Assembly: GCF_017921895.1 (NCBI RefSeq)
Contig: NZ_JAFIDN010000008.1
Coordinates: 1 to 64,000, forward strand
Direction: 5' to 3'
From: Natronogracilivirga saccharolytica
GTDB lineage: Bacteria; Bacteroidota; Rhodothermia; Balneolales; Natronogracilivirgulaceae
Length of the DNA stretch: 64,000 bases
Positions 1 through 64,000 of the stretch are shown here, one piece after another (position 1 is the stretch's first letter; each line of letters starts with the position of its first letter). Under the pieces are notes generated by a model. It saw only the letters and a list, made by a program, of their open reading frames with translations. It made no database searches and was not told the origin of the DNA. The translations under genes were made by a program, and so were the position numbers.

Positions 1-96
1 GTATTTTATAACCGGCAACGACCTCATTCCTGGATGGATGGCAGTAGTCCGGAAAATTTTGAAATCAAACTCCAACCCTTAAACAAATGTGCTTAA
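1..96 (+). CDS. IS3-family transposase OrfB, C-terminal fragment
   Basis: The reading frame enters from the left edge and codes 31 residues ending at TAA (94-96). It contains FYNRQRPHS followed by SPENFE, the usual C-terminal end of IS3-family (IS150/IS3-like) DDE transposases, where the pattern is YN..R.HS.L...SP..FE. The catalytic DDE residues lie outside the window, so whether the element is intact cannot be judged. The terminal inverted repeat follows directly, which supports the call. The family assignment rests on a short motif, but that motif is characteristic. Confidence 0.8.
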   Translation, partial: VFYNRQRPHSWMDGSSPENFEIKLQPLNKCA

Positions 97-126
97 CCGG
101 GTGTCCTGTTTTTGGGGTCCACTCCA
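1..126 (+). mobile_element. IS3-family insertion sequence, right end
   Basis: After the transposase stop comes a terminal repeat at 102-126 that reads TGTCCTGTTTTTGGGG and ends CCACTCCA. Read from outside it starts TGGAGTGGACCCC, a common IS3-type end with the terminal TG/CA. The element therefore ends at about 126. The left end and the target duplication lie outside the window. It stops 39 bp upstream of the next gene, so it may supply or disrupt that gene's promoter. Confidence 0.75.
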
Positions 127-165
127 ATGTATTGAAAATTCAACACAGCAAATAGAATTTTTGAG

Positions 166-801
166 ATGAATATTCAATCTGTAATTATTAAAATTTTTTT
201 GCCAATAGCATTATCAGTTTCAAATACCTTGCTCGGGTGTACTGCCAAGCGCGAGGCAATGGAACCAACTCAAGTTACCGAGCTCCCGGCATTTAAAAGT
301 GAAGAAGACAAAGATTATCTGGAACTCATAGTTATGTTCCACCTGGAAGAAGATGGAACTATCAAGGATCTTCAAATGGTCGATTCAAGTGGAGATGTTC
401 GTTGGGACAGCGCCGCAGCTGATTCCATGAAAAGCTGGCGTTTTCCCTCACCGTCTGACTCTGAGAGCAAAATCTTCACAAGAACGGTAAAAGTTGATAT
501 TATACCTGCTGAAATTCTGAATATTGCCGAGTTGCTGTTTCAAAATAAGAGTGATGCAGACCTGATCTACTCACGGCTCAGGGCGGGTAAGAGTTTCGAA
601 AGTTTTGTTAAGGAAACGCAAGAAGGAGAGACCATTGCCATTGAGGGGCGTTTGATAGAAGGAGTAGAGTCAACAGAATATCCGGCTCAAGTTGCTAAGA
701 TACTTGTTAATTTGCAAGAAGGGCAATATTCCAGCCCTGTTGAACTGGGAGGAAAATATGCCATTTTTAAAAGATATGGTGATGACTTGCAAGACCAATA
801 A
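166..801 (+). CDS. Lipoprotein with TonB C-terminal-like and parvulin-like domains
   Basis: 211 residues. The N-terminus is a lipoprotein signal ending LLGC (Cys25), so the protein should be membrane-anchored outside the cytoplasm. Residues 50-112 match a TonB C-terminal (energy-transducer-like) fold: F.LEEDGTIKDLQMVDSSGD, then a WRF motif and a closing beta strand. Residues 117-205 look like a parvulin/PpiC rotamase: IAELLF, an L.AGKSFE segment, then LQEGQYSSPVELGGKYAIFK. Each part is recognisable on its own, but the pairing in a short lipoprotein is uncommon. No TonB transmembrane anchor or proline-rich spanner is present, so it is unlikely to transduce energy itself. A periplasmic folding or stress lipoprotein is an inference. 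It lies just downstream of an IS end. Confidence 0.65.
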   Translation: MNIQSVIIKIFLPIALSVSNTLLGCTAKREAMEPTQVTELPAFKSEEDKDYLELIVMFHLEEDGTIKDLQMVDSSGDVRWDSAAADSMKSWRFPSPSDSESKIFTRTVKVDIIPAEILNIAELLFQNKSDADLIYSRLRAGKSFESFVKETQEGETIAIEGRLIEGVESTEYPAQVAKILVNLQEGQYSSPVELGGKYAIFKRYGDDLQDQ

Positions 802-957
802 AGCAGAAGCTTACACAGGCAACAGGCTGTTGTATAACTCACTTTTCGTTAATACAGGCTCATCAGCCAACTGGCTTTGTGTCCAGATAGTTTTTGAAGT
901 TATTCCACGGAATGGTTCTTCATAAATCTGCTAAATGGGTTTTCTTGTTTCTGCGGG
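802..957. other. Convergent spacer without a recognisable gene
   Basis: Lies between the ends of the TonB-C/parvulin lipoprotein (plus) and the glycosidase (minus). No hairpin followed by a T-run and no credible reading frame was seen. Confidence 0.5.
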
Positions 958-2655
958 CTATTTCATAAGCGTCATGGTTTTCCTTTCGATGTAGTTACCC
1001 GAAGAAAGCTCGTAAATATATGTGCCTGAGGACAGGCCGGATGCATCGAACCGGACCTGGTGCGTGCCTGCCTGCTGCTCTTCCGAAACCAGTACAGAGA
1101 CCGGACGTCCGAGTATGTCGTATACTGTAATCTGGACATGAGCTGTTTCAGGAAGCTCATAGGATATTCTGGTGTCGGGGTTGAACGGATTAGGGTAGTT
1201 CTGGTGCAGAACAAAAGCCAGAGGCCGGTCGCTGACGGGTTCAGTTGAAACCGGTTCCCTGACAGTCACACTGGCGGTATCAGAAAGCTCACCGTAATGG
1301 GTTACAATATAGCCCTCGCCGTAATCTGACGGCGCAAACCTGCCGGAAGCGTCAATATTGCCCTCCAGGTCTATAAGCTCCCAGGTAAATCCATCCTCTG
1401 CTCCCGGCAGGGCATAATCCCAATTGTCAATGAGACTCGCAGTGAACTGTTCTGTTTCAGAAGTGTCAATTACCGCCTCTTTTGGGGATATGCTGACGTG
1501 ACTGGTAATTTCATCATAGTTTATCCTGGCAACGGCAAGAATTCCGTTAGCCACCGAGCGAAAGGTTCCCAGGCCGAAGGACCGGTCATGATCATTTACA
1601 GGTTCGTCTCTGACCACAAGTGTAGTTGATCCGCCGCCGTCAAGATTCACAGCGTTCCAGGCACCGATACCTTTCATAATATCAGCCATTTCCCTCATGG
1701 TTGCTCCACGCGAGTGGTGCTGCCTGCCATCAACGGCGACAAAATAGATTTTTGTACTGTCTTTGCTGAACCCGACAGCTGAGCGCGGGTGTCTCTCGCC
1801 AGAATGGTTTTCCCCGAAACCCTCAAATCCTACAAACTGGGTTGTTGCCCGTTCACCGTTGGTCAGCAGACGGGGGCCGCCACCCATCAGTTCGGAAATG
1901 GATTTTCCGGCCAGTTCTTCGTGCATAGAGGGCTGTACGCCGAGAGTTACGGTTACCTGATCACCTGCCGAGAGGTATTTATAGACAGAGTCGGCTATGG
2001 CATTGGTTCCGGTAAGGACATAAGTGTCTTCCTGAATAGTCATGCTTCCCTGATGGCGCTCTACTTCTGTAACTTCGAATGTTACAGGCCTGTTTGTTGC
2101 AATATCGTCCAGAGGAACAAGCCGCCATTCCGTAGTGGAAGCATCTGAACGGGTATCCGGAGCCAGGTAATGGTTGTAGATCACAAGTCCGCTGTCAACC
2201 GGCGCTCTGTTCAATCGCTCAATTTCATAGGTGTCACTATTTGGAAGCTCAATATGTCCGAAAAAATTGAGAATGTCTATTACCGGCTTGCCGTCATCGG
2301 TCATGCCAAACGACGAACGGTTGCGAAAGCCGCCAAATACATATTTGTTATCGATGATCTGACCGTTACGGAGCTTGTCAAAGGGATAACTTGTGCCATA
2401 ATAATCACCGTTCAGAGCTCCGATCACAAGGTGGCCGTCACCTGTGTTGCGGTCCGACATGCTTTTCACCTGTTCGTTCGATGATATGAGCTGATCATTG
2501 GCCAGTACTGTGGTTAGAGAATTTTCCGGATGACTGATGTCAAATTCCAGAATTTCAATGTGAACAGGCTGCGACGGGTCATGGATGTGGATGTGAACGG
2601 CGCCGGGGCCTACAACGGTGCGTGTTGTGTCAGCTGCCTGAGCCGGTGGCAGCAA
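958..2655 (-). CDS. Secreted phosphodiester glycosidase (NAGPA domain) with T9SS sorting domain
   Basis: The 565-residue frame starting at TTG 2655 contains a phosphodiester glycosidase (NAGPA-like) domain. Key motifs are MGGGPRLL, HPRSAVGFS, the VAVDGRQ strand and the NLDGGGSTTL signature. A bacterial Ig-like segment follows (about 395-470). The C-terminus is a type A sorting domain starting NYPNPFNPDTRISYELPE and ending GTYIYEL...KTMTLMK, which predicts type IX secretion. The TTG start would lack a proper signal peptide. The upstream frame supplies one (KKLLNHLS to LPPAQAAD), but it reaches ATG 2721 only if the A-run at 2712-2718 has eight bases instead of seven. The true gene is probably about 2721 down to 958 with an indel. 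The domain is known to remove GlcNAc from phosphodiesters; its substrate here is unknown. Confidence 0.8.
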   Translation of the reverse strand: MLPPAQAADTTRTVVGPGAVHIHIHDPSQPVHIEILEFDISHPENSLTTVLANDQLISSNEQVKSMSDRNTGDGHLVIGALNGDYYGTSYPFDKLRNGQIIDNKYVFGGFRNRSSFGMTDDGKPVIDILNFFGHIELPNSDTYEIERLNRAPVDSGLVIYNHYLAPDTRSDASTTEWRLVPLDDIATNRPVTFEVTEVERHQGSMTIQEDTYVLTGTNAIADSVYKYLSAGDQVTVTLGVQPSMHEELAGKSISELMGGGPRLLTNGERATTQFVGFEGFGENHSGERHPRSAVGFSKDSTKIYFVAVDGRQHHSRGATMREMADIMKGIGAWNAVNLDGGGSTTLVVRDEPVNDHDRSFGLGTFRSVANGILAVARINYDEITSHVSISPKEAVIDTSETEQFTASLIDNWDYALPGAEDGFTWELIDLEGNIDASGRFAPSDYGEGYIVTHYGELSDTASVTVREPVSTEPVSDRPLAFVLHQNYPNPFNPDTRISYELPETAHVQITVYDILGRPVSVLVSEEQQAGTHQVRFDASGLSSGTYIYELSSGNYIERKTMTLMK

Positions 2656-2965
2656 GAAAAGCGACAGGTATACAAGCGGAAATATGGAATAGCTGAGGTG
2701 GTTCAGTAACTTTTTTTCATATGCATGATGAGGTGTTTTCAGGCGATCAATCGCCGGAGGTTGTTTGTCCCTGTTAATACTGAAACTGGTGCTTAGAGTA
2801 ATTTCCGAAATATTGACTTACCAAACAACATCAAGCCTGTCCTGGTGAAATTTTAAGTCGATGGTTGTCAAAAATTCAGGTATGTGGTATATTTCAAATC
2901 TGATAATATCAGTGATATTTTTGAATGCCTGTTGTTTTCTAAAACAGGAGGTTGAAGCCTGATAA
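2656..2965. other. Upstream region of the glycosidase and of tRNA-Val
   Basis: On the minus strand 2656-2721 carries the frameshifted signal-peptide codons of the glycosidase, with ATG codons at 2721 and 2727. The rest (about 2730-2965) is AT-rich and should hold the divergent promoters of the glycosidase and the tRNA. I found no confident promoter match. Confidence 0.5.
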
Positions 2966-3039
2966 GGGTTCTTAGCTCAGTTGGTTAGAGCGCCACGTTG
3001 ACATCGTGGAGGTCGGCAGTTCGAATCTGCCAGAACCCA
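2966..3039 (+). tRNA. tRNA-Val (anticodon GAC)
   Basis: A complete 74-nt cloverleaf. The acceptor stem GGGTTCT pairs with AGAACCC, followed by discriminator A. The D-arm is GCTC-AGTTGGTTAGA-GAGC-like. The anticodon stem CCACG/CGTGG encloses the loop TTGACAT with anticodon GAC (valine codons GUC/GUU). The T-arm is GGCAG-TTCGAAT-CTGCC. The 3' CCA is not encoded. No second copy of the 3' end was noticed nearby, so there is no sign of an integrated element using it as an att site. Confidence 0.93.
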
Positions 3040-3974
3040 CTATACTCTTCGTTATATGTAATAAAACCAGTCATTTATGCACTTCTTTCGATTGGTCCAA
3101 AACCCGAAATTGACGAAATAAGACCGTGCAGTCCAGCGTCTGACCAGGTTCAAAAGGCCTGAGTTTGGGAAAATTCAGTCAGCTATTACCACAAGATAGT
3201 CACTATTTTGCCACAAATAGGTGAAGGCAGCCCCGCTTGCACAACTGCCGTTCCTGTAGTCGGGGATCATTAACCTGCATCAAGGTATACGGCAAACACC
3301 TGATTGCAGACTACCCTGAGTTTGTCTCCGGCAAAATTCTGTAATCTTTGAGACTAAAGGCCGGTATCACACAGCGATATTTTTTACATGCGAAACTTGA
3401 TCACTGTGTCTGGATCTGCATTAATAAATAATTCCGGCTGCAAAAAATAATCTACGACCGGATGATATTGCAGAACTTATTGGCAGTTTTTTATATCCTG
3501 TTTACCGCTTCCGTGTGGACCGGCAAAACCGCTTCCATACAATACTATTTACTTTTTGTTAATAAAGAGCACCTGATACGAAACAGATGAAAATATAAGT
3601 TTCAGAGCGTCAAGTGTTGTAAAAACGAGGCTATGTGCATTGATTGTCTCGTGTGAAATTCAAAATTTTACTTAACAAAATTCAGAAGAAAACAAACAAA
3701 CTAAAATCGTGCATACAGCACATCCGGTAATGTCAACAAAGACCGGATAATGTATTGAATTCTATCGATAATTTTAATTACAGGGACATTTTTTCTGGCG
3801 AACAGGGCTGTTGTTTATTGCATCATAAGCAACGGAAAACCAATGTCAATCAGTGTTTCCTGCAAGAGCATATGTGAAACAGAAATTTAATATAATCAGC
3901 CTGTCATTTCACAAACCATATCATTCGAAATTCCATAATCCCGAATACAGGTTACCAAGAAACATATACTAATC
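3040..3974. other. 935-bp intergenic region, no gene seen
   Basis: A long AT-rich stretch between tRNA-Val and the TonB-dependent receptor. All frames are short, no protein motif is recognisable, and no clear terminator or conserved RNA stands out. The last 300 bp are markedly A+T-rich and probably contain the promoter and leader of the receptor locus. The length is unusual, since most gaps in this window are under 200 bp. Confidence 0.5.
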
Positions 3975-6900
3975 ATGGCAATATTTGATTCATTTCTACC
4001 ACGAATAAAAAGAATCCGCATATTCTGGATCACAACGTTAATGCTGTTCGGGTTTACCAGCCTTTCACTCGCGCAGACAGGCCGGGTTGCCGGAACAGTT
4101 ACAGCTGCTGATGATGGAGAGCCTCTTCCAGGAGCTCACGTGATGATTGTGGAGGAGGATGCCGGCGCGGCCGCTGATCCGGACGGCAACTATTCCATCG
4201 TAAATGTCCCCCCCGGAACTTATACCATTGAAGCTACTGCTGTCGGCTTCGCCTCAACAACTATTGAAGATGTCCGCGTCAATATCGACCAGACTACCAA
4301 TGTGGATATTGAAATGCGTGAAGAAGAGTTTGTCGGAGAAGAAGTGGTCCTTGTGGATGAGCGCCCGGTTGTAGAAAGGGATGTGGCTTCCAGTCGGGCC
4401 AACATCAGTGCTGCAGATATGGAGAGCCTGCCTGTAGTGGATGTTTCTGAAGCGATTGGGTTGCAGGCTGGTATTCAGGGACTGAATGTCCGTGGTCTGG
4501 GCTCGCAGTACATGCAATTTCAGGTTGGCGGTTTCAGTATGCGTGATGAACGCGACAACACTCCGTACACTGCCATCAGCATGACTTCTGTAGCGGAAAT
4601 GCAGGTGCAGACCGGTGGTTTCAACGCCGAGTACGGAAATGTGCAGTCCGGAGTCGTCAACGTAGTGACACGTTCGGGGGACAGGGATAACTACAATGCA
4701 GATGTGATCTTCCGTTACAGCCCGCCCGGCAAGAAACACTTCGGACCTTCGCCCAATGATCCCGAATCCTTTTTTATGCGTCCCTATCTCGATGATGATG
4801 TCGCCTGGGACGGTACTGACAGTGGTGCATGGGACCGGTATACCCAAAGAAAATATCCCGAATTTGAAGGATGGAGAAACGTAGAGCAGTCCAATCTGTC
4901 ACCCGGATCGGAATACTACGGTCTCTCCGCTACAGCAGCCCAGCGTCTGTTTGAACATGAGCACAGAAAGGACTTCGCCATCACAGAGCCTGATTATGAT
5001 CTTGACCTTGGATTTGGTGGTCCGGTGCCTTACGTCGGTGAATTTCTCGGGAATCTCCGCTTCTGGGCTTCACATCGGCGTACCCAGGAAATGTATCTTT
5101 ATCCGCTCTCTGAAGACCGGTACCAGGATCACAGTACACACATCAAGCTGACCTCCGATGTCATCGAAGGGGCCGGCATGACACTGGATATTGAAGCTCT
5201 GTTTGGCTCTCAGTCCGGAACAAATAACAACAACGTCGGACAGCCCGGAATTTTCCGCGGTGCAGGAGGAATAGCTGCAGCACCAAGTATGCACTCATAT
5301 CAGCGCTCTGTTGTGTTCTCAAGTGACTATTTCGCACCAACAGAGGTTGACCGGTTTATGATAGGAGCCAATTTCACCCGAATGGTGACAGACGATACTT
5401 TTTATGATATCTCCTTGAGCCACTTCCAGTCTGACTATGACACCAATCCAAATCCGCTTCGGAGTGATGAGACTGTTGCCGTTTTCGGAAATGACTACGA
5501 GGCAAATGAAGCTCCCTTCGGGTTTCAGCCCGAACCCTCATCGGGTATCGGTACCGGTATGAGGATGGGCGTTGGCATGAGCAACTCCAGAGACAGCAGC
5601 CGTGTCAGCTATCAGACAGCCGAATTCGATCTGACAAGCCAGCTGACGCATTTCATGCAGATCAAAACAGGTGCCGAGTTTGTCCGGACGCACAGCAAGG
5701 TTAACTATGCAGCAGTGGATGAGTTCCTTCAGGCCGGAAGAACAGCTTCCCGATGGGATAAAAAGCCCTTGCGCGGCGGACTCTATGCCCAGACCACACT
5801 TGAATTTGAAGGTATGGTGGCAAATTTAGGTTTGCGGGCAGATTACCACTATGCGAACACGACCTGGTACGATTTTGACCCGTTTGACCCGGCTCTCGGA
5901 CCCGGAAATATCGATATGATGGATGACCTGCTCGAGACGACGGACACCGATCACCAGGTATTCCTCAGCCCGCGTCTCGGAGTATCTTTTCCTATCACCG
6001 TGGAAAGCAAGCTCTTTTTCAATTACGGACATTTCCGGTCCATGCCGCAACCCGAAAATCTCTATATGATCCGAAGGGAAACCCTTGAAGACCGTGTGGC
6101 CCGGATTGCCAATCCCAATATGCCGCTCCCCCAAACCGTAGCATACGAACTCGGATATGAGCACAGTCTGATGGATCAGTATCTGATCAGGGTAACCGGA
6201 TATTATTCCGACATGAGAAATCATACGGAGCTGGTGGACTATGTCAGCGCCGATGACCGGATCAGCTACAGCATCAGCGAACCCAACTGGTATCGTGACC
6301 ACAGAGGTTTTGAGGTCACGCTGGAGCGGGGCGAGGGACGGTTCTTCACCGGATTTGTCAACTACACGTATATGGTTACTTCCCAGGGCAGGTTCGGCTT
6401 CCCGTGGCAATATGAGAACCCTGCAGAGCAGCGCCAGCAGGAACGCCGGTATGAACCCGCCGAAACCCGGCCGGTTGCCCGTCCGTATGCACGTGTCAAT
6501 CTGGACTTCCACACTCCGGCAGATTTCGGACCTGAGTGGGGCGGTTTCAATCCGCTCGAACGCTGGAATATTAACCTGCTTGCAAACTGGCAGGCAGGCC
6601 GATGGCTGACATGGACCGGCCCTGGTGCAGCCCCTCCGGGTGTCTCCAACAACATACAGTGGAGAGATGAATTCAATATTGACATGAGAATTACCCGGGA
6701 ATTTGAAATGCAGGGCACACGTATCCGACTCTTTGCAGACATAAGCAACGTTCTGAATACCAAGCGGATGTCACAGTGGGCAAGCTACGGTTTCGAGGAC
6801 GGTGATGACTACAACCGCTATATGCAGTCACTGCACCTCCCGGCCGAGCATGAAGACGAAATGATGTACGAATATGTACCAGGCGATGACCAACCCGGTG

Positions 6901-7178
6901 ATTTCCGGGAGCTGGACAAGGACTTCGTCCCCATCGAAGCCCGGTCGACAGTCAGCAGTGATGAGGTTTCATCTCCCAATGAAAGGGCTCTTTACTACGA
7001 TACCGGCACGGACGAGTATTTCCAGTGGAGTGATCAGGAAGGTGATTTCATTCCGGCGGATGAAGACCATGTGGATCATGTACTTGACAATAACAAGTAC
7101 ATCGAAATGCCCAATCATCAGTCATTCACATTCCTGAATCCGCGCAATGTCTTCTTTGGTATCCGGGTTCAGTTCTGA
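3975..7178 (+). CDS. TonB-dependent outer-membrane receptor with carboxypeptidase-regulatory domain
   Basis: 1067 residues. The signal peptide is cleaved near SLSLAQ. Residues 36-115 form a carboxypeptidase-regulatory-like beta-sandwich (GRVAGTVTAADDGEPLPGA, then PPGTYTIEA). The plug (about 125-235) has LNVRGLGSQYMQFQVGG and FNAEYGNVQSGVVNVVTRSG, typical TBDR plug strands. The remaining 800 residues are barrel with alternating aromatic strands, and the protein ends with Phe (FFGIRVQF) as expected for BAM recognition. It should sit in the outer membrane and take up or move a large ligand using TonB energy. It heads a four-gene locus with a sorting-domain protein, a PorV-family barrel and a TIG lipoprotein. 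No SusD homologue is present, so it is not a classical SusCD pair. Substrate unknown. Confidence 0.9.
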   Translation: MAIFDSFLPRIKRIRIFWITTLMLFGFTSLSLAQTGRVAGTVTAADDGEPLPGAHVMIVEEDAGAAADPDGNYSIVNVPPGTYTIEATAVGFASTTIEDVRVNIDQTTNVDIEMREEEFVGEEVVLVDERPVVERDVASSRANISAADMESLPVVDVSEAIGLQAGIQGLNVRGLGSQYMQFQVGGFSMRDERDNTPYTAISMTSVAEMQVQTGGFNAEYGNVQSGVVNVVTRSGDRDNYNADVIFRYSPPGKKHFGPSPNDPESFFMRPYLDDDVAWDGTDSGAWDRYTQRKYPEFEGWRNVEQSNLSPGSEYYGLSATAAQRLFEHEHRKDFAITEPDYDLDLGFGGPVPYVGEFLGNLRFWASHRRTQEMYLYPLSEDRYQDHSTHIKLTSDVIEGAGMTLDIEALFGSQSGTNNNNVGQPGIFRGAGGIAAAPSMHSYQRSVVFSSDYFAPTEVDRFMIGANFTRMVTDDTFYDISLSHFQSDYDTNPNPLRSDETVAVFGNDYEANEAPFGFQPEPSSGIGTGMRMGVGMSNSRDSSRVSYQTAEFDLTSQLTHFMQIKTGAEFVRTHSKVNYAAVDEFLQAGRTASRWDKKPLRGGLYAQTTLEFEGMVANLGLRADYHYANTTWYDFDPFDPALGPGNIDMMDDLLETTDTDHQVFLSPRLGVSFPITVESKLFFNYGHFRSMPQPENLYMIRRETLEDRVARIANPNMPLPQTVAYELGYEHSLMDQYLIRVTGYYSDMRNHTELVDYVSADDRISYSISEPNWYRDHRGFEVTLERGEGRFFTGFVNYTYMVTSQGRFGFPWQYENPAEQRQQERRYEPAETRPVARPYARVNLDFHTPADFGPEWGGFNPLERWNINLLANWQAGRWLTWTGPGAAPPGVSNNIQWRDEFNIDMRITREFEMQGTRIRLFADISNVLNTKRMSQWASYGFEDGDDYNRYMQSLHLPAEHEDEMMYEYVPGDDQPGDFRELDKDFVPIEARSTVSSDEVSSPNERALYYDTGTDEYFQWSDQEGDFIPADEDHVDHVLDNNKYIEMPNHQSFTFLNPRNVFFGIRVQF

Positions 7179-7246
7179 TATCACCGCCTGCAGCCATTTC
7201 GCACAACATTCTCACTGTTTTAACTATATATACACTGAATTATCCA

Positions 7247-9361
7247 ATGATGAATTATTTGAATAAAGCATCTCTGATCTTACTATTGGTTACTCCTGTT
7301 TTTCTGGTCTTGACTACACAGACAGCAGAGTCACAGCAGACACGCTGGATGAACGCCGGATCATTGCATAACTGGTATTCCGAAATCCACTCGGAGAGAG
7401 AGCACGGACTCAGGCAGGAGCAGCAGTTCGGACTCCGCTGGCCCGCCATTTTCCAGTATCAGGATTCCCAGGCATACAAGGGATGGTGGATAGGTGTCGG
7501 TTCGTTTGATGACGGGGTCAGGGATCCCTACACGCCAAGGGTGATTCATGCGGGCCCCCGTGTTACCGGAGAAGATTACTTCGAAGCTTCGGAGTTTAAC
7601 CTGGTATCCCGGATTCCGCAGCCCGAGGTTCTTGTGGACGGCCTGCCGAGTTTTCTTGAATCCGTAGAGCCGGATGAAGTGGACCCGGATATGCCCGCCG
7701 ATCTTATGATCTCCAACACCATCGAAACCGCAATGGGTATAGAGGTGGAACGGAATATCTATCAGTTCAGCCAGGAGTTTCATGACAACTACCACATCAT
7801 GGAATACACCTATACGAACAGAACCGGAGAGACCGGTGAAACCGGAATTTTTGACGATATTCCCGAACAGACTCTTGAGGATGCCTATTTCTTCCACATC
7901 TTCAGGTATTCCCCCGTGCGCAAGACGCGGTATATGGTAGGAAATGCGTCCGGCTGGGGTATAAACACCATGATTGACCGTGTTGGTGACGGCATTGACG
8001 GTGAAGTCGGAGATCCCATGCGGGCACAGTTCGCATGGCACGGTTATTTCCCCGACCGTGATGTGGATTACGATAATATCGGGGCGCCGATGATTGAACC
8101 CAATACCGTCGGCGGATATATGAGCGAAGCTGACTCTACGGGAAGACTGGGAGCATATCAGTTCCCCGGTTTTGCAACGATTCATGCCGACGAGTCTCCT
8201 GATAATCCGGCGGACGATCCGGCGCAGCCCTCTACTCAGAGCTATGTTCATTCCGATGATGACCGGACTTCCGGCAACGATCCGTTCAACCGTGCTGAAA
8301 TGCAGCGGGAATATAACCTGATGACCGAGGGTATCGGCTCGCGGCACGCATGGGATGTAGAGAGCGACGGCGATTTTGCCAATCAGCGCAGTGCCCCGAA
8401 CATGGGAGCATCCGGTGGTCATTCAGCGACCAAAGGCTATGGCCCGTATACACTGGAACCCGGAGAATCGGTACGCATTGTATGGGTTGAAGGTGTGTCC
8501 GGTTTGAGTGAAGAGAAAGCAGAAGAGGTCGGGCGCGCCTTCAAGGCATATTTCGAAGATACCGGCGATGATCAGTATGAAAATATTGACGGTGAAGTGG
8601 TCACCATGGATGAGGAAGAAAAAAACCGATGGGTGCTGACAGGCCGTGACTCGCTGCTGCAGACCTTTGAGCGGGCCATCGCCAACTATGAAAGTGAATT
8701 TGACATTCCCGCACCTCCGGATCCGCCAAGCATGGTAGAGGTAAATTCCGGTGGTGACGCAATTTTTCTTGACTGGTCTTATGATGGTGACATAAGTGAG
8801 GTATCCCACTTTGAAATTTACCGGGCCGAGTCTTCCTTCGACAGTACACATACAAAGATTCACAGAGCAGAACCCGATGAAAGATCATTTGAAGATCCGG
8901 AACCGGTCCGCGGCCGGGATTATTACTACTACATCACCGCCGTGGGTTTTGAGGAAGACAATACCGGTGATGTGATGACTCCTGATGATGTCGCTCTGCG
9001 AAGCAGCCGTTATTACACTCAATCCTATGACCCGGCACGCTTGCAGCGGGCACCCGGTGAGGCCATGGAACAGATAGCCATTGCTCCGAATCCGTATGTA
9101 AGAACCAACGAAACGGAACTTAGTCTGGCTGATCGTGATGAGGTAGCATTTTTTGATGTGCCCGGCGAGGCAGACATCAGAATATATACCGAACTAGGAG
9201 AGCATGTCAGAACCATAGAACACCGTGACGGAAGTGGTGACGCCTTCTGGGATCTTCAGACCGAATCACGGCAGATGGTTGCCAGCGGAATATATCTGGT
9301 CGTTTTTGAAAACCTGGAAACCGGTGAGTCCATAACTAAAAAACTGGTCGTGATTTATTGA
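7247..9361 (+). CDS. Secreted FnIII-containing protein with C-terminal sorting-like domain
   Basis: 704 residues with an N-terminal signal peptide ending near AESQQ. I do not recognise the large N-terminal region (30-500). It is acidic, rich in Trp, Tyr and Asp, and looks like an extracellular beta-rich domain. Residues about 510-600 form a fibronectin type III domain (PPDPPSMVEVNSGG through YYYYITAVGF). The C-terminus (about 635-704) begins IAIAPNPY and ends MVASGIYLVVFENLETG followed by KKLVVIY, the layout of a T9SS type A sorting signal. The gene starts 68 bp after the receptor and is followed 70 bp later by a PorV-family gene, so the three are likely co-transcribed. It is probably the surface-exposed or released partner of the receptor; that role is inferred from context only. 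Confidence 0.7.
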   Translation: MMNYLNKASLILLLVTPVFLVLTTQTAESQQTRWMNAGSLHNWYSEIHSEREHGLRQEQQFGLRWPAIFQYQDSQAYKGWWIGVGSFDDGVRDPYTPRVIHAGPRVTGEDYFEASEFNLVSRIPQPEVLVDGLPSFLESVEPDEVDPDMPADLMISNTIETAMGIEVERNIYQFSQEFHDNYHIMEYTYTNRTGETGETGIFDDIPEQTLEDAYFFHIFRYSPVRKTRYMVGNASGWGINTMIDRVGDGIDGEVGDPMRAQFAWHGYFPDRDVDYDNIGAPMIEPNTVGGYMSEADSTGRLGAYQFPGFATIHADESPDNPADDPAQPSTQSYVHSDDDRTSGNDPFNRAEMQREYNLMTEGIGSRHAWDVESDGDFANQRSAPNMGASGGHSATKGYGPYTLEPGESVRIVWVEGVSGLSEEKAEEVGRAFKAYFEDTGDDQYENIDGEVVTMDEEEKNRWVLTGRDSLLQTFERAIANYESEFDIPAPPDPPSMVEVNSGGDAIFLDWSYDGDISEVSHFEIYRAESSFDSTHTKIHRAEPDERSFEDPEPVRGRDYYYYITAVGFEEDNTGDVMTPDDVALRSSRYYTQSYDPARLQRAPGEAMEQIAIAPNPYVRTNETELSLADRDEVAFFDVPGEADIRIYTELGEHVRTIEHRDGSGDAFWDLQTESRQMVASGIYLVVFENLETGESITKKLVVIY

Positions 9362-9431
9362 TCACAGCCGGTCAATAACACAAACACAGACCGTTAAAGT
9401 CCAATTCTTAATTAACCAAAGGATATTTACC

Positions 9432-10457
9432 GTGAAGCTGAAATCATTACTTACAACGCTTTCAATCTTTGCCCTCTCTGCAGCATTGCTTGTTGATGCC
9501 GATGCACAGCCCAGAGATAAAAGGGCTCAGACTACGATGAAGTTTCTCAGTGTTTCCACCAATGCCAGGGCAACAGGAATGGGAACGGCTGTTACAGCCA
9601 TAGAAACGAAATCCTCCTACGGCCAGTTCTACAATCCGGCAACCATTGCCCGGCTCGACAGAAGCTTTGATGCTTCTTTCGGCCTCGTGAACTGGATCGC
9701 AGATATCGACTACAACATGGGAAGTGTCGCATGGAGACCAGCAGACGGCCGCTATGGCGTTTTCGGGTTGCAGTTCGTATCCACCGACTATGGCGAAATT
9801 GACGAAACCATACTCGGCGCTGGAGAAAAAGGATATTACAGACTCGGCACGTTCCGGCCCAATGCATGGGCAGCCGGAATTTCCTATGCAAGAGCTCTGA
9901 CCGGCCGTTTTTCCGTCGGTGCAAACCTGAAATATGCCAACCTCGATCTTGGAACCGGAACGCACGGCTTGTCGGGCGACGGTGACCTGGAGCGCAGCGA
10001 CTACGAAGAAGGGACCATGGTTGTGGATTTTGGTGTTCACTACCAGACCGGATTTGAAAGTCTGAACTTCGCGATGTCAGTCCGCAATTTTGCACCTGAT
10101 ATCAGTTTTAACGAGGAAGACAGCGAACTCCCGCTGACATTCCGCATAGGTGTTGCCATGGATATGATGGATCTGTTCGACGGCATTGATCAGAATATGC
10201 ACTCGTTCAATCTCAGTATTGATGCCAATCGTCCCCGTGATTTTGACGAACAGCTGATCATCGGAGGTGAATATACCTTCATGAACGCATTTTCAGTCAG
10301 AGCCGGATACGGTTTCCCGACAGACACCGAGCAGATATCAGCCGGCTTTGGTATACGTCAGAGTCTGGGATCCGTGGAGTTGAGTATAGATTACTCCTAT
10401 ACCACATTTGACGTCTTTGATAATGTCGACACCTTCTCCATTCAGCTTGGATTCTAA
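9432..10457 (+). CDS. PorV/PorQ-family outer-membrane beta-barrel protein
   Basis: 341 residues from a GTG start, with a signal peptide ending near VDADAQ. The N-terminus has the family hallmark: TTMKFLSVSTNARATGMG, then YNPA. This FadL-like barrel family includes PorV, the T9SS shuttle that receives sorting-domain cargo, and PorQ. The C-terminus is an amphipathic strand ending FSIQLGF. The gene directly follows one whose product carries a sorting-like C-terminus, which supports a cargo-shuttle or surface-anchoring role, but the family is also expanded in species where its members' roles are unknown. Identity as the canonical PorV cannot be claimed. Confidence 0.85.
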   Translation: MKLKSLLTTLSIFALSAALLVDADAQPRDKRAQTTMKFLSVSTNARATGMGTAVTAIETKSSYGQFYNPATIARLDRSFDASFGLVNWIADIDYNMGSVAWRPADGRYGVFGLQFVSTDYGEIDETILGAGEKGYYRLGTFRPNAWAAGISYARALTGRFSVGANLKYANLDLGTGTHGLSGDGDLERSDYEEGTMVVDFGVHYQTGFESLNFAMSVRNFAPDISFNEEDSELPLTFRIGVAMDMMDLFDGIDQNMHSFNLSIDANRPRDFDEQLIIGGEYTFMNAFSVRAGYGFPTDTEQISAGFGIRQSLGSVELSIDYSYTTFDVFDNVDTFSIQLGF

Positions 10458-10507
10458 CGATTACTACATACGTTTATTCAGATATTCCTAATTATTGACT
10501 TTCTACC

Positions 10508-11791
10508 ATGCTAAAATTCAAGTTTCAGTTTCTGCTTCCCGTTGCAATTTTCCTCATTTCAGGAATTTTGTACGGATGTGACGATGACAGCAATACTATT
10601 TTTGATCCGGACAAGGAAATGGATCCGGATCCCGAGATTCAGCAGGTTGTGCCTGAAAACGAGGCCTTTGCCGGAGTCGGTTCCGTTACACTGGAAGGAA
10701 TCGAACCCGTTGTCATCTACGGTGAAAATTTCGGCAATGACAAAGACCGGGTTGATGTATACTTTGGTGAGAGCCAGGCTGAAGTTCTTGAACTGCACGA
10801 AGACCGCGTTATTGTAACTCCACCAGATGACCCGGGTGAGGAACGCAAAATTCGTGTCTCGGTCATCGGTGCTGAAAAATACTCTGAGGTAGACTACGAA
10901 CTGGTTCCCATTTTCGAAACATTTCCGGGCCTGGAAGATGCTGATGAACCCCGTGGTATGACGACAGATCCCGATGGAGTGCTCTACGCAGCCAACATAG
11001 TCAGTGATGCTTTCGACGGTGTGGACCGCTTTTTCCGGGATGGCAGCAGTGAAAAGATTATCGAACCGGAGAACTGGTCCTATCTGCGTCTGCGACATGG
11101 ACCCGATGATGCCATCTACCTGCTGAGAGGAGGAACAATCCCTATCGTCTATCGCGCTGAAGAGGGCCAGGATTCTCCTGATGTAATATCAGGACCGGCC
11201 CATGGCCTGGCGTTGCAGGATCTGGATTTTGACAGCAACGAAAACCTGTGGACCGGTGGTCTGAATCATGGGGACGACGATCAGGATATCCTGAGAATTG
11301 ACATTTATGGGGATCCCAATGATCCGGAACATTTCCGGTTTGAGGGCGATATTCATGCCATCAGGGCATATCAGGGAGACTTGTATGTCAGTGCCCAGCG
11401 GTATGAAGATGATGATGCCAATGATCCGAATCAATCAGGTGTCTGGAGACTGCCGATTGACGGCAATGATGAGCTTGGTGATGAGGAACTGTTCGTCGAA
11501 ATGCCTGATCCGGAAGAGTACATTCGCAAGATTACCTTCACCGAAGCCGGTCAGCTGGTTGCGGCAACCACCACGGCGGAATCGATATATATCCATCGCG
11601 ACCAGGAGCTCGAACCGCTTTATCCGGGTGTCATCCCGCCGGGTGCATTTAACTTTGCCGTATCATCCAAAGATAAAGAGCAGCTTATTGTCGGCATTCA
11701 GGGAACCACCATTGACGGCCGGACATCCGAAGACAAAATGATTATTCTTGAAATGAATCAGGAAATGGCTCCCTTTTACGGCTCAAGATGA
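10508..11791 (+). CDS. IPT/TIG-domain lipoprotein with predicted beta-propeller
   Basis: 427 residues. The lipoprotein signal ends LYGC (Cys24), followed by an acidic linker typical of surface-exported lipoproteins of this phylum. Residues 46-133 form an IPT/TIG Ig-like domain (VTLEGIEPVVIYGENFG, then VIVTPPDDPGE). The rest (135-427) has repeated strand motifs such as PRGMTTDPDGVLYAAN and LDFDSNENLWTGG, which look like NHL/SMP-30-type propeller blades. It is the last gene of the receptor locus (50 bp after the PorV-family gene). In SusCD-type systems TIG lipoproteins (SusE/F-like) bind ligand at the surface. A similar role here is likely but inferred. Confidence 0.75.
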   Translation: MLKFKFQFLLPVAIFLISGILYGCDDDSNTIFDPDKEMDPDPEIQQVVPENEAFAGVGSVTLEGIEPVVIYGENFGNDKDRVDVYFGESQAEVLELHEDRVIVTPPDDPGEERKIRVSVIGAEKYSEVDYELVPIFETFPGLEDADEPRGMTTDPDGVLYAANIVSDAFDGVDRFFRDGSSEKIIEPENWSYLRLRHGPDDAIYLLRGGTIPIVYRAEEGQDSPDVISGPAHGLALQDLDFDSNENLWTGGLNHGDDDQDILRIDIYGDPNDPEHFRFEGDIHAIRAYQGDLYVSAQRYEDDDANDPNQSGVWRLPIDGNDELGDEELFVEMPDPEEYIRKITFTEAGQLVAATTTAESIYIHRDQELEPLYPGVIPPGAFNFAVSSKDKEQLIVGIQGTTIDGRTSEDKMIILEMNQEMAPFYGSR

Positions 11792-12173
11792 TCAGGGTTC
11801 ATTTTCTGACGTACATGGTTTCCGGATGTAATCTCTTATACCGAAATCCGGTTTAGTCCGGAAGCAAGACCGCCGGGAATACATTATTAGTCCCGTACAT
11901 TTTGATTTTGTTCCCTGTGACAGGTAAACACCCGAAAGTCACAGATTTATGGAATGAAGTCAGCATGTACGGGATTTTTTTTGCAGTCCTCTGTGAGAAG
12001 CCGGAGCGTTTTTAATTCAGGAAACGCGGAATGTTGTGTATCTTAGGCATGTTTTGAGACACATACCGGCACAATCAGGCATTATATACGTTAATAAGCC
12101 ATGCAGATGTGGTTGTCATGCTGATGTGCTTACTGATGTAACGTTTTCATTAAAAAAACCGACGATTATTTTC
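11792..12173. other. Intergenic region with a terminator-like structured RNA, then gcvP leader
   Basis: This 382-bp gap separates the TIG lipoprotein from gcvP. It holds the structured element at 11891-11982 and, downstream, an AT-rich stretch with a TATCTTAG sequence at 12039-12046 that may be a gcvP promoter element (no matching -33 box was found). The frame of gcvP is open upstream to 12036, but that extension is not supported by family length. Confidence 0.5.
11891..11982 (+). ncRNA. Candidate structured RNA or complex terminator upstream of gcvP
   Basis: TCCCGTACAT (11891-11900) pairs perfectly with ATGTACGGGA (11965-11974), and the second arm runs straight into eight T residues (11975-11982). 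Inside lies a second perfect hairpin, CTGTGAC (11915-11921) with GTCACAG (11938-11944), around a 16-nt loop. A ten-base-pair closing stem plus T-run is the form of an intrinsic terminator. The 64-nt enclosed segment with its own stem is larger than a plain terminator and resembles a riboswitch or attenuator body. It lies 100 bp after the TIG lipoprotein and 190 bp before gcvP. I do not see the glycine or THF riboswitch consensus. It may simply end the upstream operon. Confidence 0.55.
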
Positions 12174-15062
12174 ATGAATACCCTGTTTCAAAGAGAATAT
12201 TTTGAGCATCGTCACAATGGACCGGACCACTCTGAAATAAATAACATGCTGGAGACGGTCAGATGCGCTTCACTGGATGAACTGATTGAGCAGACAGTAC
12301 CGGAAAATATCAGGCTTAAAACCGGTTTGAATTTGCCGGAACCGCTCAGTGAGCACCATTTTATCAAAGAGTTTCGCAAGATCGCCTCAAAAAACCGGTT
12401 GTTTCAAAACTATATCGGAATGGGGTATTATGATTCCATCACACCGGCGGTCATTCAGCGCAATATTCTTGAAAATCCCGGATGGTATACCGCTTACACA
12501 CCGTATCAGGCTGAAATTTCACAGGGCAGGCTTGAAGCGCTTGTCAACTACCAGACCATGGTGATGGATCTGACAGGGATGGAGATAGCCAATGCTTCGC
12601 TGCTCGATGAGGCTACGGCAGCTGCTGAAGCAATGACGCTGCTCCGTGATACCCGCAAGGGAATCAGGAAGAAAGGGACGCGATTTTTTGTCTCCGAATT
12701 ATGTTTTCCGCAGACCATAGACGTACTCAGGACACGGGCTGAGTATATGGGAATTGAGCTGCTGATTGATCATCCGGATAATCTCGATGTAACCGATGAA
12801 AAGCTATTTGGTGTTTTGCTGCAGCACCCCGATTCAAACGGGGCGATAAATGACATCCGTCCTGTAATCGAATCGGCCAATGAGTATCAGGTCGGTGTTG
12901 CCGTTGCAGCAGATTTGCTTAGCCTTGCTTTGATCACACCTCCGGGAGAAATGGGGGCCGATGTAGTCATTGGAAATACCCAGCGGTTTGGAGTGCCTCT
13001 TGGCTATGGCGGGCCGCATGCTGCATATTTTGCTACAAAAGATGTCTTCAAGCGTCAGGTGCCGGGACGTATCATCGGTGTTTCCAGAGACAAGGAGGGA
13101 AACCCAGCATACAGAATGGCGCTGCAGACCAGGGAGCAGCATATTAGAAGAGAAAAGGCGACATCAAATATATGTACTTCCCAGGTGTTGCTTGCCGTAA
13201 TGGCCGGTGCCTATGGTGTGTATCACGGACCATCGGGGCTCCGGAGAGTTGCAAAGCGTATCCGGGCTCTTGCCAGACTTACGGAGCTTGGACTGGAAAA
13301 AGCGGGATTTGCACAGGTTAATGAATTCTATTTTGACACACTGAAAATTGATGTCGGTTCAAACGACAGGAAGAATCAGATCCGTGAAGAGGCGCAACGA
13401 AGGAAAATTAATCTCAGATACTTTGAGGATGCGTTCGTAGGTGTTTCATTTGATCAGGCCAAAGAGCCCGAAGATGCGGCAGAGATCATTTCTCTCTTTT
13501 CGAAAATTGCCGGAGTATCAGAACCCGATACCCAACAGCTCATGGATATGGTAGATGTTGATTATCCTGCAGCTATGGCCAGACAAAGTGATTTCCTGAC
13601 ACACGAGGTATTCAACAGTTATCACAGTGAGCATGAGATGCTGCGCTATCTGAAGCGCCTTGAAAACAGGGATATCTCTCTGACTCACTCCATGATATCA
13701 CTGGGTTCCTGCACCATGAAACTCAATGCCACGACAGAGATGCTTCCTGTCAGCTGGCCGGAGCTCGCCGACATCCATCCATTTGCACCGGACGACCAGG
13801 CTGAGGGCTATCATCAGATCATCCGGGAACTGTCAGACTGGTTGTGTGAAATTACGGGATATGACAGCATGTCGATGCAGCCCAATTCAGGTGCTCAGGG
13901 AGAGTATGCAGGGCTGCTCACTATCCGGTCTTACCTGGAGGCAAAAGGGGAGCAGCACCGGAATGTGACCATCATCCCTTCATCAGCTCACGGGACGAAT
14001 CCGGCCAGTGCCGTAATGGCTGGCATGAAAGTGGTTATCACCAAATGTGATGATCAGGGGAACATCGACCTTGAGGACTTGCGCGAGAAGGTGGCGCAGT
14101 ACAGGGAAAATCTGGCGGCACTGATGGTTACCTATCCCTCGACACATGGTGTTTTTGAAGAGGACATCCGGGAAGTCTGTGATCTGATCCATGAAAACGG
14201 TGGTCAGGTTTACATGGATGGCGCAAATATGAATGCCCAGGTCGGAGTAACATCACCGGCCATTGTGGGGGCAGATGTTTGCCATCTCAATTTGCATAAA
14301 ACATTTTGCATCCCGCATGGCGGCGGCGGGCCCGGAGTGGGGCCGATCGGCGCGGCAGCCCACCTGACCCCGCACCTTCCCGGCCACTTCCGTCTTCCCG
14401 GTGATAACCGTGCCGTAGCGGCAGCGCCTTATGGCAGCCCGGGTATTCTTGGCATTTCCTATGCCTACATTCGTATGATGGGGGCCCGGGGGCTGACCAA
14501 TGCCACAAAAATTGCGATTCTGAATGCCAATTATATCAAGGACCGGCTCAAAGATCATTACAAGCCGCTCTACGTAGGCAAAAACGGAAGAGTGGGGCAT
14601 GAGATGATTATTGAGCTGCGCACATTCCGCCAGACAACCGGAATCGATGCTATTGATGTCGCCAAACGCCTGATGGATTACGGCTATCATGCACCGACCG
14701 TATCATTCCCGGTTCCCGGAACAATGATGATTGAGCCTACGGAAAGTGAGAACAAGGCGGAGTTGGACCGGTTTTGCGATGCCATGATATCCATACGCAG
14801 CGAAATTGCGCAAATTGAACAGGGTCATTGGGATAAAGAGAATAATCCACTGAAAAATGCCCCTCATACATCGCGTATGGTCACTGATGATGACTGGAAA
14901 TTGCCTTACAGCAGGAAAAAGGCTGCATTTCCGCTTGACTGGTTGCGCCATAACAAGTTCTGGCCAAGTGTCAGCCGGATTGATGATGTTTACGGAGACC
15001 GGAATCTGATGTGCAGTTGCCCGTCACCGGAAGAATATGCAGATGAAGAGGCCGGGGTCTGA
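12174..15062 (+). CDS. gcvP: Glycine dehydrogenase (aminomethyl-transferring), P-protein
   Basis: 962 residues from ATG 12174. The pyridoxal-phosphate P-protein of the glycine cleavage system decarboxylates glycine and passes the aminomethyl group to lipoylated GcvH. N- and C-terminal halves are fused, as in most Gram-negatives. Visible motifs are [17 protein letters not shown] and [14 protein letters not shown] in the N half, and [23 protein letters not shown] and the PLP-lysine motif [15 protein letters not shown] (Lys709) in the C half. I chose 12174 because [14 protein letters not shown] gives the usual family length; the frame is open further upstream to 12036 but that part looks non-coding. 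gcvT and gcvH are not adjacent. A structured RNA/terminator lies upstream. Confidence 0.97.
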
Positions 15063-15133
15063 ATTGCATTGTTGGTACGGGCGATGGTTCTCGCGAATCT
15101 GCAAACACTTGAGAAGTGACGTCAACGCACTGA

Positions 15134-15865
15134 TTACCGTTCCACACGGGCAGGGTTTATACTGCTGTGAACAACCCATGCTTCGTCAAACTCCAGCCGG
15201 ACGAACTCGGTGAACTCCATGGCTTTTTCGCGGCTCAGATAATCACCTACGTGTACACGATAATAGGGCGGTCGAAAAGTCATGTAAGTGTTGGGATAAG
15301 GTGGTGCACTCACTTCTCTGATCCAATCATCGAAATGATCTTTGATGTCATTGGCAAGCCGTGCATCTTCCGTGGAAACAATTTGTATGCGATAGCCCCG
15401 GTCGGGCTCCCTGCGCTCTTCGGTTTCCGGCTCACTCAAATAAATATCAGGTATTTCATTCAGAAAAACAGCCCCCTGGTCTGACAACTGACTTCGGTGA
15501 CTTTTGAGATCAAAAGCCAGCTCCGGGAGCTCTTCGAGCAATTCAACGGCGTGTTCTTCAACCTCCGTTACAGTATAATCATCCGGTTCCGGCTCCGTGC
15601 GTGCCCGTTTATCAAGCTCTTCAGCAAGATCGGCATAATCTTCTATGGCTTCATCGAGAAGAAGCTCCATTTCATCATCCCTGAGCTCTTCACTCGGAGC
15701 ACAGGAAGCTGCAATCAGAGCCGCGCTGATGAGGAAAGTCCGGAAAAATCCGGAATGGTTCCAGAAAGCATGATCGCCTGTGGTTCGGGACCGTTCAGGA
15801 TTCTGTTTTGCCGGATTAGTATCAAGTGACCGTATCGGGTCCCTGCGTGCAGGTGTATATGACAT
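15134..15865 (-). CDS. SPOR-domain lipoprotein
   Basis: 243 residues. A hydrophobic stretch ends in a lipobox (IAASC, Cys55), followed by a very acidic linker and helix (56-145). The C-terminal SPOR fold (about 152-235) shows YRIQIVSTEDARLA and YYRVHVGDYLSREKA, the two characteristic strand-turn motifs. SPOR domains bind glycan strands lacking stem peptides at septal peptidoglycan, so a cell-wall or division role is likely. The 40 residues ahead of the signal are unusually long, so the real start may be further downstream at a non-ATG codon. It lies 69 bp after the ALDH-like gene on the same strand and converges with gcvP. Confidence 0.8.
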   Translation of the reverse strand: MSYTPARRDPIRSLDTNPAKQNPERSRTTGDHAFWNHSGFFRTFLISAALIAASCAPSEELRDDEMELLLDEAIEDYADLAEELDKRARTEPEPDDYTVTEVEEHAVELLEELPELAFDLKSHRSQLSDQGAVFLNEIPDIYLSEPETEERREPDRGYRIQIVSTEDARLANDIKDHFDDWIREVSAPPYPNTYMTFRPPYYRVHVGDYLSREKAMEFTEFVRLEFDEAWVVHSSINPARVER

Positions 15866-15934
15866 CGGAGTAATGATGTTAACAGATCGTACAAATGAAA
15901 ATGGGATGATAAAACGTATGGCGGATGAACTTGT

Positions 15935-16798
15935 TTATGTCCCTACCGGATGCCAGGTTGTTTTTATGTCCTGAAAGTCCAGTATATAATAGGGGGACTG
16001 GGCATTGTCCTTCAGCCAGTCGGTTTTTTCGTAGCACTGAATCCTTTTAACGTTCAAATGGGCGTTTTCCTGCACGATTTTTTTCTGCCCGGGATCATCA
16101 GCAGCAAACAGGAAGGCGTTGACATCCATATGTGAGGCAAGGTGCGGAATGATTTCCTTGCGATACCCCGTGAGTATATTCACTACACCACCCGGTACAT
16201 CAGAGGAATGGATAATCTCGGCCAGTGTACAGGCAATACTGCCATGTGTCTCTGAAGCCAGAACAACGCAGGTGTTTCCCCCGGCAATGACAGGTGCAAC
16301 GATGGAGACGAGCCCGATAAGCGGCATGTCATCCGGAGCGGCAATGCCGACTACGCCGTTAGGTTCCGGCATTGAAAAATTGAAATGCGGGCTTGCGACC
16401 GGATTAACCGTACTGAAAATGGATGAGTACTTGTCCGTCCAACCGGCGTAGTGAACCAGTCTGTCGATGGCTGCATCTGTTTCGGTTTCGGCTTTGCGCC
16501 TTGACACGGCAGTGCGTTCAAGCTCTGCAACGAACTGATCCCTGCGACCTTCCATGATCTCGGCCATCCGGTAAAGGATCTGTCCCCGGTTGTAGGCACT
16601 CCGGTCAGCCCAGCCTGACTGAGCTTTTCTTGCTGCGGCCACAGCGTTTCGCATGTCTTTCCTGGATGCACGGCAGAGGTTGGCAAAAGGATTGCCCTTC
16701 TTGTCCATTACCTGAAAGTAATGTTCAGATTCGGATCGAGAAAATTTGCCGCCGGTGTAAAGTTTGTACGTTTTCAAGACGTTAAGACGATTGCTCAT
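15935..16798 (-). CDS. Truncated aldehyde-dehydrogenase-like protein lacking the catalytic domain
   Basis: 287 residues that align with the N-terminal NAD-binding half of aldehyde dehydrogenases: LYTGGKF near the start, then ILYRMAEIMEGRRDQFVAEL, LVHYAGWTDKY, EPNGVVGIAAPDDMPL, APVIAGGNTCVV and VPGGVVNILTG. The catalytic ELGGK/Cys half is absent; the protein ends with a distinct tail, DFQDIKTTWHPVGT. No remnant of the lost half was seen downstream before the SPOR gene, and the frame is clean, so it does not look like recent decay. The start overlaps the end of the full ALDH by 4 bp (ATGA), implying translational coupling. A structural or regulatory partner of the active enzyme in deoxyribose breakdown is possible (inference). 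Confidence 0.75.
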   Translation of the reverse strand: MSNRLNVLKTYKLYTGGKFSRSESEHYFQVMDKKGNPFANLCRASRKDMRNAVAAARKAQSGWADRSAYNRGQILYRMAEIMEGRRDQFVAELERTAVSRRKAETETDAAIDRLVHYAGWTDKYSSIFSTVNPVASPHFNFSMPEPNGVVGIAAPDDMPLIGLVSIVAPVIAGGNTCVVLASETHGSIACTLAEIIHSSDVPGGVVNILTGYRKEIIPHLASHMDVNAFLFAADDPGQKKIVQENAHLNVKRIQCYEKTDWLKDNAQSPYYILDFQDIKTTWHPVGT

Positions 16799-18279
16799 GA
16801 TGATAACTCCAGATATGGTAAAAGTCCGTGGATGCCGCCTTCCCGGCCGACGCCGCTCTCTTTGAAACCGCCGAACGGCGAAGTGGGATCAAATTTGTTG
16901 AATGTGTTTGCCCAGATGACACCGGCGCGGATTTGCTTGCCGGTTTTGAAAATTTTTGATCCCTTGTCGGTCCAGATACCGCTGGACAGGCCATAGTGGG
17001 TGTTATTGGCAAGTGATACGGCTTCTTCGGGTGTCCGGAAGGTCTGAATGGTTAGTACCGGACCGAAGACCTCCTCCTGCACGATACGGTGAGACTGACT
17101 GACGTTCTCAACCAGCGTCGGGCAGCACCAGTAGCCTTTGTCCGGAAGGCTGCATTTTGTCTGAAATATCTGCTGGTTTTCCTCAACACTTTCAGAGAGG
17201 TACTCGCGAATGCGTTCAAGCTGCATTTTTGAGTTGATGGCACCGATATCGGTGTTTTTGTCGAGGGGATCACCGACAATCAGCGTTTCCATCCGCAATT
17301 TGAGCTTGTGAATCAGTTCGTCGGAAACTCCTTCCTGGACAAGCAGCCGGGAGCCGGCGCAGCAGACATGTCCCTGATTGAAGAAGATTCCGTTAACAAT
17401 TCCTTCCACTGCCTGGTCTATCGGTGCGTCATCGAAAACAATATTGGCTGCTTTGCCTCCAAGTTCGAGCGTATATTTTTTTTCCGTTCCTGCAACCGCC
17501 TGTTGAATGCTTTTACCAACGGCAGTAGATCCGGTAAATGCAATTTTATCAATTCCGGGATGATTCACGATTTCAGCGCCTGTACTTCCCGGTCCGGTTA
17601 CAATGTTGACAACACCAGGCGGCAAGCCGGCATCCTTGAACAATTCGGCCAGTTTCATTGCCGTGAGAGGTGTGGTTTCAGCCGGTTTGATCACAATCGT
17701 ATTTCCGGTGGCAAGTGCAGGGGCAATCTTCCAGGCGGCCATCAGCATCGGAAAGTTCCAGGGTATGATCTGGCCGGCAACACCAACAGGTTTTGGAGTC
17801 AATCCGGGAAAAGCATAGTTGAGCTTGTCCGCCCAGCCGGCATAGTAGAAATAGTGGGCTATGACTTGCGGGATATCGACATCCCGGGATTCCCGGATGG
17901 GTTTGCCTGTATCCAGTGTCTCAAGAATGGCAAACTCGCGGGCCCTTTCCTGGATAAGCCGTGCTATCCGGAAAATGTATTTTCCCCGTTCTTTTGCCGG
18001 CATTTTTGACCAGATCTCGTCGTAAGCCTTTCTGGCAGATGAGACAGCCTTGTCTACATCCTTCTTACCAGCTTCTGCTACCTCCGACAGCAGCTCCTCA
18101 GTGGCAGGGTTGATGCTTTTGAAGTATTTCCCGCTTTCGGGAGCCTGAAAGGAGCCGTTGATAAACAGGTCGTATTTTCCGGCAATGGTTACATAATCCG
18201 CGCTTTCCGGTGCAGGGTCATAAGACCAGAGGTCATCAAACCGGAGCGTTTTTTCTGTTTTTGTTTCTTTTTCTGACAT
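16795..18279 (-). CDS. Aldehyde dehydrogenase, NAD(P)-dependent
   Basis: 494 residues, full family length. Complete ALDH motifs: PWNFPM (Asn175), IKPA (Lys198), FTGSTAVGK, LELGGK (general base Glu272), and GHVCCAGSR with catalytic Cys306. The C-terminus has PFGGFKESGVGREGG. It should oxidise an aldehyde to the acid. It lies 4 bp after deoC on the same strand, so its likely substrate is the acetaldehyde released by DeoC. It overlaps the incomplete ALDH-like gene by 4 bp. Confidence 0.92.
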   Translation of the reverse strand: MSEKETKTEKTLRFDDLWSYDPAPESADYVTIAGKYDLFINGSFQAPESGKYFKSINPATEELLSEVAEAGKKDVDKAVSSARKAYDEIWSKMPAKERGKYIFRIARLIQERAREFAILETLDTGKPIRESRDVDIPQVIAHYFYYAGWADKLNYAFPGLTPKPVGVAGQIIPWNFPMLMAAWKIAPALATGNTIVIKPAETTPLTAMKLAELFKDAGLPPGVVNIVTGPGSTGAEIVNHPGIDKIAFTGSTAVGKSIQQAVAGTEKKYTLELGGKAANIVFDDAPIDQAVEGIVNGIFFNQGHVCCAGSRLLVQEGVSDELIHKLKLRMETLIVGDPLDKNTDIGAINSKMQLERIREYLSESVEENQQIFQTKCSLPDKGYWCCPTLVENVSQSHRIVQEEVFGPVLTIQTFRTPEEAVSLANNTHYGLSSGIWTDKGSKIFKTGKQIRAGVIWANTFNKFDPTSPFGGFKESGVGREGGIHGLLPYLELSS

Positions 18280-18283
18280 AAGT

Positions 18284-19201
18284 TTATCCGATAGAAAAAT
18301 AGTCGGGAGATTGGTAGTGACCGGTTTTTTGTTTTACGATCTGCATGAGCAAATCATTGGCCAGCGAGCTGGCTCCAAAACGAAACAGATCAGGTGTCAG
18401 CCAGTCGGCGCCGAGCGTTTCTTTGACCATCACCAGATAGTGCAGCGCGGTTTTGGAATCACGTATGCCGCCGGCAGGTTTCATACCAATTTTCTGCCCG
18501 GTTTTGAAGTAAAAATCACGAATGGCTTCCAGCATGACCAGAGTCACCGGCATTGTTGCGGCAGGTGAGATCTTTCCGGTTGATGTCTTGATGAAATCCG
18601 CCCCCGCGTACATGGATATATCGCTGGCTTTTCGCACATTCTCATATGTCTGCAACTCGCCGGTTTCAAGGATTACCTTGAGATGAGCGTGGCCGCAGGC
18701 CTCTTTAATGGCGGCAACTTCATCAAAAACGTGGGCGTATTCTCCTTTCAGAAAAGCCCACCGGGAGATAACCATGTCAATTTCATCCGCACCTTCATCA
18801 ACGGCATACCTGACTTCATCAATCCGCGATTCGAGTGTGCCCATGCCGCTGGGAAAAGAGGTGGCAACGCTGGCGACCTGAATGCCGGAACCCTTCAGAA
18901 TGCCGGCTGCGAGCCTGACCCGGTTCGGGTAGACACAAATGGCGGCAACCTGCGGGATGTCGGGATCCTGTTCGTATGGATAAAGTGCCTTGTAGCACAA
19001 TTGTCTCACTTTGCCAGGGGAGTCCATGCCTTCGAGTGTGGTCAGATCCACCATTTCCAGGGCCAGCTTCAGGGCAAACAGTTTTGACTCTTTTTTTATG
19101 CTGCGAGTGCGGAATTTCGCAACGCGTTCTTCAACACCCACCTGATCCACGGGAATAATCTGTCGGAAATCAGGCATTTTCAAATTTGTGTCTTTTTGCA
19201 T
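18284..19201 (-). CDS. deoC: Deoxyribose-phosphate aldolase
   Basis: 305 residues from ATG 19201 (MQKDTNLKMPDFRQ). Class I aldolase that splits 2-deoxyribose-5-phosphate into acetaldehyde and glyceraldehyde-3-phosphate. Family motifs include VDLTTLEG, ICVYPNRV, VASVATSFPSG, EIDMVISRW, KVILETGEL, the Schiff-base lysine in FIKTSTGK, and KPAGGIRD. It belongs to the longer, eukaryote-like DERA type rather than the 220-residue type. The frame is open up to 19402, but that part overlaps the upstream glycosyltransferase gene and is not conserved-looking, so I placed the start inside. It heads a deoC-ALDH-ALDH-like operon for deoxynucleoside use. Confidence 0.95.
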   Translation of the reverse strand: MQKDTNLKMPDFRQIIPVDQVGVEERVAKFRTRSIKKESKLFALKLALEMVDLTTLEGMDSPGKVRQLCYKALYPYEQDPDIPQVAAICVYPNRVRLAAGILKGSGIQVASVATSFPSGMGTLESRIDEVRYAVDEGADEIDMVISRWAFLKGEYAHVFDEVAAIKEACGHAHLKVILETGELQTYENVRKASDISMYAGADFIKTSTGKISPAATMPVTLVMLEAIRDFYFKTGQKIGMKPAGGIRDSKTALHYLVMVKETLGADWLTPDLFRFGASSLANDLLMQIVKQKTGHYQSPDYFSIG

Positions 19202-19268
19202 GAACAAGAATTTACGGGTAAGGGCCGGAATAAGAATACCCCGGCACAGGTACGTATAAATATCGAAA

Positions 19269-20321
19269 TTAGTCAGATTGCCCGTCAATTTCCAGTCCGG
19301 GAAGCTGCTGATACGTTTTGCGTTTCGCCAGAAAATAGTGCCGGATAATCGACAAGGGCGCAAGCACAAGGCTGTCGTCTTTGGTGACCCGCCGGGACGC
19401 AAGGTTTTTTCGCTGTTTCGTAAGTTGCGGTATTGATCTGTAAAAGTGAAGATGGGCCCGAATCACAGCATAACACTCTTTGAGCTTAAGACCAGCCAGA
19501 AAACGTGCCAGTGATATCATGTCAAGAGTCAGCCTTGCCGTGATTTTTGCGGCCAAAGTTCCGGGAGCACTGTTTTTCCAGATCATCTTAAGGTTGTTGC
19601 GATAATTGAAATAGAGCTTTCTGGGGGATTCGGCAGGCAGGGATCCTCCACCGAGATGATAAACGACGGAATCCGGAGTGTACCGGATGCGGTATCCGAG
19701 ATTCCAAAGCTGCCAGCAAAGGTCAATTTCTTCCATGTGGAACTCGAAAGACTCATCGAATCCGCCGCATTGCAAAAACAGATCCTTTCGGATGGCAAAT
19801 GCCGCCCCGCTTGCCCATGCTGTATCAGCTTCATAGTCATACTGACCTTCGTCCGTCTCAAGGGTGTCGAAAATCCTGCCCCTGCAGAACGGATAGGCAA
19901 ACCGGTCAAGCAATCCGCCGGCCGCTCCTGCGTATTCAAAATACCGCCGGTTTTTCCAGCTCAGCATTTTAGGCTGAACAGCAGCGATATCGCTATGACT
20001 GTCAAGGATCTGCTTAAGCGGACCGGTCCAGCCCGGAGTTACTTCCACATCGTTGTTGAGGAATATCAGGTTGTCAGACCGGGCATGGGGAACAGCCCGG
20101 TTATTGCCGCCGCAATACCCGTAGTTTTTGTCAAATGTAACCACCCGAATTTCATGATAGTTTTCACATACCCAATCAGATGTCCCATCCGTTGAGGCAT
20201 TATCGGCGATGATAATTTCGGAGTTGTGCCCGGAGTGCTGATGGACAGAAGGAAGAAACGTTTTCAAGTGATGCAGGGCATTCCATGTCACGATAATAAT
20301 ACTGAAGTCGGGATTTGCCAT
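19269..20321 (-). CDS. Family 2 glycosyltransferase (rhamnosyltransferase-like)
   Basis: 350 residues with a GT-A fold: FSIIIVTWNALHHLKTFLPS, then IIIADNASTDGTSDWV, the metal-binding LIFLNNDVEV, and GGFDESFEFHMEEIDLCWQL, which holds the base and acceptor-site motif of the dTDP-rhamnosyl/WbbL-like subgroup. The C-terminal 80 residues are basic with hydrophobic patches, suggesting membrane association. It probably transfers a sugar during surface polysaccharide synthesis; donor and acceptor are unknown. It is not in a polysaccharide cluster: deoC lies 67 bp downstream and a phosphoesterase gene is divergent upstream. Confidence 0.9.
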   Translation of the reverse strand: MANPDFSIIIVTWNALHHLKTFLPSVHQHSGHNSEIIIADNASTDGTSDWVCENYHEIRVVTFDKNYGYCGGNNRAVPHARSDNLIFLNNDVEVTPGWTGPLKQILDSHSDIAAVQPKMLSWKNRRYFEYAGAAGGLLDRFAYPFCRGRIFDTLETDEGQYDYEADTAWASGAAFAIRKDLFLQCGGFDESFEFHMEEIDLCWQLWNLGYRIRYTPDSVVYHLGGGSLPAESPRKLYFNYRNNLKMIWKNSAPGTLAAKITARLTLDMISLARFLAGLKLKECYAVIRAHLHFYRSIPQLTKQRKNLASRRVTKDDSLVLAPLSIIRHYFLAKRKTYQQLPGLEIDGQSD

Positions 20322-20474
20322 ATGTTAATGTTTGTGTAAAACAGGATGCACAGGGTTCTTTCACACTTACGGATTGAAAAAAAGCTTTATCCCTGTAACT
20401 TATCGTCGTATAATGACATGATAAATTTAGTGACAGGATATGTTGGCGCAACCCTATAATAACGATTATGAGCG

Positions 20475-20999
20475 ATGCTTAAAATAGGGCTGATATCAGA
20501 CACACACCATTATCTGGACCCTCGTGTTCCCGAATATTTTGACGGGGTGGATGAAGTCTGGCATGCCGGGGACTTTGGTTCAATAGCCATAGCGGATGAT
20601 CTGAAGAAGCTGGCCCCGCTGAAAGGGGTATATGGTAATATTGACGGAAGTGATATCAGGTCTGAATTCCCGCTTCATCAAAGATTTCAGAAAGAAGGAG
20701 TGGATGTATGGATGACACACATCGGCGGCAATCCCGGTCGTTATGCCTTGCCTATCAAGGGGAGTCTGGAAGAGCACCCACCGGGTCTGTTTATTTGCGG
20801 GCATACACATATTCTGAAAATTGCCCGTGATCCGGACAAAAATAACATGATCTACATGAATCCCGGTGCGGCAGGCCGGCACGGTTTCCACGAGTACCGG
20901 ACTATCGTACGTTTCGGTCTCAGTAACGGCAAGGTGAAAGATGTAGAGGTAATCAATCTGGGTAAAAGGTCAGAGGTGTCTTTTGCCACCGCAAAGTGA
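20475..20999 (+). CDS. YfcE/MJ0936-type metallophosphoesterase
   Basis: 174 residues, the usual length. All metal-ligand motifs of the calcineurin-like fold are present: SDTHH, HAGDFG, GNIDG, THIGG and CGHTHI, ending NPGAAGRHGFHEYRT. Members hydrolyse phosphodiester model substrates; the physiological substrate is usually unknown. The gene stands alone on the plus strand between the divergent glycosyltransferase and the convergent desaturase. Confidence 0.9.
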   Translation: MLKIGLISDTHHYLDPRVPEYFDGVDEVWHAGDFGSIAIADDLKKLAPLKGVYGNIDGSDIRSEFPLHQRFQKEGVDVWMTHIGGNPGRYALPIKGSLEEHPPGLFICGHTHILKIARDPDKNNMIYMNPGAAGRHGFHEYRTIVRFGLSNGKVKDVEVINLGKRSEVSFATAK

Positions 21000-21016
21000 C
21001 CTTAAACGAACAGTTT

Positions 21017-22504
21017 TTAAACCCGTTTGTCATAGCGTTGTAACAAGGTGCTCACATTCAGTGCAGACTGAAGAACAAGCGGAATGCCTCCTCCCGGATG
21101 CGTGCTGCCGCCACAGAGATAGAGATTGTCAAACCAGGGAGATTTGTTCCTCGGACGGGCAAAAGCAGCTGTCCGCGTATTGGAACTGGTTCCGTAAATA
21201 CTTCCTCTGTTGGAGCGGTACATCCGCTCAAAATCAGCCGGCGTGATCACTTTTCTTTCAATTACCGAACTGCCCAGGCCATCGAGGCCCCGGTTTTCCA
21301 AAGTATGAATCAGATGATCGGCATAGGTCTCCGTCCACTCATACCACTGCTGGCCATTTTGAGTGTAAGGCGCATTGACCAGCATGTAAAGATTCGAACA
21401 ACCGGAAGGTGCATCTTTGCTGTCCGTTCCGGATGTATTGGTGACATAGATCGTGGGTTCTTCCGGGAGTTCCCTGCGTTCAAAAATTGCACGGAATTCG
21501 TTCTCATAATCCTCGGAGAAAAAGATATTGTGATGTTCCAGCTGGTCATACGTCTTGTCGATACCCAGCAGAACTACAAAACCGGAGCATGATGGCTCAA
21601 TCCGGGAAATTTTTCTTCTGTGCCGGGCCGATATGGCATTGTCCGGAAGCAGGTTGAGATAGGTGTCGGTAGCGTCACTGTTGGAGATGACCACATCCGA
21701 TTCAAAAAGCGAACCGTCAAGCATGATGCCTGATACATGTTTGCGCCGAGCCGGGTCCGGAATAATCATATCAACCGGGAATCCGGTATGTATGCGGGCA
21801 CCGCTGTCTTCGGCCAGTCTGGCCAGAGCCAGTGCCAGGTTGTACATCCCGCCTTTTATGTAAAACCCGCCAAGGCGAAGTTCTACGAAGGGAATCACAT
21901 TAAGAGTTGCAGGTGCAAGATACGGGGAAGAGCCATTGTAGGTTGTAAACCTTTTGAAAAGCTGTCTGAGCCGGGGAGAACTGAAATAGTCATCCACCCG
22001 TTTCGCGACAGTTGAAAAGGCGTCAATTTTCAGAAAATCGGGCAGGTCGGTGAGGTTGAAATCGCCAGGCCGCTGCAGCGGATTGAACAGAAAAGTCTCT
22101 GAAGTATGCCGGTACAGGTCGGCACTGTAATCCATGAACTCATCCCAGGCTTCCACGTCTTCGGGAGCAACCCGCAAAAGCTCGTTGCGGTTTTTTCCCG
22201 CATCATAGTAATTATTGAAAACGACCCCGTCAGAAAACTGATAGCGGCAAACAGGTTCAACAGGCACCCAGTCCAGATAATCCTCGGTTTTTTTTCCGCA
22301 CAACTCAAAAATACGCTCAATCACAAAAGGCATGGTCAGCAGACTCGGTCCGGTATCGAAACGGAATCCATTGATACGCACTTCCTGCATTTTCCCGCCG
22401 GGATGGTCATTTTTTTCAAACAGGTCAACGGCATGACCCCTTGCGGCTAAAATGGCTGCGGATGCCAGACCGCCGAGGCCGGCGCCGATTATACTGATTT
22501 TCAT
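21017..22504 (-). CDS. CrtI-family carotenoid desaturase (phytoene desaturase-like)
   Basis: 495 residues. The N-terminal FAD-binding motif is IIGAGLGGLASAAILAARGH, followed by EKNDHPGGKMQE, TGPSLLTMP, YNGSSPYLAPATL and a C-terminal LYLCGGSTHPGGGIPLVL, the signature of CrtI-type desaturases. It should introduce double bonds into phytoene or a related carotene at the membrane. CrtD-type or other subfamilies cannot be excluded without alignment, so no symbol is given. No crtB, crtE or cyclase gene is nearby. The start codon lies in the first unit of a tandem repeat whose upstream copies also carry AAACAGATGAAA-like false starts, which suggests leader-level control or duplication-driven change. 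Confidence 0.88.
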   Translation of the reverse strand: MKISIIGAGLGGLASAAILAARGHAVDLFEKNDHPGGKMQEVRINGFRFDTGPSLLTMPFVIERIFELCGKKTEDYLDWVPVEPVCRYQFSDGVVFNNYYDAGKNRNELLRVAPEDVEAWDEFMDYSADLYRHTSETFLFNPLQRPGDFNLTDLPDFLKIDAFSTVAKRVDDYFSSPRLRQLFKRFTTYNGSSPYLAPATLNVIPFVELRLGGFYIKGGMYNLALALARLAEDSGARIHTGFPVDMIIPDPARRKHVSGIMLDGSLFESDVVISNSDATDTYLNLLPDNAISARHRRKISRIEPSCSGFVVLLGIDKTYDQLEHHNIFFSEDYENEFRAIFERRELPEEPTIYVTNTSGTDSKDAPSGCSNLYMLVNAPYTQNGQQWYEWTETYADHLIHTLENRGLDGLGSSVIERKVITPADFERMYRSNRGSIYGTSSNTRTAAFARPRNKSPWFDNLYLCGGSTHPGGGIPLVLQSALNVSTLLQRYDKRV

Positions 22505-22945
22505 GTGTTTAAGATTTTCGATTTATAATGACAGATGTAATACCATGACAGATTTAATCATTCACCTGTGTGTCAGAGCTTATGCTCTGTCATGGATATT
22601 TCATCTGTTTAAAATTTTCATGTGTTTATAATTTGTGATTCTGACGTCACATGTAGTACCCATGTTGGCTATAATCATGCTCGTGTGTGACGGTAAGCCG
22701 CCATGGGCATTTCATCTGTTTAAAATTTTTTATTCATATGGTCACATGAACCGAAGGTCACGTAGTGAAATGTCATGACCGTATGTAATCATGCGCCTTT
22801 GTGTCCGGGCGCCGACCCGGTCATGTTCATTTCATCTTTTTAAATGTTTGGATTCATATCGTCACATGAACCGAAGGTCACGAAGTGAAATTCCAGGACT
22901 GTTTTTTGTTATACGACCGTATGTCCGGGATTTTTTCCGGTCAGA
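22501..22945 (-). repeat. Four degenerate 100-120-bp tandem repeats in the crtI leader
   Basis: Units start at about 22501, 22599, 22710 and 22830. Each begins (plus strand) with a TTTCATCTGTTTAAA-like block, then a GTCACATG segment, TAATCATGC or similar, a GTGTGT-like run and a short hairpin. The 30-bp block at 22741 recurs exactly 120 bp later at 22861 with one mismatch. Hairpins sit at the same place in each unit with different sequences: CAGAGC/GCTCTG (22574-22589), CGG/CCG (22691-22700), CCGGG/CCCGG (22805-22820), CCGG/CCGG (22925-22940). On the crtI strand each conserved block reads TTTAAACAGATGAAA, matching the real crtI start CTTAAACACATGAAA. Three false starts precede the gene, one opening a 22-codon frame (22715-22647). 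Confidence 0.8.
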
Positions 22946-23064
22946 CAGTACTTCAATGCGAACAAAGGTTTGTTTGTTCTGAAAACGGGATCGGGTGCTG
23001 TTTGAACTGCAAATTCTGCTCCGGTATAATGCTGATTCAATTTCCAGTCTTCCCGAATGAGTTT

Positions 23065-24492
23065 TTATCTTGCTTCTAAAACGGCTACCGACTCAATATG
23101 ATATGTCCGTGGAAACATGTCGACCGGCTGCAGGCTTTTCAATTCATAATGATCGGACAACAGGGCGATATCACGGGCCTGTGTTGAGCTGTTGCAGCTG
23201 ACATAAATGATTTTGCCCGGTGCAATGGAAATAATCTGGTTGATAACGTTTTCATGCATGCCGGCTCTGGGCGGGTCGGTGATGATAACATCCGGATGAC
23301 CGTACTGCCCGACAAGGTCATCGTTGAATATATCCTTCATATCACCATGCTTAAAAACGGCATGGCCGATATCATTGTCTGCAGCATTTTCTTTTGCTTT
23401 TTCGACGGCACCCGGATGCAGCTCAATGCCGATAACTTTATCAGCCTTTTGACTGAGGTAAATGGAGAGTGTTCCAACGCCGCAGTAAAGGTCATAAAGC
23501 GTTGAAACCCGGGTATCTCCCAACGCCTGCATTACCAAATCATAAAGCTTTTCCGCCTGTAAAGTGTTTGTCTGGAAAAAGGTGTCCGGATCAATGCGAA
23601 AACGGCAGGGCCCGAGATGCTCCTGTATAAATCCGGGTCCGGAAATGATGTTGCGGTATCTGCCTTCAGAAGAAGGAGAGCGCGTGTCGTTGATGGTGTT
23701 GACAATGGTCGTAATCTGAGGAAACTGCTGCTTCAGATGTGTTGCCAGTGCCGTTATGGTCTCCGGATCATCTTCTCTGGTAACCAGATTGACCATCAGC
23801 TCACCGGTATGCACACTGTCCCGGATGATTAAATTGCGCAGGTAACCGGTGTGCTTGTGTGTGTTGTACGGTTCAATGTCATGGTCCAGGGCATATGAGC
23901 GGACGGTGTCGAGAATGCGGAAGGATACGGGGTTCTGCAAATGGCACTCTTCAAGATTCAGTATCCGGTCATAGCGCCCGGGAACGTGCAGGCCGAGTGC
24001 AAAGTGTTTGTCCTCCACCGGTTCGTCAGACTGCACCTCTCTATCGGTCAGCCATCTGCGGTCACCGAATGTGTACTCCATTTTATTTCTGTAATAAAAC
24101 GGGTGGTCTGCTTCAATAGCAGGGACCATCGGCAAATCTTTAAAACCGCCTATGCGCTGAAAGTGATCCCTTACATGTCCGGACTTGTATTCAAGCTCTT
24201 TTTCATAAGAGATATGCTGCCATGTACAGCCTCCGCAAACGCCTGCGTGGCGGCATTTTGGAGTAATTCGCTCTTCAGAGGGGGAGAGTAATTCAAGGAG
24301 CACTGCTTCTGCGTATTTTTTCTTTTTCTTTATGATGCGGACTCTGACACGGTCACCCGGTGCCGTATTTTTCACGAACACCGCATAATCATCCACCTTG
24401 CCCAGTCCTTTTCCCTCGAATGCAGCTGCGGTAATTTCCAGATCCAGTATACGGCCTTTTTTTACAGGGGAAGGGGCTTGCTGACTGCTCAT
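23065..24492 (-). CDS. rlmD: 23S rRNA (uracil-5-)-methyltransferase, RlmD type
   Basis: 475 residues. An N-terminal TRAM domain (10-70) is followed by the Fe-S cysteines C80, C86 and C89 in CRHAGVCGGCTWQH plus a fourth near NLEECHLQ. The C-terminal SAM domain has LYDLYCGVGTLSIYLS, the DPPRAGMH motif, and the catalytic cysteine in YVSCNSSTQARD. It methylates uracil C5 in 23S rRNA (U1939 in E. coli). Dual-specificity RlmCD-type action is possible, and the two types are not separable by eye. The gene begins with no gap after the cNMP-binding gene (its ATG abuts that TAA), so they are likely co-translated. Confidence 0.9.
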   Translation of the reverse strand: MSSQQAPSPVKKGRILDLEITAAAFEGKGLGKVDDYAVFVKNTAPGDRVRVRIIKKKKKYAEAVLLELLSPSEERITPKCRHAGVCGGCTWQHISYEKELEYKSGHVRDHFQRIGGFKDLPMVPAIEADHPFYYRNKMEYTFGDRRWLTDREVQSDEPVEDKHFALGLHVPGRYDRILNLEECHLQNPVSFRILDTVRSYALDHDIEPYNTHKHTGYLRNLIIRDSVHTGELMVNLVTREDDPETITALATHLKQQFPQITTIVNTINDTRSPSSEGRYRNIISGPGFIQEHLGPCRFRIDPDTFFQTNTLQAEKLYDLVMQALGDTRVSTLYDLYCGVGTLSIYLSQKADKVIGIELHPGAVEKAKENAADNDIGHAVFKHGDMKDIFNDDLVGQYGHPDVIITDPPRAGMHENVINQIISIAPGKIIYVSCNSSTQARDIALLSDHYELKSLQPVDMFPRTYHIESVAVLEAR

Positions 24493-25044
24493 TTATTGTA
24501 CTTTTTCGTCAACCGATTCTTCGGATGGAATGTCATAGGTTTCAAATAACATGGCATAAGACTCCGGTTCGGAATCCCGGCCGAGTCGTGAATAGGCGAG
24601 ATCAAATTGCTGTACAGAAACCACATTAAGGGTTTCCAGAAGTTTCAGTGCAATTCTCGGATGCCGTTTGCTTAAAGTCTGGTAGTCGGAGATGAAAAAG
24701 CCATAGAGAATGCAGTCGTTGGTACACCTGGCGGATGCTTTTCGTCTGATCTGGTAATCTACGCTGAATGTTCCGAAAGATTCAGGAGAATGCAGAACGG
24801 TCAGAGGAATGACTTCAGAGTCCTGTGATTGTTTGAACAGCAGCTCTACGGAACCTTGCTCAATAAGATAGAGACCTGTGCCGGGATCTCCCTGGTGGTA
24901 GACAAATTCACCGGCCTTGTATCTGCGACGGTGGCTGAGCTGCAGCAACTCATACCGCTCCAGGTGAGATAGTCTCTTCAGAAATGGGGACTGAAAAATT
25001 ACTTCAGATTGTGATTTTATCCGTTTCAGGAATTTGGGTTTCAT
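24493..25044 (-). CDS. Cyclic-nucleotide-binding-domain protein
   Basis: 183 residues from ATG 25044 (MKPKFLKRIKS). One cNMP-binding beta-roll occupies most of the protein: LSHLERYELLQLSHRRRY, then FVYHQGDPGTGLYLIEQGSVELLF, ESFGTFSVDYQIRRKASARC and a helical tail. The phosphate-binding-cassette arginine pattern looks imperfect (FGTFSVDYQIRRKASARC), so ligand binding is uncertain. There is no helix-turn-helix, so it is not a Crp-type regulator. The frame is open upstream to 25113, but MKPK gives a better domain start. It is fused by adjacency to rlmD, which may reflect operon convenience only. Confidence 0.8.
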   Translation of the reverse strand: MKPKFLKRIKSQSEVIFQSPFLKRLSHLERYELLQLSHRRRYKAGEFVYHQGDPGTGLYLIEQGSVELLFKQSQDSEVIPLTVLHSPESFGTFSVDYQIRRKASARCTNDCILYGFFISDYQTLSKRHPRIALKLLETLNVVSVQQFDLAYSRLGRDSEPESYAMLFETYDIPSEESVDEKVQ

Positions 25045-25248
25045 CCGCTTTAAAATTTTATTTCCAGCATTATATGTGATGTCAAGGTCGTATGCACATG
25101 CGCCAGTGCGCAAGGGTGGCCAGCACGGTCACTGGCAATTAATCAAATCAGTAATTTGATCAAAAAAGTTATTCAGGGTATCAGTACTGTGTACGCAAAC
25201 GTTTTACAGAGTCTTCGACTCGTTCTCACAAAATAGGGCATTGGGTAA
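25045..25248. other. Spacer with two hairpins between the BamA-like and cNMP genes
   Basis: GCCAGTG and CACTGGC (about 25110-25138) form a seven-base-pair stem, and ATCAAAT/ATTTGAT with a five-base loop (about 25143-25162) forms a second. Neither is followed by a clean T-run on the minus strand, so a terminator after the BamA-like gene is possible but weak. Confidence 0.3.
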
Positions 25249-27573
25249 CTAAAAGGAATGGCCGATCCCGAAATGCCAGTAGGGGCTGGAGTTGTTGAAC
25301 CATCCCCGCTGCAGATCATGAATGCGATAGGCCACATCGATACGGAAAACCAGATAATCCCAGTCAAACCGGACGCCAAAGCCGGAACCCACGGCAATTT
25401 GTTCATAGAATTGGTCGAGCCGGAATTTGCCTTCATCAAACGGGCTGCGGGCGCCGTACCAGATATTTCCGAAATCGGTAAAACCGGCAATGCCCCAGTC
25501 GGTATTTAAAAAATTATGAAAGATGGTATGGCGGTATTCCAGAAACCCGGCAATTTTGATGTCGCCACCGTTAATGGGTACTTCTCCCTCCGAAGCATCA
25601 AGATCTGCCGGACCCAGCCGCAGCGGGGGCCAGCCCCGGATATCATTACTTCCACCGGCGAAAAACCGGCGGTTAAGGGGTATCTGTTCATTTTCGCCAA
25701 AAGAGTAGGCATAACCTGCAAAAGCACGCCATGCAAACACTCCGTTTTCAAGTACCGGGGTATAATTCCTGTAATCCAGAGAGACTCTGAGGAACTGGCT
25801 GTAGGTAAGAGTACTGTCGCTGAGACTCAGAGAGGGGACATTTCCCTTGATTTCACCCGGGTCGAAGATGAGCCGGTCCATCAGGTAGGGAATGGTGCCA
25901 CCCACTTCTATGGATGATTCGCTGAAAAATCCGAAATTCCGTTTGATCAGATCCGTATTGGCATAGCGGAAGGTATATCTGACAATTGAACTGAACTGGG
26001 GGTTGAAGTCTTCAAGTATGCGTTCAACAATGATATCGTCAAAGCGGTCACGCAGGTTTCGCTCAAAATCGGCGGTAGCAGAGGCATCCAGCCAGTCAAG
26101 CTCAATGAGGTCAAACAGACTTGCCATCTGAGGCCGGTGGCGTACCTCAAACTGATTATTGAAGCGGAAATTGGCATTTATGGTGAAATTTTCCTGACGG
26201 CTTTGCGCCCAGCTGAGACGATAACGGGTACTGGCGTTAAGAAAAAACGGAGTCTGGTCGAGAGCCCGGAACGGAAAATTGAGTCGCTGCACAGTATAAG
26301 CGGTACTGAGCTCGGTGCTGTTCAGCAAGGTGCCGCCAACGAGTTCGAAGTTGCCCTGAACGCCAACCTCAAAGTTTTCCGCACCCCGAAACAGGTTGTT
26401 GTTGATATACCGGACACCGGCCCCGGCTCCGAAACCAAGTCTTCTCATACCGAAAAAGTCCATTTGGATGCGGTGTTTGGGCAGTGTCTGCATCCTGACA
26501 TATACCGGAAGCACATCCCTGGAGTAATCGGGCAGGGACCCGTCCTCTGTGTGGCTGAATTGATTTACTGCAAGCATGCCCAGATTCTGAAACTGATTGA
26601 CCGAATTTCGGTACAAGCTGTTGTTGTAAATGGTTCCGGGTTTGAACAAAATCTGGTTGGCAAGCAGCCTGGATCTTGTTTTTGCGTTTTCATCCACCCT
26701 GATGATTATTTTGTAGGGCTCTTCGGTATACGGCTCCCCCTGCAGCGTGTCGTAGCGCACATTGTCAAACTCTCCGTCCGGTCCGCTGAGGTCAATGTGG
26801 ACATCCCCGAACCGGTACGTCCTGCCGTGGAATATCCGGAACATCAGGTCGAGTTCAAGCTCGTTTTCATTGTCTTCACGAACAACAGCGTAAACCGAGT
26901 CTCGGTTTACGGATGCATATCCGTGATTCCGCAGATAGCTGATAATCCGGTTGCGTTCCTCAGCGACCTTTTCATAGGTGAAAGGAGTGTTGGAATGGAA
27001 AGAAGTGTCGGATATGGCTTCGGATACAAGGTCGCTGTTTTTAAAAAATGCAAACAGATCGCTGTCTGAACCCATTTCCGGCATGCCGCTGAAATAAATG
27101 TCGCGGATTTTTGACTGCTCACCTTCCCTGATAATAAAAGATACTTCAATGCGGTCCCGGTCAAACATCGTCAGATTGGTGTCGATTTCTGCATTCCGGA
27201 AACCCCTCGACTCATAGAAATTGTTCAGCCTTTCGATATCTCTTTCAAGGACACGATGATCCAGAAGGGCGGCCGACTCGCCGAGACGACTGGAAATCCG
27301 GTTGAGCTGGTACCAGATTGTCAGGCCGGGAATACCAAGGAACTGACGGTTTGGTCTGGTTCGGACAATCGACCGGAGTTCACCATTACTGAAAGATTCA
27401 TTGCCTATAAAGCGTACCCTTCTGATGCGCCGGTCCTCTTCATCTAAATACTCCGTTTCATCAAGAGACTCAGTCTTTTCAGTAACAAGGGCAGCCGCAG
27501 ATGCTTCCTGATGCAGGGCATAGGCCGTGCTGAGCAAGCAAAGTAAGCATATAGCACGCAATAAACGCTTCAA
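25249..27573 (-). CDS. BamA/TamA-family outer-membrane protein
   Basis: 774 residues. A signal peptide (LLRAICLLCLLSTAYA) is followed by an acidic linker and POTRA repeats (about 50-340): IRRVRFIGNESFSNGELRSI, ERLNNFYESRGFRNAEID and EERNRIISYLRNHGYASVN. A 16-strand-type barrel follows with the lid motif region NRRFFAGGSNDIRGW (equivalent to VRGF/Y) and a terminal Phe (PYWHFGIGHSF). It should act in outer-membrane protein assembly or translocation. The number of POTRA domains and the lack of skp/lpxD neighbours favour a TamA/TamL-like paralogue over the main BamA, but this is not certain. Confidence 0.88.
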   Translation of the reverse strand: MKRLLRAICLLCLLSTAYALHQEASAAALVTEKTESLDETEYLDEEDRRIRRVRFIGNESFSNGELRSIVRTRPNRQFLGIPGLTIWYQLNRISSRLGESAALLDHRVLERDIERLNNFYESRGFRNAEIDTNLTMFDRDRIEVSFIIREGEQSKIRDIYFSGMPEMGSDSDLFAFFKNSDLVSEAISDTSFHSNTPFTYEKVAEERNRIISYLRNHGYASVNRDSVYAVVREDNENELELDLMFRIFHGRTYRFGDVHIDLSGPDGEFDNVRYDTLQGEPYTEEPYKIIIRVDENAKTRSRLLANQILFKPGTIYNNSLYRNSVNQFQNLGMLAVNQFSHTEDGSLPDYSRDVLPVYVRMQTLPKHRIQMDFFGMRRLGFGAGAGVRYINNNLFRGAENFEVGVQGNFELVGGTLLNSTELSTAYTVQRLNFPFRALDQTPFFLNASTRYRLSWAQSRQENFTINANFRFNNQFEVRHRPQMASLFDLIELDWLDASATADFERNLRDRFDDIIVERILEDFNPQFSSIVRYTFRYANTDLIKRNFGFFSESSIEVGGTIPYLMDRLIFDPGEIKGNVPSLSLSDSTLTYSQFLRVSLDYRNYTPVLENGVFAWRAFAGYAYSFGENEQIPLNRRFFAGGSNDIRGWPPLRLGPADLDASEGEVPINGGDIKIAGFLEYRHTIFHNFLNTDWGIAGFTDFGNIWYGARSPFDEGKFRLDQFYEQIAVGSGFGVRFDWDYLVFRIDVAYRIHDLQRGWFNNSSPYWHFGIGHSF

Positions 27574-27591
27574 ATATTTACAAAATAAATA

Positions 27592-27627
27592 CAGCTGCGG
27601 GTAACTGAATGGTTATTACCCGAGCTG
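27592..27627 (-). terminator. Probable intrinsic terminator after the DUF2795-like gene
   Basis: CAGCTGCGGGTAA (27592-27604) pairs with TTACCCGAGCTG (27616-27627) with one bulged G, giving a 12-bp stem. On the minus strand the stem is followed by a T-rich TATTTATTTTG. It lies 43 bp past the end of the small minus-strand gene at 27670 and ahead of the BamA-like gene. Confidence 0.55.
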
Positions 27628-27669
27628 TTATTGAAATGGTAGTGAAATCAGGAAGGAGTAAGGAGAATG

Positions 27670-27915
27670 TTACACGTCGTCATAGTCAAATCCTTCATCT
27701 TCTTCGCCATGGAAGAAATCCTCCTTCATGATGTAGTCAGGCCAGATCTCTTCAATACTCTCATAAGGTGTGTCGTCTTCCTCATCAAGTTCGTACAGGT
27801 TGTCTATTACCTGCTGCGGACAACCGTTTCTTTCAGCCCACTCAATGAGCTCGTTCCGGGTAGCAGGCCATGGTGCATCTTCAAGAGTTGCAGCGAGTTC
27901 GACGGTCCAAATCAT
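27670..27915 (-). CDS. Small acidic DUF2795-like protein
   Basis: 81 residues, strongly acidic at the C-terminus (DDTPYESIEEIW to GFDYDDV). The first 45 residues match the DUF2795 pattern: W.VELAATLEDAPWPATRNELIEWAERNG, then PQQVIDNLYEL. Members occur as small cytoplasmic proteins or next to unrelated genes, and no biochemical function is established. A terminator-like hairpin lies downstream, so it looks like a single-gene transcript divergent from tatA. Confidence 0.75.
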   Translation of the reverse strand: MIWTVELAATLEDAPWPATRNELIEWAERNGCPQQVIDNLYELDEEDDTPYESIEEIWPDYIMKEDFFHGEEDEGFDYDDV

Positions 27916-28017
27916 AATTTCAGGTTTTATTATTCTGGTTCGTAACTTTGCAGGGTTATAAACTAATATTTATTGTAAAATTCAAGTGCCTAACGCCACC
28001 ACAATAAAATAATTTTG

Positions 28018-28034
28018 TCAGGGGTTATCCCTGA
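28018..28034. promoter_or_regulatory. Short inverted repeat upstream of tatA
   Basis: TCAGGG-GTTAT-CCCTGA is a perfect six-base inverted repeat 63 bp ahead of tatA in the divergent DUF2795-tatA spacer. It could be an operator or mRNA hairpin. There is no T-run, so a terminator is unlikely. Confidence 0.3.
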
Positions 28035-28096
28035 AGAGAAAATTGATTATTTTACGGCATAACACGGAAGTGAAATTACATAATTTTGAGGTTTTT

Positions 28097-28360
28097 ATGG
28101 GATCATTTGGCGGAATTGAATGGCTGGTTATAATACTTGTTGTTTTGCTCCTCTTCGGAGCCAAGAAAATTCCTGAACTTGCGCGGGGACTCGGCCAGGG
28201 ACTGACTGAGTTTCGGAAAGCTTCTTCCGACATCCGGAAAGAGATCGAAAAAGGCTCACAGGAGCCGACAGCGCAGGAACGGGCGGAAAAAAAGCAGGAA
28301 CAACAGGAGAGTACAAAAAAGGAAAAGCAGCCTGCTTCGGATGAGAAACCCGAAAGCTGA
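28097..28360 (+). CDS. tatA: Twin-arginine translocase subunit TatA/TatE
   Basis: 87 residues from ATG 28097. It has one N-terminal membrane helix ([29 protein letters not shown]), whose [14 protein letters not shown] hinge and amphipathic helix are diagnostic of TatA. A charged, Lys/Glu/Gln-rich tail follows. It forms the pore of the Tat system that exports folded proteins; likely clients here are the alkaline phosphatase at 34.6 kb and possibly the SDR at 61 kb. tatC is not in the window. gatA follows 58 bp later. The frame is open upstream, but the TatA domain fixes this start. Confidence 0.93.
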
Positions 28361-28418
28361 GCGCTGATTTGTCCGCAACACCTGCCACTCACCACAAAAA
28401 ATCAGTAGTTAATCTGTT

Positions 28419-29966
28419 TTGAACGATAACACAATCCGGGGTATCCGTGACAAGTTTTCCTCAGGAGATGCTTCTCTCAGTGAAGTTGTAAATGGATACC
28501 TTTCAGTAATTTCTAGAAAAAATCAGGAAATAAACGCTTTTACTTCGGTCCATGCTGATGAAGCCGCGGAAAGGGCGGAAGTCATCGGGAAAAAAATCAA
28601 GGAAGGCACGGCCGGACCACTGGCCGGAACGGTAATCGGCATCAAGGAGGTGCTTTGCCAGAAAGGCTATCCTGCCACCTGCGCTTCCAGAATGCTGGAA
28701 AACTACGAAGCGGTTTATGATGCAACGGTTGTCAGGCGCCTGATGGAGCAGGATGCCGTCATCGTAGGGCGGCTCAACATGGATGAGTTTGCCATGGGGT
28801 CTTCGACAGAAAATACGATTCACGGCCCTGCAAAAAACCCCCATAATGCGAATAAAGTGACCGGTGGATCCAGTGGCGGAAGTGCAGCTGCAGTAGCCGC
28901 TGATATGTGCAGTGCCACGCTGGGCACGGACACCGGAGGGTCTATCCGCCAGCCGGCATCTTATTGCGGGGTGGTTGGACTCAAGCCATCCTACGGACGC
29001 GTGTCACGGTACGGATTGATTGCCTATGCATCATCGTTTGACAGTATCGGTCCGTTAACCCACAACGTATCAGATGCAGCCACGATTCTGAAAGCTATTG
29101 CCGGGCACGACCCCTCAGATGCAACATCATCATCACGACCTGTCCCTGACTATCCGGCTTTGCTTGAAAATCCCGAGCCGGCAATCAAAATCGGCATACC
29201 GGATGAGTATTTCGGAGACGGGCTTGATCCGGTTATCCGGGAGCGGGTTATGGATACCGCGCGGAATATGGAGAAAAAGGGTGCGGAACTGGTTTCCATC
29301 TCTTTGCCTCACCTGAAATATGCCATTGCCACCTATTACATTCTGGCAACTGCTGAGGCATCGAGCAACCTCGCCCGGTTTGACGGTATCAGATATGGCC
29401 ACAGGGCGGATATTCAGGAGGTCCGAAAGGAGCTGAAAAATGAAGAGGAAGCCATCAGGCAGTCTCTTGGAACCAACGGCAACGGTAAATCCGGCAGGGA
29501 AAAGCTGGACAAGGCGCTGCTGGCCATGGACAGCCCAATGATCCGTTTATACAAAAAAAGCCGCACAGAAGGGTTCGGAACCGAGGTGAAACGGCGCATC
29601 ATGCTCGGAACATATGTACTGAGCGCCGGTTACTACGATGCCTATTACGGAAAGGCTCAGCGCATCCGGCGTCTTATAAAACAGGATTTCCAGGATGTCT
29701 TTTCAAAAGTTGACGTGATTATCTCACCGACAGCGCCTACAACCGCATTTGATCTGGGTTCAAAGGTCAATGATCCTTTGCAGATGTATTTAAACGACAT
29801 CTACACGATATCAGCCAATCTGGCTGGAATCTGCGGAATTAACGTACCGGCCGGTTTGCATTCTGACGACGGTCTTCCCATTGGTGTTCAGTTCATGGCC
29901 GATGCTTTTGATGAACCCGGTTTGCTTAATGCTGCCAGGATTGCGGAACAGGCACTTGCAGGATAA
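28419..29966 (+). CDS. gatA: Asp-tRNA(Asn)/Glu-tRNA(Gln) amidotransferase subunit A
   Basis: 515 residues from TTG 28419; an in-frame stop at 28410 leaves no other start. Amidase-signature enzyme that releases ammonia from glutamine for transamidation of mischarged tRNA. The Ser-cisSer-Lys triad is visible: GIKEVL (Lys), GGSSGGSAAAVAADMC (cis-Ser), and TDTGGSIRQPASYCG (nucleophile). It carries an extra charged stretch of about 40 residues (VRKELKNEEEAIRQ to SPMIRLYKKS) before the EGFGTEVKRRI motif, compared with the usual family sequence. gatB and gatC are not nearby, which is common. prmA follows within 11 bp. Confidence 0.95.
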   Translation: MNDNTIRGIRDKFSSGDASLSEVVNGYLSVISRKNQEINAFTSVHADEAAERAEVIGKKIKEGTAGPLAGTVIGIKEVLCQKGYPATCASRMLENYEAVYDATVVRRLMEQDAVIVGRLNMDEFAMGSSTENTIHGPAKNPHNANKVTGGSSGGSAAAVAADMCSATLGTDTGGSIRQPASYCGVVGLKPSYGRVSRYGLIAYASSFDSIGPLTHNVSDAATILKAIAGHDPSDATSSSRPVPDYPALLENPEPAIKIGIPDEYFGDGLDPVIRERVMDTARNMEKKGAELVSISLPHLKYAIATYYILATAEASSNLARFDGIRYGHRADIQEVRKELKNEEEAIRQSLGTNGNGKSGREKLDKALLAMDSPMIRLYKKSRTEGFGTEVKRRIMLGTYVLSAGYYDAYYGKAQRIRRLIKQDFQDVFSKVDVIISPTAPTTAFDLGSKVNDPLQMYLNDIYTISANLAGICGINVPAGLHSDDGLPIGVQFMADAFDEPGLLNAARIAEQALAG

Positions 29967-29977
29967 CGGGTATCTCG

Positions 29978-30838
29978 TTGATGATGAACAGGACATTTCT
30001 CAGACTGCAGTTTCGCATTCCGGAAGAGCATCAGGAAGCGGTCATAGCCCGCCTCACCGACTTCGGGTTTTACGGTTTCGAGCAGGAGGATGATACGGTT
30101 GCCGCATGGACGGAAGCGGATCCCTTTTCCCGGCAGAGCCAGACTGACTTTGACCGCTGGCTTGAAGCTGAAAGCTTATGCACATTGATAGGCAGGGAAA
30201 CTCATGCCGAGCGTAACTGGAATGAAGAGTGGGAGCAGTCCATTCGTCCGCAAACCGTCGGAAAATTTTACATTCATCCGGCCTGGGCGGATGAGCCGAA
30301 TCCCCAAGGAACCATTCCGCTTGTCATCGACCCCAAAATGTCATTCGGCACGGGATATCATGAAACAACGCGTTTGCTGCTGCACATGCTGCCGTCATTT
30401 GTAAAGCCGGGCGACCGGGTGCTGGATATGGGATCAGGGACCGGCATACTCGCTATTGCAGCGCTAAAGCTGGGTGCCGCTCATGCCGTTTGCGTGGATG
30501 TGGATGCCTGGTGCTTTGATAATGCCGGTGAAAATGCGAGGCGAAATGGTGTTGAAGATGTGATGGATATCCGGATCGGTTCCGCTGAGCAGATGGGAGC
30601 GGATGAAAAATTTGATATTGTACTGGCCAATATTAACCGCAATGTCCTGCTGGATCTGGCCGGTGAGCTTGGCGGGATGACGAAACCAGGCGGTTGCCTG
30701 CTGATATCGGGCATTGTCCGGGATGATGAGCAGTCTGTTCTGTCCCATCCGGATTATTCGCAGCTTTCAATTGAGGATACAAAAGCAGAAAATGAATGGT
30801 ATGCCATTGGTTTGAGGAAACCGGAACAGAATCTGTAA
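29978..30838 (+). CDS. prmA: Ribosomal protein L11 methyltransferase
   Basis: 286 residues starting MMMNRTFLRLQFRIP (any of the three Met may start). An N-terminal L11-recognition domain precedes the SAM-binding domain: DPKMSFGTGYHETTRLLL, VLDMGSGTGILAIAALKLGA, VDVDAWCFDNAGENARRN and VLANINRNVLLDLAG. PrmA trimethylates ribosomal protein L11. The gene follows gatA by 11 bp, suggesting one transcript. Confidence 0.95.
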   Translation: MMMNRTFLRLQFRIPEEHQEAVIARLTDFGFYGFEQEDDTVAAWTEADPFSRQSQTDFDRWLEAESLCTLIGRETHAERNWNEEWEQSIRPQTVGKFYIHPAWADEPNPQGTIPLVIDPKMSFGTGYHETTRLLLHMLPSFVKPGDRVLDMGSGTGILAIAALKLGAAHAVCVDVDAWCFDNAGENARRNGVEDVMDIRIGSAEQMGADEKFDIVLANINRNVLLDLAGELGGMTKPGGCLLISGIVRDDEQSVLSHPDYSQLSIEDTKAENEWYAIGLRKPEQNL

Positions 30839-30913
30839 TTTATCCGGGACTATTTCCGGTAGAATCGGAATGGAATCTTGCTATATTTTATATGGTCAGA
30901 ATGTAATCGGAAA

Positions 30914-30929
30914 ACCGGTTTAAACCGGT
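30914..30929. promoter_or_regulatory. Perfect 16-bp palindrome upstream of the ECF sigma gene
   Basis: ACCGGTTTAAACCGGT reads the same on both strands. It lies 41 bp ahead of the sigma factor start, just downstream of an AT-rich TATATTTTA stretch (30885-30893) that could be a promoter. Its position fits a repressor or activator operator; the binding protein is unknown. Confidence 0.45.
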
Positions 30930-30969
30930 CTGATGACTTAAAGTATCACCTCGAGAAACATGGTAACCC

Positions 30970-31572
30970 GTGCCTGAAAAACAAACCGCAACTGAAAGCA
31001 GCCGCAAGGACAGGGTTTTGGTAGATGCCGCCCTGTCCGGCGATCAACAGGCGTATCACAAGCTGGTCGACAAATATCAGCGGGCACTGTATTACCATAT
31101 CCTGAAACTGGTGCGAAACCGTGATGTGGTTGATGATCTTGTTCAGGAAGCGTTCAGTAAAGCGTTTGACTGCCTGGACACATACAACCGGAGTTATGCT
31201 TTTTCAACCTGGATTTATCGCATTGCAACCAATCACACAATTGACTACTTGCGGAAAAAGAAGCTTCAGACCCTGTCGATTGATGAGCCGGTGCAGGGGA
31301 AAGACGGTGAGATGAAAATCGAGATTGCCGATGAAGGCAGTCAGTCTGACCGTGAGATTATCAGAAAGCAGCGAAAGGAGATGGTCAGATCGGCAATAGA
31401 GAGCTTGCCGGAAAAGTACCGTATTGTCGTACGGATGCGGCATATGCAGGAAATGAGCTACGAAGAGATATCAGAGGAGCTCGATCTCCCGCTCGGTACA
31501 GTTAAAGCTCATATTTTCCGTGCCCGCGAGCTGCTGAACAAGCATTTGAAAGACAGGCTAACGGCATATTGA
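30970..31572 (+). CDS. ECF-type RNA polymerase sigma factor
   Basis: 200 residues from GTG 30970. Sigma region 2 (about 25-100): VDKYQRALYYHILKLVRN, DLVQEAFSKAF and FSTWIYRIATNHTIDYLRKKK. Region 4 (about 130-195): SLPEKYRIVVRMRHMQEMSY followed by LDLPLGTVKAHIFRARELL. No anti-sigma gene is adjacent; it is a single-gene unit ended by a terminator. The SigW/RpoE-like layout suggests an envelope or stress regulon, but the signal is unknown. A perfect palindrome upstream may control it. Confidence 0.92.
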   Translation: MPEKQTATESSRKDRVLVDAALSGDQQAYHKLVDKYQRALYYHILKLVRNRDVVDDLVQEAFSKAFDCLDTYNRSYAFSTWIYRIATNHTIDYLRKKKLQTLSIDEPVQGKDGEMKIEIADEGSQSDREIIRKQRKEMVRSAIESLPEKYRIVVRMRHMQEMSYEEISEELDLPLGTVKAHIFRARELLNKHLKDRLTAY

Positions 31573-31637
31573 ATAAACGCAGTATTGCTGTCAGCAGAAC
31601 CGGCAATAAACCCGTGCCGTATAGAACAGGAAAGAAT

Positions 31638-31673
31638 AAAAAAGCCCGATCACAAATGACCGGGCTTTTTTAT
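31638..31673. terminator. Bidirectional intrinsic terminator
   Basis: AAAGCCCG-A-TCA, loop CAAA, TGA-C-CGGGCTTT, flanked by A-run and T-run on either side, so it works on both strands. It ends the sigma gene (plus) and the beta-barrel gene (minus), which converge here. Confidence 0.85.
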
Positions 31674-31701
31674 GAAAGACATCATTGAGTTTCTTAGAAA
31701 G

Positions 31702-32232
31702 TCAGATTCCGAAGCGCACGCCGATATTAAATCCGAACTGATCGATACCGGTCAGAAACAATCTTGGCTCAGCATAGAGAGTTACGGCGTCCAGACTGTA
31801 CTCACCGCCCACACCAATTCCGAGAGCAAGGTCGGTATCAGAGTATGAGGCACCTCCGATATCGGAACTTACACTAACCCGGTGAATACCAAGCGAACCG
31901 ATACCGTAAAAGGTTAATTCGTCTTCCTGATAAAACAGATAGTGTGCATTACCGTTGATCTCAAAATAGTTCACGGATACTTCTGAAGGAGAATCGACCA
32001 GCCAGTAAACGAAATCGCCGCCGAACCGGATATCTTCATCAAAAATGTAATATCCGCCGAACTGAAGACCCAGTTCACTGAGCTTCTCGCCATAGGAGAG
32101 TCCGCCGCCAAGTACGATGTCACCTTCTCCCTGTGCCTTGACATTTGTGGATATTGCGAGCAGCATGACGAAAAGCATTGCTGTCAGAAATCGCATAGCT
32201 CGTTTTGACCTATTTACCATTGGTTGTACCAT
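31702..32232 (-). CDS. Small outer-membrane beta-barrel protein
   Basis: 176 residues with a signal peptide (RFLTAMLFVMLLAISTNVKA, cut before QGEG). The rest shows alternating hydrophobic and polar strands rich in Gly and Tyr (ILGGGLSYG-type opening, GLQFGGYYIF, FYGIGSLGIHRV, ALGIGVGGEYSL, FNIGVRFGI), consistent with an eight-strand OmpW/OmpX-like barrel. Start is the ATG at 32232, though an inner ATG (MRFLTAM) would give a tidier signal peptide. Function unknown. Confidence 0.75.
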   Translation of the reverse strand: MVQPMVNRSKRAMRFLTAMLFVMLLAISTNVKAQGEGDIVLGGGLSYGEKLSELGLQFGGYYIFDEDIRFGGDFVYWLVDSPSEVSVNYFEINGNAHYLFYQEDELTFYGIGSLGIHRVSVSSDIGGASYSDTDLALGIGVGGEYSLDAVTLYAEPRLFLTGIDQFGFNIGVRFGI

Positions 32233-32396
32233 TGTATCAGATTTTGTGAGTTGTAAAGAAAGTTGTTTTTAATGCAGCAATATACCTCTAAGTTGCTGTG
32301 ATTCGGTTAGTCGCGCTTAAGATATTAATTGACGTTTTTAAACCAAAACGGATTTACCTTTTTTTATAGAGTTTGTGCTATTCTTATTTTCCGTCT

Positions 32397-33557
32397 ATGA
32401 ATAACCGCGATTACAACACTACAAAGGAGTTTCACGAGGATAACAATTCAGATCCGCAGAATGCAGCAGGAGATCCGCAACAAGACACTGACCGTGGCTT
32501 GTACTTTTTTCTGCTTGATGCCGTAATGATCTTCCTGCTGGTGATCAATCTCACCTGGATTGTTTTTGACTGGCTTTTTGAATATCAGATTATTTATGAC
32601 TTTTTGTTTGGGCTGGCACCGGGTTTTACCGAAATGTATGCCAGTGCCATACATCCGAGGTTCATAGTAATCGACCTGATTTTTGTATCCGTATTTCTGA
32701 CAGAATTTTTCTTCAGATGGGCTGTTGCTGTATATAAACGGATATACCACCGCTGGTTTTTCTTTCCTTTCATCCATTTTTATGACCTGCTCGGATGCAT
32801 ACCCATCGGTGGATTCCGGTTTTTGCGGCTGCTCAGAGTCATATCCATCATGTACCGGCTGCAGAAAGCCGGGTTCATTGATCTGAGTGACACTCCGCCG
32901 GCCCGGTTTATAAGAAAATATCACGGAATACTGATTGAAGAGCTTTCAGATCGTGTTACGATTAATATTCTTACGGATGTCCAGCAGGAGGTTCGCCATG
33001 GCGGGCCGGTCGTGGACCGGATTGTCAGCGAAGTGATTCTGCCCAAAAAAGAATCAATCGTAGAATGGATGTCGCACCGCATCGAAAAAGTTTCAAACCA
33101 GAACTATGATAATTACCGTGACAGTATCAGGGATTATGTAAAGGAGCGAATCAATACCGCACTTGAGGAAAACAGTGAATTCGCCCGGCTGGAACAGATT
33201 CCGCTTTTCGGATCGTTGGTACGTAATACACTCGAAAAAGCCATCAGTGATATTGTCTTTAGTGTTATCAACGGAATTATGCAGGATCTGGCGTCGGAGC
33301 GGAATAAATTTCTGATCGATGAAACCTCGGATATCCTTTTCGATGCGATCCTTTTGAAAGAAGAAGACACGGAACTCAACCGCATGGTTACAGAGACCAT
33401 CGACCGCTCACTGGAAATTGTGAAACAGCAGGTTCAGGTCCAGCAGTGGAAACTGCGTGACCTGGCGGACGATGAGGAAGACTTCAGGCGACGGCTTCGC
33501 GAAGAGCTGATGAAGGCGGCAGATCAGCCGGAAAATCACACACGTGCAGAAAAATGA
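32397..33557 (+). CDS. Voltage-sensor-like membrane protein with cytoplasmic helical domain
   Basis: 386 residues from ATG 32397 (the frame is open to 32373). Membrane segments: LLDAVMIFLLVINLTWIVFDWLF, RFIVIDLIFVSVFLTEFFFRW, then HFYDLLGCIPI leading into an S4-like helix with arginines about every third residue (RFLRLLRVISIMYR). This is the S1-S4 layout of voltage-sensor domains in ion transporters, but no pore (S5-P-S6) follows. Instead there is a 220-residue charged helical tail (IRKYHGILIEELSDRV to the C-terminus). Function unknown; a pore-less sensor or an ion-transporter relative is the best description. It overlaps queG by 4 bp (ATGA) and is probably co-translated with it. Confidence 0.65.
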   Translation: MNNRDYNTTKEFHEDNNSDPQNAAGDPQQDTDRGLYFFLLDAVMIFLLVINLTWIVFDWLFEYQIIYDFLFGLAPGFTEMYASAIHPRFIVIDLIFVSVFLTEFFFRWAVAVYKRIYHRWFFFPFIHFYDLLGCIPIGGFRFLRLLRVISIMYRLQKAGFIDLSDTPPARFIRKYHGILIEELSDRVTINILTDVQQEVRHGGPVVDRIVSEVILPKKESIVEWMSHRIEKVSNQNYDNYRDSIRDYVKERINTALEENSEFARLEQIPLFGSLVRNTLEKAISDIVFSVINGIMQDLASERNKFLIDETSDILFDAILLKEEDTELNRMVTETIDRSLEIVKQQVQVQQWKLRDLADDEEDFRRRLREELMKAADQPENHTRAEK

Positions 33558-34564
33558 CCGGAATAGCCCAGAATATTTCAAAACGCACCGAGCTGGTAAG
33601 GCAGGAAGCACATCGGCTTGGTTTCGACGGGGTCGGATTCGCGCGGGCACGCCGCCTCGAGAGGGAAGAGTCCCGTCTGGAACAGTGGCTGAAAGAAGGC
33701 CGGCACGGATCGATGCAATGGATGGAGAACCACTTCGACAAACGCGTTGATCCACGCAAACTGGTTCCCGGTGCGCGCTCAGTCGTTTCGGTTATGATCA
33801 GCTATCACCAACCCGATCTTGTCAGGGAACAGTTGTCCTCAGATCAACCCAAAATTTCAAAATACGCAGCCGGTGATGATTATCACAAAGTTGTGAAGGA
33901 AAAACTGTTTGAGCTGTTTGCTTTCACGGAATCCGTTACGGGTAAAGTGGAGGGACGTGTCTTTGTGGATACGGCTCCGGTACTGGACAAGGCCTGGGCT
34001 GTGGAGGCTGGAATCGGCTGGCTTGGAAAACACACCAACGTGCTCAGCAGGGAGTGGGGGTCATGGTATTTTCTGGGTGAAATGATCCTGGACGCGGAGT
34101 TTGATTATGATGAACCTGTCGCGGACCACTGCGGTTCATGCACCCGCTGTATCGATGCATGTCCTACCGATGCCATTTACGAACCATACAAAATGGACGG
34201 CAGCAAGTGCATCTCCTATTTCACCATTGAACTGCGCGACGAGATCCCGGAAGAGTACCACAGACAGATGGGGGAGTGGATTTTCGGTTGTGACATTTGC
34301 CAGGATGTGTGTCCCTGGAACAGTAAAGCCCGAAGAGGTTCGGAGGAGCGGTTGTTTGCCCGCCCGGAAAGTGCCGATAAAGACATAGATTACTGGGAGG
34401 AGCTGAACCTTCAGGAGTATCGGGAGCTCTTCCGGAAAAGCACTGTCAAACGTGCCAAGTTCGACGGACTGAAACGAAATATTCGTATCGCCGCAGAAAA
34501 CGTCAGAAGCCGCGACATGACATTCGTCAATGTTGCCGGCAAACTGAAAAAGAAGCAAAAATGA
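33554..34564 (+). CDS. queG: Epoxyqueuosine reductase
   Basis: 336 residues. Cobalamin-dependent enzyme that converts epoxyqueuosine to queuosine in tRNA. Motifs: GVGFARAR, SVVSVMISYHQP, FVDTAPVLDK (catalytic Asp region) and GWLGKHTNVLSREWGSW. Two [4Fe-4S] clusters are seen in CGSCTRCIDACPTDAI and CDICQDVCPWN. The C-terminal HEAT repeats of longer members are absent, as in many Bacteroidota. It overlaps the voltage-sensor gene. Confidence 0.95.
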   Translation: MTGIAQNISKRTELVRQEAHRLGFDGVGFARARRLEREESRLEQWLKEGRHGSMQWMENHFDKRVDPRKLVPGARSVVSVMISYHQPDLVREQLSSDQPKISKYAAGDDYHKVVKEKLFELFAFTESVTGKVEGRVFVDTAPVLDKAWAVEAGIGWLGKHTNVLSREWGSWYFLGEMILDAEFDYDEPVADHCGSCTRCIDACPTDAIYEPYKMDGSKCISYFTIELRDEIPEEYHRQMGEWIFGCDICQDVCPWNSKARRGSEERLFARPESADKDIDYWEELNLQEYRELFRKSTVKRAKFDGLKRNIRIAAENVRSRDMTFVNVAGKLKKKQK

Positions 34565-34594
34565 CAGCGCTCCGCCGGTTTTTGTGAACCCGTT

Positions 34595-36046
34595 TCAGCC
34601 TTCCTGGTATTCCTGAACACCGGCCATTTCGATCATCAGATCGAACATATCGGTATTTTTTGTGATTGGTCCGATGCGGTCACTTCCCGGTCCGAGAGCA
34701 GCAAGCTCAACATAATCAGCTGTGTGTGAAGTTCCTATCCAGTTGAAGGCCAGATAGTTGGCAAGAATTTGCCCCATCACGGGCCAGGGCCGGCTCATCA
34801 TTCTGTGAAGATTTTCATAATCATCGGCGTAAGCCTGGCGAAGGATTTCCGCTTCGTCCCGTCTGATCTCAATTTTTGTGGCATGCTCAACAAGTTCTCT
34901 GATTTCGCTGATGGAGCTGTTCTCATCAAGCTGAGGCAGGAACCAGTTGTTGGTATGACGAAATTCGGCGATACGGTCAAACCGCGGTTCACTTTCGGAG
35001 TAACCTGATCCTACACCATTAAGGCCGGGATTGGCATTTCCATGGTCTGTAGTAATGATGACAAGCGTATCATCACGATTTTCTGCGAACTCCAGGGCGG
35101 CTCCGATGGCATCGTCAAATGCAATCTGATCGTATATGAGTCCGGCTGCATCGTTTCCGTGTGCCGCATGATCGACTCTGCCGCCTTCGACCTGAAGGAT
35201 GAACCCGTTTGTATTTCGGGACAGATGCTTTATCGAGGTCTCGGTCATCTCGGCGAGAGTGGGTATATCGCGCTTGTACTCTTCGGTGTTGATGTGATCC
35301 AGCGTATAGGGCAAATGACCGTCGTAGAAAATTCCAAGAAGTTTCCCGTTTCCGTCATAAGCCTTCATATCATCTTTTTTTCGGACCACCTTGTATCCTT
35401 CCTCTTCATATTCAGAATACAAGTCGCGCCCATCATCACGGTGTTCGGAACTGTAAAACATATTGCCGCCACCGAGAAGAACATCATACCGGTTTTCAAG
35501 ATACTGTTCGGCAATGGTCTCCTGATCACCGCGGTTCATGACATTGGCACCGAATCCGGCAGGTGTGGCGTGGGTAATGGTTGTAGTAGTGGCAAGTCCT
35601 GTAGCTTTGCCGGCATCCCTGAAAATCTGGAGGATGGTCCTGAGCGGCTCCTCCTCTTCGGTCATATTGACACGGCCGTTTACCAGGCGCTGGCCGCATC
35701 CCCATGAACTGGCTGCCGCTGCTGAGTCGGTCACTATGGAAGAACCGGATGCCATATCCATCAGCCCCCGGCTGACCCGGTTCTGTTCGTAAAGTGATAT
35801 CCAGTTTGAAGTGCGGTCGTAATGTCTGCGCAGGATGTGATCGGCGGCAGTCAGCGTTCCGTTGCTCATTCCGTCACTGACCATGAATATGATATTTTTT
35901 GCATCGCCGGGTTGTGCTCTTCCATTTTCAGAGGAGCAACCTTTTAAAATGGCACCTGATCCAAGCATCATACCGGAAAGGGCACCTGTTTTCAGAAAGT
36001 CCCTGCGTGAGAAAGATCCGTTTTTACTCGATTTGTTTCTTTTCAT
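34595..36046 (-). CDS. Tat-exported alkaline phosphatase lipoprotein (PhoA family)
   Basis: 483 residues. A Tat signal (FSRRDFLKTG) ends in a lipobox (LKGC, Cys37), so the folded enzyme should be exported by TatA/C and lipid-anchored. Catalytic features of the phosphomonoesterase family: FMVSDGMS (metal Asp57), TDSAAAAS (nucleophile Ser108), QVEGGRVDHAAHGND, TTDHGN and IGTSHTAD. It hydrolyses phosphate monoesters, releasing phosphate outside the cell. No Pho-box-like site was identified upstream. Converges with queG. Confidence 0.93.
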   Translation of the reverse strand: MKRNKSSKNGSFSRRDFLKTGALSGMMLGSGAILKGCSSENGRAQPGDAKNIIFMVSDGMSNGTLTAADHILRRHYDRTSNWISLYEQNRVSRGLMDMASGSSIVTDSAAAASSWGCGQRLVNGRVNMTEEEEPLRTILQIFRDAGKATGLATTTTITHATPAGFGANVMNRGDQETIAEQYLENRYDVLLGGGNMFYSSEHRDDGRDLYSEYEEEGYKVVRKKDDMKAYDGNGKLLGIFYDGHLPYTLDHINTEEYKRDIPTLAEMTETSIKHLSRNTNGFILQVEGGRVDHAAHGNDAAGLIYDQIAFDDAIGAALEFAENRDDTLVIITTDHGNANPGLNGVGSGYSESEPRFDRIAEFRHTNNWFLPQLDENSSISEIRELVEHATKIEIRRDEAEILRQAYADDYENLHRMMSRPWPVMGQILANYLAFNWIGTSHTADYVELAALGPGSDRIGPITKNTDMFDLMIEMAGVQEYQEG

Positions 36047-36375
36047 AGTGACTGCAGCGTTGATTATTCAGGTTGAAAAAAAGAAATTCTGTTTGGTATC
36101 AGAACGTATCAAAAAAAATGGTGTTTTCCCGCGTGTGATTTATAAGAACCAAAGATCGTGCGGAAAGATACTCTCCTCAGGATAATGAAAAAGATATAAC
36201 CAAACTGTAAAACTTTGAAATGTGTGAAAGCGTCAGAGTTGTTGTTTGAGAAAAATAAAGCGGCCTGTTTTGCAGTTATAGTTCGGAATGAAATCTATTG
36301 TTAACTTCTTTCTGATCGAAAATAGGAGGAAGTTCAGATGCAATTTTAAATTAAGTTTAAAGGAGGTAGTGATTT
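36047..36375. other. Spacer and htpX leader with two Shine-Dalgarno sequences
   Basis: Holds the divergent promoters of the phosphatase and htpX. Near its end AATAGGAGGAAGTTCAG precedes ATG 36338, which opens a three-codon frame (Met-Gln-Phe-stop at 36349). Then TTTAAAGGAGGTAGTGATTT precedes the htpX ATG. Strong Shine-Dalgarno sequences are rare in this genome. Confidence 0.55.
36338..36349 (+). promoter_or_regulatory. Possible three-codon leader ORF before htpX
   Basis: ATG CAA TTT TAA with AGGAGG seven to twelve bases upstream. Its stop is 27 bp before the htpX start, whose own ribosome-binding site follows. It could couple or tune htpX translation; equally it could be chance. Confidence 0.3.
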
Positions 36376-37239
36376 ATGATTAAGAACTCGATGCGCACCG
36401 TCTTTCTGATGGCTCTCGTTGGTGCGCTGTTCTTGCTGGTTGGCAATGTACTTGGCGGACAGGGCGGGATGGTGATCGCATTCATCTTTGCCATGCTGAT
36501 GAACTTCTTCAGTTACTGGTATTCCGACAAGATGGTGCTGAAGATGTATCGTGCAAAGGAGGTTACACGGGAAAATGCTCCCCAGTTTTATGGCATGGTT
36601 GAGGATCTTGCCCGACGAGCTGATCTGCCCATGCCTAAAGTCTATATCATCCCGCAGCAGCAGCCCAATGCGTTCGCCACCGGCAGAAACCCGCAAAATG
36701 CAGCAGTTGCCGCAACACAGGGCATATTGCAAAGTTTGAATGAGCGGGAGTTGCGCGGCGTTATGGCACACGAGCTGGCTCATATAAAAAACAGGGATAT
36801 CCTGACACAAACGATAGTGACAGCTTTTGTGAGTGCAATTACCATGATTTCGCAGTTTGCAATATTTCTTCCCATCGGTCGCGGAGGCGGAGACGGACCC
36901 AACCCGATTGTATTGCTGCTTACACTGATTCTTGCGCCACTTGCGGCCGGGATGCTGCAGGCAGCCATATCGCGGACACGCGAATTTGAGGCTGACCGAG
37001 TCGGCGCCGAGATTTGCGGGAGTGCGGAAAGTCTTGCAAATGCATTGAAAAAAATTCAGGCCTCGGTTCAGCAGATGCCAATGCAGGCATCCGAAACCGC
37101 ACAAAGATCAACGGCGCACATGTTCCCGGTCAATCCCTTTTCTGCCAGGGGAATGAGCAAGCTGTTCTCGACTCATCCCGACACCGGATTGCGTATCCGG
37201 AAATTAATGAATATGGAAAAAACGGGTGTTTACTCGTAA
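36376..37239 (+). CDS. htpX: Membrane zinc metalloprotease HtpX
   Basis: 287 residues. Two N-terminal membrane helices (MRTVFLMALVGALFLLVG; MVIAFIFAMLMNFFSYW) precede the M48 peptidase core with HELAH (132-136), the third ligand in REFEADRVGAE, and two further helices (FVSAITMISQFAIFLP; VLLLTLILAPLAAGML). HtpX degrades misfolded inner-membrane proteins. A very strong Shine-Dalgarno (AAAGGAGG) precedes the start, unlike most genes here, suggesting high translation or special control. Confidence 0.95.
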   Translation: MIKNSMRTVFLMALVGALFLLVGNVLGGQGGMVIAFIFAMLMNFFSYWYSDKMVLKMYRAKEVTRENAPQFYGMVEDLARRADLPMPKVYIIPQQQPNAFATGRNPQNAAVAATQGILQSLNERELRGVMAHELAHIKNRDILTQTIVTAFVSAITMISQFAIFLPIGRGGGDGPNPIVLLLTLILAPLAAGMLQAAISRTREFEADRVGAEICGSAESLANALKKIQASVQQMPMQASETAQRSTAHMFPVNPFSARGMSKLFSTHPDTGLRIRKLMNMEKTGVYS

Positions 37240-37394
37240 TCATTTTTGAAAATGGAACAGGGATTCGGTACCATTCCAGTTTGGGGCTCAGGACTGGCTG
37301 AGACAAAAAGGCGATAAGTTGATCCGTAAGGATACGGAATGAGCATACTCTAACCCCTACCAAACGTAATCAGAAACGAAAGTTAAATACCACT

Positions 37395-37835
37395 ATGGGA
37401 TCACTGAATAAAGCAATGATAATCGGCCGCCTCGGAGCAGATCCGGAAGTCCGTTATACACAAAACAATACCGCAGTAGCCAACATGAGCGTGGCTACCA
37501 GTGACCGTTACAAAGACGGCAATGGTGAATGGCAGGAGAGAACCGAATGGCACCGGGTGGTAGCCTGGGGCAGACTTGCTGAAGTGTGTCAGCAATATTT
37601 GAAAAAAGGGTCACAGGTCTATTTTGAGGGGCCAATACAGACCCGTTCATGGGAAGACAAGGAAGGCCAGAAACAGTATACAACGGAGATCAAGGCACTT
37701 GGTATGCAGATGCTGGATAGCCGGGGAGCAGACCAGAATGAGAATATGGGCGACTCCTCACAGTCCGGAAGTCAGGCAAAAACCGAGACTGCACACAGTG
37801 AAGTCTCTGATGTAGATGATGATCTTCCGTTCTGA
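37395..37835 (+). CDS. ssb: Single-stranded DNA-binding protein
   Basis: 146 residues. OB-fold (1-108) with [60 protein letters not shown] and [10 protein letters not shown], then a flexible tail ending in the acidic partner-binding tip DVDDDLPF. It protects ssDNA in replication and repair. It is followed by a terminator, then a gldE-like gene; an ssb-gldE pair is also seen in gliding Bacteroidota. Confidence 0.97.
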
Positions 37836-37862
37836 GTATAAACACATTTTTAAAAGCAATCG

Positions 37863-37902
37863 ACTGACGGGCTCATGCCTGTGATCCCGTCAGTGTTTTT
37901 TA
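37863..37902 (+). terminator. Intrinsic terminator after ssb
   Basis: ACTGACGGG (37863-37871) pairs with CCCGTCAGT (37886-37894), then G and a run of T. It ends the ssb transcript before the separate promoter of the next gene. Confidence 0.9.
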
Positions 37903-37951
37903 TGTTGAGACTGAGTGCAATCGGGATGCAATGCTGCCACCCCGCAGATGT

Positions 37952-37982
37952 TTTGTAAACCTGGCTTAATGTCGTAAATTTG
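37952..37982 (+). promoter_or_regulatory. Bacteroidota-type promoter of the gldE-like gene
   Basis: TTTG (37952-37955), a 19-base spacer, then TAAATTTG (37975-37982): a perfect match to the Bacteroidota sigma-A consensus TTTG-N19-TAnnTTTG. It lies between the ssb terminator and the TTG start at 38035, leaving a leader of about 46 nt. Confidence 0.65.
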
Positions 37983-38034
37983 GATTGCCGGCAAGCAGCC
38001 GGCGAACCATTTAACAAACGCCTCTGTAACCCAG

Positions 38035-39438
38035 TTGGATTTTCTATTACCGTACTACATTCTGCTGTCCGATAGCCGCTTATTTGCTGCTGCGGAGGGA
38101 AGTACGTTTGATACACTGCTCACAAATCCGGTGGACTTTGTCGTCCTTATAACTGTCATCATACTTGGTCTCATTTTTTCGGCATTTTTCTCGGGGTCGG
38201 AAGTTGCTTTTTTTTCACTCGATAAAAAGGTGGACCGTGAAACCATTGAGGAGGCAAAAAAAGATGCTGCGCTTGGAAGGGTATTATACATGCTCGACAA
38301 ACCAAGGCAGTTGCTGGCTACGATCCTGATAGGCAATACTTTTGCCAACATCATTACAGCAGTTGGTGCGGCAGTGCTGACCGGAAGGCTGGTCGCATTC
38401 ATCGGCTTGCCTCAGGTAGTAGTATTTGCAGTTGAAATCATGGTGTTAACATTTGCCATTGTTATCTTGGCGGAAATAACACCCAAGTTGCTTGCGCTGA
38501 ACAAACCGATGATGGTATCCAGAAAACTGAGTGCGCTTCTGTATGTGTTTTTTGTGCTTTTTGCACCACTCTCCCGGTTTATTTCATTTGCGACGCGATT
38601 TCTGGAAAAGAATGTTCCGCGGCCGACTGACAATATTTCATCCGATGATCTCAAGACCATTGCTGAGGTAGGTGAGCTGCACGGATCTATTCACGGCGAT
38701 GAAAGAGAGATCATTGAAAATGTCATCGAATTCGGGAATACGTACGTGCGTGAAATAATGACTTCCCGGGTCAATATTTCAGCCATTTCAACGGAAAATA
38801 CACTTCAGGAAGTCCTGGACCTGATCAGGGAAAAAAGTATTTCCCGATTGCCGCTCTATGAGCAGCATCTCGATAACATTATCGGGATCATCCATTCCAA
38901 AGATCTACTGCCGTATATAAATACGGATTTGGGTCAGACAACCATCAACTGGCGGACACTGGCCCGCAAAGCGCTGTTCATTCCAACGACGAAAAAGCTG
39001 GATGATTTGCTCCGTGATTTCCAGAAAGAAAAGACTCACATAGCTATTGTTGTTGATGAATACGGCGGAACGGAAGGGGTCATTACACTCGATGATGTTC
39101 TTGAGGAAATAATTGGCGAGATAACGGATGAATACACCGAGCCTGTTGAACTGTTCACAAGAAAAAAATCAGGCAACTATATTTTTGATGCAAAAATTGA
39201 TCTGGATGACATGGCAGACATTCTGTCCATGGATCTGACTACAGACGAAGATGAATACGAAACGCTTGGCGGCTTGATTTATCACCTGCTTGAACGCATT
39301 CCGGAGGAGGGGGAATCCATAGAATTTAAAGGAATGGAACTTACTGTCAACGAAATGGACAACAATCGCTTGTCCAAGGTAGAGGTGAAAGTGCTTGATG
39401 AAGGTAACAGTAAGGATGACGGCGAAGAAACAGTATAA
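38035..39438 (+). CDS. CNNM/CorC-type membrane protein, GldE-like
   Basis: 467 residues from TTG 38035. A DUF21/CNNM membrane region (about 33-215) with [27 protein letters not shown] and later helices is followed by two CBS domains (about 225-350; [68 protein letters not shown]) and a CorC_HlyC domain (about 370-460). Family members move or sense Mg2+/Co2+. GldE, needed with GldD for gliding in Flavobacterium, is of this type and also lies next to ssb, so GldE is plausible by synteny; gldD is not present here. Confidence 0.85.
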
Positions 39439-39485
39439 TTATCGGCAGTGCGTGCTGCCGGAACATCAGAAACGCAAGTATAATT

Positions 39486-40778
39486 ATGATTGAAAGATAC
39501 GCTCGTGAGAAAATGGCGTCGGTTTGGACCGAAGAACAACAGTTTCAGGCATGGCTTGATGTAGAGCTGGCTGCATGCAAGGCCTGGAGCAGATTGGGTG
39601 TTATACCTGAAGAGGATGTGCAAAAGCTTTTTAAACATGCCGGATTTGATATTGAACGTATTCATGAAATTGAAAAAGAGACCCGGCATGATGTGGTGGC
39701 TTTTACCAGAGCGGTTTCCGAAACTCTGGGCGATGAAAAAAAGTGGGTCCATTACGGGCTGACATCAACCGATGTTGTTGATACCGCTTTGGGGCTGCGA
39801 CTGAGAAAAGCGAATGAAATTATCCGGAACGGACTGGATTATATAATTGATGTGCTTGCCGATAAAGCAAGAGAGCACAAGAATACCGTCATGATGGGCC
39901 GTACCCATGGCATACATGCTGAGCCAACAACGTTCGGTTTGAAATGTGCGCTTTGGTTTGAAGAAATGAAACGCAACCGAACCCGTTTCGATCAGGCTTC
40001 GGAAGCAGTCGAATTCGGAAAACTGTCCGGGGCTGTTGGTACATTCGCAAATATACCACCTGAAGTTGAATCGTATACCTGCGAATTGCTCGGACTGTCA
40101 CCGGCACCGGTTTCCACTCAGACTCTTCAGAGAGACCGGCATGCACATTACATGTCTGTACTGGCTTTAATCGGTTCCAGCCTGGAGAAAATTGCTGTTG
40201 AGATAAGACATCTTCAGCGGACCGAAGTCAGGGAAGCAGAAGAACAGTTTAAAAAAGGGCAAAAAGGCTCGTCTGCCATGCCCCACAAAAGAAATCCGGT
40301 CAGCTCCGAAAATATCACCGGCTGCGCCCGGGTGCTCAGGGGATACATGACCACCGCCTTTGAAAACATTGCTCTGTGGCATGAACGTGATATTTCCCAT
40401 TCATCTGCTGAAAGAATCATCATTCCCGATGCATTGATTTTGCTTGACTATATGCTGCACCGGTTTGCCGGGGTGGTCAGTAATCTTGTTGTGTACCCTG
40501 AAAACATGAGGGCCAATATTGATAAAACGCATGGTGTGGTATTCTCGCAGCAACTGCTGCTCAAACTGGTAGAGAAAGGCATGTCCCGGGAGCAGGCATA
40601 CGATATTGTACAGCCTCTGGCCATGGATGCCTGGGAAAACCGGAAACCATTCCGCGAGCTGGTCGAAAAAAGTGATGAAATCACAAGTGTGCTTGGCAAA
40701 AATGAGTTAGAAAAGGTTTTTGATTTAAACTACCATATCCGGAATGTGGATATCATTTTTGACAGAGCCGGCTTATAA
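39486..40778 (+). CDS. purB: Adenylosuccinate lyase
   Basis: 430 residues. Fumarase/aspartase-superfamily enzyme that removes fumarate from adenylosuccinate and from SAICAR in purine synthesis. Motifs: [46 protein letters not shown], and the signature loop [17 protein letters not shown] with the catalytic Ser. It follows the gldE-like gene by 47 bp. Confidence 0.97.
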
Positions 40779-40846
40779 CAGGGCGCGGGCTGTCCTTGAC
40801 GTGCATTTCCGTAACAACTGCATCAGGACCGGGCCAGAGTACTTGA

Positions 40847-42421
40847 TTACAAGCGGCTGAAAAGTTTCAAGGCAAGCTTCTGCAGCTTCGGTCTGTCAAG
40901 CTTGCCCATCGCATTTCTCGGAAGAGACGATACAACAAAATACTGCGACGGTTTTTGATGGGGTTTAAGCTTACTCGAGGCCTTATGGATGATATCATTC
41001 GGAAGACCTTCAGAACCTTTCGCAGGTGATACAAGGGCTACCACCCGCTGTCCCCATTCCGGGTCAGCAACTCCTGTTATTGCGACATCATCAAAAAATC
41101 CGCTCGACATCATTTTACTTTCCACTTCTGCCGGACTTACATTTTCGCCGCCGGAGATAATCAGGTCACTTCTCCGGTTATCGATAAAAAGCGTTCCGTC
41201 AGACTCCATTCGTCCATAGTCACCGGTCCGGAACCATGGGTCGTTCCTGCTCAAGGGTGCATCCGGCAACAAAATGTCATCACTCATGTACCCGGGGAAA
41301 ACCTGTGGTCCCCTGACCAGAATTTCGCCTGAAGCGCTTTTCGACCCGTCTGACGAACTTTCCTCATTTTCAAACCGGATCTGGTGATCGTTGAACAGTT
41401 TTCCTACAGAACCGGGGATCCGCGCATCGGACTTGTTTTGCGCCGCAATTTGTCCGCATGTTTCTGTCATCCCGTAACTGAAACAGACAGGCAGGCCCAA
41501 ATTTTCGGCTTTTTTCAACACTTTTGTATCTGCCGGTCCACCTCCAACCAAAACGTTATTAAGATTATCCCACAGATTTTCATGAGATGATTGCTCTGCT
41601 TTTTCCGTGAGACGCTTCAGCATTGTGGGGACCAGTGAAATGGAAGTGATTTGTGGATGCAGTGAGACATCGCGGATGATTTTTTCCGGATCAAAACTGC
41701 TCCACATGAATATACCTGTACCTGATAGTAATGCACGGAATACAATGGCAATGCCGCCTGCATGAAGAAGTGGAAGACAGTTCCCCCAGAGCGATCCGGC
41801 GGGTGGTGATGCTTCAAAAGCGTTTCTGGCTGCCGCAATCATATTGGAGCGCAGCAACGGCACCTTTTTTGGCCTCGAACTGCTGCCCGAAGTCAGCAGC
41901 CCGCAAAAAATGCCCTCTTTTTGATCCCTGATGGCAGTTTGTTTTAGCAGGGCTGTTTCAGACGGAGCTGCCGGTTCTGATGAAGCATCTGATTTTTCTG
42001 AAGACGTTTTTGATAAGGCTTCAGCTGATGCTTCATTTAATGCTGCTGTTAATGCTTTCGCTGAATCTTCAGCTGTTTCTGCTGTTGGTTTTTCTTTTAC
42101 TGTTTTCGGTGCTATGTCGAAGGCAGCATCAGAGGAGATGACCCCTCCGGGATGAAAACGGTCAAGTGGTTCGGAGTTCATCTCACTAAACGGCACAAAA
42201 GGTATTCCCTCAATCCAGCAGTAAATCATCCAAAGACAAGCATTCCATCTGTCCGTTATGTCAATTCCCAGAGAACGGTTTTGTTTTGAAAGCGCGGGCA
42301 GGGCCTCCCTTGCATTCCGGAGGACTTCAGGCAGATCGCGGTAATACATCACACGTCGTCCGTCCGTCAGCAAGACAGTATTGCTGCGCTTGATCATATT
42401 TGCGGTAACCGGATGGCTCAT
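40847..42421 (-). CDS. menE: o-Succinylbenzoate-CoA ligase with a low-complexity insertion
   Basis: 524 residues. ANL-family adenylating enzyme that activates o-succinylbenzoate with CoA in menaquinone synthesis. Motifs: phosphate loop LLTSGSSSRPKKV (175-187), FSYGMTETCGQ, WFRTGDYGRM, and the C-terminal KLDRPKL. Residues about 105-165 are an Ala/Ser/Glu-rich tract (TAETAEDSAKALTAALNEAS and on) that looks like an inserted linker; without it the protein would be of normal MenE length. It overlaps menC by 4 bp, giving a menA-menC-menE order on the minus strand. Confidence 0.92.
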   Translation of the reverse strand: MSHPVTANMIKRSNTVLLTDGRRVMYYRDLPEVLRNAREALPALSKQNRSLGIDITDRWNACLWMIYCWIEGIPFVPFSEMNSEPLDRFHPGGVISSDAAFDIAPKTVKEKPTAETAEDSAKALTAALNEASAEALSKTSSEKSDASSEPAAPSETALLKQTAIRDQKEGIFCGLLTSGSSSRPKKVPLLRSNMIAAARNAFEASPPAGSLWGNCLPLLHAGGIAIVFRALLSGTGIFMWSSFDPEKIIRDVSLHPQITSISLVPTMLKRLTEKAEQSSHENLWDNLNNVLVGGGPADTKVLKKAENLGLPVCFSYGMTETCGQIAAQNKSDARIPGSVGKLFNDHQIRFENEESSSDGSKSASGEILVRGPQVFPGYMSDDILLPDAPLSRNDPWFRTGDYGRMESDGTLFIDNRRSDLIISGGENVSPAEVESKMMSSGFFDDVAITGVADPEWGQRVVALVSPAKGSEGLPNDIIHKASSKLKPHQKPSQYFVVSSLPRNAMGKLDRPKLQKLALKLFSRL

Positions 42422-43533
42422 AAGATCCGCTCAATTTTTATTGTTTCGGAGTTCTGCTCTTCCAACGTAACAATTCCGGAAAACCCGGCTCCCGGCAGAT
42501 CCGGAATGGATATTTCGGGACGATCCGGCATCAAATTTGACCCGAGGTCGCTGGCCAGCATGTGTCCGGTTGCCAGACCGTGCGTGTTATTTCTGAAGTG
42601 ATTCAGGTACAGGGACAGATTGGCGAGAAGCTGCCTTCCGATGGCTGTTTCCAGAGAAGAGGAAATAACGGTTGTGGTGCTGTTTTGCCATATCATTTTC
42701 AACTCGTCGAAAGGGCCGGCAATCATGGGTTTAATTACAAATGCATCAAAAGCTCCTGATTTTGCAATCTTCCTGATCGCTTCTGCACTGCGGACAGACT
42801 CATCGGCAGCAATGGCTATTCCGTATGTCTTCAGATCATGAATATCCTGCAGTTTTTTCCACTTAATGGGCTCTTCAATGTACTCAAGATTATCTAAAGC
42901 TCCTCCGGCCAGATGCTTTCCGAGTTTCTGAAGGAGCTTATGAGTATCGGTTCGGGACAGCATGGCATTAGCATCAAACCGGAATGTTACACCGGGGAAT
43001 TTATCGCAGATGTTAAGAATGTAACTCTCTGCTTCCGCTGCATCTCCCGGAATTTTGAGCTTTATGGTTTCATAGCCGTTGCTGCTGAATTCATAAATTT
43101 GAGAGAGAACATCAGGCAAGTCAGATAATCCGCAAACAGCATTGCATTTGATACCGCTGTCCGTTTTTTCCCCGGTCCAGTGCTGAAACAGGGACATTTT
43201 CCGGTCACAAGCCGCCTGCTGCTCGTGAAGCAGGGACAAGCCGAACGCAACTGAAGGCAATTTTTTAAGTCCCGTGCTGGTATTTTTTTCTCGAAGGTAA
43301 CGGGAAAGAGTCCTGTTGTTGAAGTGATCCTGAATGGCGGGATGGTTGTTTTTCAAAAAGGCCCAGGCGTCCTGAAGATTGTCAGAAGAAAAACCGGGGA
43401 GCGGGGCAATTTCAGTCCAGATCCGGTTGCCGTCACCCATTATAAATCCTTCACGATAGTTAATAACACCCGCTGCGTTTTGAAAAGGCTTGCGGAAGGG
43501 GATCCGGTAACTGAATAAGCACAATTTGCTCAT
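42418..43533 (-). CDS. menC: o-Succinylbenzoate synthase
   Basis: 371 residues of the enolase superfamily. It dehydrates SHCHC to o-succinylbenzoate. Visible catalytic pattern: KLKIPGD (base Lys), FRFDANAML (metal Asp), YIEEPIKW (metal Glu), AADESVRS (metal Asp/Glu), and FVIKPM (second Lys). The N-terminus begins LCLFSYRIPFRKPF, typical of MenC. It overlaps menE by 4 bp; a 152-bp gap separates it from menA. Confidence 0.93.
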   Translation of the reverse strand: MSKLCLFSYRIPFRKPFQNAAGVINYREGFIMGDGNRIWTEIAPLPGFSSDNLQDAWAFLKNNHPAIQDHFNNRTLSRYLREKNTSTGLKKLPSVAFGLSLLHEQQAACDRKMSLFQHWTGEKTDSGIKCNAVCGLSDLPDVLSQIYEFSSNGYETIKLKIPGDAAEAESYILNICDKFPGVTFRFDANAMLSRTDTHKLLQKLGKHLAGGALDNLEYIEEPIKWKKLQDIHDLKTYGIAIAADESVRSAEAIRKIAKSGAFDAFVIKPMIAGPFDELKMIWQNSTTTVISSSLETAIGRQLLANLSLYLNHFRNNTHGLATGHMLASDLGSNLMPDRPEISIPDLPGAGFSGIVTLEEQNSETIKIERIL

Positions 43534-43685
43534 GAGTATAGTTGGCTCAGATTCACAATCGAATAATTACAGGCAGGTTAAACATATCAGGAATTTTTCT
43601 GGCTGAGCAGGCATATCATGCGGGGCAACAGCTATTGTTGTGAATTTAACCGGTACAAAACAGATCAGCATGCAAGCATGTTCCT

Positions 43686-44564
43686 TCATCCAAGTGCAAT
43701 ACCTGCACTGAACAGAATTCCGAAAGCAGTCATGAACTGCGCTGTTTGAACCAGTATGTCATTAAAAGCTTCCTTGCGATTTTCGACATGGAACCAGCGT
43801 ATGATATAAATTGCCCAGGGCAACAGGATCATAGGTAAAAAAATAAGGAAACCGTACTCTTCGCGGAAAAAAAAATGAGGCGGTATGGTAAATGGAAGCA
43901 GGGCAAGAATGGTGAATTGCCATCGGGCAAATCGTTCTCCAAAAATGACGACAAGTGTGTTTTTACCCGCCCGACGATCGCTGTGCACATCCCGGTAGTT
44001 ATTGGCAACAAGTATCATGGTAGACAGCGACCCGACAGCAACTGAAGCCCAGAGTGCCTGTTCTGACCATTGCAGTGTATTCACATAATACGTTCCTGTT
44101 ACAGCGGCAAAACCGAAAAAAAGAAAGACGAAGAGATCTCCGAGACCATTGTATGCAAGTGGAAAGGGACCACCGGTGTACATGATGCCCGCAGCAATAG
44201 CAAGAATTCCTGTTACAAGTATGGGCAGACCGGCATGAAGAACGAGATAAAGTCCGAGCAGAAAAGCTGCGAAAAAGGTACTTAATGCTGTAGTCAGCAT
44301 GGTGCCGGGTGATATGGCCCCGCTGGAAGATGCCCTGGTAAAGCCTACACGATCATCAGCATCAGCGCCGCTGCGGTAATCGAAATAGTCATTTGCAAAG
44401 TTCGTTGCAATCTGGATCAAAACAGCGCATGACAAAGCGACAACAGTGGCAGGCCAGTAGAGCTGCTCGTGCTGCCAGGCAAGTGTGCCGCCAACCATAA
44501 CGGGAATAAGAGAAGCGGGCAGGGTCCGGAGCCGGGCAGCTTCAACCCAAACAAGAACATTCAT
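43686..44564 (-). CDS. menA: 1,4-dihydroxy-2-naphthoate polyprenyltransferase
   Basis: 292 residues, polytopic membrane protein of the UbiA family. The first Asp-rich motif is NDYFDYRSGADADD; the second appears as NNYRDVHSDRRAGK. About nine hydrophobic helices. It attaches the isoprenoid tail to DHNA with CO2 loss. It heads the menA-menC-menE group on the minus strand. Confidence 0.95.
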   Translation of the reverse strand: MNVLVWVEAARLRTLPASLIPVMVGGTLAWQHEQLYWPATVVALSCAVLIQIATNFANDYFDYRSGADADDRVGFTRASSSGAISPGTMLTTALSTFFAAFLLGLYLVLHAGLPILVTGILAIAAGIMYTGGPFPLAYNGLGDLFVFLFFGFAAVTGTYYVNTLQWSEQALWASVAVGSLSTMILVANNYRDVHSDRRAGKNTLVVIFGERFARWQFTILALLPFTIPPHFFFREEYGFLIFLPMILLPWAIYIIRWFHVENRKEAFNDILVQTAQFMTAFGILFSAGIALG

Positions 44565-44735
44565 GAAATACTGAAATTTAGAAAATTTTAATTTTGCTTA
44601 ATGTAAGGAAAACATGAGACGTTCGTGATTCAATCCCGCCTGAAAGCGCTTTTTTAAACACTGTAAGTCAAAAATGCCAAATAGAATGAAATAGTAAAGC
44701 CCCGAATGATAATTGATTAAAAAAATATGGATATT

Positions 44736-44767
44736 TTTGTTGAATGATTTATATTGTGCTATCGTTA
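44736..44767 (+). promoter_or_regulatory. Possible glnN promoter
   Basis: TTTTTGTTG (44734-44742) and TATCGTTA (44760-44767) lie in suitable positions for a Bacteroidota-type -33/-7 pair (17-20 base spacing), 38 bp before the glnN start. The -7 box matches only in part. Confidence 0.35.
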
Positions 44768-44804
44768 TGAACGAAGCGAAACCAAAATTTAAAGTGATTG
44801 ATTC

Positions 44805-47000
44805 ATGAGTAAAACGTATAAGCGATTTGATGCACTGGAAGCAGTGACAAAGGCAGATGATAAGCTGACCGAAAGAAACGGGACAGGCAAGATCGATATG
44901 AATATCGCCAAGATATTTGGCGAGAACTGCCTTTCCATAGACACTCTCAAGGAGCGTCTTCCGAAATCCGTATGGAAAGTGCTCAAAAAAACCATCCGGG
45001 ACAACGAGCCCCTGGAGTTTGATGTAGCAGATGCCGTAGCTGTTGTTATGAAGGAGTGGGCTACGGAAAAAGGAGCTACTCACTACACGCACTGGTTTCA
45101 ACCGCTTACGGGTGCAACTGCTGAAAAACATGACAGTTTTATCACACCCAACCAGGGCGGTGGTGCCATTACCCAGTTTTCAGGAAATGATCTGATGCGG
45201 GGTGAGCCTGATGCTTCAAGCTTTCCGAGCGGCGGACTCCGTCCTACATTCGAGGCACGTGGATATACCGCATGGGACCCCACATCTCCTGCGTTCATTA
45301 TCGATAATGGCAATGGTTCCACTCTGTGTATTCCGACGGTTTTTGCTTCCTGGAAAGGAGAATCCCTGGACTTCAAAACACCGCTTCTGCGCTCTGTCGA
45401 AGCTCTGAACAAGCAGGCCATAAGGGCACTGAAGCTGTTTGGCGAAGAAGAGTTGACTTGGGTCAATGCCACCGGCGGTTATGAACAGGAGTATTTTCTG
45501 ATTGATCAGGAGTACTTTTACCGGCGACCCGATCTGCTTACTTCAGGCAGAACTCTCTTCGGTGCAAAACCGCCAAGAGGACAGGAGCTGGATGATCATT
45601 ATTTCGGCTCCATTCCCGAGCGTATTCTTTCGTTTATGTTCGAAGCAGAGAAAGAGTTGTATAAAGTTGGCGTCCCGGTAAAAACACGTCACAATGAAGT
45701 GGCTCCGGGTCAGTTTGAGATTGCACCCGTTTTTGAGAAGGCCAATATCGCGGCAGACCATCAGCAGCTGACGATGATAACCCTGAAGAAGGTAGCCAGA
45801 AAGTATGGCCTTGTATGTTTGCTCCATGAAAAACCGTTTGCAGGTCTGAATGGCAGCGGCAAGCATGCCAACTGGTCAATGGTTACCAGCAAAGGGCAGA
45901 ACCTGCTTGAACCCGGTGATAATCCGCATGACAACAGGCAGTTTCTGTTTTTCTTCACTGCAACCCTGAAAGCGGTACATGATTATCAGGGGTTGCTTCG
46001 TGCATCTATCGCAAGTGCCGGAAACGATCATCGTCTCGGAGCAAATGAGGCGCCTCCGGCCATCATCTCTGCCTATGTCGGCGAGCAGCTGGAAGACGTT
46101 GTTCAGCAGCTTAAAAAAGGAGAGGTAACCGGGTCAAAAGACGGCGGACTTCTGGGACTGGGAATACCAGTGCTGCCAACCATACCCAAACATGCCGGGG
46201 ACCGTAACAGAACGTCTCCCTTTGCCTTTACCGGGAATAAGTTTGAGTTCAGAGCTGTCGGATCAGAGCAAACCGTCTCATTCCCGACAACCATACTCAA
46301 CACAATCGTAGCCGGAGCCATTGATGAGCTTTCCACAGCGGTAGAGAATAAGCTGAGTGGCGGTGCTGATCTTGAAAGTGCCCTGCGTGAGGTCTTCAAG
46401 GATACCTATACTGAAATTGAAAATATCCTTTTCCACGGTGACGGGTATTCGGATGACTGGCAGAAAGAAGCGGAAAAACGTGGTTTGCTGAATTTGAAAT
46501 CCACTTTAGACGCTCTTCCGCAACTGACAGACGAAAAGAACGTCAAACTGTTCGAAAACTATAATGTTCTTTCGCATCGTGAGCTGGAATCCCGCCTTGA
46601 GATATATCTTGAGCAGTATTTCATCAAGCTCAATATCGAGGCCGAGACCACGGAAGATATAGTCAGAACAATGATTGTTCCTGCTACTATCCGGTATCTC
46701 AATGAAGTCATTGCAGTTAATGACCGGGGCAAGACAACGGGACTCGATATTGCGTCAACCAAAACTCTTGCCGAAGAGGTCAACGGAGAACTTGCAAATC
46801 TGCTTAAGGCCGTCGACAAGCTTCGTGAAGTGAATGAAGATCTTGGCGGCGATACAATTCCCGAAAAAGCGACCCATCTCTCCAAAGTAGTTCTGCCCGA
46901 GATGAACAAGGTAAGGGAGATTGCCGACAAGCTTGAAAAGCTGGTTCCGGATGATTACTGGCCGTTGCCCTCTTATCGTGAGATGCTTTTTGTAAAATAA
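44805..47000 (+). CDS. glnN: Type III glutamine synthetase
   Basis: 731 residues, the long GSIII type found in Bacteroidota and cyanobacteria. It makes glutamine from glutamate, ammonia and ATP. Motifs: [68 protein letters not shown] and [19 protein letters not shown]. The C-terminal helical region (about 600-731) is typical for the class. A single-gene unit ended by a strong terminator. Confidence 0.96.
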
Positions 47001-47029
47001 GTCTTCTTGACGCAACAGGAGGAAAGAGC

Positions 47030-47066
47030 AAGCCCGGTTCTGTGAGAGCAGGCCGGGCTTTTATTT
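47030..47066 (+). terminator. Intrinsic terminator after glnN
   Basis: AAGCCCGG (47030-47037) pairs with CCGGGCTT (47053-47060), followed by TTATTTT. Lies 30 bp after the glnN stop. Confidence 0.9.
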
Positions 47067-47120
47067 TGGTGCGCCCGGCAGGGCGCATCCGCAAGCGTTC
47101 AGGCGGGTACTTCCGGCCGC

Positions 47121-48644
47121 CTATCCGAGCTTCTCTTCTATTTTTTCATCGATGAGTGCCGGGTTTTCAGTCATTTCATCTTTCGGCTCTTTAACCAGAT
47201 ACCAGGCTGCCGCGGAGAACGCTACGGTCAGGGAACAGATTACCAGCAGAACCGCTTTATTATCCACTGCTTCCACGATATCACCCACCGCAAAACTTGA
47301 AACAAGCTGCGGGAGCACAACCGACAGGTTGAATAGCCCCATGTAAAGTCCCATCTGATTCTGAGCAATTTTTTGCGACATAATGGCAAACGGAAGACTG
47401 ATGATAGAAGCCCAGCCAATGCCCACTACCAGCATCATGATATAGAGAACATAGGGAGTATCAGCCAGTACAAATATAAGGGCATAACCGACGGCCATGC
47501 AGACCAGAGCGGTTGCGTGAGTTCTGACGCGGCCGAACTTATTGGCAAGGGGTTCAAGTGCGAGCACAGGAATGATCGCAGCAACAACATTAAGCGAAAA
47601 GAAACTCCAGTTTACCACACTTCCCACATCGTCACTGCTCAGTTCCGGCATCCGGAAATCAACGAATGCAAAAAAGTAGATGAACATGCTCTGCGCACCG
47701 ATCCAGGAAAATGAGTGCGCTGCCAGAACTTTCTGAAATCCAATTTTTCCTGCTTCTTCACGGGTCTTTCCCTCTTCAGATTTGAATAATGCTTCCCCGA
47801 TCAGATATATGGTCACGGCCAGTGCAATCAGTTCAAAATAATATCCCGGAAACTCAAAACCGCTGAGCCGTTTTACAATGGCATATATTCCGTAACCCAA
47901 AAAGCCCCACAGGGGACGAATACTGATCAGAATGCGGTAAAGGGAAGCATCGTTAATCTTCTCACCATCATCTTTCTTTTGTTGAGCTAATTCTCTGGCA
48001 ATATCTTCCTCGCTTTCTCCATAGCGACCGAGGTACTTGGGCTCCTTTATGAAAAACGGCGGTATCACGGAAAAGAAAAACACCAGGAAGACCCCGAAAT
48101 AGAGCAGGAAAATATTACCTAATACCGCTCCGATAAAATAGGAAAGTACTCCGAAGGTACCCGAAACGGTCTGCATCCAGGCATATCCTTTTGTCCGTTC
48201 CCGCCCCTCAGGTGTAACATCTGCGATTATAGATCGCGTGGGATTAAAGGATACGTTGATGGATAAATCCAGCACCATTGAAACAACAATGGCAATACCG
48301 AGTATGGCCTCAATGCCCAGTCCGGCCTGAATCACACCAATGTTCGGCAGTGCCAGCAGCATCAACGAAGCCAGCACACCTCCGATGACTATAAAGGCAC
48401 GCCTTCGCCCGTTCCAGACCCAGACGTTATCACTTATGATACCGATTATGACTTGTCCGATGATACCCGCAATAGGTCCGGTAGCCCATACAAGTCCGAT
48501 ATCCGTAATCTGCAATCCGTATTCATAGGTCAGCAGCCAGCTGAGTGCGGCAATCTGCACTGAAAGTGCAAACCCCATGGCTGTTGCCGGTAACGCGAGG
48601 ATCGCATAAAATGAGTTCGAAAGGCGCTTTTGAATCTCTAACAT
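47121..48644 (-). CDS. MFS transporter of the GPH/SLC45-like sugar carrier type
   Basis: 507 residues with about twelve membrane helices. The N-terminus (FALSVQIAALSWLLTYEYGLQITDIGLVWATGPIAG) and the loop motif ISDNVWVWNGRRRAFI match glycoside/sucrose-type (GPH, SUT, SLC45) carriers; FNPTRSIIADVTPEG is the second conserved loop. A charged cytoplasmic loop (SEEDIARELAQQKKDDGEK) splits the halves. It probably imports a di- or oligosaccharide with H+ or Na+; no sugar hydrolase is adjacent, so the substrate is open. Confidence 0.85.
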   Translation of the reverse strand: MLEIQKRLSNSFYAILALPATAMGFALSVQIAALSWLLTYEYGLQITDIGLVWATGPIAGIIGQVIIGIISDNVWVWNGRRRAFIVIGGVLASLMLLALPNIGVIQAGLGIEAILGIAIVVSMVLDLSINVSFNPTRSIIADVTPEGRERTKGYAWMQTVSGTFGVLSYFIGAVLGNIFLLYFGVFLVFFFSVIPPFFIKEPKYLGRYGESEEDIARELAQQKKDDGEKINDASLYRILISIRPLWGFLGYGIYAIVKRLSGFEFPGYYFELIALAVTIYLIGEALFKSEEGKTREEAGKIGFQKVLAAHSFSWIGAQSMFIYFFAFVDFRMPELSSDDVGSVVNWSFFSLNVVAAIIPVLALEPLANKFGRVRTHATALVCMAVGYALIFVLADTPYVLYIMMLVVGIGWASIISLPFAIMSQKIAQNQMGLYMGLFNLSVVLPQLVSSFAVGDIVEAVDNKAVLLVICSLTVAFSAAAWYLVKEPKDEMTENPALIDEKIEEKLG

Positions 48645-48878
48645 GGTGAATCAAAATTGTACAGATCACGGCTAAGCGATCAAATGTGATGAAAAAAGAC
48701 AATTAGTTGGTAAAACAAGATCGAAAAAAAATTTCTCCTAAAATACAATCTCAAAGCGATTGCACAAAGTAATCAGAACCCTGATTTTGTGCTCATTTAT
48801 ACGCCACCATTAGGCATGCACGCATTTTTTTGTATCTTAAACAGGTATTTTCGGGTTTTTAATATTATTGCAAACAAA

Positions 48879-51800
48879 ATGAATATGATTTCACTGGTTA
48901 CCTTAATATTACTTTCGGCATTTGGTGGCAGCACAAACAGCAACGCTCCGCATCAGATCCCGGATGGATTGTATTCTTTTTACTCCGGAAACAATGAATC
49001 TGTGAACACCAGAACTCCGGGTTCCAATGACAATGAAGAAGCGGATAACAGCCGGGATGATGATGACAATGTAACAAAACCGGATGATCACTGGGAAGTA
49101 GAAGGTGATCAGTGGGATGAGTGGCCGACGCGCGACATCCGCTTTGAGACCGACGAAGGAACATGGATGAACCTGGATGTCTGTCCGGACGGGGAGTACA
49201 TCGTTTTTGATCTGCTTGGAGATATCTACAGAATTCCGCTGAGCGGAGGCGAGGCTGAACTGCTCTCCGGCGGAGCGGCTTTCGATATGCAGCCGCGCTA
49301 CAGTCCGGACGGGGAAATCATTGCCTTTACCAGCGATCGCGGCGGCGGTGACAATATATGGCTGATGAATGCCGACGGGTCCGACCGGCGCGCCATAACC
49401 GATGAATCATTTCGCCTGCTCAGCTCACCGTTCTGGACGCCTGACGGCGATTATATTGTTGCAAGGAAGCACTTTACGGGGACACGATCTCTCGGAGCCG
49501 GTGAAATCTGGATGTACCACGTGCAGGGCGGAACCGGGCTGCAGTTGACCGAAAAGGAGAGCTGGACTTCTGATCAAAATGAACCGGCAGTTTCTGCCGA
49601 CGGCCGCTGGCTCTATTACAGCTTTTCCGGACCGTTTGATTACAACCGCGACGTTCATGAAGGAATTTACCAAATCAACCGGTTTGACCGGCAAACAGGG
49701 CGTAAAGATCCTGTAACCAGAGCAACCGGAGGAGGAGTGCGTCCCACACCCTCACCCGATGGAGAAAAACTGGCTTTTGTCCGGCGTATCGGGAACAAAT
49801 CCGCATTGATGATCCGTGATATTGAAAGCGGAAGAGAACGTGTTCTTTATGACGGACTTGATCTTGATCAGCAGGAAACCTGGGCAATTCACGGTCTTTA
49901 TCCTGCCTTTGCCTGGACTCCCGACAATGAACAGATTATCATATCTTTTGACGGGAAAATTAACCGCATTGAGGTTGAAACCGGTTCCGTGACCCCGGTG
50001 CCATTCGAGGTTATGGTTGAAAAGAAGATCGCCGATGCCGTTTCGTTCGATTTTCCGGTTGCGGATGATACTTTTCGTTCGAGAATGATACGCTGGCCGT
50101 CGCTGACACCGGATAAAGAACAACTGATATTCCAGGCGGCCGGGCACATTTACAGGATGGATCTGCCTGACGGAAAACCTGAGCGGATCACGGAATCAGA
50201 AGGTCATTTGGAATATGCGCCATCGGTATCCGATGACGGCAGGTATGTGGTTTACACAACCTGGGATGATGAAGCCGGAGGCCATGTGAAAAAGGTCCGG
50301 CTTGACCGGCCGGATGATGTAACCCAGCTGACATCGCAGCCTGATCAGTATGCCAATCCGGTATTCTCTCCTGACGGCGATAAAGTTGCCTTTCTGCAGG
50401 GCAGCGGAATCGTCAACCGCGGAAAAAACATGAGCTCCGAGTTCTTCCTAAATATCAAGTTAAAAGATCTCGAATCAGGTGAGATAACACATGTCACCGA
50501 AACACCCAACAGAGGTGCCAACCGGCGCATGCCGCGGATGCAATGGAGTTTTGACGGATCAAGGCTGTACTACTTCGAGACCAAGGACGGGGAAACGCGC
50601 TTGTCCAGCATTAAACCTGACGGCAGCGATGACACGTATCATGTCAAAAGTGAAACAGCAGAAGAATTGCTGCTTTCACCCGATACCCGTTACATCGCAT
50701 TTAAGGACATGCACAACATCTATGTAGCTCCGATGCCGCGGGCCGGCGGTGACCCGCTTGAAATTTCGGCGGGAAGCGAATCCATCCCGACCAGAAAAAT
50801 TACTCGCTACGGAGGAGACTGGATCAGCTGGTCAGCAGATTCCCGCGATGTTGTTTTTGCTTTGGGTGATGCGGTATACCGGCAGCAGGTGCGCCCGCTC
50901 TTTGACAGAAAGAATCTCCCGGAGAAAAATGAAGAAAACCGTGATGACTGGAGAGCTGGTAATGTAACCTACGATCCGGATATTTTTACCGTGGAACTTG
51001 AACTTCCGGTTGACAAACCATCCGGAATAACGGCTTATCAGAATGCACGTATCATAACCATGGACGGCGAAGAGGTTATCGAAAACGGGACGATTCTGGT
51101 AGAGGATAACCGCATCCTTGAAGTCGGTCCGATGGATGAAATAAACATTCCGGATGACGCCAGGGTTTTTGATGTTTACGGAAAGACTATTATGCCTGGT
51201 ATAGTGGATGTTCATGCACATATGGGCTATACGACGCTGGACATTACTCCCGACCGGCTCTGGGAGTACGAGGCCAATCTTGCTTACGGAGTGACGACAA
51301 CACACGACCCGTCGGCCAGTACGCAGTCGGTGTTTGCTTTGGCGGAACAGGTAAAGTCGGGACGCATGACCGGTCCCCGGATTTACTCTACCGGCTATAT
51401 TCTGTATGGCGCCGAAAATCCGAACCGTGCCATAATCGAAAGCCTTGACGACGCCCGTTATCATTTAAAACGACATCGTGCCGTAGGTGCGACATCGGTA
51501 AAGAGCTATAACCAACCGCGCCGTGATCAGCGGCAGTGGGTGCTGGAAGCTGCCAGGGAGGTGGGGCTGAATGTTTTCCCGGAGGGAGGATCCATGCTGC
51601 AGCACAATATCACCATGATCATAGACGGCCACACAGGTATCGAGCACGCCATTCCGGTCGCACCGCTTCGAACCGACATGCTGGCATTGCTTGGCGTTTC
51701 CAATGTGGGATATACACCGACTCTGGTGGTCGGATACGGAGGGATCTGGGGCGAAAACTACTGGTATCAGAAAGAAAATGTTTTTGAAAACCGGCGGCTG

Positions 51801-52253
51801 CTTCAGTTTGTTCCGCGCCATGTAGTTGATGCAAGATCACGCAGAAGGCTCAAGGTCCCGGATGAGGAGTTCTATCATTTTGAACTGGCGCGTTCGGCAA
51901 GGCAGGTTGTAAGGGCAGGAGGCAGGGTACAGCTTGGTGCCCATGGTCAGCTGCAGGGACTGGCTGCACACTGGGAGCTCTGGATGCTGGTTCAGGGTGG
52001 CATGACAGAAATGGAAGCCTTGCGGGCGGCGACTATTCACGGAGCCGATTATATCGGACTGGCTGATGATCTTGGGTCCATCGAACCCGGCAAACTGGCC
52101 GATTTCATCGTTCTGAATCAGAATCCGCTGGATGATATTGCCTACTCGGAATCAATATACATGGTGGTCAAGAACGGCCGGGTCTGGGACAGCAATCTGA
52201 ATGAGTTGTTTCCCCGAGAATCGGAGAGAAAGCCGTTTCGGTTTGAAAGGTGA
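48879..52253 (+). CDS. Secreted amidohydrolase with N-terminal PD40 propeller
   Basis: 1124 residues from ATG 48879, which gives a proper signal peptide (MISLVTLILLSAFGG); the frame is open to 48789. An acidic linker is followed by repeated TolB/PD40 blades (ARYSPDGEIIAFTSDRGG-type repeats; PVFSPDGDKVAFLQG), then an amidohydrolase barrel from about residue 735: IMPGIVDVHAHMG (two metal His), ATSVKSYN (Lys), GHTGIEH, and LGAHGQ, ending LGSIEPGKLADFIVLN. This PD40-amidohydrolase pairing is a known Bacteroidota/Proteobacteria architecture thought to act on peptides or imides; the actual substrate is not known. It stands alone. Confidence 0.88.
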   Translation: MNMISLVTLILLSAFGGSTNSNAPHQIPDGLYSFYSGNNESVNTRTPGSNDNEEADNSRDDDDNVTKPDDHWEVEGDQWDEWPTRDIRFETDEGTWMNLDVCPDGEYIVFDLLGDIYRIPLSGGEAELLSGGAAFDMQPRYSPDGEIIAFTSDRGGGDNIWLMNADGSDRRAITDESFRLLSSPFWTPDGDYIVARKHFTGTRSLGAGEIWMYHVQGGTGLQLTEKESWTSDQNEPAVSADGRWLYYSFSGPFDYNRDVHEGIYQINRFDRQTGRKDPVTRATGGGVRPTPSPDGEKLAFVRRIGNKSALMIRDIESGRERVLYDGLDLDQQETWAIHGLYPAFAWTPDNEQIIISFDGKINRIEVETGSVTPVPFEVMVEKKIADAVSFDFPVADDTFRSRMIRWPSLTPDKEQLIFQAAGHIYRMDLPDGKPERITESEGHLEYAPSVSDDGRYVVYTTWDDEAGGHVKKVRLDRPDDVTQLTSQPDQYANPVFSPDGDKVAFLQGSGIVNRGKNMSSEFFLNIKLKDLESGEITHVTETPNRGANRRMPRMQWSFDGSRLYYFETKDGETRLSSIKPDGSDDTYHVKSETAEELLLSPDTRYIAFKDMHNIYVAPMPRAGGDPLEISAGSESIPTRKITRYGGDWISWSADSRDVVFALGDAVYRQQVRPLFDRKNLPEKNEENRDDWRAGNVTYDPDIFTVELELPVDKPSGITAYQNARIITMDGEEVIENGTILVEDNRILEVGPMDEINIPDDARVFDVYGKTIMPGIVDVHAHMGYTTLDITPDRLWEYEANLAYGVTTTHDPSASTQSVFALAEQVKSGRMTGPRIYSTGYILYGAENPNRAIIESLDDARYHLKRHRAVGATSVKSYNQPRRDQRQWVLEAAREVGLNVFPEGGSMLQHNITMIIDGHTGIEHAIPVAPLRTDMLALLGVSNVGYTPTLVVGYGGIWGENYWYQKENVFENRRLLQFVPRHVVDARSRRRLKVPDEEFYHFELARSARQVVRAGGRVQLGAHGQLQGLAAHWELWMLVQGGMTEMEALRAATIHGADYIGLADDLGSIEPGKLADFIVLNQNPLDDIAYSESIYMVVKNGRVWDSNLNELFPRESERKPFRFER

Positions 52254-52258
52254 TTTGT

Positions 52259-53302
52259 TCAGAGGTGCTGTGCCTGCTTTTTTTCCGATAAGACCCAGTT
52301 GACATATAAAAACTCCAGTGCCGCGGCTTCAAAGCCCTGCCAGGGTTTAATCATCCGGCGGAACGCTTCTTCGCTGCAATGATCCGGATCTCCTCCATAG
52401 GCAAGGATGATCCAGCGGCGAACGGCTTTTTCCTGTCCTTTCTGTTTGTGGCTGGCAAACCACCCGTCTGACCTGTTTCGGAAAAGGATCAGATCCTGAG
52501 CGGTTGTCGGACCGATACCCCTGATGGAAACCAGGCTTTCATACAGCGCTTCCGGCGGCATCAGTTCAAGCCTGTTATATGTTTCTTTAAGAGAGTCAGC
52601 AGCAGATTGTTTTGAATCGTTCGCAACTCCTTCTGCTGCATGTGTATCCGGTTCGGGACCGCCTCCACCTGCAAGCCTGCCGTGAAGCAGCTCGTGTGCC
52701 AGCTCTGTCAGATACTCACCCTTTCTGAGTGACAGCCCGTATTGTTTCATGGCCCGGGGGTCGGCTGAGACAAGCCGTTGAGGACGTGGCCAGGCAGGAA
52801 TGACCCTGTTGCCGCTCTCAAGACGCGTGCCGTAGGCATTGCGGACCTCATGGACCATTTTTCTGGCCGTCGGCTTGTGTTTGATCTGAGTCCGGATAAT
52901 ACGATTGACCGCATCTTCAAAAATGTTTGCACGACTGATGCGCTTCAGGCCGTAAAGCTCCCGGAGAGGGCCGGCCAGTACCGGATCGTTTCCAGCCTGA
53001 TCATACAGGGGAGTCACATCAAGATCGGTTCCCAGGATCCGGCGAAGTATGCTGTCAGCCTCTGCTTGCTCAGCATCAGTGAGTGATTCATGTGCCCGGA
53101 TGGTGAACGAGGGTGAGTCAACATCCCCGTTAAAGAAAATGGTGACCAGCACATCCCTGTCAGAAAGCGGTACGGGTCTTGTAAATCCCTGTTCAAACAG
53201 TTCTTCCGGTTGATGCTCATGATCAAAATAGGAGTCGACATCCAGACACAGGAAAAAATCGTGAGGAGGACGTGACGGAATTTTCCAGATATGTTGAGCC
53301 AT
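52259..53302 (-). CDS. AlkA-like HhH-GPD protein without the usual catalytic Asp
   Basis: 347 residues. The C-terminal half has the HhH-GPD layout: ANIFEDAVNRIIRTQI (helical core) and the hairpin LVSIRGIGPTTAQDLILF, as in 3-methyladenine DNA glycosylase II. In AlkA the catalytic Asp comes four residues after the Phe that follows the hairpin (FLPDD). Here that region reads GWFASHKQKG and the equivalent position holds Lys286, with no Asp nearby. A Gly/Ser-rich insertion (AGGGGPEPDTHAAEG) splits the core. It may be a structural DNA-binding relative or use another residue. It converges with the amidohydrolase gene. Confidence 0.75.
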   Translation of the reverse strand: MAQHIWKIPSRPPHDFFLCLDVDSYFDHEHQPEELFEQGFTRPVPLSDRDVLVTIFFNGDVDSPSFTIRAHESLTDAEQAEADSILRRILGTDLDVTPLYDQAGNDPVLAGPLRELYGLKRISRANIFEDAVNRIIRTQIKHKPTARKMVHEVRNAYGTRLESGNRVIPAWPRPQRLVSADPRAMKQYGLSLRKGEYLTELAHELLHGRLAGGGGPEPDTHAAEGVANDSKQSAADSLKETYNRLELMPPEALYESLVSIRGIGPTTAQDLILFRNRSDGWFASHKQKGQEKAVRRWIILAYGGDPDHCSEEAFRRMIKPWQGFEAAALEFLYVNWVLSEKKQAQHL

Positions 53303-53329
53303 TTTACTATGGGACGGAAACAGTCTGCA

Positions 53330-53689
53330 TCAACCGAAAATGACAGTCATGATCCGGAAAGCCAGCCAGATATAAAAGGCTGATATGACTGAAACAAAGA
53401 TGTTCGGTTTGAATGTGATATATTTATATCGAACCATAAGCGGGAGTACCAGAAACTCCAGGGCAATGACAATGCCCAGCATATAGAATGCCAATGGCGT
53501 GAAAAAGTATTCAAAAAACCAGAGCGCCATTGCGGCGATGAGGTTGAACAGACCAAGGGGAGTGGTGAAAACTTCTACAAGCAATCTTCCCAAAGGTTCA
53601 TTGGAAAGCAGCATCTGCAAAAGTATGTTGAGAATAAACAACAGAATAAATACCGTGATGGTCAGGGAGGTCCTGGTCTCTTTTGCCAT
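53330..53689 (-). CDS. Small membrane protein of unknown function
   Basis: 119 residues with three or four hydrophobic helices (TITVFILLFILNILLQMLL; LFNLIAAMALWFFEYFF; MLGIVIALEFLVLPLMV; FVSVISAFYIWLAFRIM). No motif recognised. It lies 27 bp upstream of the AlkA-like gene on the same strand. Confidence 0.6.
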   Translation of the reverse strand: MAKETRTSLTITVFILLFILNILLQMLLSNEPLGRLLVEVFTTPLGLFNLIAAMALWFFEYFFTPLAFYMLGIVIALEFLVLPLMVRYKYITFKPNIFVSVISAFYIWLAFRIMTVIFG

Positions 53690-53805
53690 AAATTCCTTGG
53701 TGATTTTCTAAATGCCGTTGGCCGTTACATTAACAGGTGATAACTTGACAGAAAATGAATCATACAAAGATACACACGATTTGATCATAAAAAACATGTA
53801 AAACC

Positions 53806-54660
53806 ATGAATTCATCACCTGAAATACGAATAACAAAGGCATCAGGGGAGCTTGTTCCTTTTTCTGAAAAGAAACTCCGGCAATCACTGGAACGTGCAGG
53901 TGCAGCCGAGCCGCAGATTTCGGCAGTCGTGGATGATGTCAGAGATCAGTTGTACCACGGCATCGGAACCGGCAAGATCTATCGCAAGGCCTATGACCTT
54001 TTAAGGAAAAAATCGTATGCCAATGCGGCCCGGTACAAGCTGAAAAAGGCGATAATGGAGCTGGGGCCGTCCGGATATCCATTCGAGCAGTTCGTCGCTG
54101 CCATTCTGGAACAGCAGGGATTTCAGACCAGTGTGGGAAAGGTCATCAAGGGAAAATGCGTTACGCATGAAGTCGATGTTGTTGCGCAAAAAAACGGAAA
54201 ACTCATCATGGCAGAGTGTAAGTTCCACAACAGACCGGGGGTGAAATGTGATGTCAAAGTCCCGCTCTACATCGACTCCCGGTTCCGGGATGTCATGAAC
54301 GGCAGTTTCAACGGCTCGTATTCTGATCATGAAGGATGGATTGTCACCAATACCCGTTTTACGGATGACGCCATCAGTTACGGCACCTGTGCAGGCCTGG
54401 TGATGCTTGGATGGGATTACCCGAAAAAAAGCAGCCTGAAAAAGCGGATAGGCCTGGCAGGACTTCATCCGCTTACCTGCCTGAGTTCGCTGCAGCAAAA
54501 GGAGAAAGCGTTCCTGCTCGAAAAGGGTGTTGTGTTATGCCGGAGAGTCCGCGAAAATGAGTATCTGCTCAGGGAGCTCGGGTTATCTGACACGCGCATC
54601 AAAAAAGTTATCAGCGAATGCGACGAACTGGTCAATGAGCTTGATGTCCCGCCGGAGTGA
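53806..54660 (+). CDS. ATP-cone domain fused to a PD-(D/E)XK (Mrr-like) nuclease domain
   Basis: 284 residues. The N-terminal ATP-cone (about 7-88): IRITKASGELVPFSEKKLRQ, then YRKAYDLLRKKSYANAARY, the nucleotide-binding fold seen in ribonucleotide reductases and NrdR. Residues 91-205 form a restriction-endonuclease-like core: YPFEQFVAAILEQQGF, HEVDVVAQ (Asp124) and AECKF (Glu137, Lys139), a complete PD-(D/E)XK triad of the Mrr type. A helical C-terminus (210-284) is unassigned. The pairing suggests a nuclease controlled by ATP/dATP level, a plausible defence or repair switch. No methyltransferase or defence partner is next to it. A single-gene unit flanked by ordinary genes. Confidence 0.75.
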   Translation: MNSSPEIRITKASGELVPFSEKKLRQSLERAGAAEPQISAVVDDVRDQLYHGIGTGKIYRKAYDLLRKKSYANAARYKLKKAIMELGPSGYPFEQFVAAILEQQGFQTSVGKVIKGKCVTHEVDVVAQKNGKLIMAECKFHNRPGVKCDVKVPLYIDSRFRDVMNGSFNGSYSDHEGWIVTNTRFTDDAISYGTCAGLVMLGWDYPKKSSLKKRIGLAGLHPLTCLSSLQQKEKAFLLEKGVVLCRRVRENEYLLRELGLSDTRIKKVISECDELVNELDVPPE

Positions 54661-54709
54661 AATACCGGGGCAATTCTGATGGTTACCTGAGGGCTGTTTT
54701 TTCAGAACG

Positions 54710-55513
54710 CTACTTCTTTTCTGAGATACGGTTATCCATCAGTCTGTGGTCTGCTGAAAACAGCACCCGGTAGGCAAGCAGTACGACACCAAGGGTAGCC
54801 AGAGCCGTACAGGCAGCTACCATGAACATAATTACAATCTGATAGCGCACGGCATCCATGGGATCGGCTCCGGCCAGAATTTGTCCGGTCATCATGCCGG
54901 GCAGACTGACAATCCCCATTATCATCATCGCATTGACGGTCGGTATCATTCCCGTACGGAGTGCCTCACGTATTTGCTCGTGGGCGGCCTCCCATCGGCT
55001 TGCCCCGTGGGAAAGCATGGTTTCAATCCAGTTTCGGTTTTTAAGGCATTCCTCCATCATCCGGTCAAGTCCCAGCGAAATACCAGTGAGCGCATTGCCA
55101 AGCACCATTCCGAGCAACGGAATCATATACTGTGGGTCGTACCAGGGGGTAACATTCAAAATGCCTGTTATGGCTGCTCCCGTCACAAGAAAACCGCTGG
55201 TTCCAATGGTGACAAGGCTGTTCCAGTAAATTCCCGGAAAACGCCGGCTGGTCCGGTGCACCGCCGCAATACCGGCAAGTCCGGCCATGATCAGCGCCAT
55301 TAAAATAATCAGCAACGGCTCCCGTGTCTGAAAAATCCACTCCAGAATGAATCCAACCAAAACCAGCTGTACGGTCATCCGGATGGCAGATACAATCAAA
55401 TCCCTGCCCAGGCCCAGGCGCAGTGCCACTGACAATGCGATGTTCACTATGAGCAGCAGTGCGGCCAGGCCCAGCTGCACATTGCTGATGAAGATATAGG
55501 ATGTATTATCCAT
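54710..55513 (-). CDS. fetB: FetB-like iron-export ABC permease
   Basis: 267 residues with about seven membrane helices, UPF0014/FetB family: IRMTVQLVLVGFILEWIF, FLVTGAAITGI, MIPLLGMVLGNALTGISL and the MIMGIVSLPGMMTGQILAGADP signature. FetAB of E. coli lowers cytoplasmic iron and protects against peroxide. Start 55513 overlaps the end of the ATPase gene by 8 bp. Confidence 0.85.
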   Translation of the reverse strand: MDNTSYIFISNVQLGLAALLLIVNIALSVALRLGLGRDLIVSAIRMTVQLVLVGFILEWIFQTREPLLIILMALIMAGLAGIAAVHRTSRRFPGIYWNSLVTIGTSGFLVTGAAITGILNVTPWYDPQYMIPLLGMVLGNALTGISLGLDRMMEECLKNRNWIETMLSHGASRWEAAHEQIREALRTGMIPTVNAMMIMGIVSLPGMMTGQILAGADPMDAVRYQIVIMFMVAACTALATLGVVLLAYRVLFSADHRLMDNRISEKK

Positions 55514-56147
55514 AATTGCTGATGTGAAGGTTTTGGTTCGTCATGCAATCAAGCTGCCGGGTATCATGACTCGTCCATATTAAACTCCTGCTGCTGTCCT
55601 GCCTGATCCAATGCTCAATGAGCTGTTCAGCGTTTGAAACCATGGATTCATCCAGGTTGGATGTGGGCTCATCCAGCAGAAGCACTTCGGGCTGCAGCAT
55701 AAGAGAGCGGATCAAGGCAACAATCTGTTTTTCACCGCCAGAGAGCCGGTCAGCCGTTTTTTCCAGAAAATTCGCAGGCAGCTGCAGCTGAGCTGTCAGT
55801 GAATCCAGCAGGTATTCATCAAGCTGCAGATCGCGGTTGGCTTTGAACCGAAAAAAAAGCGAGATGCTGTCCTTTACGGTACCTGTGATGAATGAGGCGT
55901 CCTGGGGTATATATCTTACCCGGCGTCTGTAATCGGGAAGGTGCCAGTCATCCAGGCTGCGGCCGTCATACAAAATTTCACCGCCATCAATCTCGTCAAG
56001 ACCAACCAGGGAGCGCATCAGCAGTGTTTTTCCGGATCCGGACGGTCCGCGCAAGGCCAGACGATCTCCGGGTTTCAATTTAAATGATAGTCCCGACCAG
56101 ATCGGCACACCATCGATCAGTCTGCGGATATTTTTTGCTGCAAGCAT
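55506..56147 (-). CDS. fetA: FetA-like ABC transporter ATP-binding protein
   Basis: 213 residues from ATG 56147 (MLAAKNIRRLIDGVPIW). Walker A GPSGSGKT (34-41), Q-loop YIPQDASF, signature LSGGEKQIVAL, Walker B VLLLDEPTSNLD, and His in WTSHDTRQ. The open frame extends 200 codons upstream, but that part runs antisense to tlpA-like coding and lacks domain content. It pairs with the overlapping fetB gene for probable iron export. Confidence 0.88.
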   Translation of the reverse strand: MLAAKNIRRLIDGVPIWSGLSFKLKPGDRLALRGPSGSGKTLLMRSLVGLDEIDGGEILYDGRSLDDWHLPDYRRRVRYIPQDASFITGTVKDSISLFFRFKANRDLQLDEYLLDSLTAQLQLPANFLEKTADRLSGGEKQIVALIRSLMLQPEVLLLDEPTSNLDESMVSNAEQLIEHWIRQDSSRSLIWTSHDTRQLDCMTNQNLHISNYG

Positions 56148-56258
56148 GAAGGTCAGAAGGCGGTAAATGTTTTCCTGTGCGTATGTGTTATTTAAGATAA
56201 TGAGCAGGCTGATGGCCATGAAATAAGATGTATTGACTGCCCAAAAATACGGTGTAAT

Positions 56259-56804
56259 ATGATTAAAAAAAGTCTGATCTGGACGGTTTTGCTGATCATT
56301 GCCGGCATGACGGATGCATTGGCGAATCCTGCTGCCGGAGATACACTGAGCTGGCGGCCGGCCGAAGTTTTTCCCGCAACCAGAGAGCACAAAGCTCCCG
56401 ATTTCGAGCTCAAGGATCCGGAGGGAAAAGTTGTAAAGCTGAGTGACTTTGACGGAAAAATCGTGCTTTTGAATATCTGGGCTACGTGGTGCCCGCCATG
56501 TCGTGATGAGGTTCCCGCATTGATCCGTCTTCAGGAGGCATTTGAGGATGATGGCGTGCAGATTGTCGGCGTGGCCATAGATGAAAACGGTGCAGCCGCC
56601 GCGGTCTCCGATTTTGCAGCTTCCTTTGAGATTAACTATCCCGTACCGCTTGATGACGGATCTGTACAGGACGCCTACGGACCGCTGAGTGCAATTCCGA
56701 CTACATATATTCTTGACAGGCAAAGAAATGTCCGCTTTTATGCCGCAGGATATCTGGAGTATGATCAAATGGAGAATGCGGTTAAGGAACTCCTTGAAAA
56801 TTAG
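56259..56804 (+). CDS. TlpA/ResA-like exported thioredoxin
   Basis: 181 residues. A signal peptide (LIWTVLLIIAGMTDALA) precedes an AhpC/redoxin-type thioredoxin fold: KAPDFELKDPEGKVVKLSDF, NIWATWCPPC (active Cys78/Cys81), VGVAIDENG, the cis-Pro in SAIPTTYIL. It likely acts as a periplasmic disulfide reductase, e.g. in cytochrome c maturation or repair. It is divergent from fetA-fetB. Confidence 0.92.
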   Translation: MIKKSLIWTVLLIIAGMTDALANPAAGDTLSWRPAEVFPATREHKAPDFELKDPEGKVVKLSDFDGKIVLLNIWATWCPPCRDEVPALIRLQEAFEDDGVQIVGVAIDENGAAAAVSDFAASFEINYPVPLDDGSVQDAYGPLSAIPTTYILDRQRNVRFYAAGYLEYDQMENAVKELLEN

Positions 56805-56915
56805 CCCGGCCCGGCAAGGTCAGAATGCAAATTTTTGAGATAATCAGGTATGAGAATATCCGAAAATCGCCCTATTTTACGTGTCCATAAAAAATATTTA
56901 TTTCAGCGGACAACT

Positions 56916-57812
56916 ATGATAAGAGCATTTACTGACAATGATTTTGACGCCGTACTTCAACTTTTACAAGAGGCACTGATACACGACACTATTGATGAAG
57001 GACTTCTGAGGGAAAAAATTTACGGCGATCCCGACTTTTCTTATGACACGACTCTTGTTGCCGAAGAAAACGAAAGTCTTTCCGGATTCATGCAGGGTGT
57101 GCTGCGGGATGTACGCGGCGAACTCATCGGCTACCTCAAGCTTATGGCCGTTGACTCCGGCAAAAGGAAGAGCGGTGTGGGAAAAGAAATGTATGAGCAG
57201 CTGGAAAGCCATTTTATTTCAAAGAATGCCGGCAAAATCAGGATTTTTGATGCGCCGCTGAACTATTTTCAGCCCGGCATCGATCCCCGGTACACCGAAG
57301 CTTTGTGTTTTGCCTGGCGGATGGGGTTTGAGCGCTTCGATGATACGACTAACCTGACGGCCGATCTGCATGCCCGTGACTGGCAGACCTCTGAAAAGGA
57401 GCAGCTTCTTGCAGAGCAGGGGATTATTGTCAGCCGGGCTGATGAAGATGACCGTGTTGAACTGCTCAGGTTTATCGAGAAGGAGTTTGAGCTCTGGCGC
57501 CATGAGGTAGCCATAGCATATCAGTCCGACCCGGTTGCCGTACATATCGCCCGGCTGAACGGTAAAATCCGGGCTTTTTCCGCCTACAACGGGAATAATG
57601 TCGGAACAGGCTGGTTTGGCCCTATGGGCACTTCGAAAGAATTACGGGGCAAAGGTATAGGTGCGGTGCTGCTCAAACGGTGCCTGAAAGACCTCAGAGA
57701 TGAGGGCAACAAACAGGCGATTATTCCATGGGTGGGCCCCATACCATTTTACGCTTATCATGCCGGTGCCAAAGTGGATCGTGTATTCTGGCGATTCGAG
57801 AAAAAATTGTAA
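56916..57812 (+). CDS. Tandem GNAT-fold acetyltransferase
   Basis: 298 residues from ATG 56916 (MIRAFTDNDFDAV; the frame is open to 56850). Two GNAT units: the first (1-140) has LKLMAVDSGKRKSGVGKEMYEQL, and the second (about 165-298) has GPMGTSKELRGKGIGAVLLKRCL, the acetyl-CoA-binding R.GxG.A/G pattern, best kept in the second. The substrate is unknown; double-GNAT proteins acetylate amines, aminoglycosides or cell-wall precursors. The closeness to the golvesin-amidase gene (92 bp) may hint at wall metabolism, but this is weak. Confidence 0.8.
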   Translation: MIRAFTDNDFDAVLQLLQEALIHDTIDEGLLREKIYGDPDFSYDTTLVAEENESLSGFMQGVLRDVRGELIGYLKLMAVDSGKRKSGVGKEMYEQLESHFISKNAGKIRIFDAPLNYFQPGIDPRYTEALCFAWRMGFERFDDTTNLTADLHARDWQTSEKEQLLAEQGIIVSRADEDDRVELLRFIEKEFELWRHEVAIAYQSDPVAVHIARLNGKIRAFSAYNGNNVGTGWFGPMGTSKELRGKGIGAVLLKRCLKDLRDEGNKQAIIPWVGPIPFYAYHAGAKVDRVFWRFEKKL

Positions 57813-57816
57813 GTTG

Positions 57817-57840
57817 TTACTGCTTTATTCATGGCAGTAA
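57817..57840. other. Inverted repeat between the GNAT and amidase genes
   Basis: TTACTGC (57817-57823) and GCAGTAA (57834-57840) form a seven-base-pair hairpin directly after the GNAT stop. No T-run follows, so its role as terminator or regulator is unclear. Confidence 0.35.
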
Positions 57841-57904
57841 CCGGCACCGTGCTGCATGAAGAGATACATTACGGGACATTCAATTATTATTAACAACGAT
57901 TATC

Positions 57905-60900
57905 GTGAACACCTCTGCCAAATACCGTGTACGACTCATTGCTGTTGCAGCGCTTCTCATTATCATCCAGTCATGCCGCACTCCGGATCCCGCTGTGACA
58001 CCCGAACCTGAACCCGAAGATCCGCGCATAGAACGCATCCGCGATGCCGTCAATAAAACCATCGATGAAATGTATGAAACCGGCGAACCGGTTGAACTGA
58101 CCACCGCCGTTGAAGTGGACACCATCCTGCTGGACGATGAAGCCATGACCATCGATATCCATATGAATGAGCGGTTTTCATACTCTCCGCTGCGGCCGGA
58201 TATCAATGATCAGATTTACAGCCTGCTGGATGAAAACATGCACCGCAGATTCCGGAATTACAAGGTAACCCTTTATTCCCTTGAAGAACCCATTTCGAAT
58301 CTGGTTCCCAATATGTACCGGCGATCGCCGGAAGCTTATGACCGCGAGCGCATGCCTTATGCCGATGAACTGCGGCCGCTGCCCATTGTGCGGCGGCATG
58401 ACCGGAACGTTGAGCCCGGCCACGGCCTCGAGGGCCGGCAGATTGCTTTATGGCACAGCCACGGATGGTATTATGAAAAGCAGAAGCAGCGATGGGAATG
58501 GCAGCGCCCCAGATTGTTTCATACTTCGGAGGACCTGCTGCCGATGGCATTCACCATCCCGTATCTGATCCCGATGCTGGAAAACGCCGGTGCCCATGTC
58601 TGGGTGCCCCGGGAGCGCGACATCCAGAAAAACAAAGTGGTGGTCGATTTTGACAGCTCATCGTTCGAAAGCCGCGTCGCATTTCGCAGTTTCACAGGCA
58701 GTACACCGGTCAGCCGCGATGGCCATGATACCGCAGGTGAGGAGTGGGAGGATGCTGATCCTCAGACATGGCAAACCGACGAGCCAGGCTTTGCAATTGG
58801 CAGTCCTCCCTATAAGGATGGAGAAAATCCGTTCCGGATGGGATCCTATCGCTACATCGAATCAGATGAAGATGGTGCATCGGCCATTCAATGGATACCT
58901 GATATTCCGGAAGACGGGAAATATGCCGTTTATATCTCTTATGCCTCGCTTGAAGAGTCGGCGGAGGATGCATTCTATTCGGTATATCACCGCGGTGGCC
59001 GGACCGATTTTTCTGTCAATCAGACCATCGGCGGCGGGACCTGGGTCTATCTTGGCCATTTTGAGTTTGATGAAGGCGTGAATCCGGAGCAGGGAAGGGT
59101 AGATCTGGTCTCCTACAGCCAGGAATCATCGCTGATTACCGCCGACGCCGTCCGTTTCGGTGGCGGAATGGGCAACATCGAAAGAGAAGGACAGACAGGA
59201 GGCCGGCCCCGCTATCTCGAGGCGGCTCGTTACCATTTGCAATACTCCGGCATGCCCGACTCCCTGGTTTATGCGCTCAGTGACGGACGCTCCGATGTTG
59301 TTGACGATTTTCAGGGCCGCGGGGAGTGGGTGAATTACTTGCGAGGTGCACCATACGGACCCAACAAAGACCGTGACACCCCCGGACTCGGCATCCCCAT
59401 TGATGCCTCGCTTTCGTTCCACACCGACGCCGGAATCACCCGCAACGATACGGTTGTAGGCACGCTTATGATCTACAGCATTGAAGACGGCGACTCACTG
59501 CGCAGGTTCCCCGATGAGGTTTCCAGGCTGACCAACCGGGATTTTGCAGATATCATGCAGACGGAAATTGTTGAGGACATCCGCAGCACCTGGGATCCGG
59601 CATGGAACCGGAGGCACCTGTTCAACCGGAAGTACAGTGAAGCATTTCGCCCGAACGTCCCGGCCGTGCTGCTCGAGCTGCTGTCCCATCAGAATTTCCT
59701 GGATATGCAGTATGCGCTGGATCCGAGGTTCCGCTTTGATGTCAGCAGAACGCTGTATAAATCCATGCTGCGGTTTATTTCAGATCGCTATCAGGTAGAT
59801 TATATCGTGCAGCCGCTTCCCGTCAGCAATTTCCGCATCACGGCAACCGGTGATGATAGTGTCAGGCTGCGCTGGAATGCAGTTTCTGATACCCTCGAGC
59901 CTACGGCAGATCCGGACCGCTACATCGTCTACAAGAAGAAAGGGGACAAGCCCTTTGACAACGGACGGATCACTGAACAGACTCAGATTACAGTTGACGG
60001 TCTGACTCCCGGCGAGATGTATCAGTTCAAGGTGGTGGCGGCCAATGATGGAGGAAAAAGCTTTCCATCCGAAAAACTGGCGGTTTCTCTGCAGGACAAC
60101 CCGGGCCCCTCGGTGCTTATCGTAAATGGATTTGAAAGGGTGTCCGGTCCTGCCATTGTGGATGAACCCGGTTTCAAGGGATTTGCCAATTTTTCGGACC
60201 GCGGTGTTCCGGACCGGTATGATATCAGTTTTACCGGTGATCAGTTTGATTTTGACCCGGATTCAGAATGGCTGACAAACGATGCGCCCGGCCACGGAGC
60301 CAGTTACGCTGACTATGAAACCCGGGTTATTCCCGGCAACAGTTTTGCCTTTCCTGCTGTTTACGGTGAATCATTGCAGCAGCTTGGACTTTCGTTTTCA
60401 TCGGCAAGCATGGCCTCAATACGTGACCGGCAGGTTGATATGTCAGATTATGACGCCGTAATTTTGATTTTTGGAATGCAAAAATCAACGCCCTGGCCCA
60501 AACAGGAGCTGCTTGACCGTGAACCCGCTTTCCCCGTTTTCCCTGAACGGACACGGGAAGAGATTGCAAGATATCTCAAGCTCGGGGGAAGATTGTTCAT
60601 AAGCGGAGCACATGTAGGGTCTGATGCAGCAGATCGGGCCGGTGACGATCCCGGGGTATTGGATTTCATTCAGGACACTCTGGGCTATTCCAGCGAAACA
60701 AATCATGCTGCCAGGACCGGGGATGTCAGGGTCGTTTCAGATTCGTTGCTGCCGGTAAATACCCGCTTTTCCTTCAATACGGAGTACCACCGGGATATCT
60801 ACATTACAGATGCTCCGGATGCCATTGAGCCGTACGGAGATCCGGTGGAACCCGGTGTTTCATCCGTGGATGACGGCGGGGCGCAGAATGATGCCCTGAT

Positions 60901-61171
60901 CATGAAAACGGCCGATACTTCCGGCACAGCAAGTGAAGAAACCATCAAAAACAAGAAGCGGCTTTCTACCGGAAATCTGTATCCGTTAGGACCGGAAACA
61001 CTGATACGCTTTGAAGAGAATCAGTTCAGTGCCGGGGTTGGTAAAAGAACGGGCACGCACGCAGTGGTGACATTCGGCTTCCCCTTTGAGACCATCAAAG
61101 AGCGGGATGAACGCCGGCTTGTCCTCGAAGGTGTAATGAAGTATCTGGGAGTTCTGGAGGCTGCGGATTAG
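57905..61171 (+). CDS. Lipoprotein amidase with inserted golvesin-like domain, FnIII and C-terminal domain
   Basis: 1088 residues from GTG 57905; lipobox IIIQSC (Cys24) and a Pro/Glu linker. An Amidase_3-like N-acetylmuramoyl-L-alanine amidase is split: zinc-ligand-like IALWHSHGWYY (His184/186) and the TSEDLL Glu209 lie before, and SFHTDAG (His506) and VLLELLSHQN (Glu591) after, a golvesin C-terminal-like domain (about 250-420; RMGSYRYIESDEDGASAIQW, YVYLGHFEF-like strand, ITADAVRFGGG). FnIII follows (about 640-730), then a 350-residue C-terminal domain (VLIVNGFERVSGP, DYDAVILIFGMQK). This architecture exists in Bacteroidota, sometimes labelled xanthan lyase. Likely role: surface peptidoglycan or polysaccharide hydrolysis. 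The end overlaps the opposite SDR gene by 77 bp. Confidence 0.8.
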   Translation: MNTSAKYRVRLIAVAALLIIIQSCRTPDPAVTPEPEPEDPRIERIRDAVNKTIDEMYETGEPVELTTAVEVDTILLDDEAMTIDIHMNERFSYSPLRPDINDQIYSLLDENMHRRFRNYKVTLYSLEEPISNLVPNMYRRSPEAYDRERMPYADELRPLPIVRRHDRNVEPGHGLEGRQIALWHSHGWYYEKQKQRWEWQRPRLFHTSEDLLPMAFTIPYLIPMLENAGAHVWVPRERDIQKNKVVVDFDSSSFESRVAFRSFTGSTPVSRDGHDTAGEEWEDADPQTWQTDEPGFAIGSPPYKDGENPFRMGSYRYIESDEDGASAIQWIPDIPEDGKYAVYISYASLEESAEDAFYSVYHRGGRTDFSVNQTIGGGTWVYLGHFEFDEGVNPEQGRVDLVSYSQESSLITADAVRFGGGMGNIEREGQTGGRPRYLEAARYHLQYSGMPDSLVYALSDGRSDVVDDFQGRGEWVNYLRGAPYGPNKDRDTPGLGIPIDASLSFHTDAGITRNDTVVGTLMIYSIEDGDSLRRFPDEVSRLTNRDFADIMQTEIVEDIRSTWDPAWNRRHLFNRKYSEAFRPNVPAVLLELLSHQNFLDMQYALDPRFRFDVSRTLYKSMLRFISDRYQVDYIVQPLPVSNFRITATGDDSVRLRWNAVSDTLEPTADPDRYIVYKKKGDKPFDNGRITEQTQITVDGLTPGEMYQFKVVAANDGGKSFPSEKLAVSLQDNPGPSVLIVNGFERVSGPAIVDEPGFKGFANFSDRGVPDRYDISFTGDQFDFDPDSEWLTNDAPGHGASYADYETRVIPGNSFAFPAVYGESLQQLGLSFSSASMASIRDRQVDMSDYDAVILIFGMQKSTPWPKQELLDREPAFPVFPERTREEIARYLKLGGRLFISGAHVGSDAADRAGDDPGVLDFIQDTLGYSSETNHAARTGDVRVVSDSLLPVNTRFSFNTEYHRDIYITDAPDAIEPYGDPVEPGVSSVDDGGAQNDALIMKTADTSGTASEETIKNKKRLSTGNLYPLGPETLIRFEENQFSAGVGKRTGTHAVVTFGFPFETIKERDERRLVLEGVMKYLGVLEAAD

Positions 61172-62198
61172 CAATCAGCAGAAGCAGGTGTGACTCAGCA
61201 GGCGGGATGCTGATCCGGTCTGCGATGTGACATTCAAAGCGTGCCGTACTGTCCCGGCAGAGAGCCGCTACTGTGCCGTCAGTTTGCCGGTCAAGCTTTT
61301 TGCCATTCCGAGGATGCTCGTCGCCCTTTACATCGTCACCGTTGAGGAATTTCATATTGGGATCACACATGCCCATAACGATGTAGCCAATCTCCTCCGG
61401 TTCGGCTATGCGGCCCATCGGGCTGTTTGCGCCGGCTCCGTCGAGGCTTCCGCCCATGAAGCGTTTCAAAAGATCGGTCCGGGTTCCGCCGGGCGACAGG
61501 CTCATGACGCGGATTCCGTGCTGTGCGTTGGGAATAGCCGCAGAGCGTGTCATACCGATGACAGCGTGCTTGCTGGCAGCATAGGCTCCCCAGGTATCGG
61601 AGCCGCGGTGGGAAAGCATCGAGCCGACATTAATGATAATGCCGCTTTGCTGTTCTCTCATGACCGGAAGCTGATATCTCATGGAATAGATAACCCCGTC
61701 GACATTCGTCTTTATCAGATCATGGTAGCCCATCTCACCATCCATGCTGATTTCGTCAAAACCCCCATTTGGCCCTTCTATTCCGGCATTGTTAAACGCA
61801 ATGTCAATACGTCCGTAGGTATCCTTGCAGGCATCAACAAAATCCCTGACCTTGGACTCTTCACGTACATCGGCATAGTAATATGTTACTTCTCCACCGT
61901 CATTTCTGATAGATTCTTCAACCTGCTTGCCAAGTTCACGGCGGCGTCCGCAGAAAAACACTTTGGCACCGGCTCCGGCAAACAAACGCGCTGTAGCCTC
62001 GCCAATTCCGGATGTCGCTCCCGTTATCAGTACCACAGCATCCCGGAAGTGTGAGTAGTCCGATTCTCCGGGACTGGTTCTGGAAGCAGATGCTGTTCCG
62101 GCTGAACCGCTGGCAGCTGAGCCGCCGAGTGCAAGTCCGGCCATTCCAAGGGCGCTGTTTTCAATGAAATTTTTCCGGCTGATTCCTTTTTTAGGCAT
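61095..62198 (-). CDS. Exported-type short-chain dehydrogenase with an unusual C-terminal tail
   Basis: 367 residues. The N-terminus (GISRKNFIENSALGMAGLAL) looks like a Tat signal with Arg-Lys in place of Arg-Arg. The SDR core (about 48-295) has VLITGATSGIGEATARLF (cofactor), NNAG, INVGSMLS, and the catalytic YAASK, with an SPGGTRTDLL loop. SDR proteins normally stop soon after a VDGG-type end; here after FLNGDDVKGDEHP another 70 residues run on with no domain character and overlap the end of the golvesin-amidase gene. Lost stop or frameshift at the 3' end is likely; another frame stops at 61269. Substrate unknown. Confidence 0.75.
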   Translation of the reverse strand: MPKKGISRKNFIENSALGMAGLALGGSAASGSAGTASASRTSPGESDYSHFRDAVVLITGATSGIGEATARLFAGAGAKVFFCGRRRELGKQVEESIRNDGGEVTYYYADVREESKVRDFVDACKDTYGRIDIAFNNAGIEGPNGGFDEISMDGEMGYHDLIKTNVDGVIYSMRYQLPVMREQQSGIIINVGSMLSHRGSDTWGAYAASKHAVIGMTRSAAIPNAQHGIRVMSLSPGGTRTDLLKRFMGGSLDGAGANSPMGRIAEPEEIGYIVMGMCDPNMKFLNGDDVKGDEHPRNGKKLDRQTDGTVAALCRDSTARFECHIADRISIPPAESHLLLLIANPQPPELPDTSLHLRGQAGVHPAL

Positions 62199-62297
62199 GA
62201 CTGGAGATGGTTTGGTTTAGGTTCCGGGGATGAGCCTCTTACAGTTCTTACTCACACAACAAAAAATAGGTCTGATAATGTTTCAGCAGAAAACAGG

Positions 62298-63125
62298 TCA
62301 CGGCAGCCAGGGATATTTACGGAAGTCCGGCTTTCGCTTTTCGTTATACGCATTTTTGCCCTCCTGGCCCTCTTCGCTCATGTAGTAGAGCAGTGTGGCA
62401 TTTCCGGCCAGCTCCTGGATACCGGCCTGCCCGTCAATATCCGCATTGAAGGCAGATTTCAGGCAGCGAATCGCGATCGGACTTTTCTCCAGTATTTCCT
62501 TTGCCCATTGAACTCCCTCTGCTTCAAGCTGATCAACGGGTACGACCTTGTTAACCAGCCCCATCTTTTCGGCTTCTTCGGCATTGTATTGACGGCATAA
62601 ATACCAGATTTCACGCGCTTTTTTCTGGCCTACTATACTGGCAAGATAGCTTGAACCAAATCCGCCGTCAAAGCTGCCGACCTTGGGGCCGGTCTGACCG
62701 AAAACGGCATTGTCCGCTGCAATGGTAAGGTCGCAGATCACATGCAGCACATGTCCGCCTCCGATAGCGTACCCCGCTACAAGTGCAATGACCGGTTTGG
62801 GCATCGAACGTATCAGCTTTTGCAGATCCAGCACATTCAGTCTCGGAATGCCATCGTCACCGACATAACCGGCATCTCCCCGGATTTTCTGATCACCACC
62901 GGAACTGAATGCATATTTTCCGTCGGCAGCAGGTCCTTCTCCCGTCAGCAGTACCACCCCGATTTCATTGTCCTCACGTGCATCGGTGAAAGCTTCGTAC
63001 ATTTCAAAAATGGTTTTGGGGCGGAATGCATTGCGGACTTCCGGACGGTTGAATGCAATCCGGGCGATACCGTCTGATTTTTTGTAGGTAATGTCCTCAA
63101 AATTTTTGACAGTGTTCCAGTTCAT
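62298..63125 (-). CDS. menB: 1,4-dihydroxy-2-naphthoyl-CoA synthase
   Basis: 275 residues from ATG 63125 ([12 protein letters not shown]); an earlier in-frame start at 63200 would overlap menH. Crotonase-fold enzyme that cyclises o-succinylbenzoyl-CoA. MenB motifs: [61 protein letters not shown] and the C-terminal [11 protein letters not shown]. It follows menH by 49 bp; menA, menC and menE are 18 kb away. Confidence 0.97.
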
Positions 63126-63174
63126 AAAAGGCAGATTTGTTTGGTAGTTTTTGAAAGTTATGCTGTATTCGGGA

Positions 63175-64000
63175 TTACTCCGGCCGGACAGAAAAGTCAA
63201 TCTTGTTATTCGTCCCGCAGGTGTTTAAAAAATCCCGAAGTGTTGAAATATAATGATCGGGTGAATCGATATGAACCCGGTGAGCGGCATCCGGTACAAT
63301 GGTGTGGTGAGCATCCGGCAGCTTTTTTGTCATCCGTCCGGCGATGTCACAAAATTTCGAATCCATCCGGCCGGTTATCATAATAACCGGGCATCTGATC
63401 CGGTCGAGTTGATCCCATACAGGCGGCATAACGCCGGCACCGAATCCTTCAAGCCAGGCAGCGGCGGTTTCGGGGTGTTGGCTTCGCTGAATGGTTTCCA
63501 GGCGGTTACGTGCTCCGGAGGTTACTTGTGTGCCGGAATTGTCCTTTTTTTGCCGGATATAACGCGGCACGGATGCCGCACTTCCGCCATCGTCTATCTG
63601 AAACAGCGGATTTTTTTCCCATTCATTCAGAAACGCGGGAAAATCGGCACGGATCCGGTCAGCATTTTCAGCATCCCGTATTCTCCGCTGCTCGCGTTTA
63701 CGCTCATCAAAAATACCAGCAGTGGTGCTTTCAAGAATCAGTCCCGAAAGATGTCCCGGAAACCGAGTTGCCCAGCTGAGAGCCAGCCGACCGCCCATGC
63801 TGTAACCTGCAACAAAAGGATGATCGAAATGATCGCCGCCATTCAGGTATCCGGACACGATCTGATGAATGCCGCGGCTCAGTGGTTCGGCAAGAGAACC
63901 GGCCGGACTGTGAGTCGGACCGGGGATGGAAATGTCTGCAGTTGCGGGATTTACGATATCAGATATGCCCGTGAAAAGATGCCTGAACTGCATTCCAGAA
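63175..64000 (-). CDS. menH: MenH-like SHCHC synthase, N-terminus cut by the window edge
   Basis: At least 275 residues; the frame stays open to the right edge, so the true start is beyond it (the ATG at 63993 would miss the oxyanion LHGF.G segment). Alpha/beta hydrolase: nucleophile elbow [13 protein letters not shown], acid Asp in ITGRMDSKF, His in [13 protein letters not shown]. Next to menB, so it most likely removes pyruvate from SEPHCHC. menD/menF may lie to the right. Confidence 0.88.

Follow-up and report, generated by a model that had tools for sequence, protein, structure and literature searches.

The locus at positions 53806..54660 (+) of the 64,000-nucleotide stretch of Natronogracilivirga saccharolytica DNA analysed here (the window) raises the question of what a protein that joins a regulatory nucleotide-binding domain to a nuclease would do for the cell. 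An earlier note had read the gene as a fusion of an ATP-cone with an Mrr-type nuclease, possibly switched by nucleotide level, for instance in phage infection or stress. The gene runs from ATG to TGA and encodes 284 amino acids. By Pfam search, an ATP-cone domain (PF03477) covers residues 8-76 (53827..54033, +) with 29.7 bits against a curated cut-off of 25.8 (E 9.5e-7), and 32.3 bits in a second search. It is followed by an Mrr-type PD-(D/E)XK nuclease core (PF04471, Mrr_cat) at residues 89-193 (54070..54384, +), with 29.4 bits against a curated cut-off of 21 (E 9.3e-7). The earlier reading had overlooked a third part, an AF1548-like C-terminal helical domain at residues 222-275 (54469..54630, +), which PF22357 matches with 22.7 bits in one search and 25.7 in another (cut-off 23.9). 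The sole PDB sequence match that phmmer returned up to E 1 was AF1548 of Archaeoglobus fulgidus (PDB 1y88), aligned to residues 95-276 with E 1e-34.

A structural model of the protein was built on 48 sequences (47 of 80 similarity-ranked loci and the window); a separate alignment comprises 31 of those 80 loci and the window. The full-length model has a mean pLDDT of 91.6 and a pTM of 0.85. By structure comparison, its nuclease and C-terminal parts match 1y88 with Z 21.0 over 183 residues, at 36-37% identity; the solved AF1548 chain, on the other hand, lacks an ATP-cone, its alignment with the model starting at residue 86. For the cone, fold comparison was needed because the search by sequence was weak (residues 1-95 against the PDB gave RNR as best match, E 0.14) and the first PDB matches of the cone profile were designed helical repeats, which we put down to composition. 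We observed that NrdR superimposes on model residues 4-81 with Z 11.8 and rmsd 1.5 over 78 residues, which indicates that the cone fold is present, and that the E. coli RNR cone matches the first 80 residues with Z 10.4 and rmsd 1.8 over 74 residues. The cone modelled alone was poorer, with a pLDDT of 77.2 and Z of at most 8.3 to RNR and NrdR, near the level that the tool calls 'common'. The window protein thus shares its fold with the cones of NrdR and of the RNR large subunit, but the part fused to its cone is a nuclease instead of a Zn-ribbon or a reductase.

The nuclease core also resembles the repair endonuclease 2vld (Z 10.2), EndoMS 5gke (Z 9.9) and the CARF nucleases Card1, Can2 and Cdn1 (Z 9.6-10.7 by structure comparison). 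With these last effectors the protein would have in common the core fold and the principle of a ligand-gated PD-(D/E)XK enzyme, a likeness in the way of working only; Pfam detects no CARF domain in the window protein, in which the ATP-cone would take the place of the sensor, and we noticed no CRISPR genes among the named neighbours of the window gene and of its relatives. Since the Pfam domains and the structure matches agree, the fusion announced by the earlier note is real, and on the model the cone-nuclease is an AF1548-type nuclease with the cone placed in front.

The predicted catalytic residues D124 (54175..54177, +), E137 and K139 (in E137-C138-K139, 54214..54222, +) are intact in the window, as the earlier note had claimed. 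Each of them is kept in 77/77 rows of an alignment made of an evenly drawn phylum sample and the window, so that the loss in homologues which could have spoken against a nuclease was not seen in these rows. Another alignment, of 93 rows ranked by similarity, consists of the window, 80 loci and 12 of 29 other phylum-sample loci (a filter on ORF position dropped 17); in it the D is kept in 92 rows, the E in 93 and the K in 92. The catalytic residues of AF1548 are predicted as D38, E51 and K53 in the Global Ocean Sampling paper (PMC1821046), and the window residues have the same 13/2 spacing, by which D124 is equivalent to D38. Around the triad, H121, E122 and C138 are invariant in the 77 rows, while C118 is found in 74 and H141 in 70. 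The Cys and His residues C118, H121, C138 and H141 (window 54157-54228, residues 118-141) interleave with the catalytic residues, a pattern in the alignment that suggests a metal or redox site.

Does the cone bind a nucleotide? According to a study of the E. coli RNR (PMC11447812), its cone binds the phosphates through K9, R10 and K91, recognises the adenine through E15 and discriminates between ATP and dATP by means of H59. We inferred the equivalence between the window and RNR cones from equal spacing relative to the K-x-x-G and T-x-x-I-[HY] motifs, and by that spacing the site residues of the window cone are K11, A12, V17, K23, T55, I58 and Y59. K11 (53836..53838, +), the counterpart of the phosphate-binding K9 in E. 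coli RNR, is a K in 76/77 rows; K23 is kept in 75 rows, T55 and Y59 in 72 each, and Y77 is near-invariant too. The KRDG motif, which the E. coli RNR cone has but which may not define the whole ATP-cone family, is incomplete in the window, where KASG keeps the K and the G but not the R and the D. In contrast to the RNR cone, the window cone lacks equivalents of R10 and E15: position 12 is variable (A in 37/77 rows, the window among them), and position 17 is E in 36/77 rows and V in the window. Because the lysines of the site, T55 and Y59 are conserved, a nucleotide site in the cone appears plausible. The nuclease carries the sole ATP-cone found in the window genome. A class II ribonucleotide reductase of 1219 amino acids is also encoded there (L201:907-4566, at about 181-184 kb of contig C8), and it has no Pfam cone match.

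The gene stands alone, as the earlier note stated, both of its neighbours lying on the opposite strand. The divergent neighbour encodes a membrane protein of 119 amino acids with no Pfam match (53330..53689, -), and the convergent one a UPF0014 (FetB-like) permease recognised by Pfam search (54710..55513, -). Of 10 Balneolales loci, 9 have the membrane-protein gene next to the nuclease gene, and at the remaining one the contig starts within the nuclease gene itself; the permease gene is likewise present at 9 of the 10. Between the ten Balneolales relatives, which are 64-76% identical, dN is 0.17-0.25 against a dS of about 1.8 to saturation; since dN is this low relative to dS, the gene is not a chance ORF and purifying selection acts on its protein. 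Within the family to which the window belongs, 14/20 genomes have the gene, as do 7/7 of those with a completeness of 90% or more and a contamination of 5% or less. The protein of the window lineage is best explained as a chromosomal nuclease passed on by vertical descent.

Other genes of the region can be described in passing. A HhH-GPD-like glycosylase gene (window 52259-53302), whose PF00730 and AlkA-like NCBIfam matches both fall below cut-off, stays near the nuclease gene in Balneolales. Window positions 48789-52253 encode a protein of 1154 amino acids with WD40-like (PD40) propeller repeats and an amidohydrolase domain, and positions 57905-61171 one of 1088 amino acids with golvesin C-terminal-like and fibronectin type III domains.

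Across the phylum, the cone-nuclease is present in 72/395 genomes. We compared 77 phylum loci, that is 76 places with flanks and the window; the phosphorylase locus of one genome (L188 of G002) was left out, and the best piece was counted for matches in two pieces. A gene for a beta-CASP MBL nuclease lies immediately downstream at 41 of the 75 loci that have a downstream ORF. This partner, about 450-500 amino acids long, is in every case encoded on the strand of the cone-nuclease; the two genes are -140 to 55 bp apart, with several 4-bp overlaps. The close type of this beta-CASP protein (above 500 bits, a line set after the score gap was visible) occurs at 43 places in 41/395 genomes, and all 41 of these carry the cone-nuclease, against 72/395 overall (hypergeometric 2e-36, a value inflated since relatedness is ignored). 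At 42 of the 43 places it adjoins the cone-nuclease gene or sits one gene away, the exception being in genome G367. In the next tier of beta-CASP matches (400-470 bits, 13 genomes) the cone-nuclease is found in 3, which is the level expected by chance.

A tree was made from 157 rows, none under 200 amino acids, of which 151 were left after removal of identical ones. On this tree the beta-CASP linkage changes 12 times, and at least 6 of these changes are forced by well-supported branches. The window falls in a well-supported clade of 21 solo sequences. At 35/77 loci, the window among them, we saw no beta-CASP gene over a span of five same-strand genes, and the window genome has no beta-CASP match at E 1e-60. 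The closest solved relatives of the partner are the Thermus RNase TTHA0252, Cas14 of type VII CRISPR and CPSF-type enzymes, mainly RNA-processing enzymes. As these relatives mainly process RNA, RNA would be as likely as DNA for the target of the nuclease pair; the core of the cone-nuclease itself resembles DNA enzymes and CARF nucleases, and we therefore speak of nucleic acid as the substrate.

Larger clusters surround the gene in many relatives. Among the 80 similarity-ranked loci, many of which have short flanks so that neighbour counts are lower bounds, we observed genes for Usp at a minimum of 41 loci, beta-CASP at no fewer than 32, PRPP synthetase at 28 or more, archaeal-type thymidine/AMP phosphorylase at 27 or more, 2-hydroxyacid dehydrogenase at 22 or more and phosphofructokinase at 18 or more, nearly all on the strand of the nuclease. 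The archaeal-type phosphorylase is rare, being found in 3/395 phylum genomes, all three with the cone-nuclease and two of them (G198 and G253) with both genes close together; it was not found in the window genome. A Pontibacter plasmid carries cone-nuclease, MBL, phosphorylase and PRPP synthetase genes. A Criblamydia plasmid (L199; 6749-19552 of NZ_LK031773.1) has in a row genes for phosphoketolase, glgP, cone-nuclease, MBL, phosphorylase, PRPP synthetase and acetate kinase, and this presence of the whole cluster on a plasmid of an environmental chlamydia suggests transfer between phyla. The link to a housekeeping operon, which the earlier note had named as evidence against its reading, therefore exists for relatives, in the form of a turnover and stress cluster, and does not extend to the solo copy of the window.

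The partner genes also occur without the cone-nuclease. Plasmids of Legionella, Acidovorax and Thioclava (Pseudomonadota) carry MBL, phosphorylase and PRPP synthetase genes and no cone-nuclease, and a Sphingobium stretch has phosphorylase, PRPP synthetase and Usp genes, the MBL gene not being seen there. The three partner genes of the larger Bacteroidota and Criblamydia clusters recur in Bradyrhizobium diazoefficiens as the operon bll3117-bll3116-bll3115 (phosphorylase, PRPP synthetase and MBL), which is reported as microoxia-induced and FixK2-dependent, with values that we take as transcript fold changes of 15.4 for MBL, 7.7 for PRPP synthetase and 5.1 for phosphorylase; a phosphoketolase-acetate kinase operon of this bacterium is likewise microoxia-induced and FixK2-dependent (PMC6515984, PMC9104804). 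The operon as listed includes no ATP-cone nuclease, however, and the expression data are those of the partner operon. Upstream of gene or operon starts of the cone-nuclease loci, we observed no enrichment of the exact FNR/FixK-type palindrome TTGA-N6-TCAA: each set contains a single site, in 36,703 bases of upstream sequence for the 80 loci and in 39,853 for the 77 loci, the backgrounds being 0.038 and 0.048 per kb.

Judged from sequence and model, the anatomy, with its conserved cone fold, predicted phosphate-binding lysines and predicted catalytic triad, is still best read as that of a nucleotide-gated nuclease. That such an enzyme turns over nucleic acids when the cell is limited in energy or oxygen, in the window as a solo version, is the best-supported proposal, and we see its chances as evenly balanced. 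The cone would bind ATP, dATP or a related nucleotide via the conserved lysines K11 and K23; the nucleotide-bound cone may shift the oligomeric state, as in RNR and NrdR, and this change would permit or block cutting by the PD-(D/E)XK core, so that nucleic acid would be broken down in a controlled manner under a shortage of energy or oxygen. Many relatives would make the cone-nuclease together with the beta-CASP (probable RNA) nuclease and, in the larger clusters, also with enzymes turning nucleotides into sugar phosphates. Since the window lineage keeps the putative gated nuclease as a single gene, its partner, if any, would be encoded elsewhere or would not be needed. The turnover account is strongest for the operonic relatives and is inferred for the solo window copy; their role may not carry over because the window genome has neither the close beta-CASP gene nor the phosphorylase. 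The replaced R10 and E15 equivalents in the window and the absence of palindrome enrichment speak against the account.

A rival reading, which builds on the example given by the earlier note, is a single-gene anti-phage system, in which the cone would sense a nucleotide change in infection and release a toxic DNase. The pairing of a cone with a PD-(D/E)XK nuclease would suit such a role, as would the patchy presence of the gene across the phylum (72/395 genomes) and two plasmid-borne relatives, and the core weakly matches PADLOC models of CARF-PD-(D/E)XK effectors (best E 6.9e-5, residues 84-144 only). These are short matches of the nuclease core, and we saw no full-length match to a PADLOC system protein with system partners nearby; among 10 neighbouring proteins, chosen from the ORFs at about 40.8-62.2 kb, none matched a PADLOC model at E 0.001. 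No relative of the cone-nuclease was found in 50,697 phage records, nor in viral contigs queried with a single protein or, via two peptide patterns that distant relatives could escape, with an alignment. The defence reading is unsupported because the gene is fixed in the high-quality genomes of the family and keeps the same neighbours in Balneolales, the phage records and viral contigs yielded no relatives, the ten neighbours compared lack PADLOC matches and its relatives are tied to metabolic partners in a turnover and stress cluster; we consider it quite improbable.

Two further explanations bear on the substrate and on the cone. The protein could be a DNA repair or recombination nuclease which tracks the dNTP pool and cuts mismatched or branched DNA, as the likeness of its core to 2vld and EndoMS, a weak Hjc profile match (E 0.083) and the nearby glycosylase-like gene in Balneolales might suggest. 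The C-terminal domain of AF1548, which we take to have a helix-hairpin-helix-like fold, would point the same way. However, the 2vld and 5gke matches cover the shared PD-(D/E)XK core and AF1548 scores far higher, the glycosylase-like gene lies on the other strand with the membrane-protein gene in between, and the beta-CASP partner of 41/75 loci has mainly RNA-processing solved relatives, all of which makes a repair role unlikely in our view. The cone, for its part, could be a mere dimerisation or scaffold module that no longer senses, the nuclease being constitutive or controlled at the level of transcription. The change of KRDG to KASG, the variable position 12 and the V at position 17 would fit a silent cone, and a few RNRs do have non-functional cones which the Pfam profile does not distinguish (PMC4390871). 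Against this, K11, K23, T55, Y59 and Y77 are conserved beyond what packing alone would suggest and the model retains the full cone fold, so we regard a silent cone as unlikely.

A wider form of the turnover proposal, about which we are rather doubtful, treats the ATP-cone as a transferable energy gauge, controlling the breakdown of polymers within a module for low-energy survival. When ATP falls or AMP or dATP rises, cone-bearing enzymes would cut stored polymers: nucleic acid by the cone-nuclease and the beta-CASP enzyme, and glucan, in one genus, by a cone-glucoamylase. The products might feed phosphorylase, PRPP synthetase, phosphoketolase and acetate kinase, and ATP would be remade. If this were true, the bacterium would consume its nucleic acid as fuel, with ATP exerting the allosteric control. 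A fusion of an ATP-cone with a glucoamylase-family domain (PF10091) is encoded at L118:9351-10886 and also at L112, L115 and L119 (L207-L210), two genes downstream of the cone-nuclease and with a glutaredoxin-like gene between. Full-length matches to this cone-glucoamylase occur in 4/395 genomes, all of one genus. Its cone is 49-57% identical to that of the adjacent nuclease; the end of the domain (helix 4) is not recognisable, a caveat on the energy-gauge proposal, as is the solo state of the window copy.

In the open-licence literature, we found no paper describing the architecture of an ATP-cone with an Mrr/AF1548-type nuclease; Aravind, Wolf and Koonin, who reportedly named the ATP-cone in 2000, may mention a combination of ATP-cone and nuclease. 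Returning to nucleotide-gated turnover, if the gating is real, the reach of the ATP-cone, a domain known chiefly from work on dNTP synthesis (RNR and NrdR), extends to the destruction of nucleic acids. The near-obligate pairing with the close beta-CASP type (41/41 genomes in a sample of 395) points to a defined partner for the cone-nuclease, and it would give a function to a low-oxygen operon whose genes carry generic names only in the records examined. A finding that resembled phage defence now points to the physiology of energy stress.
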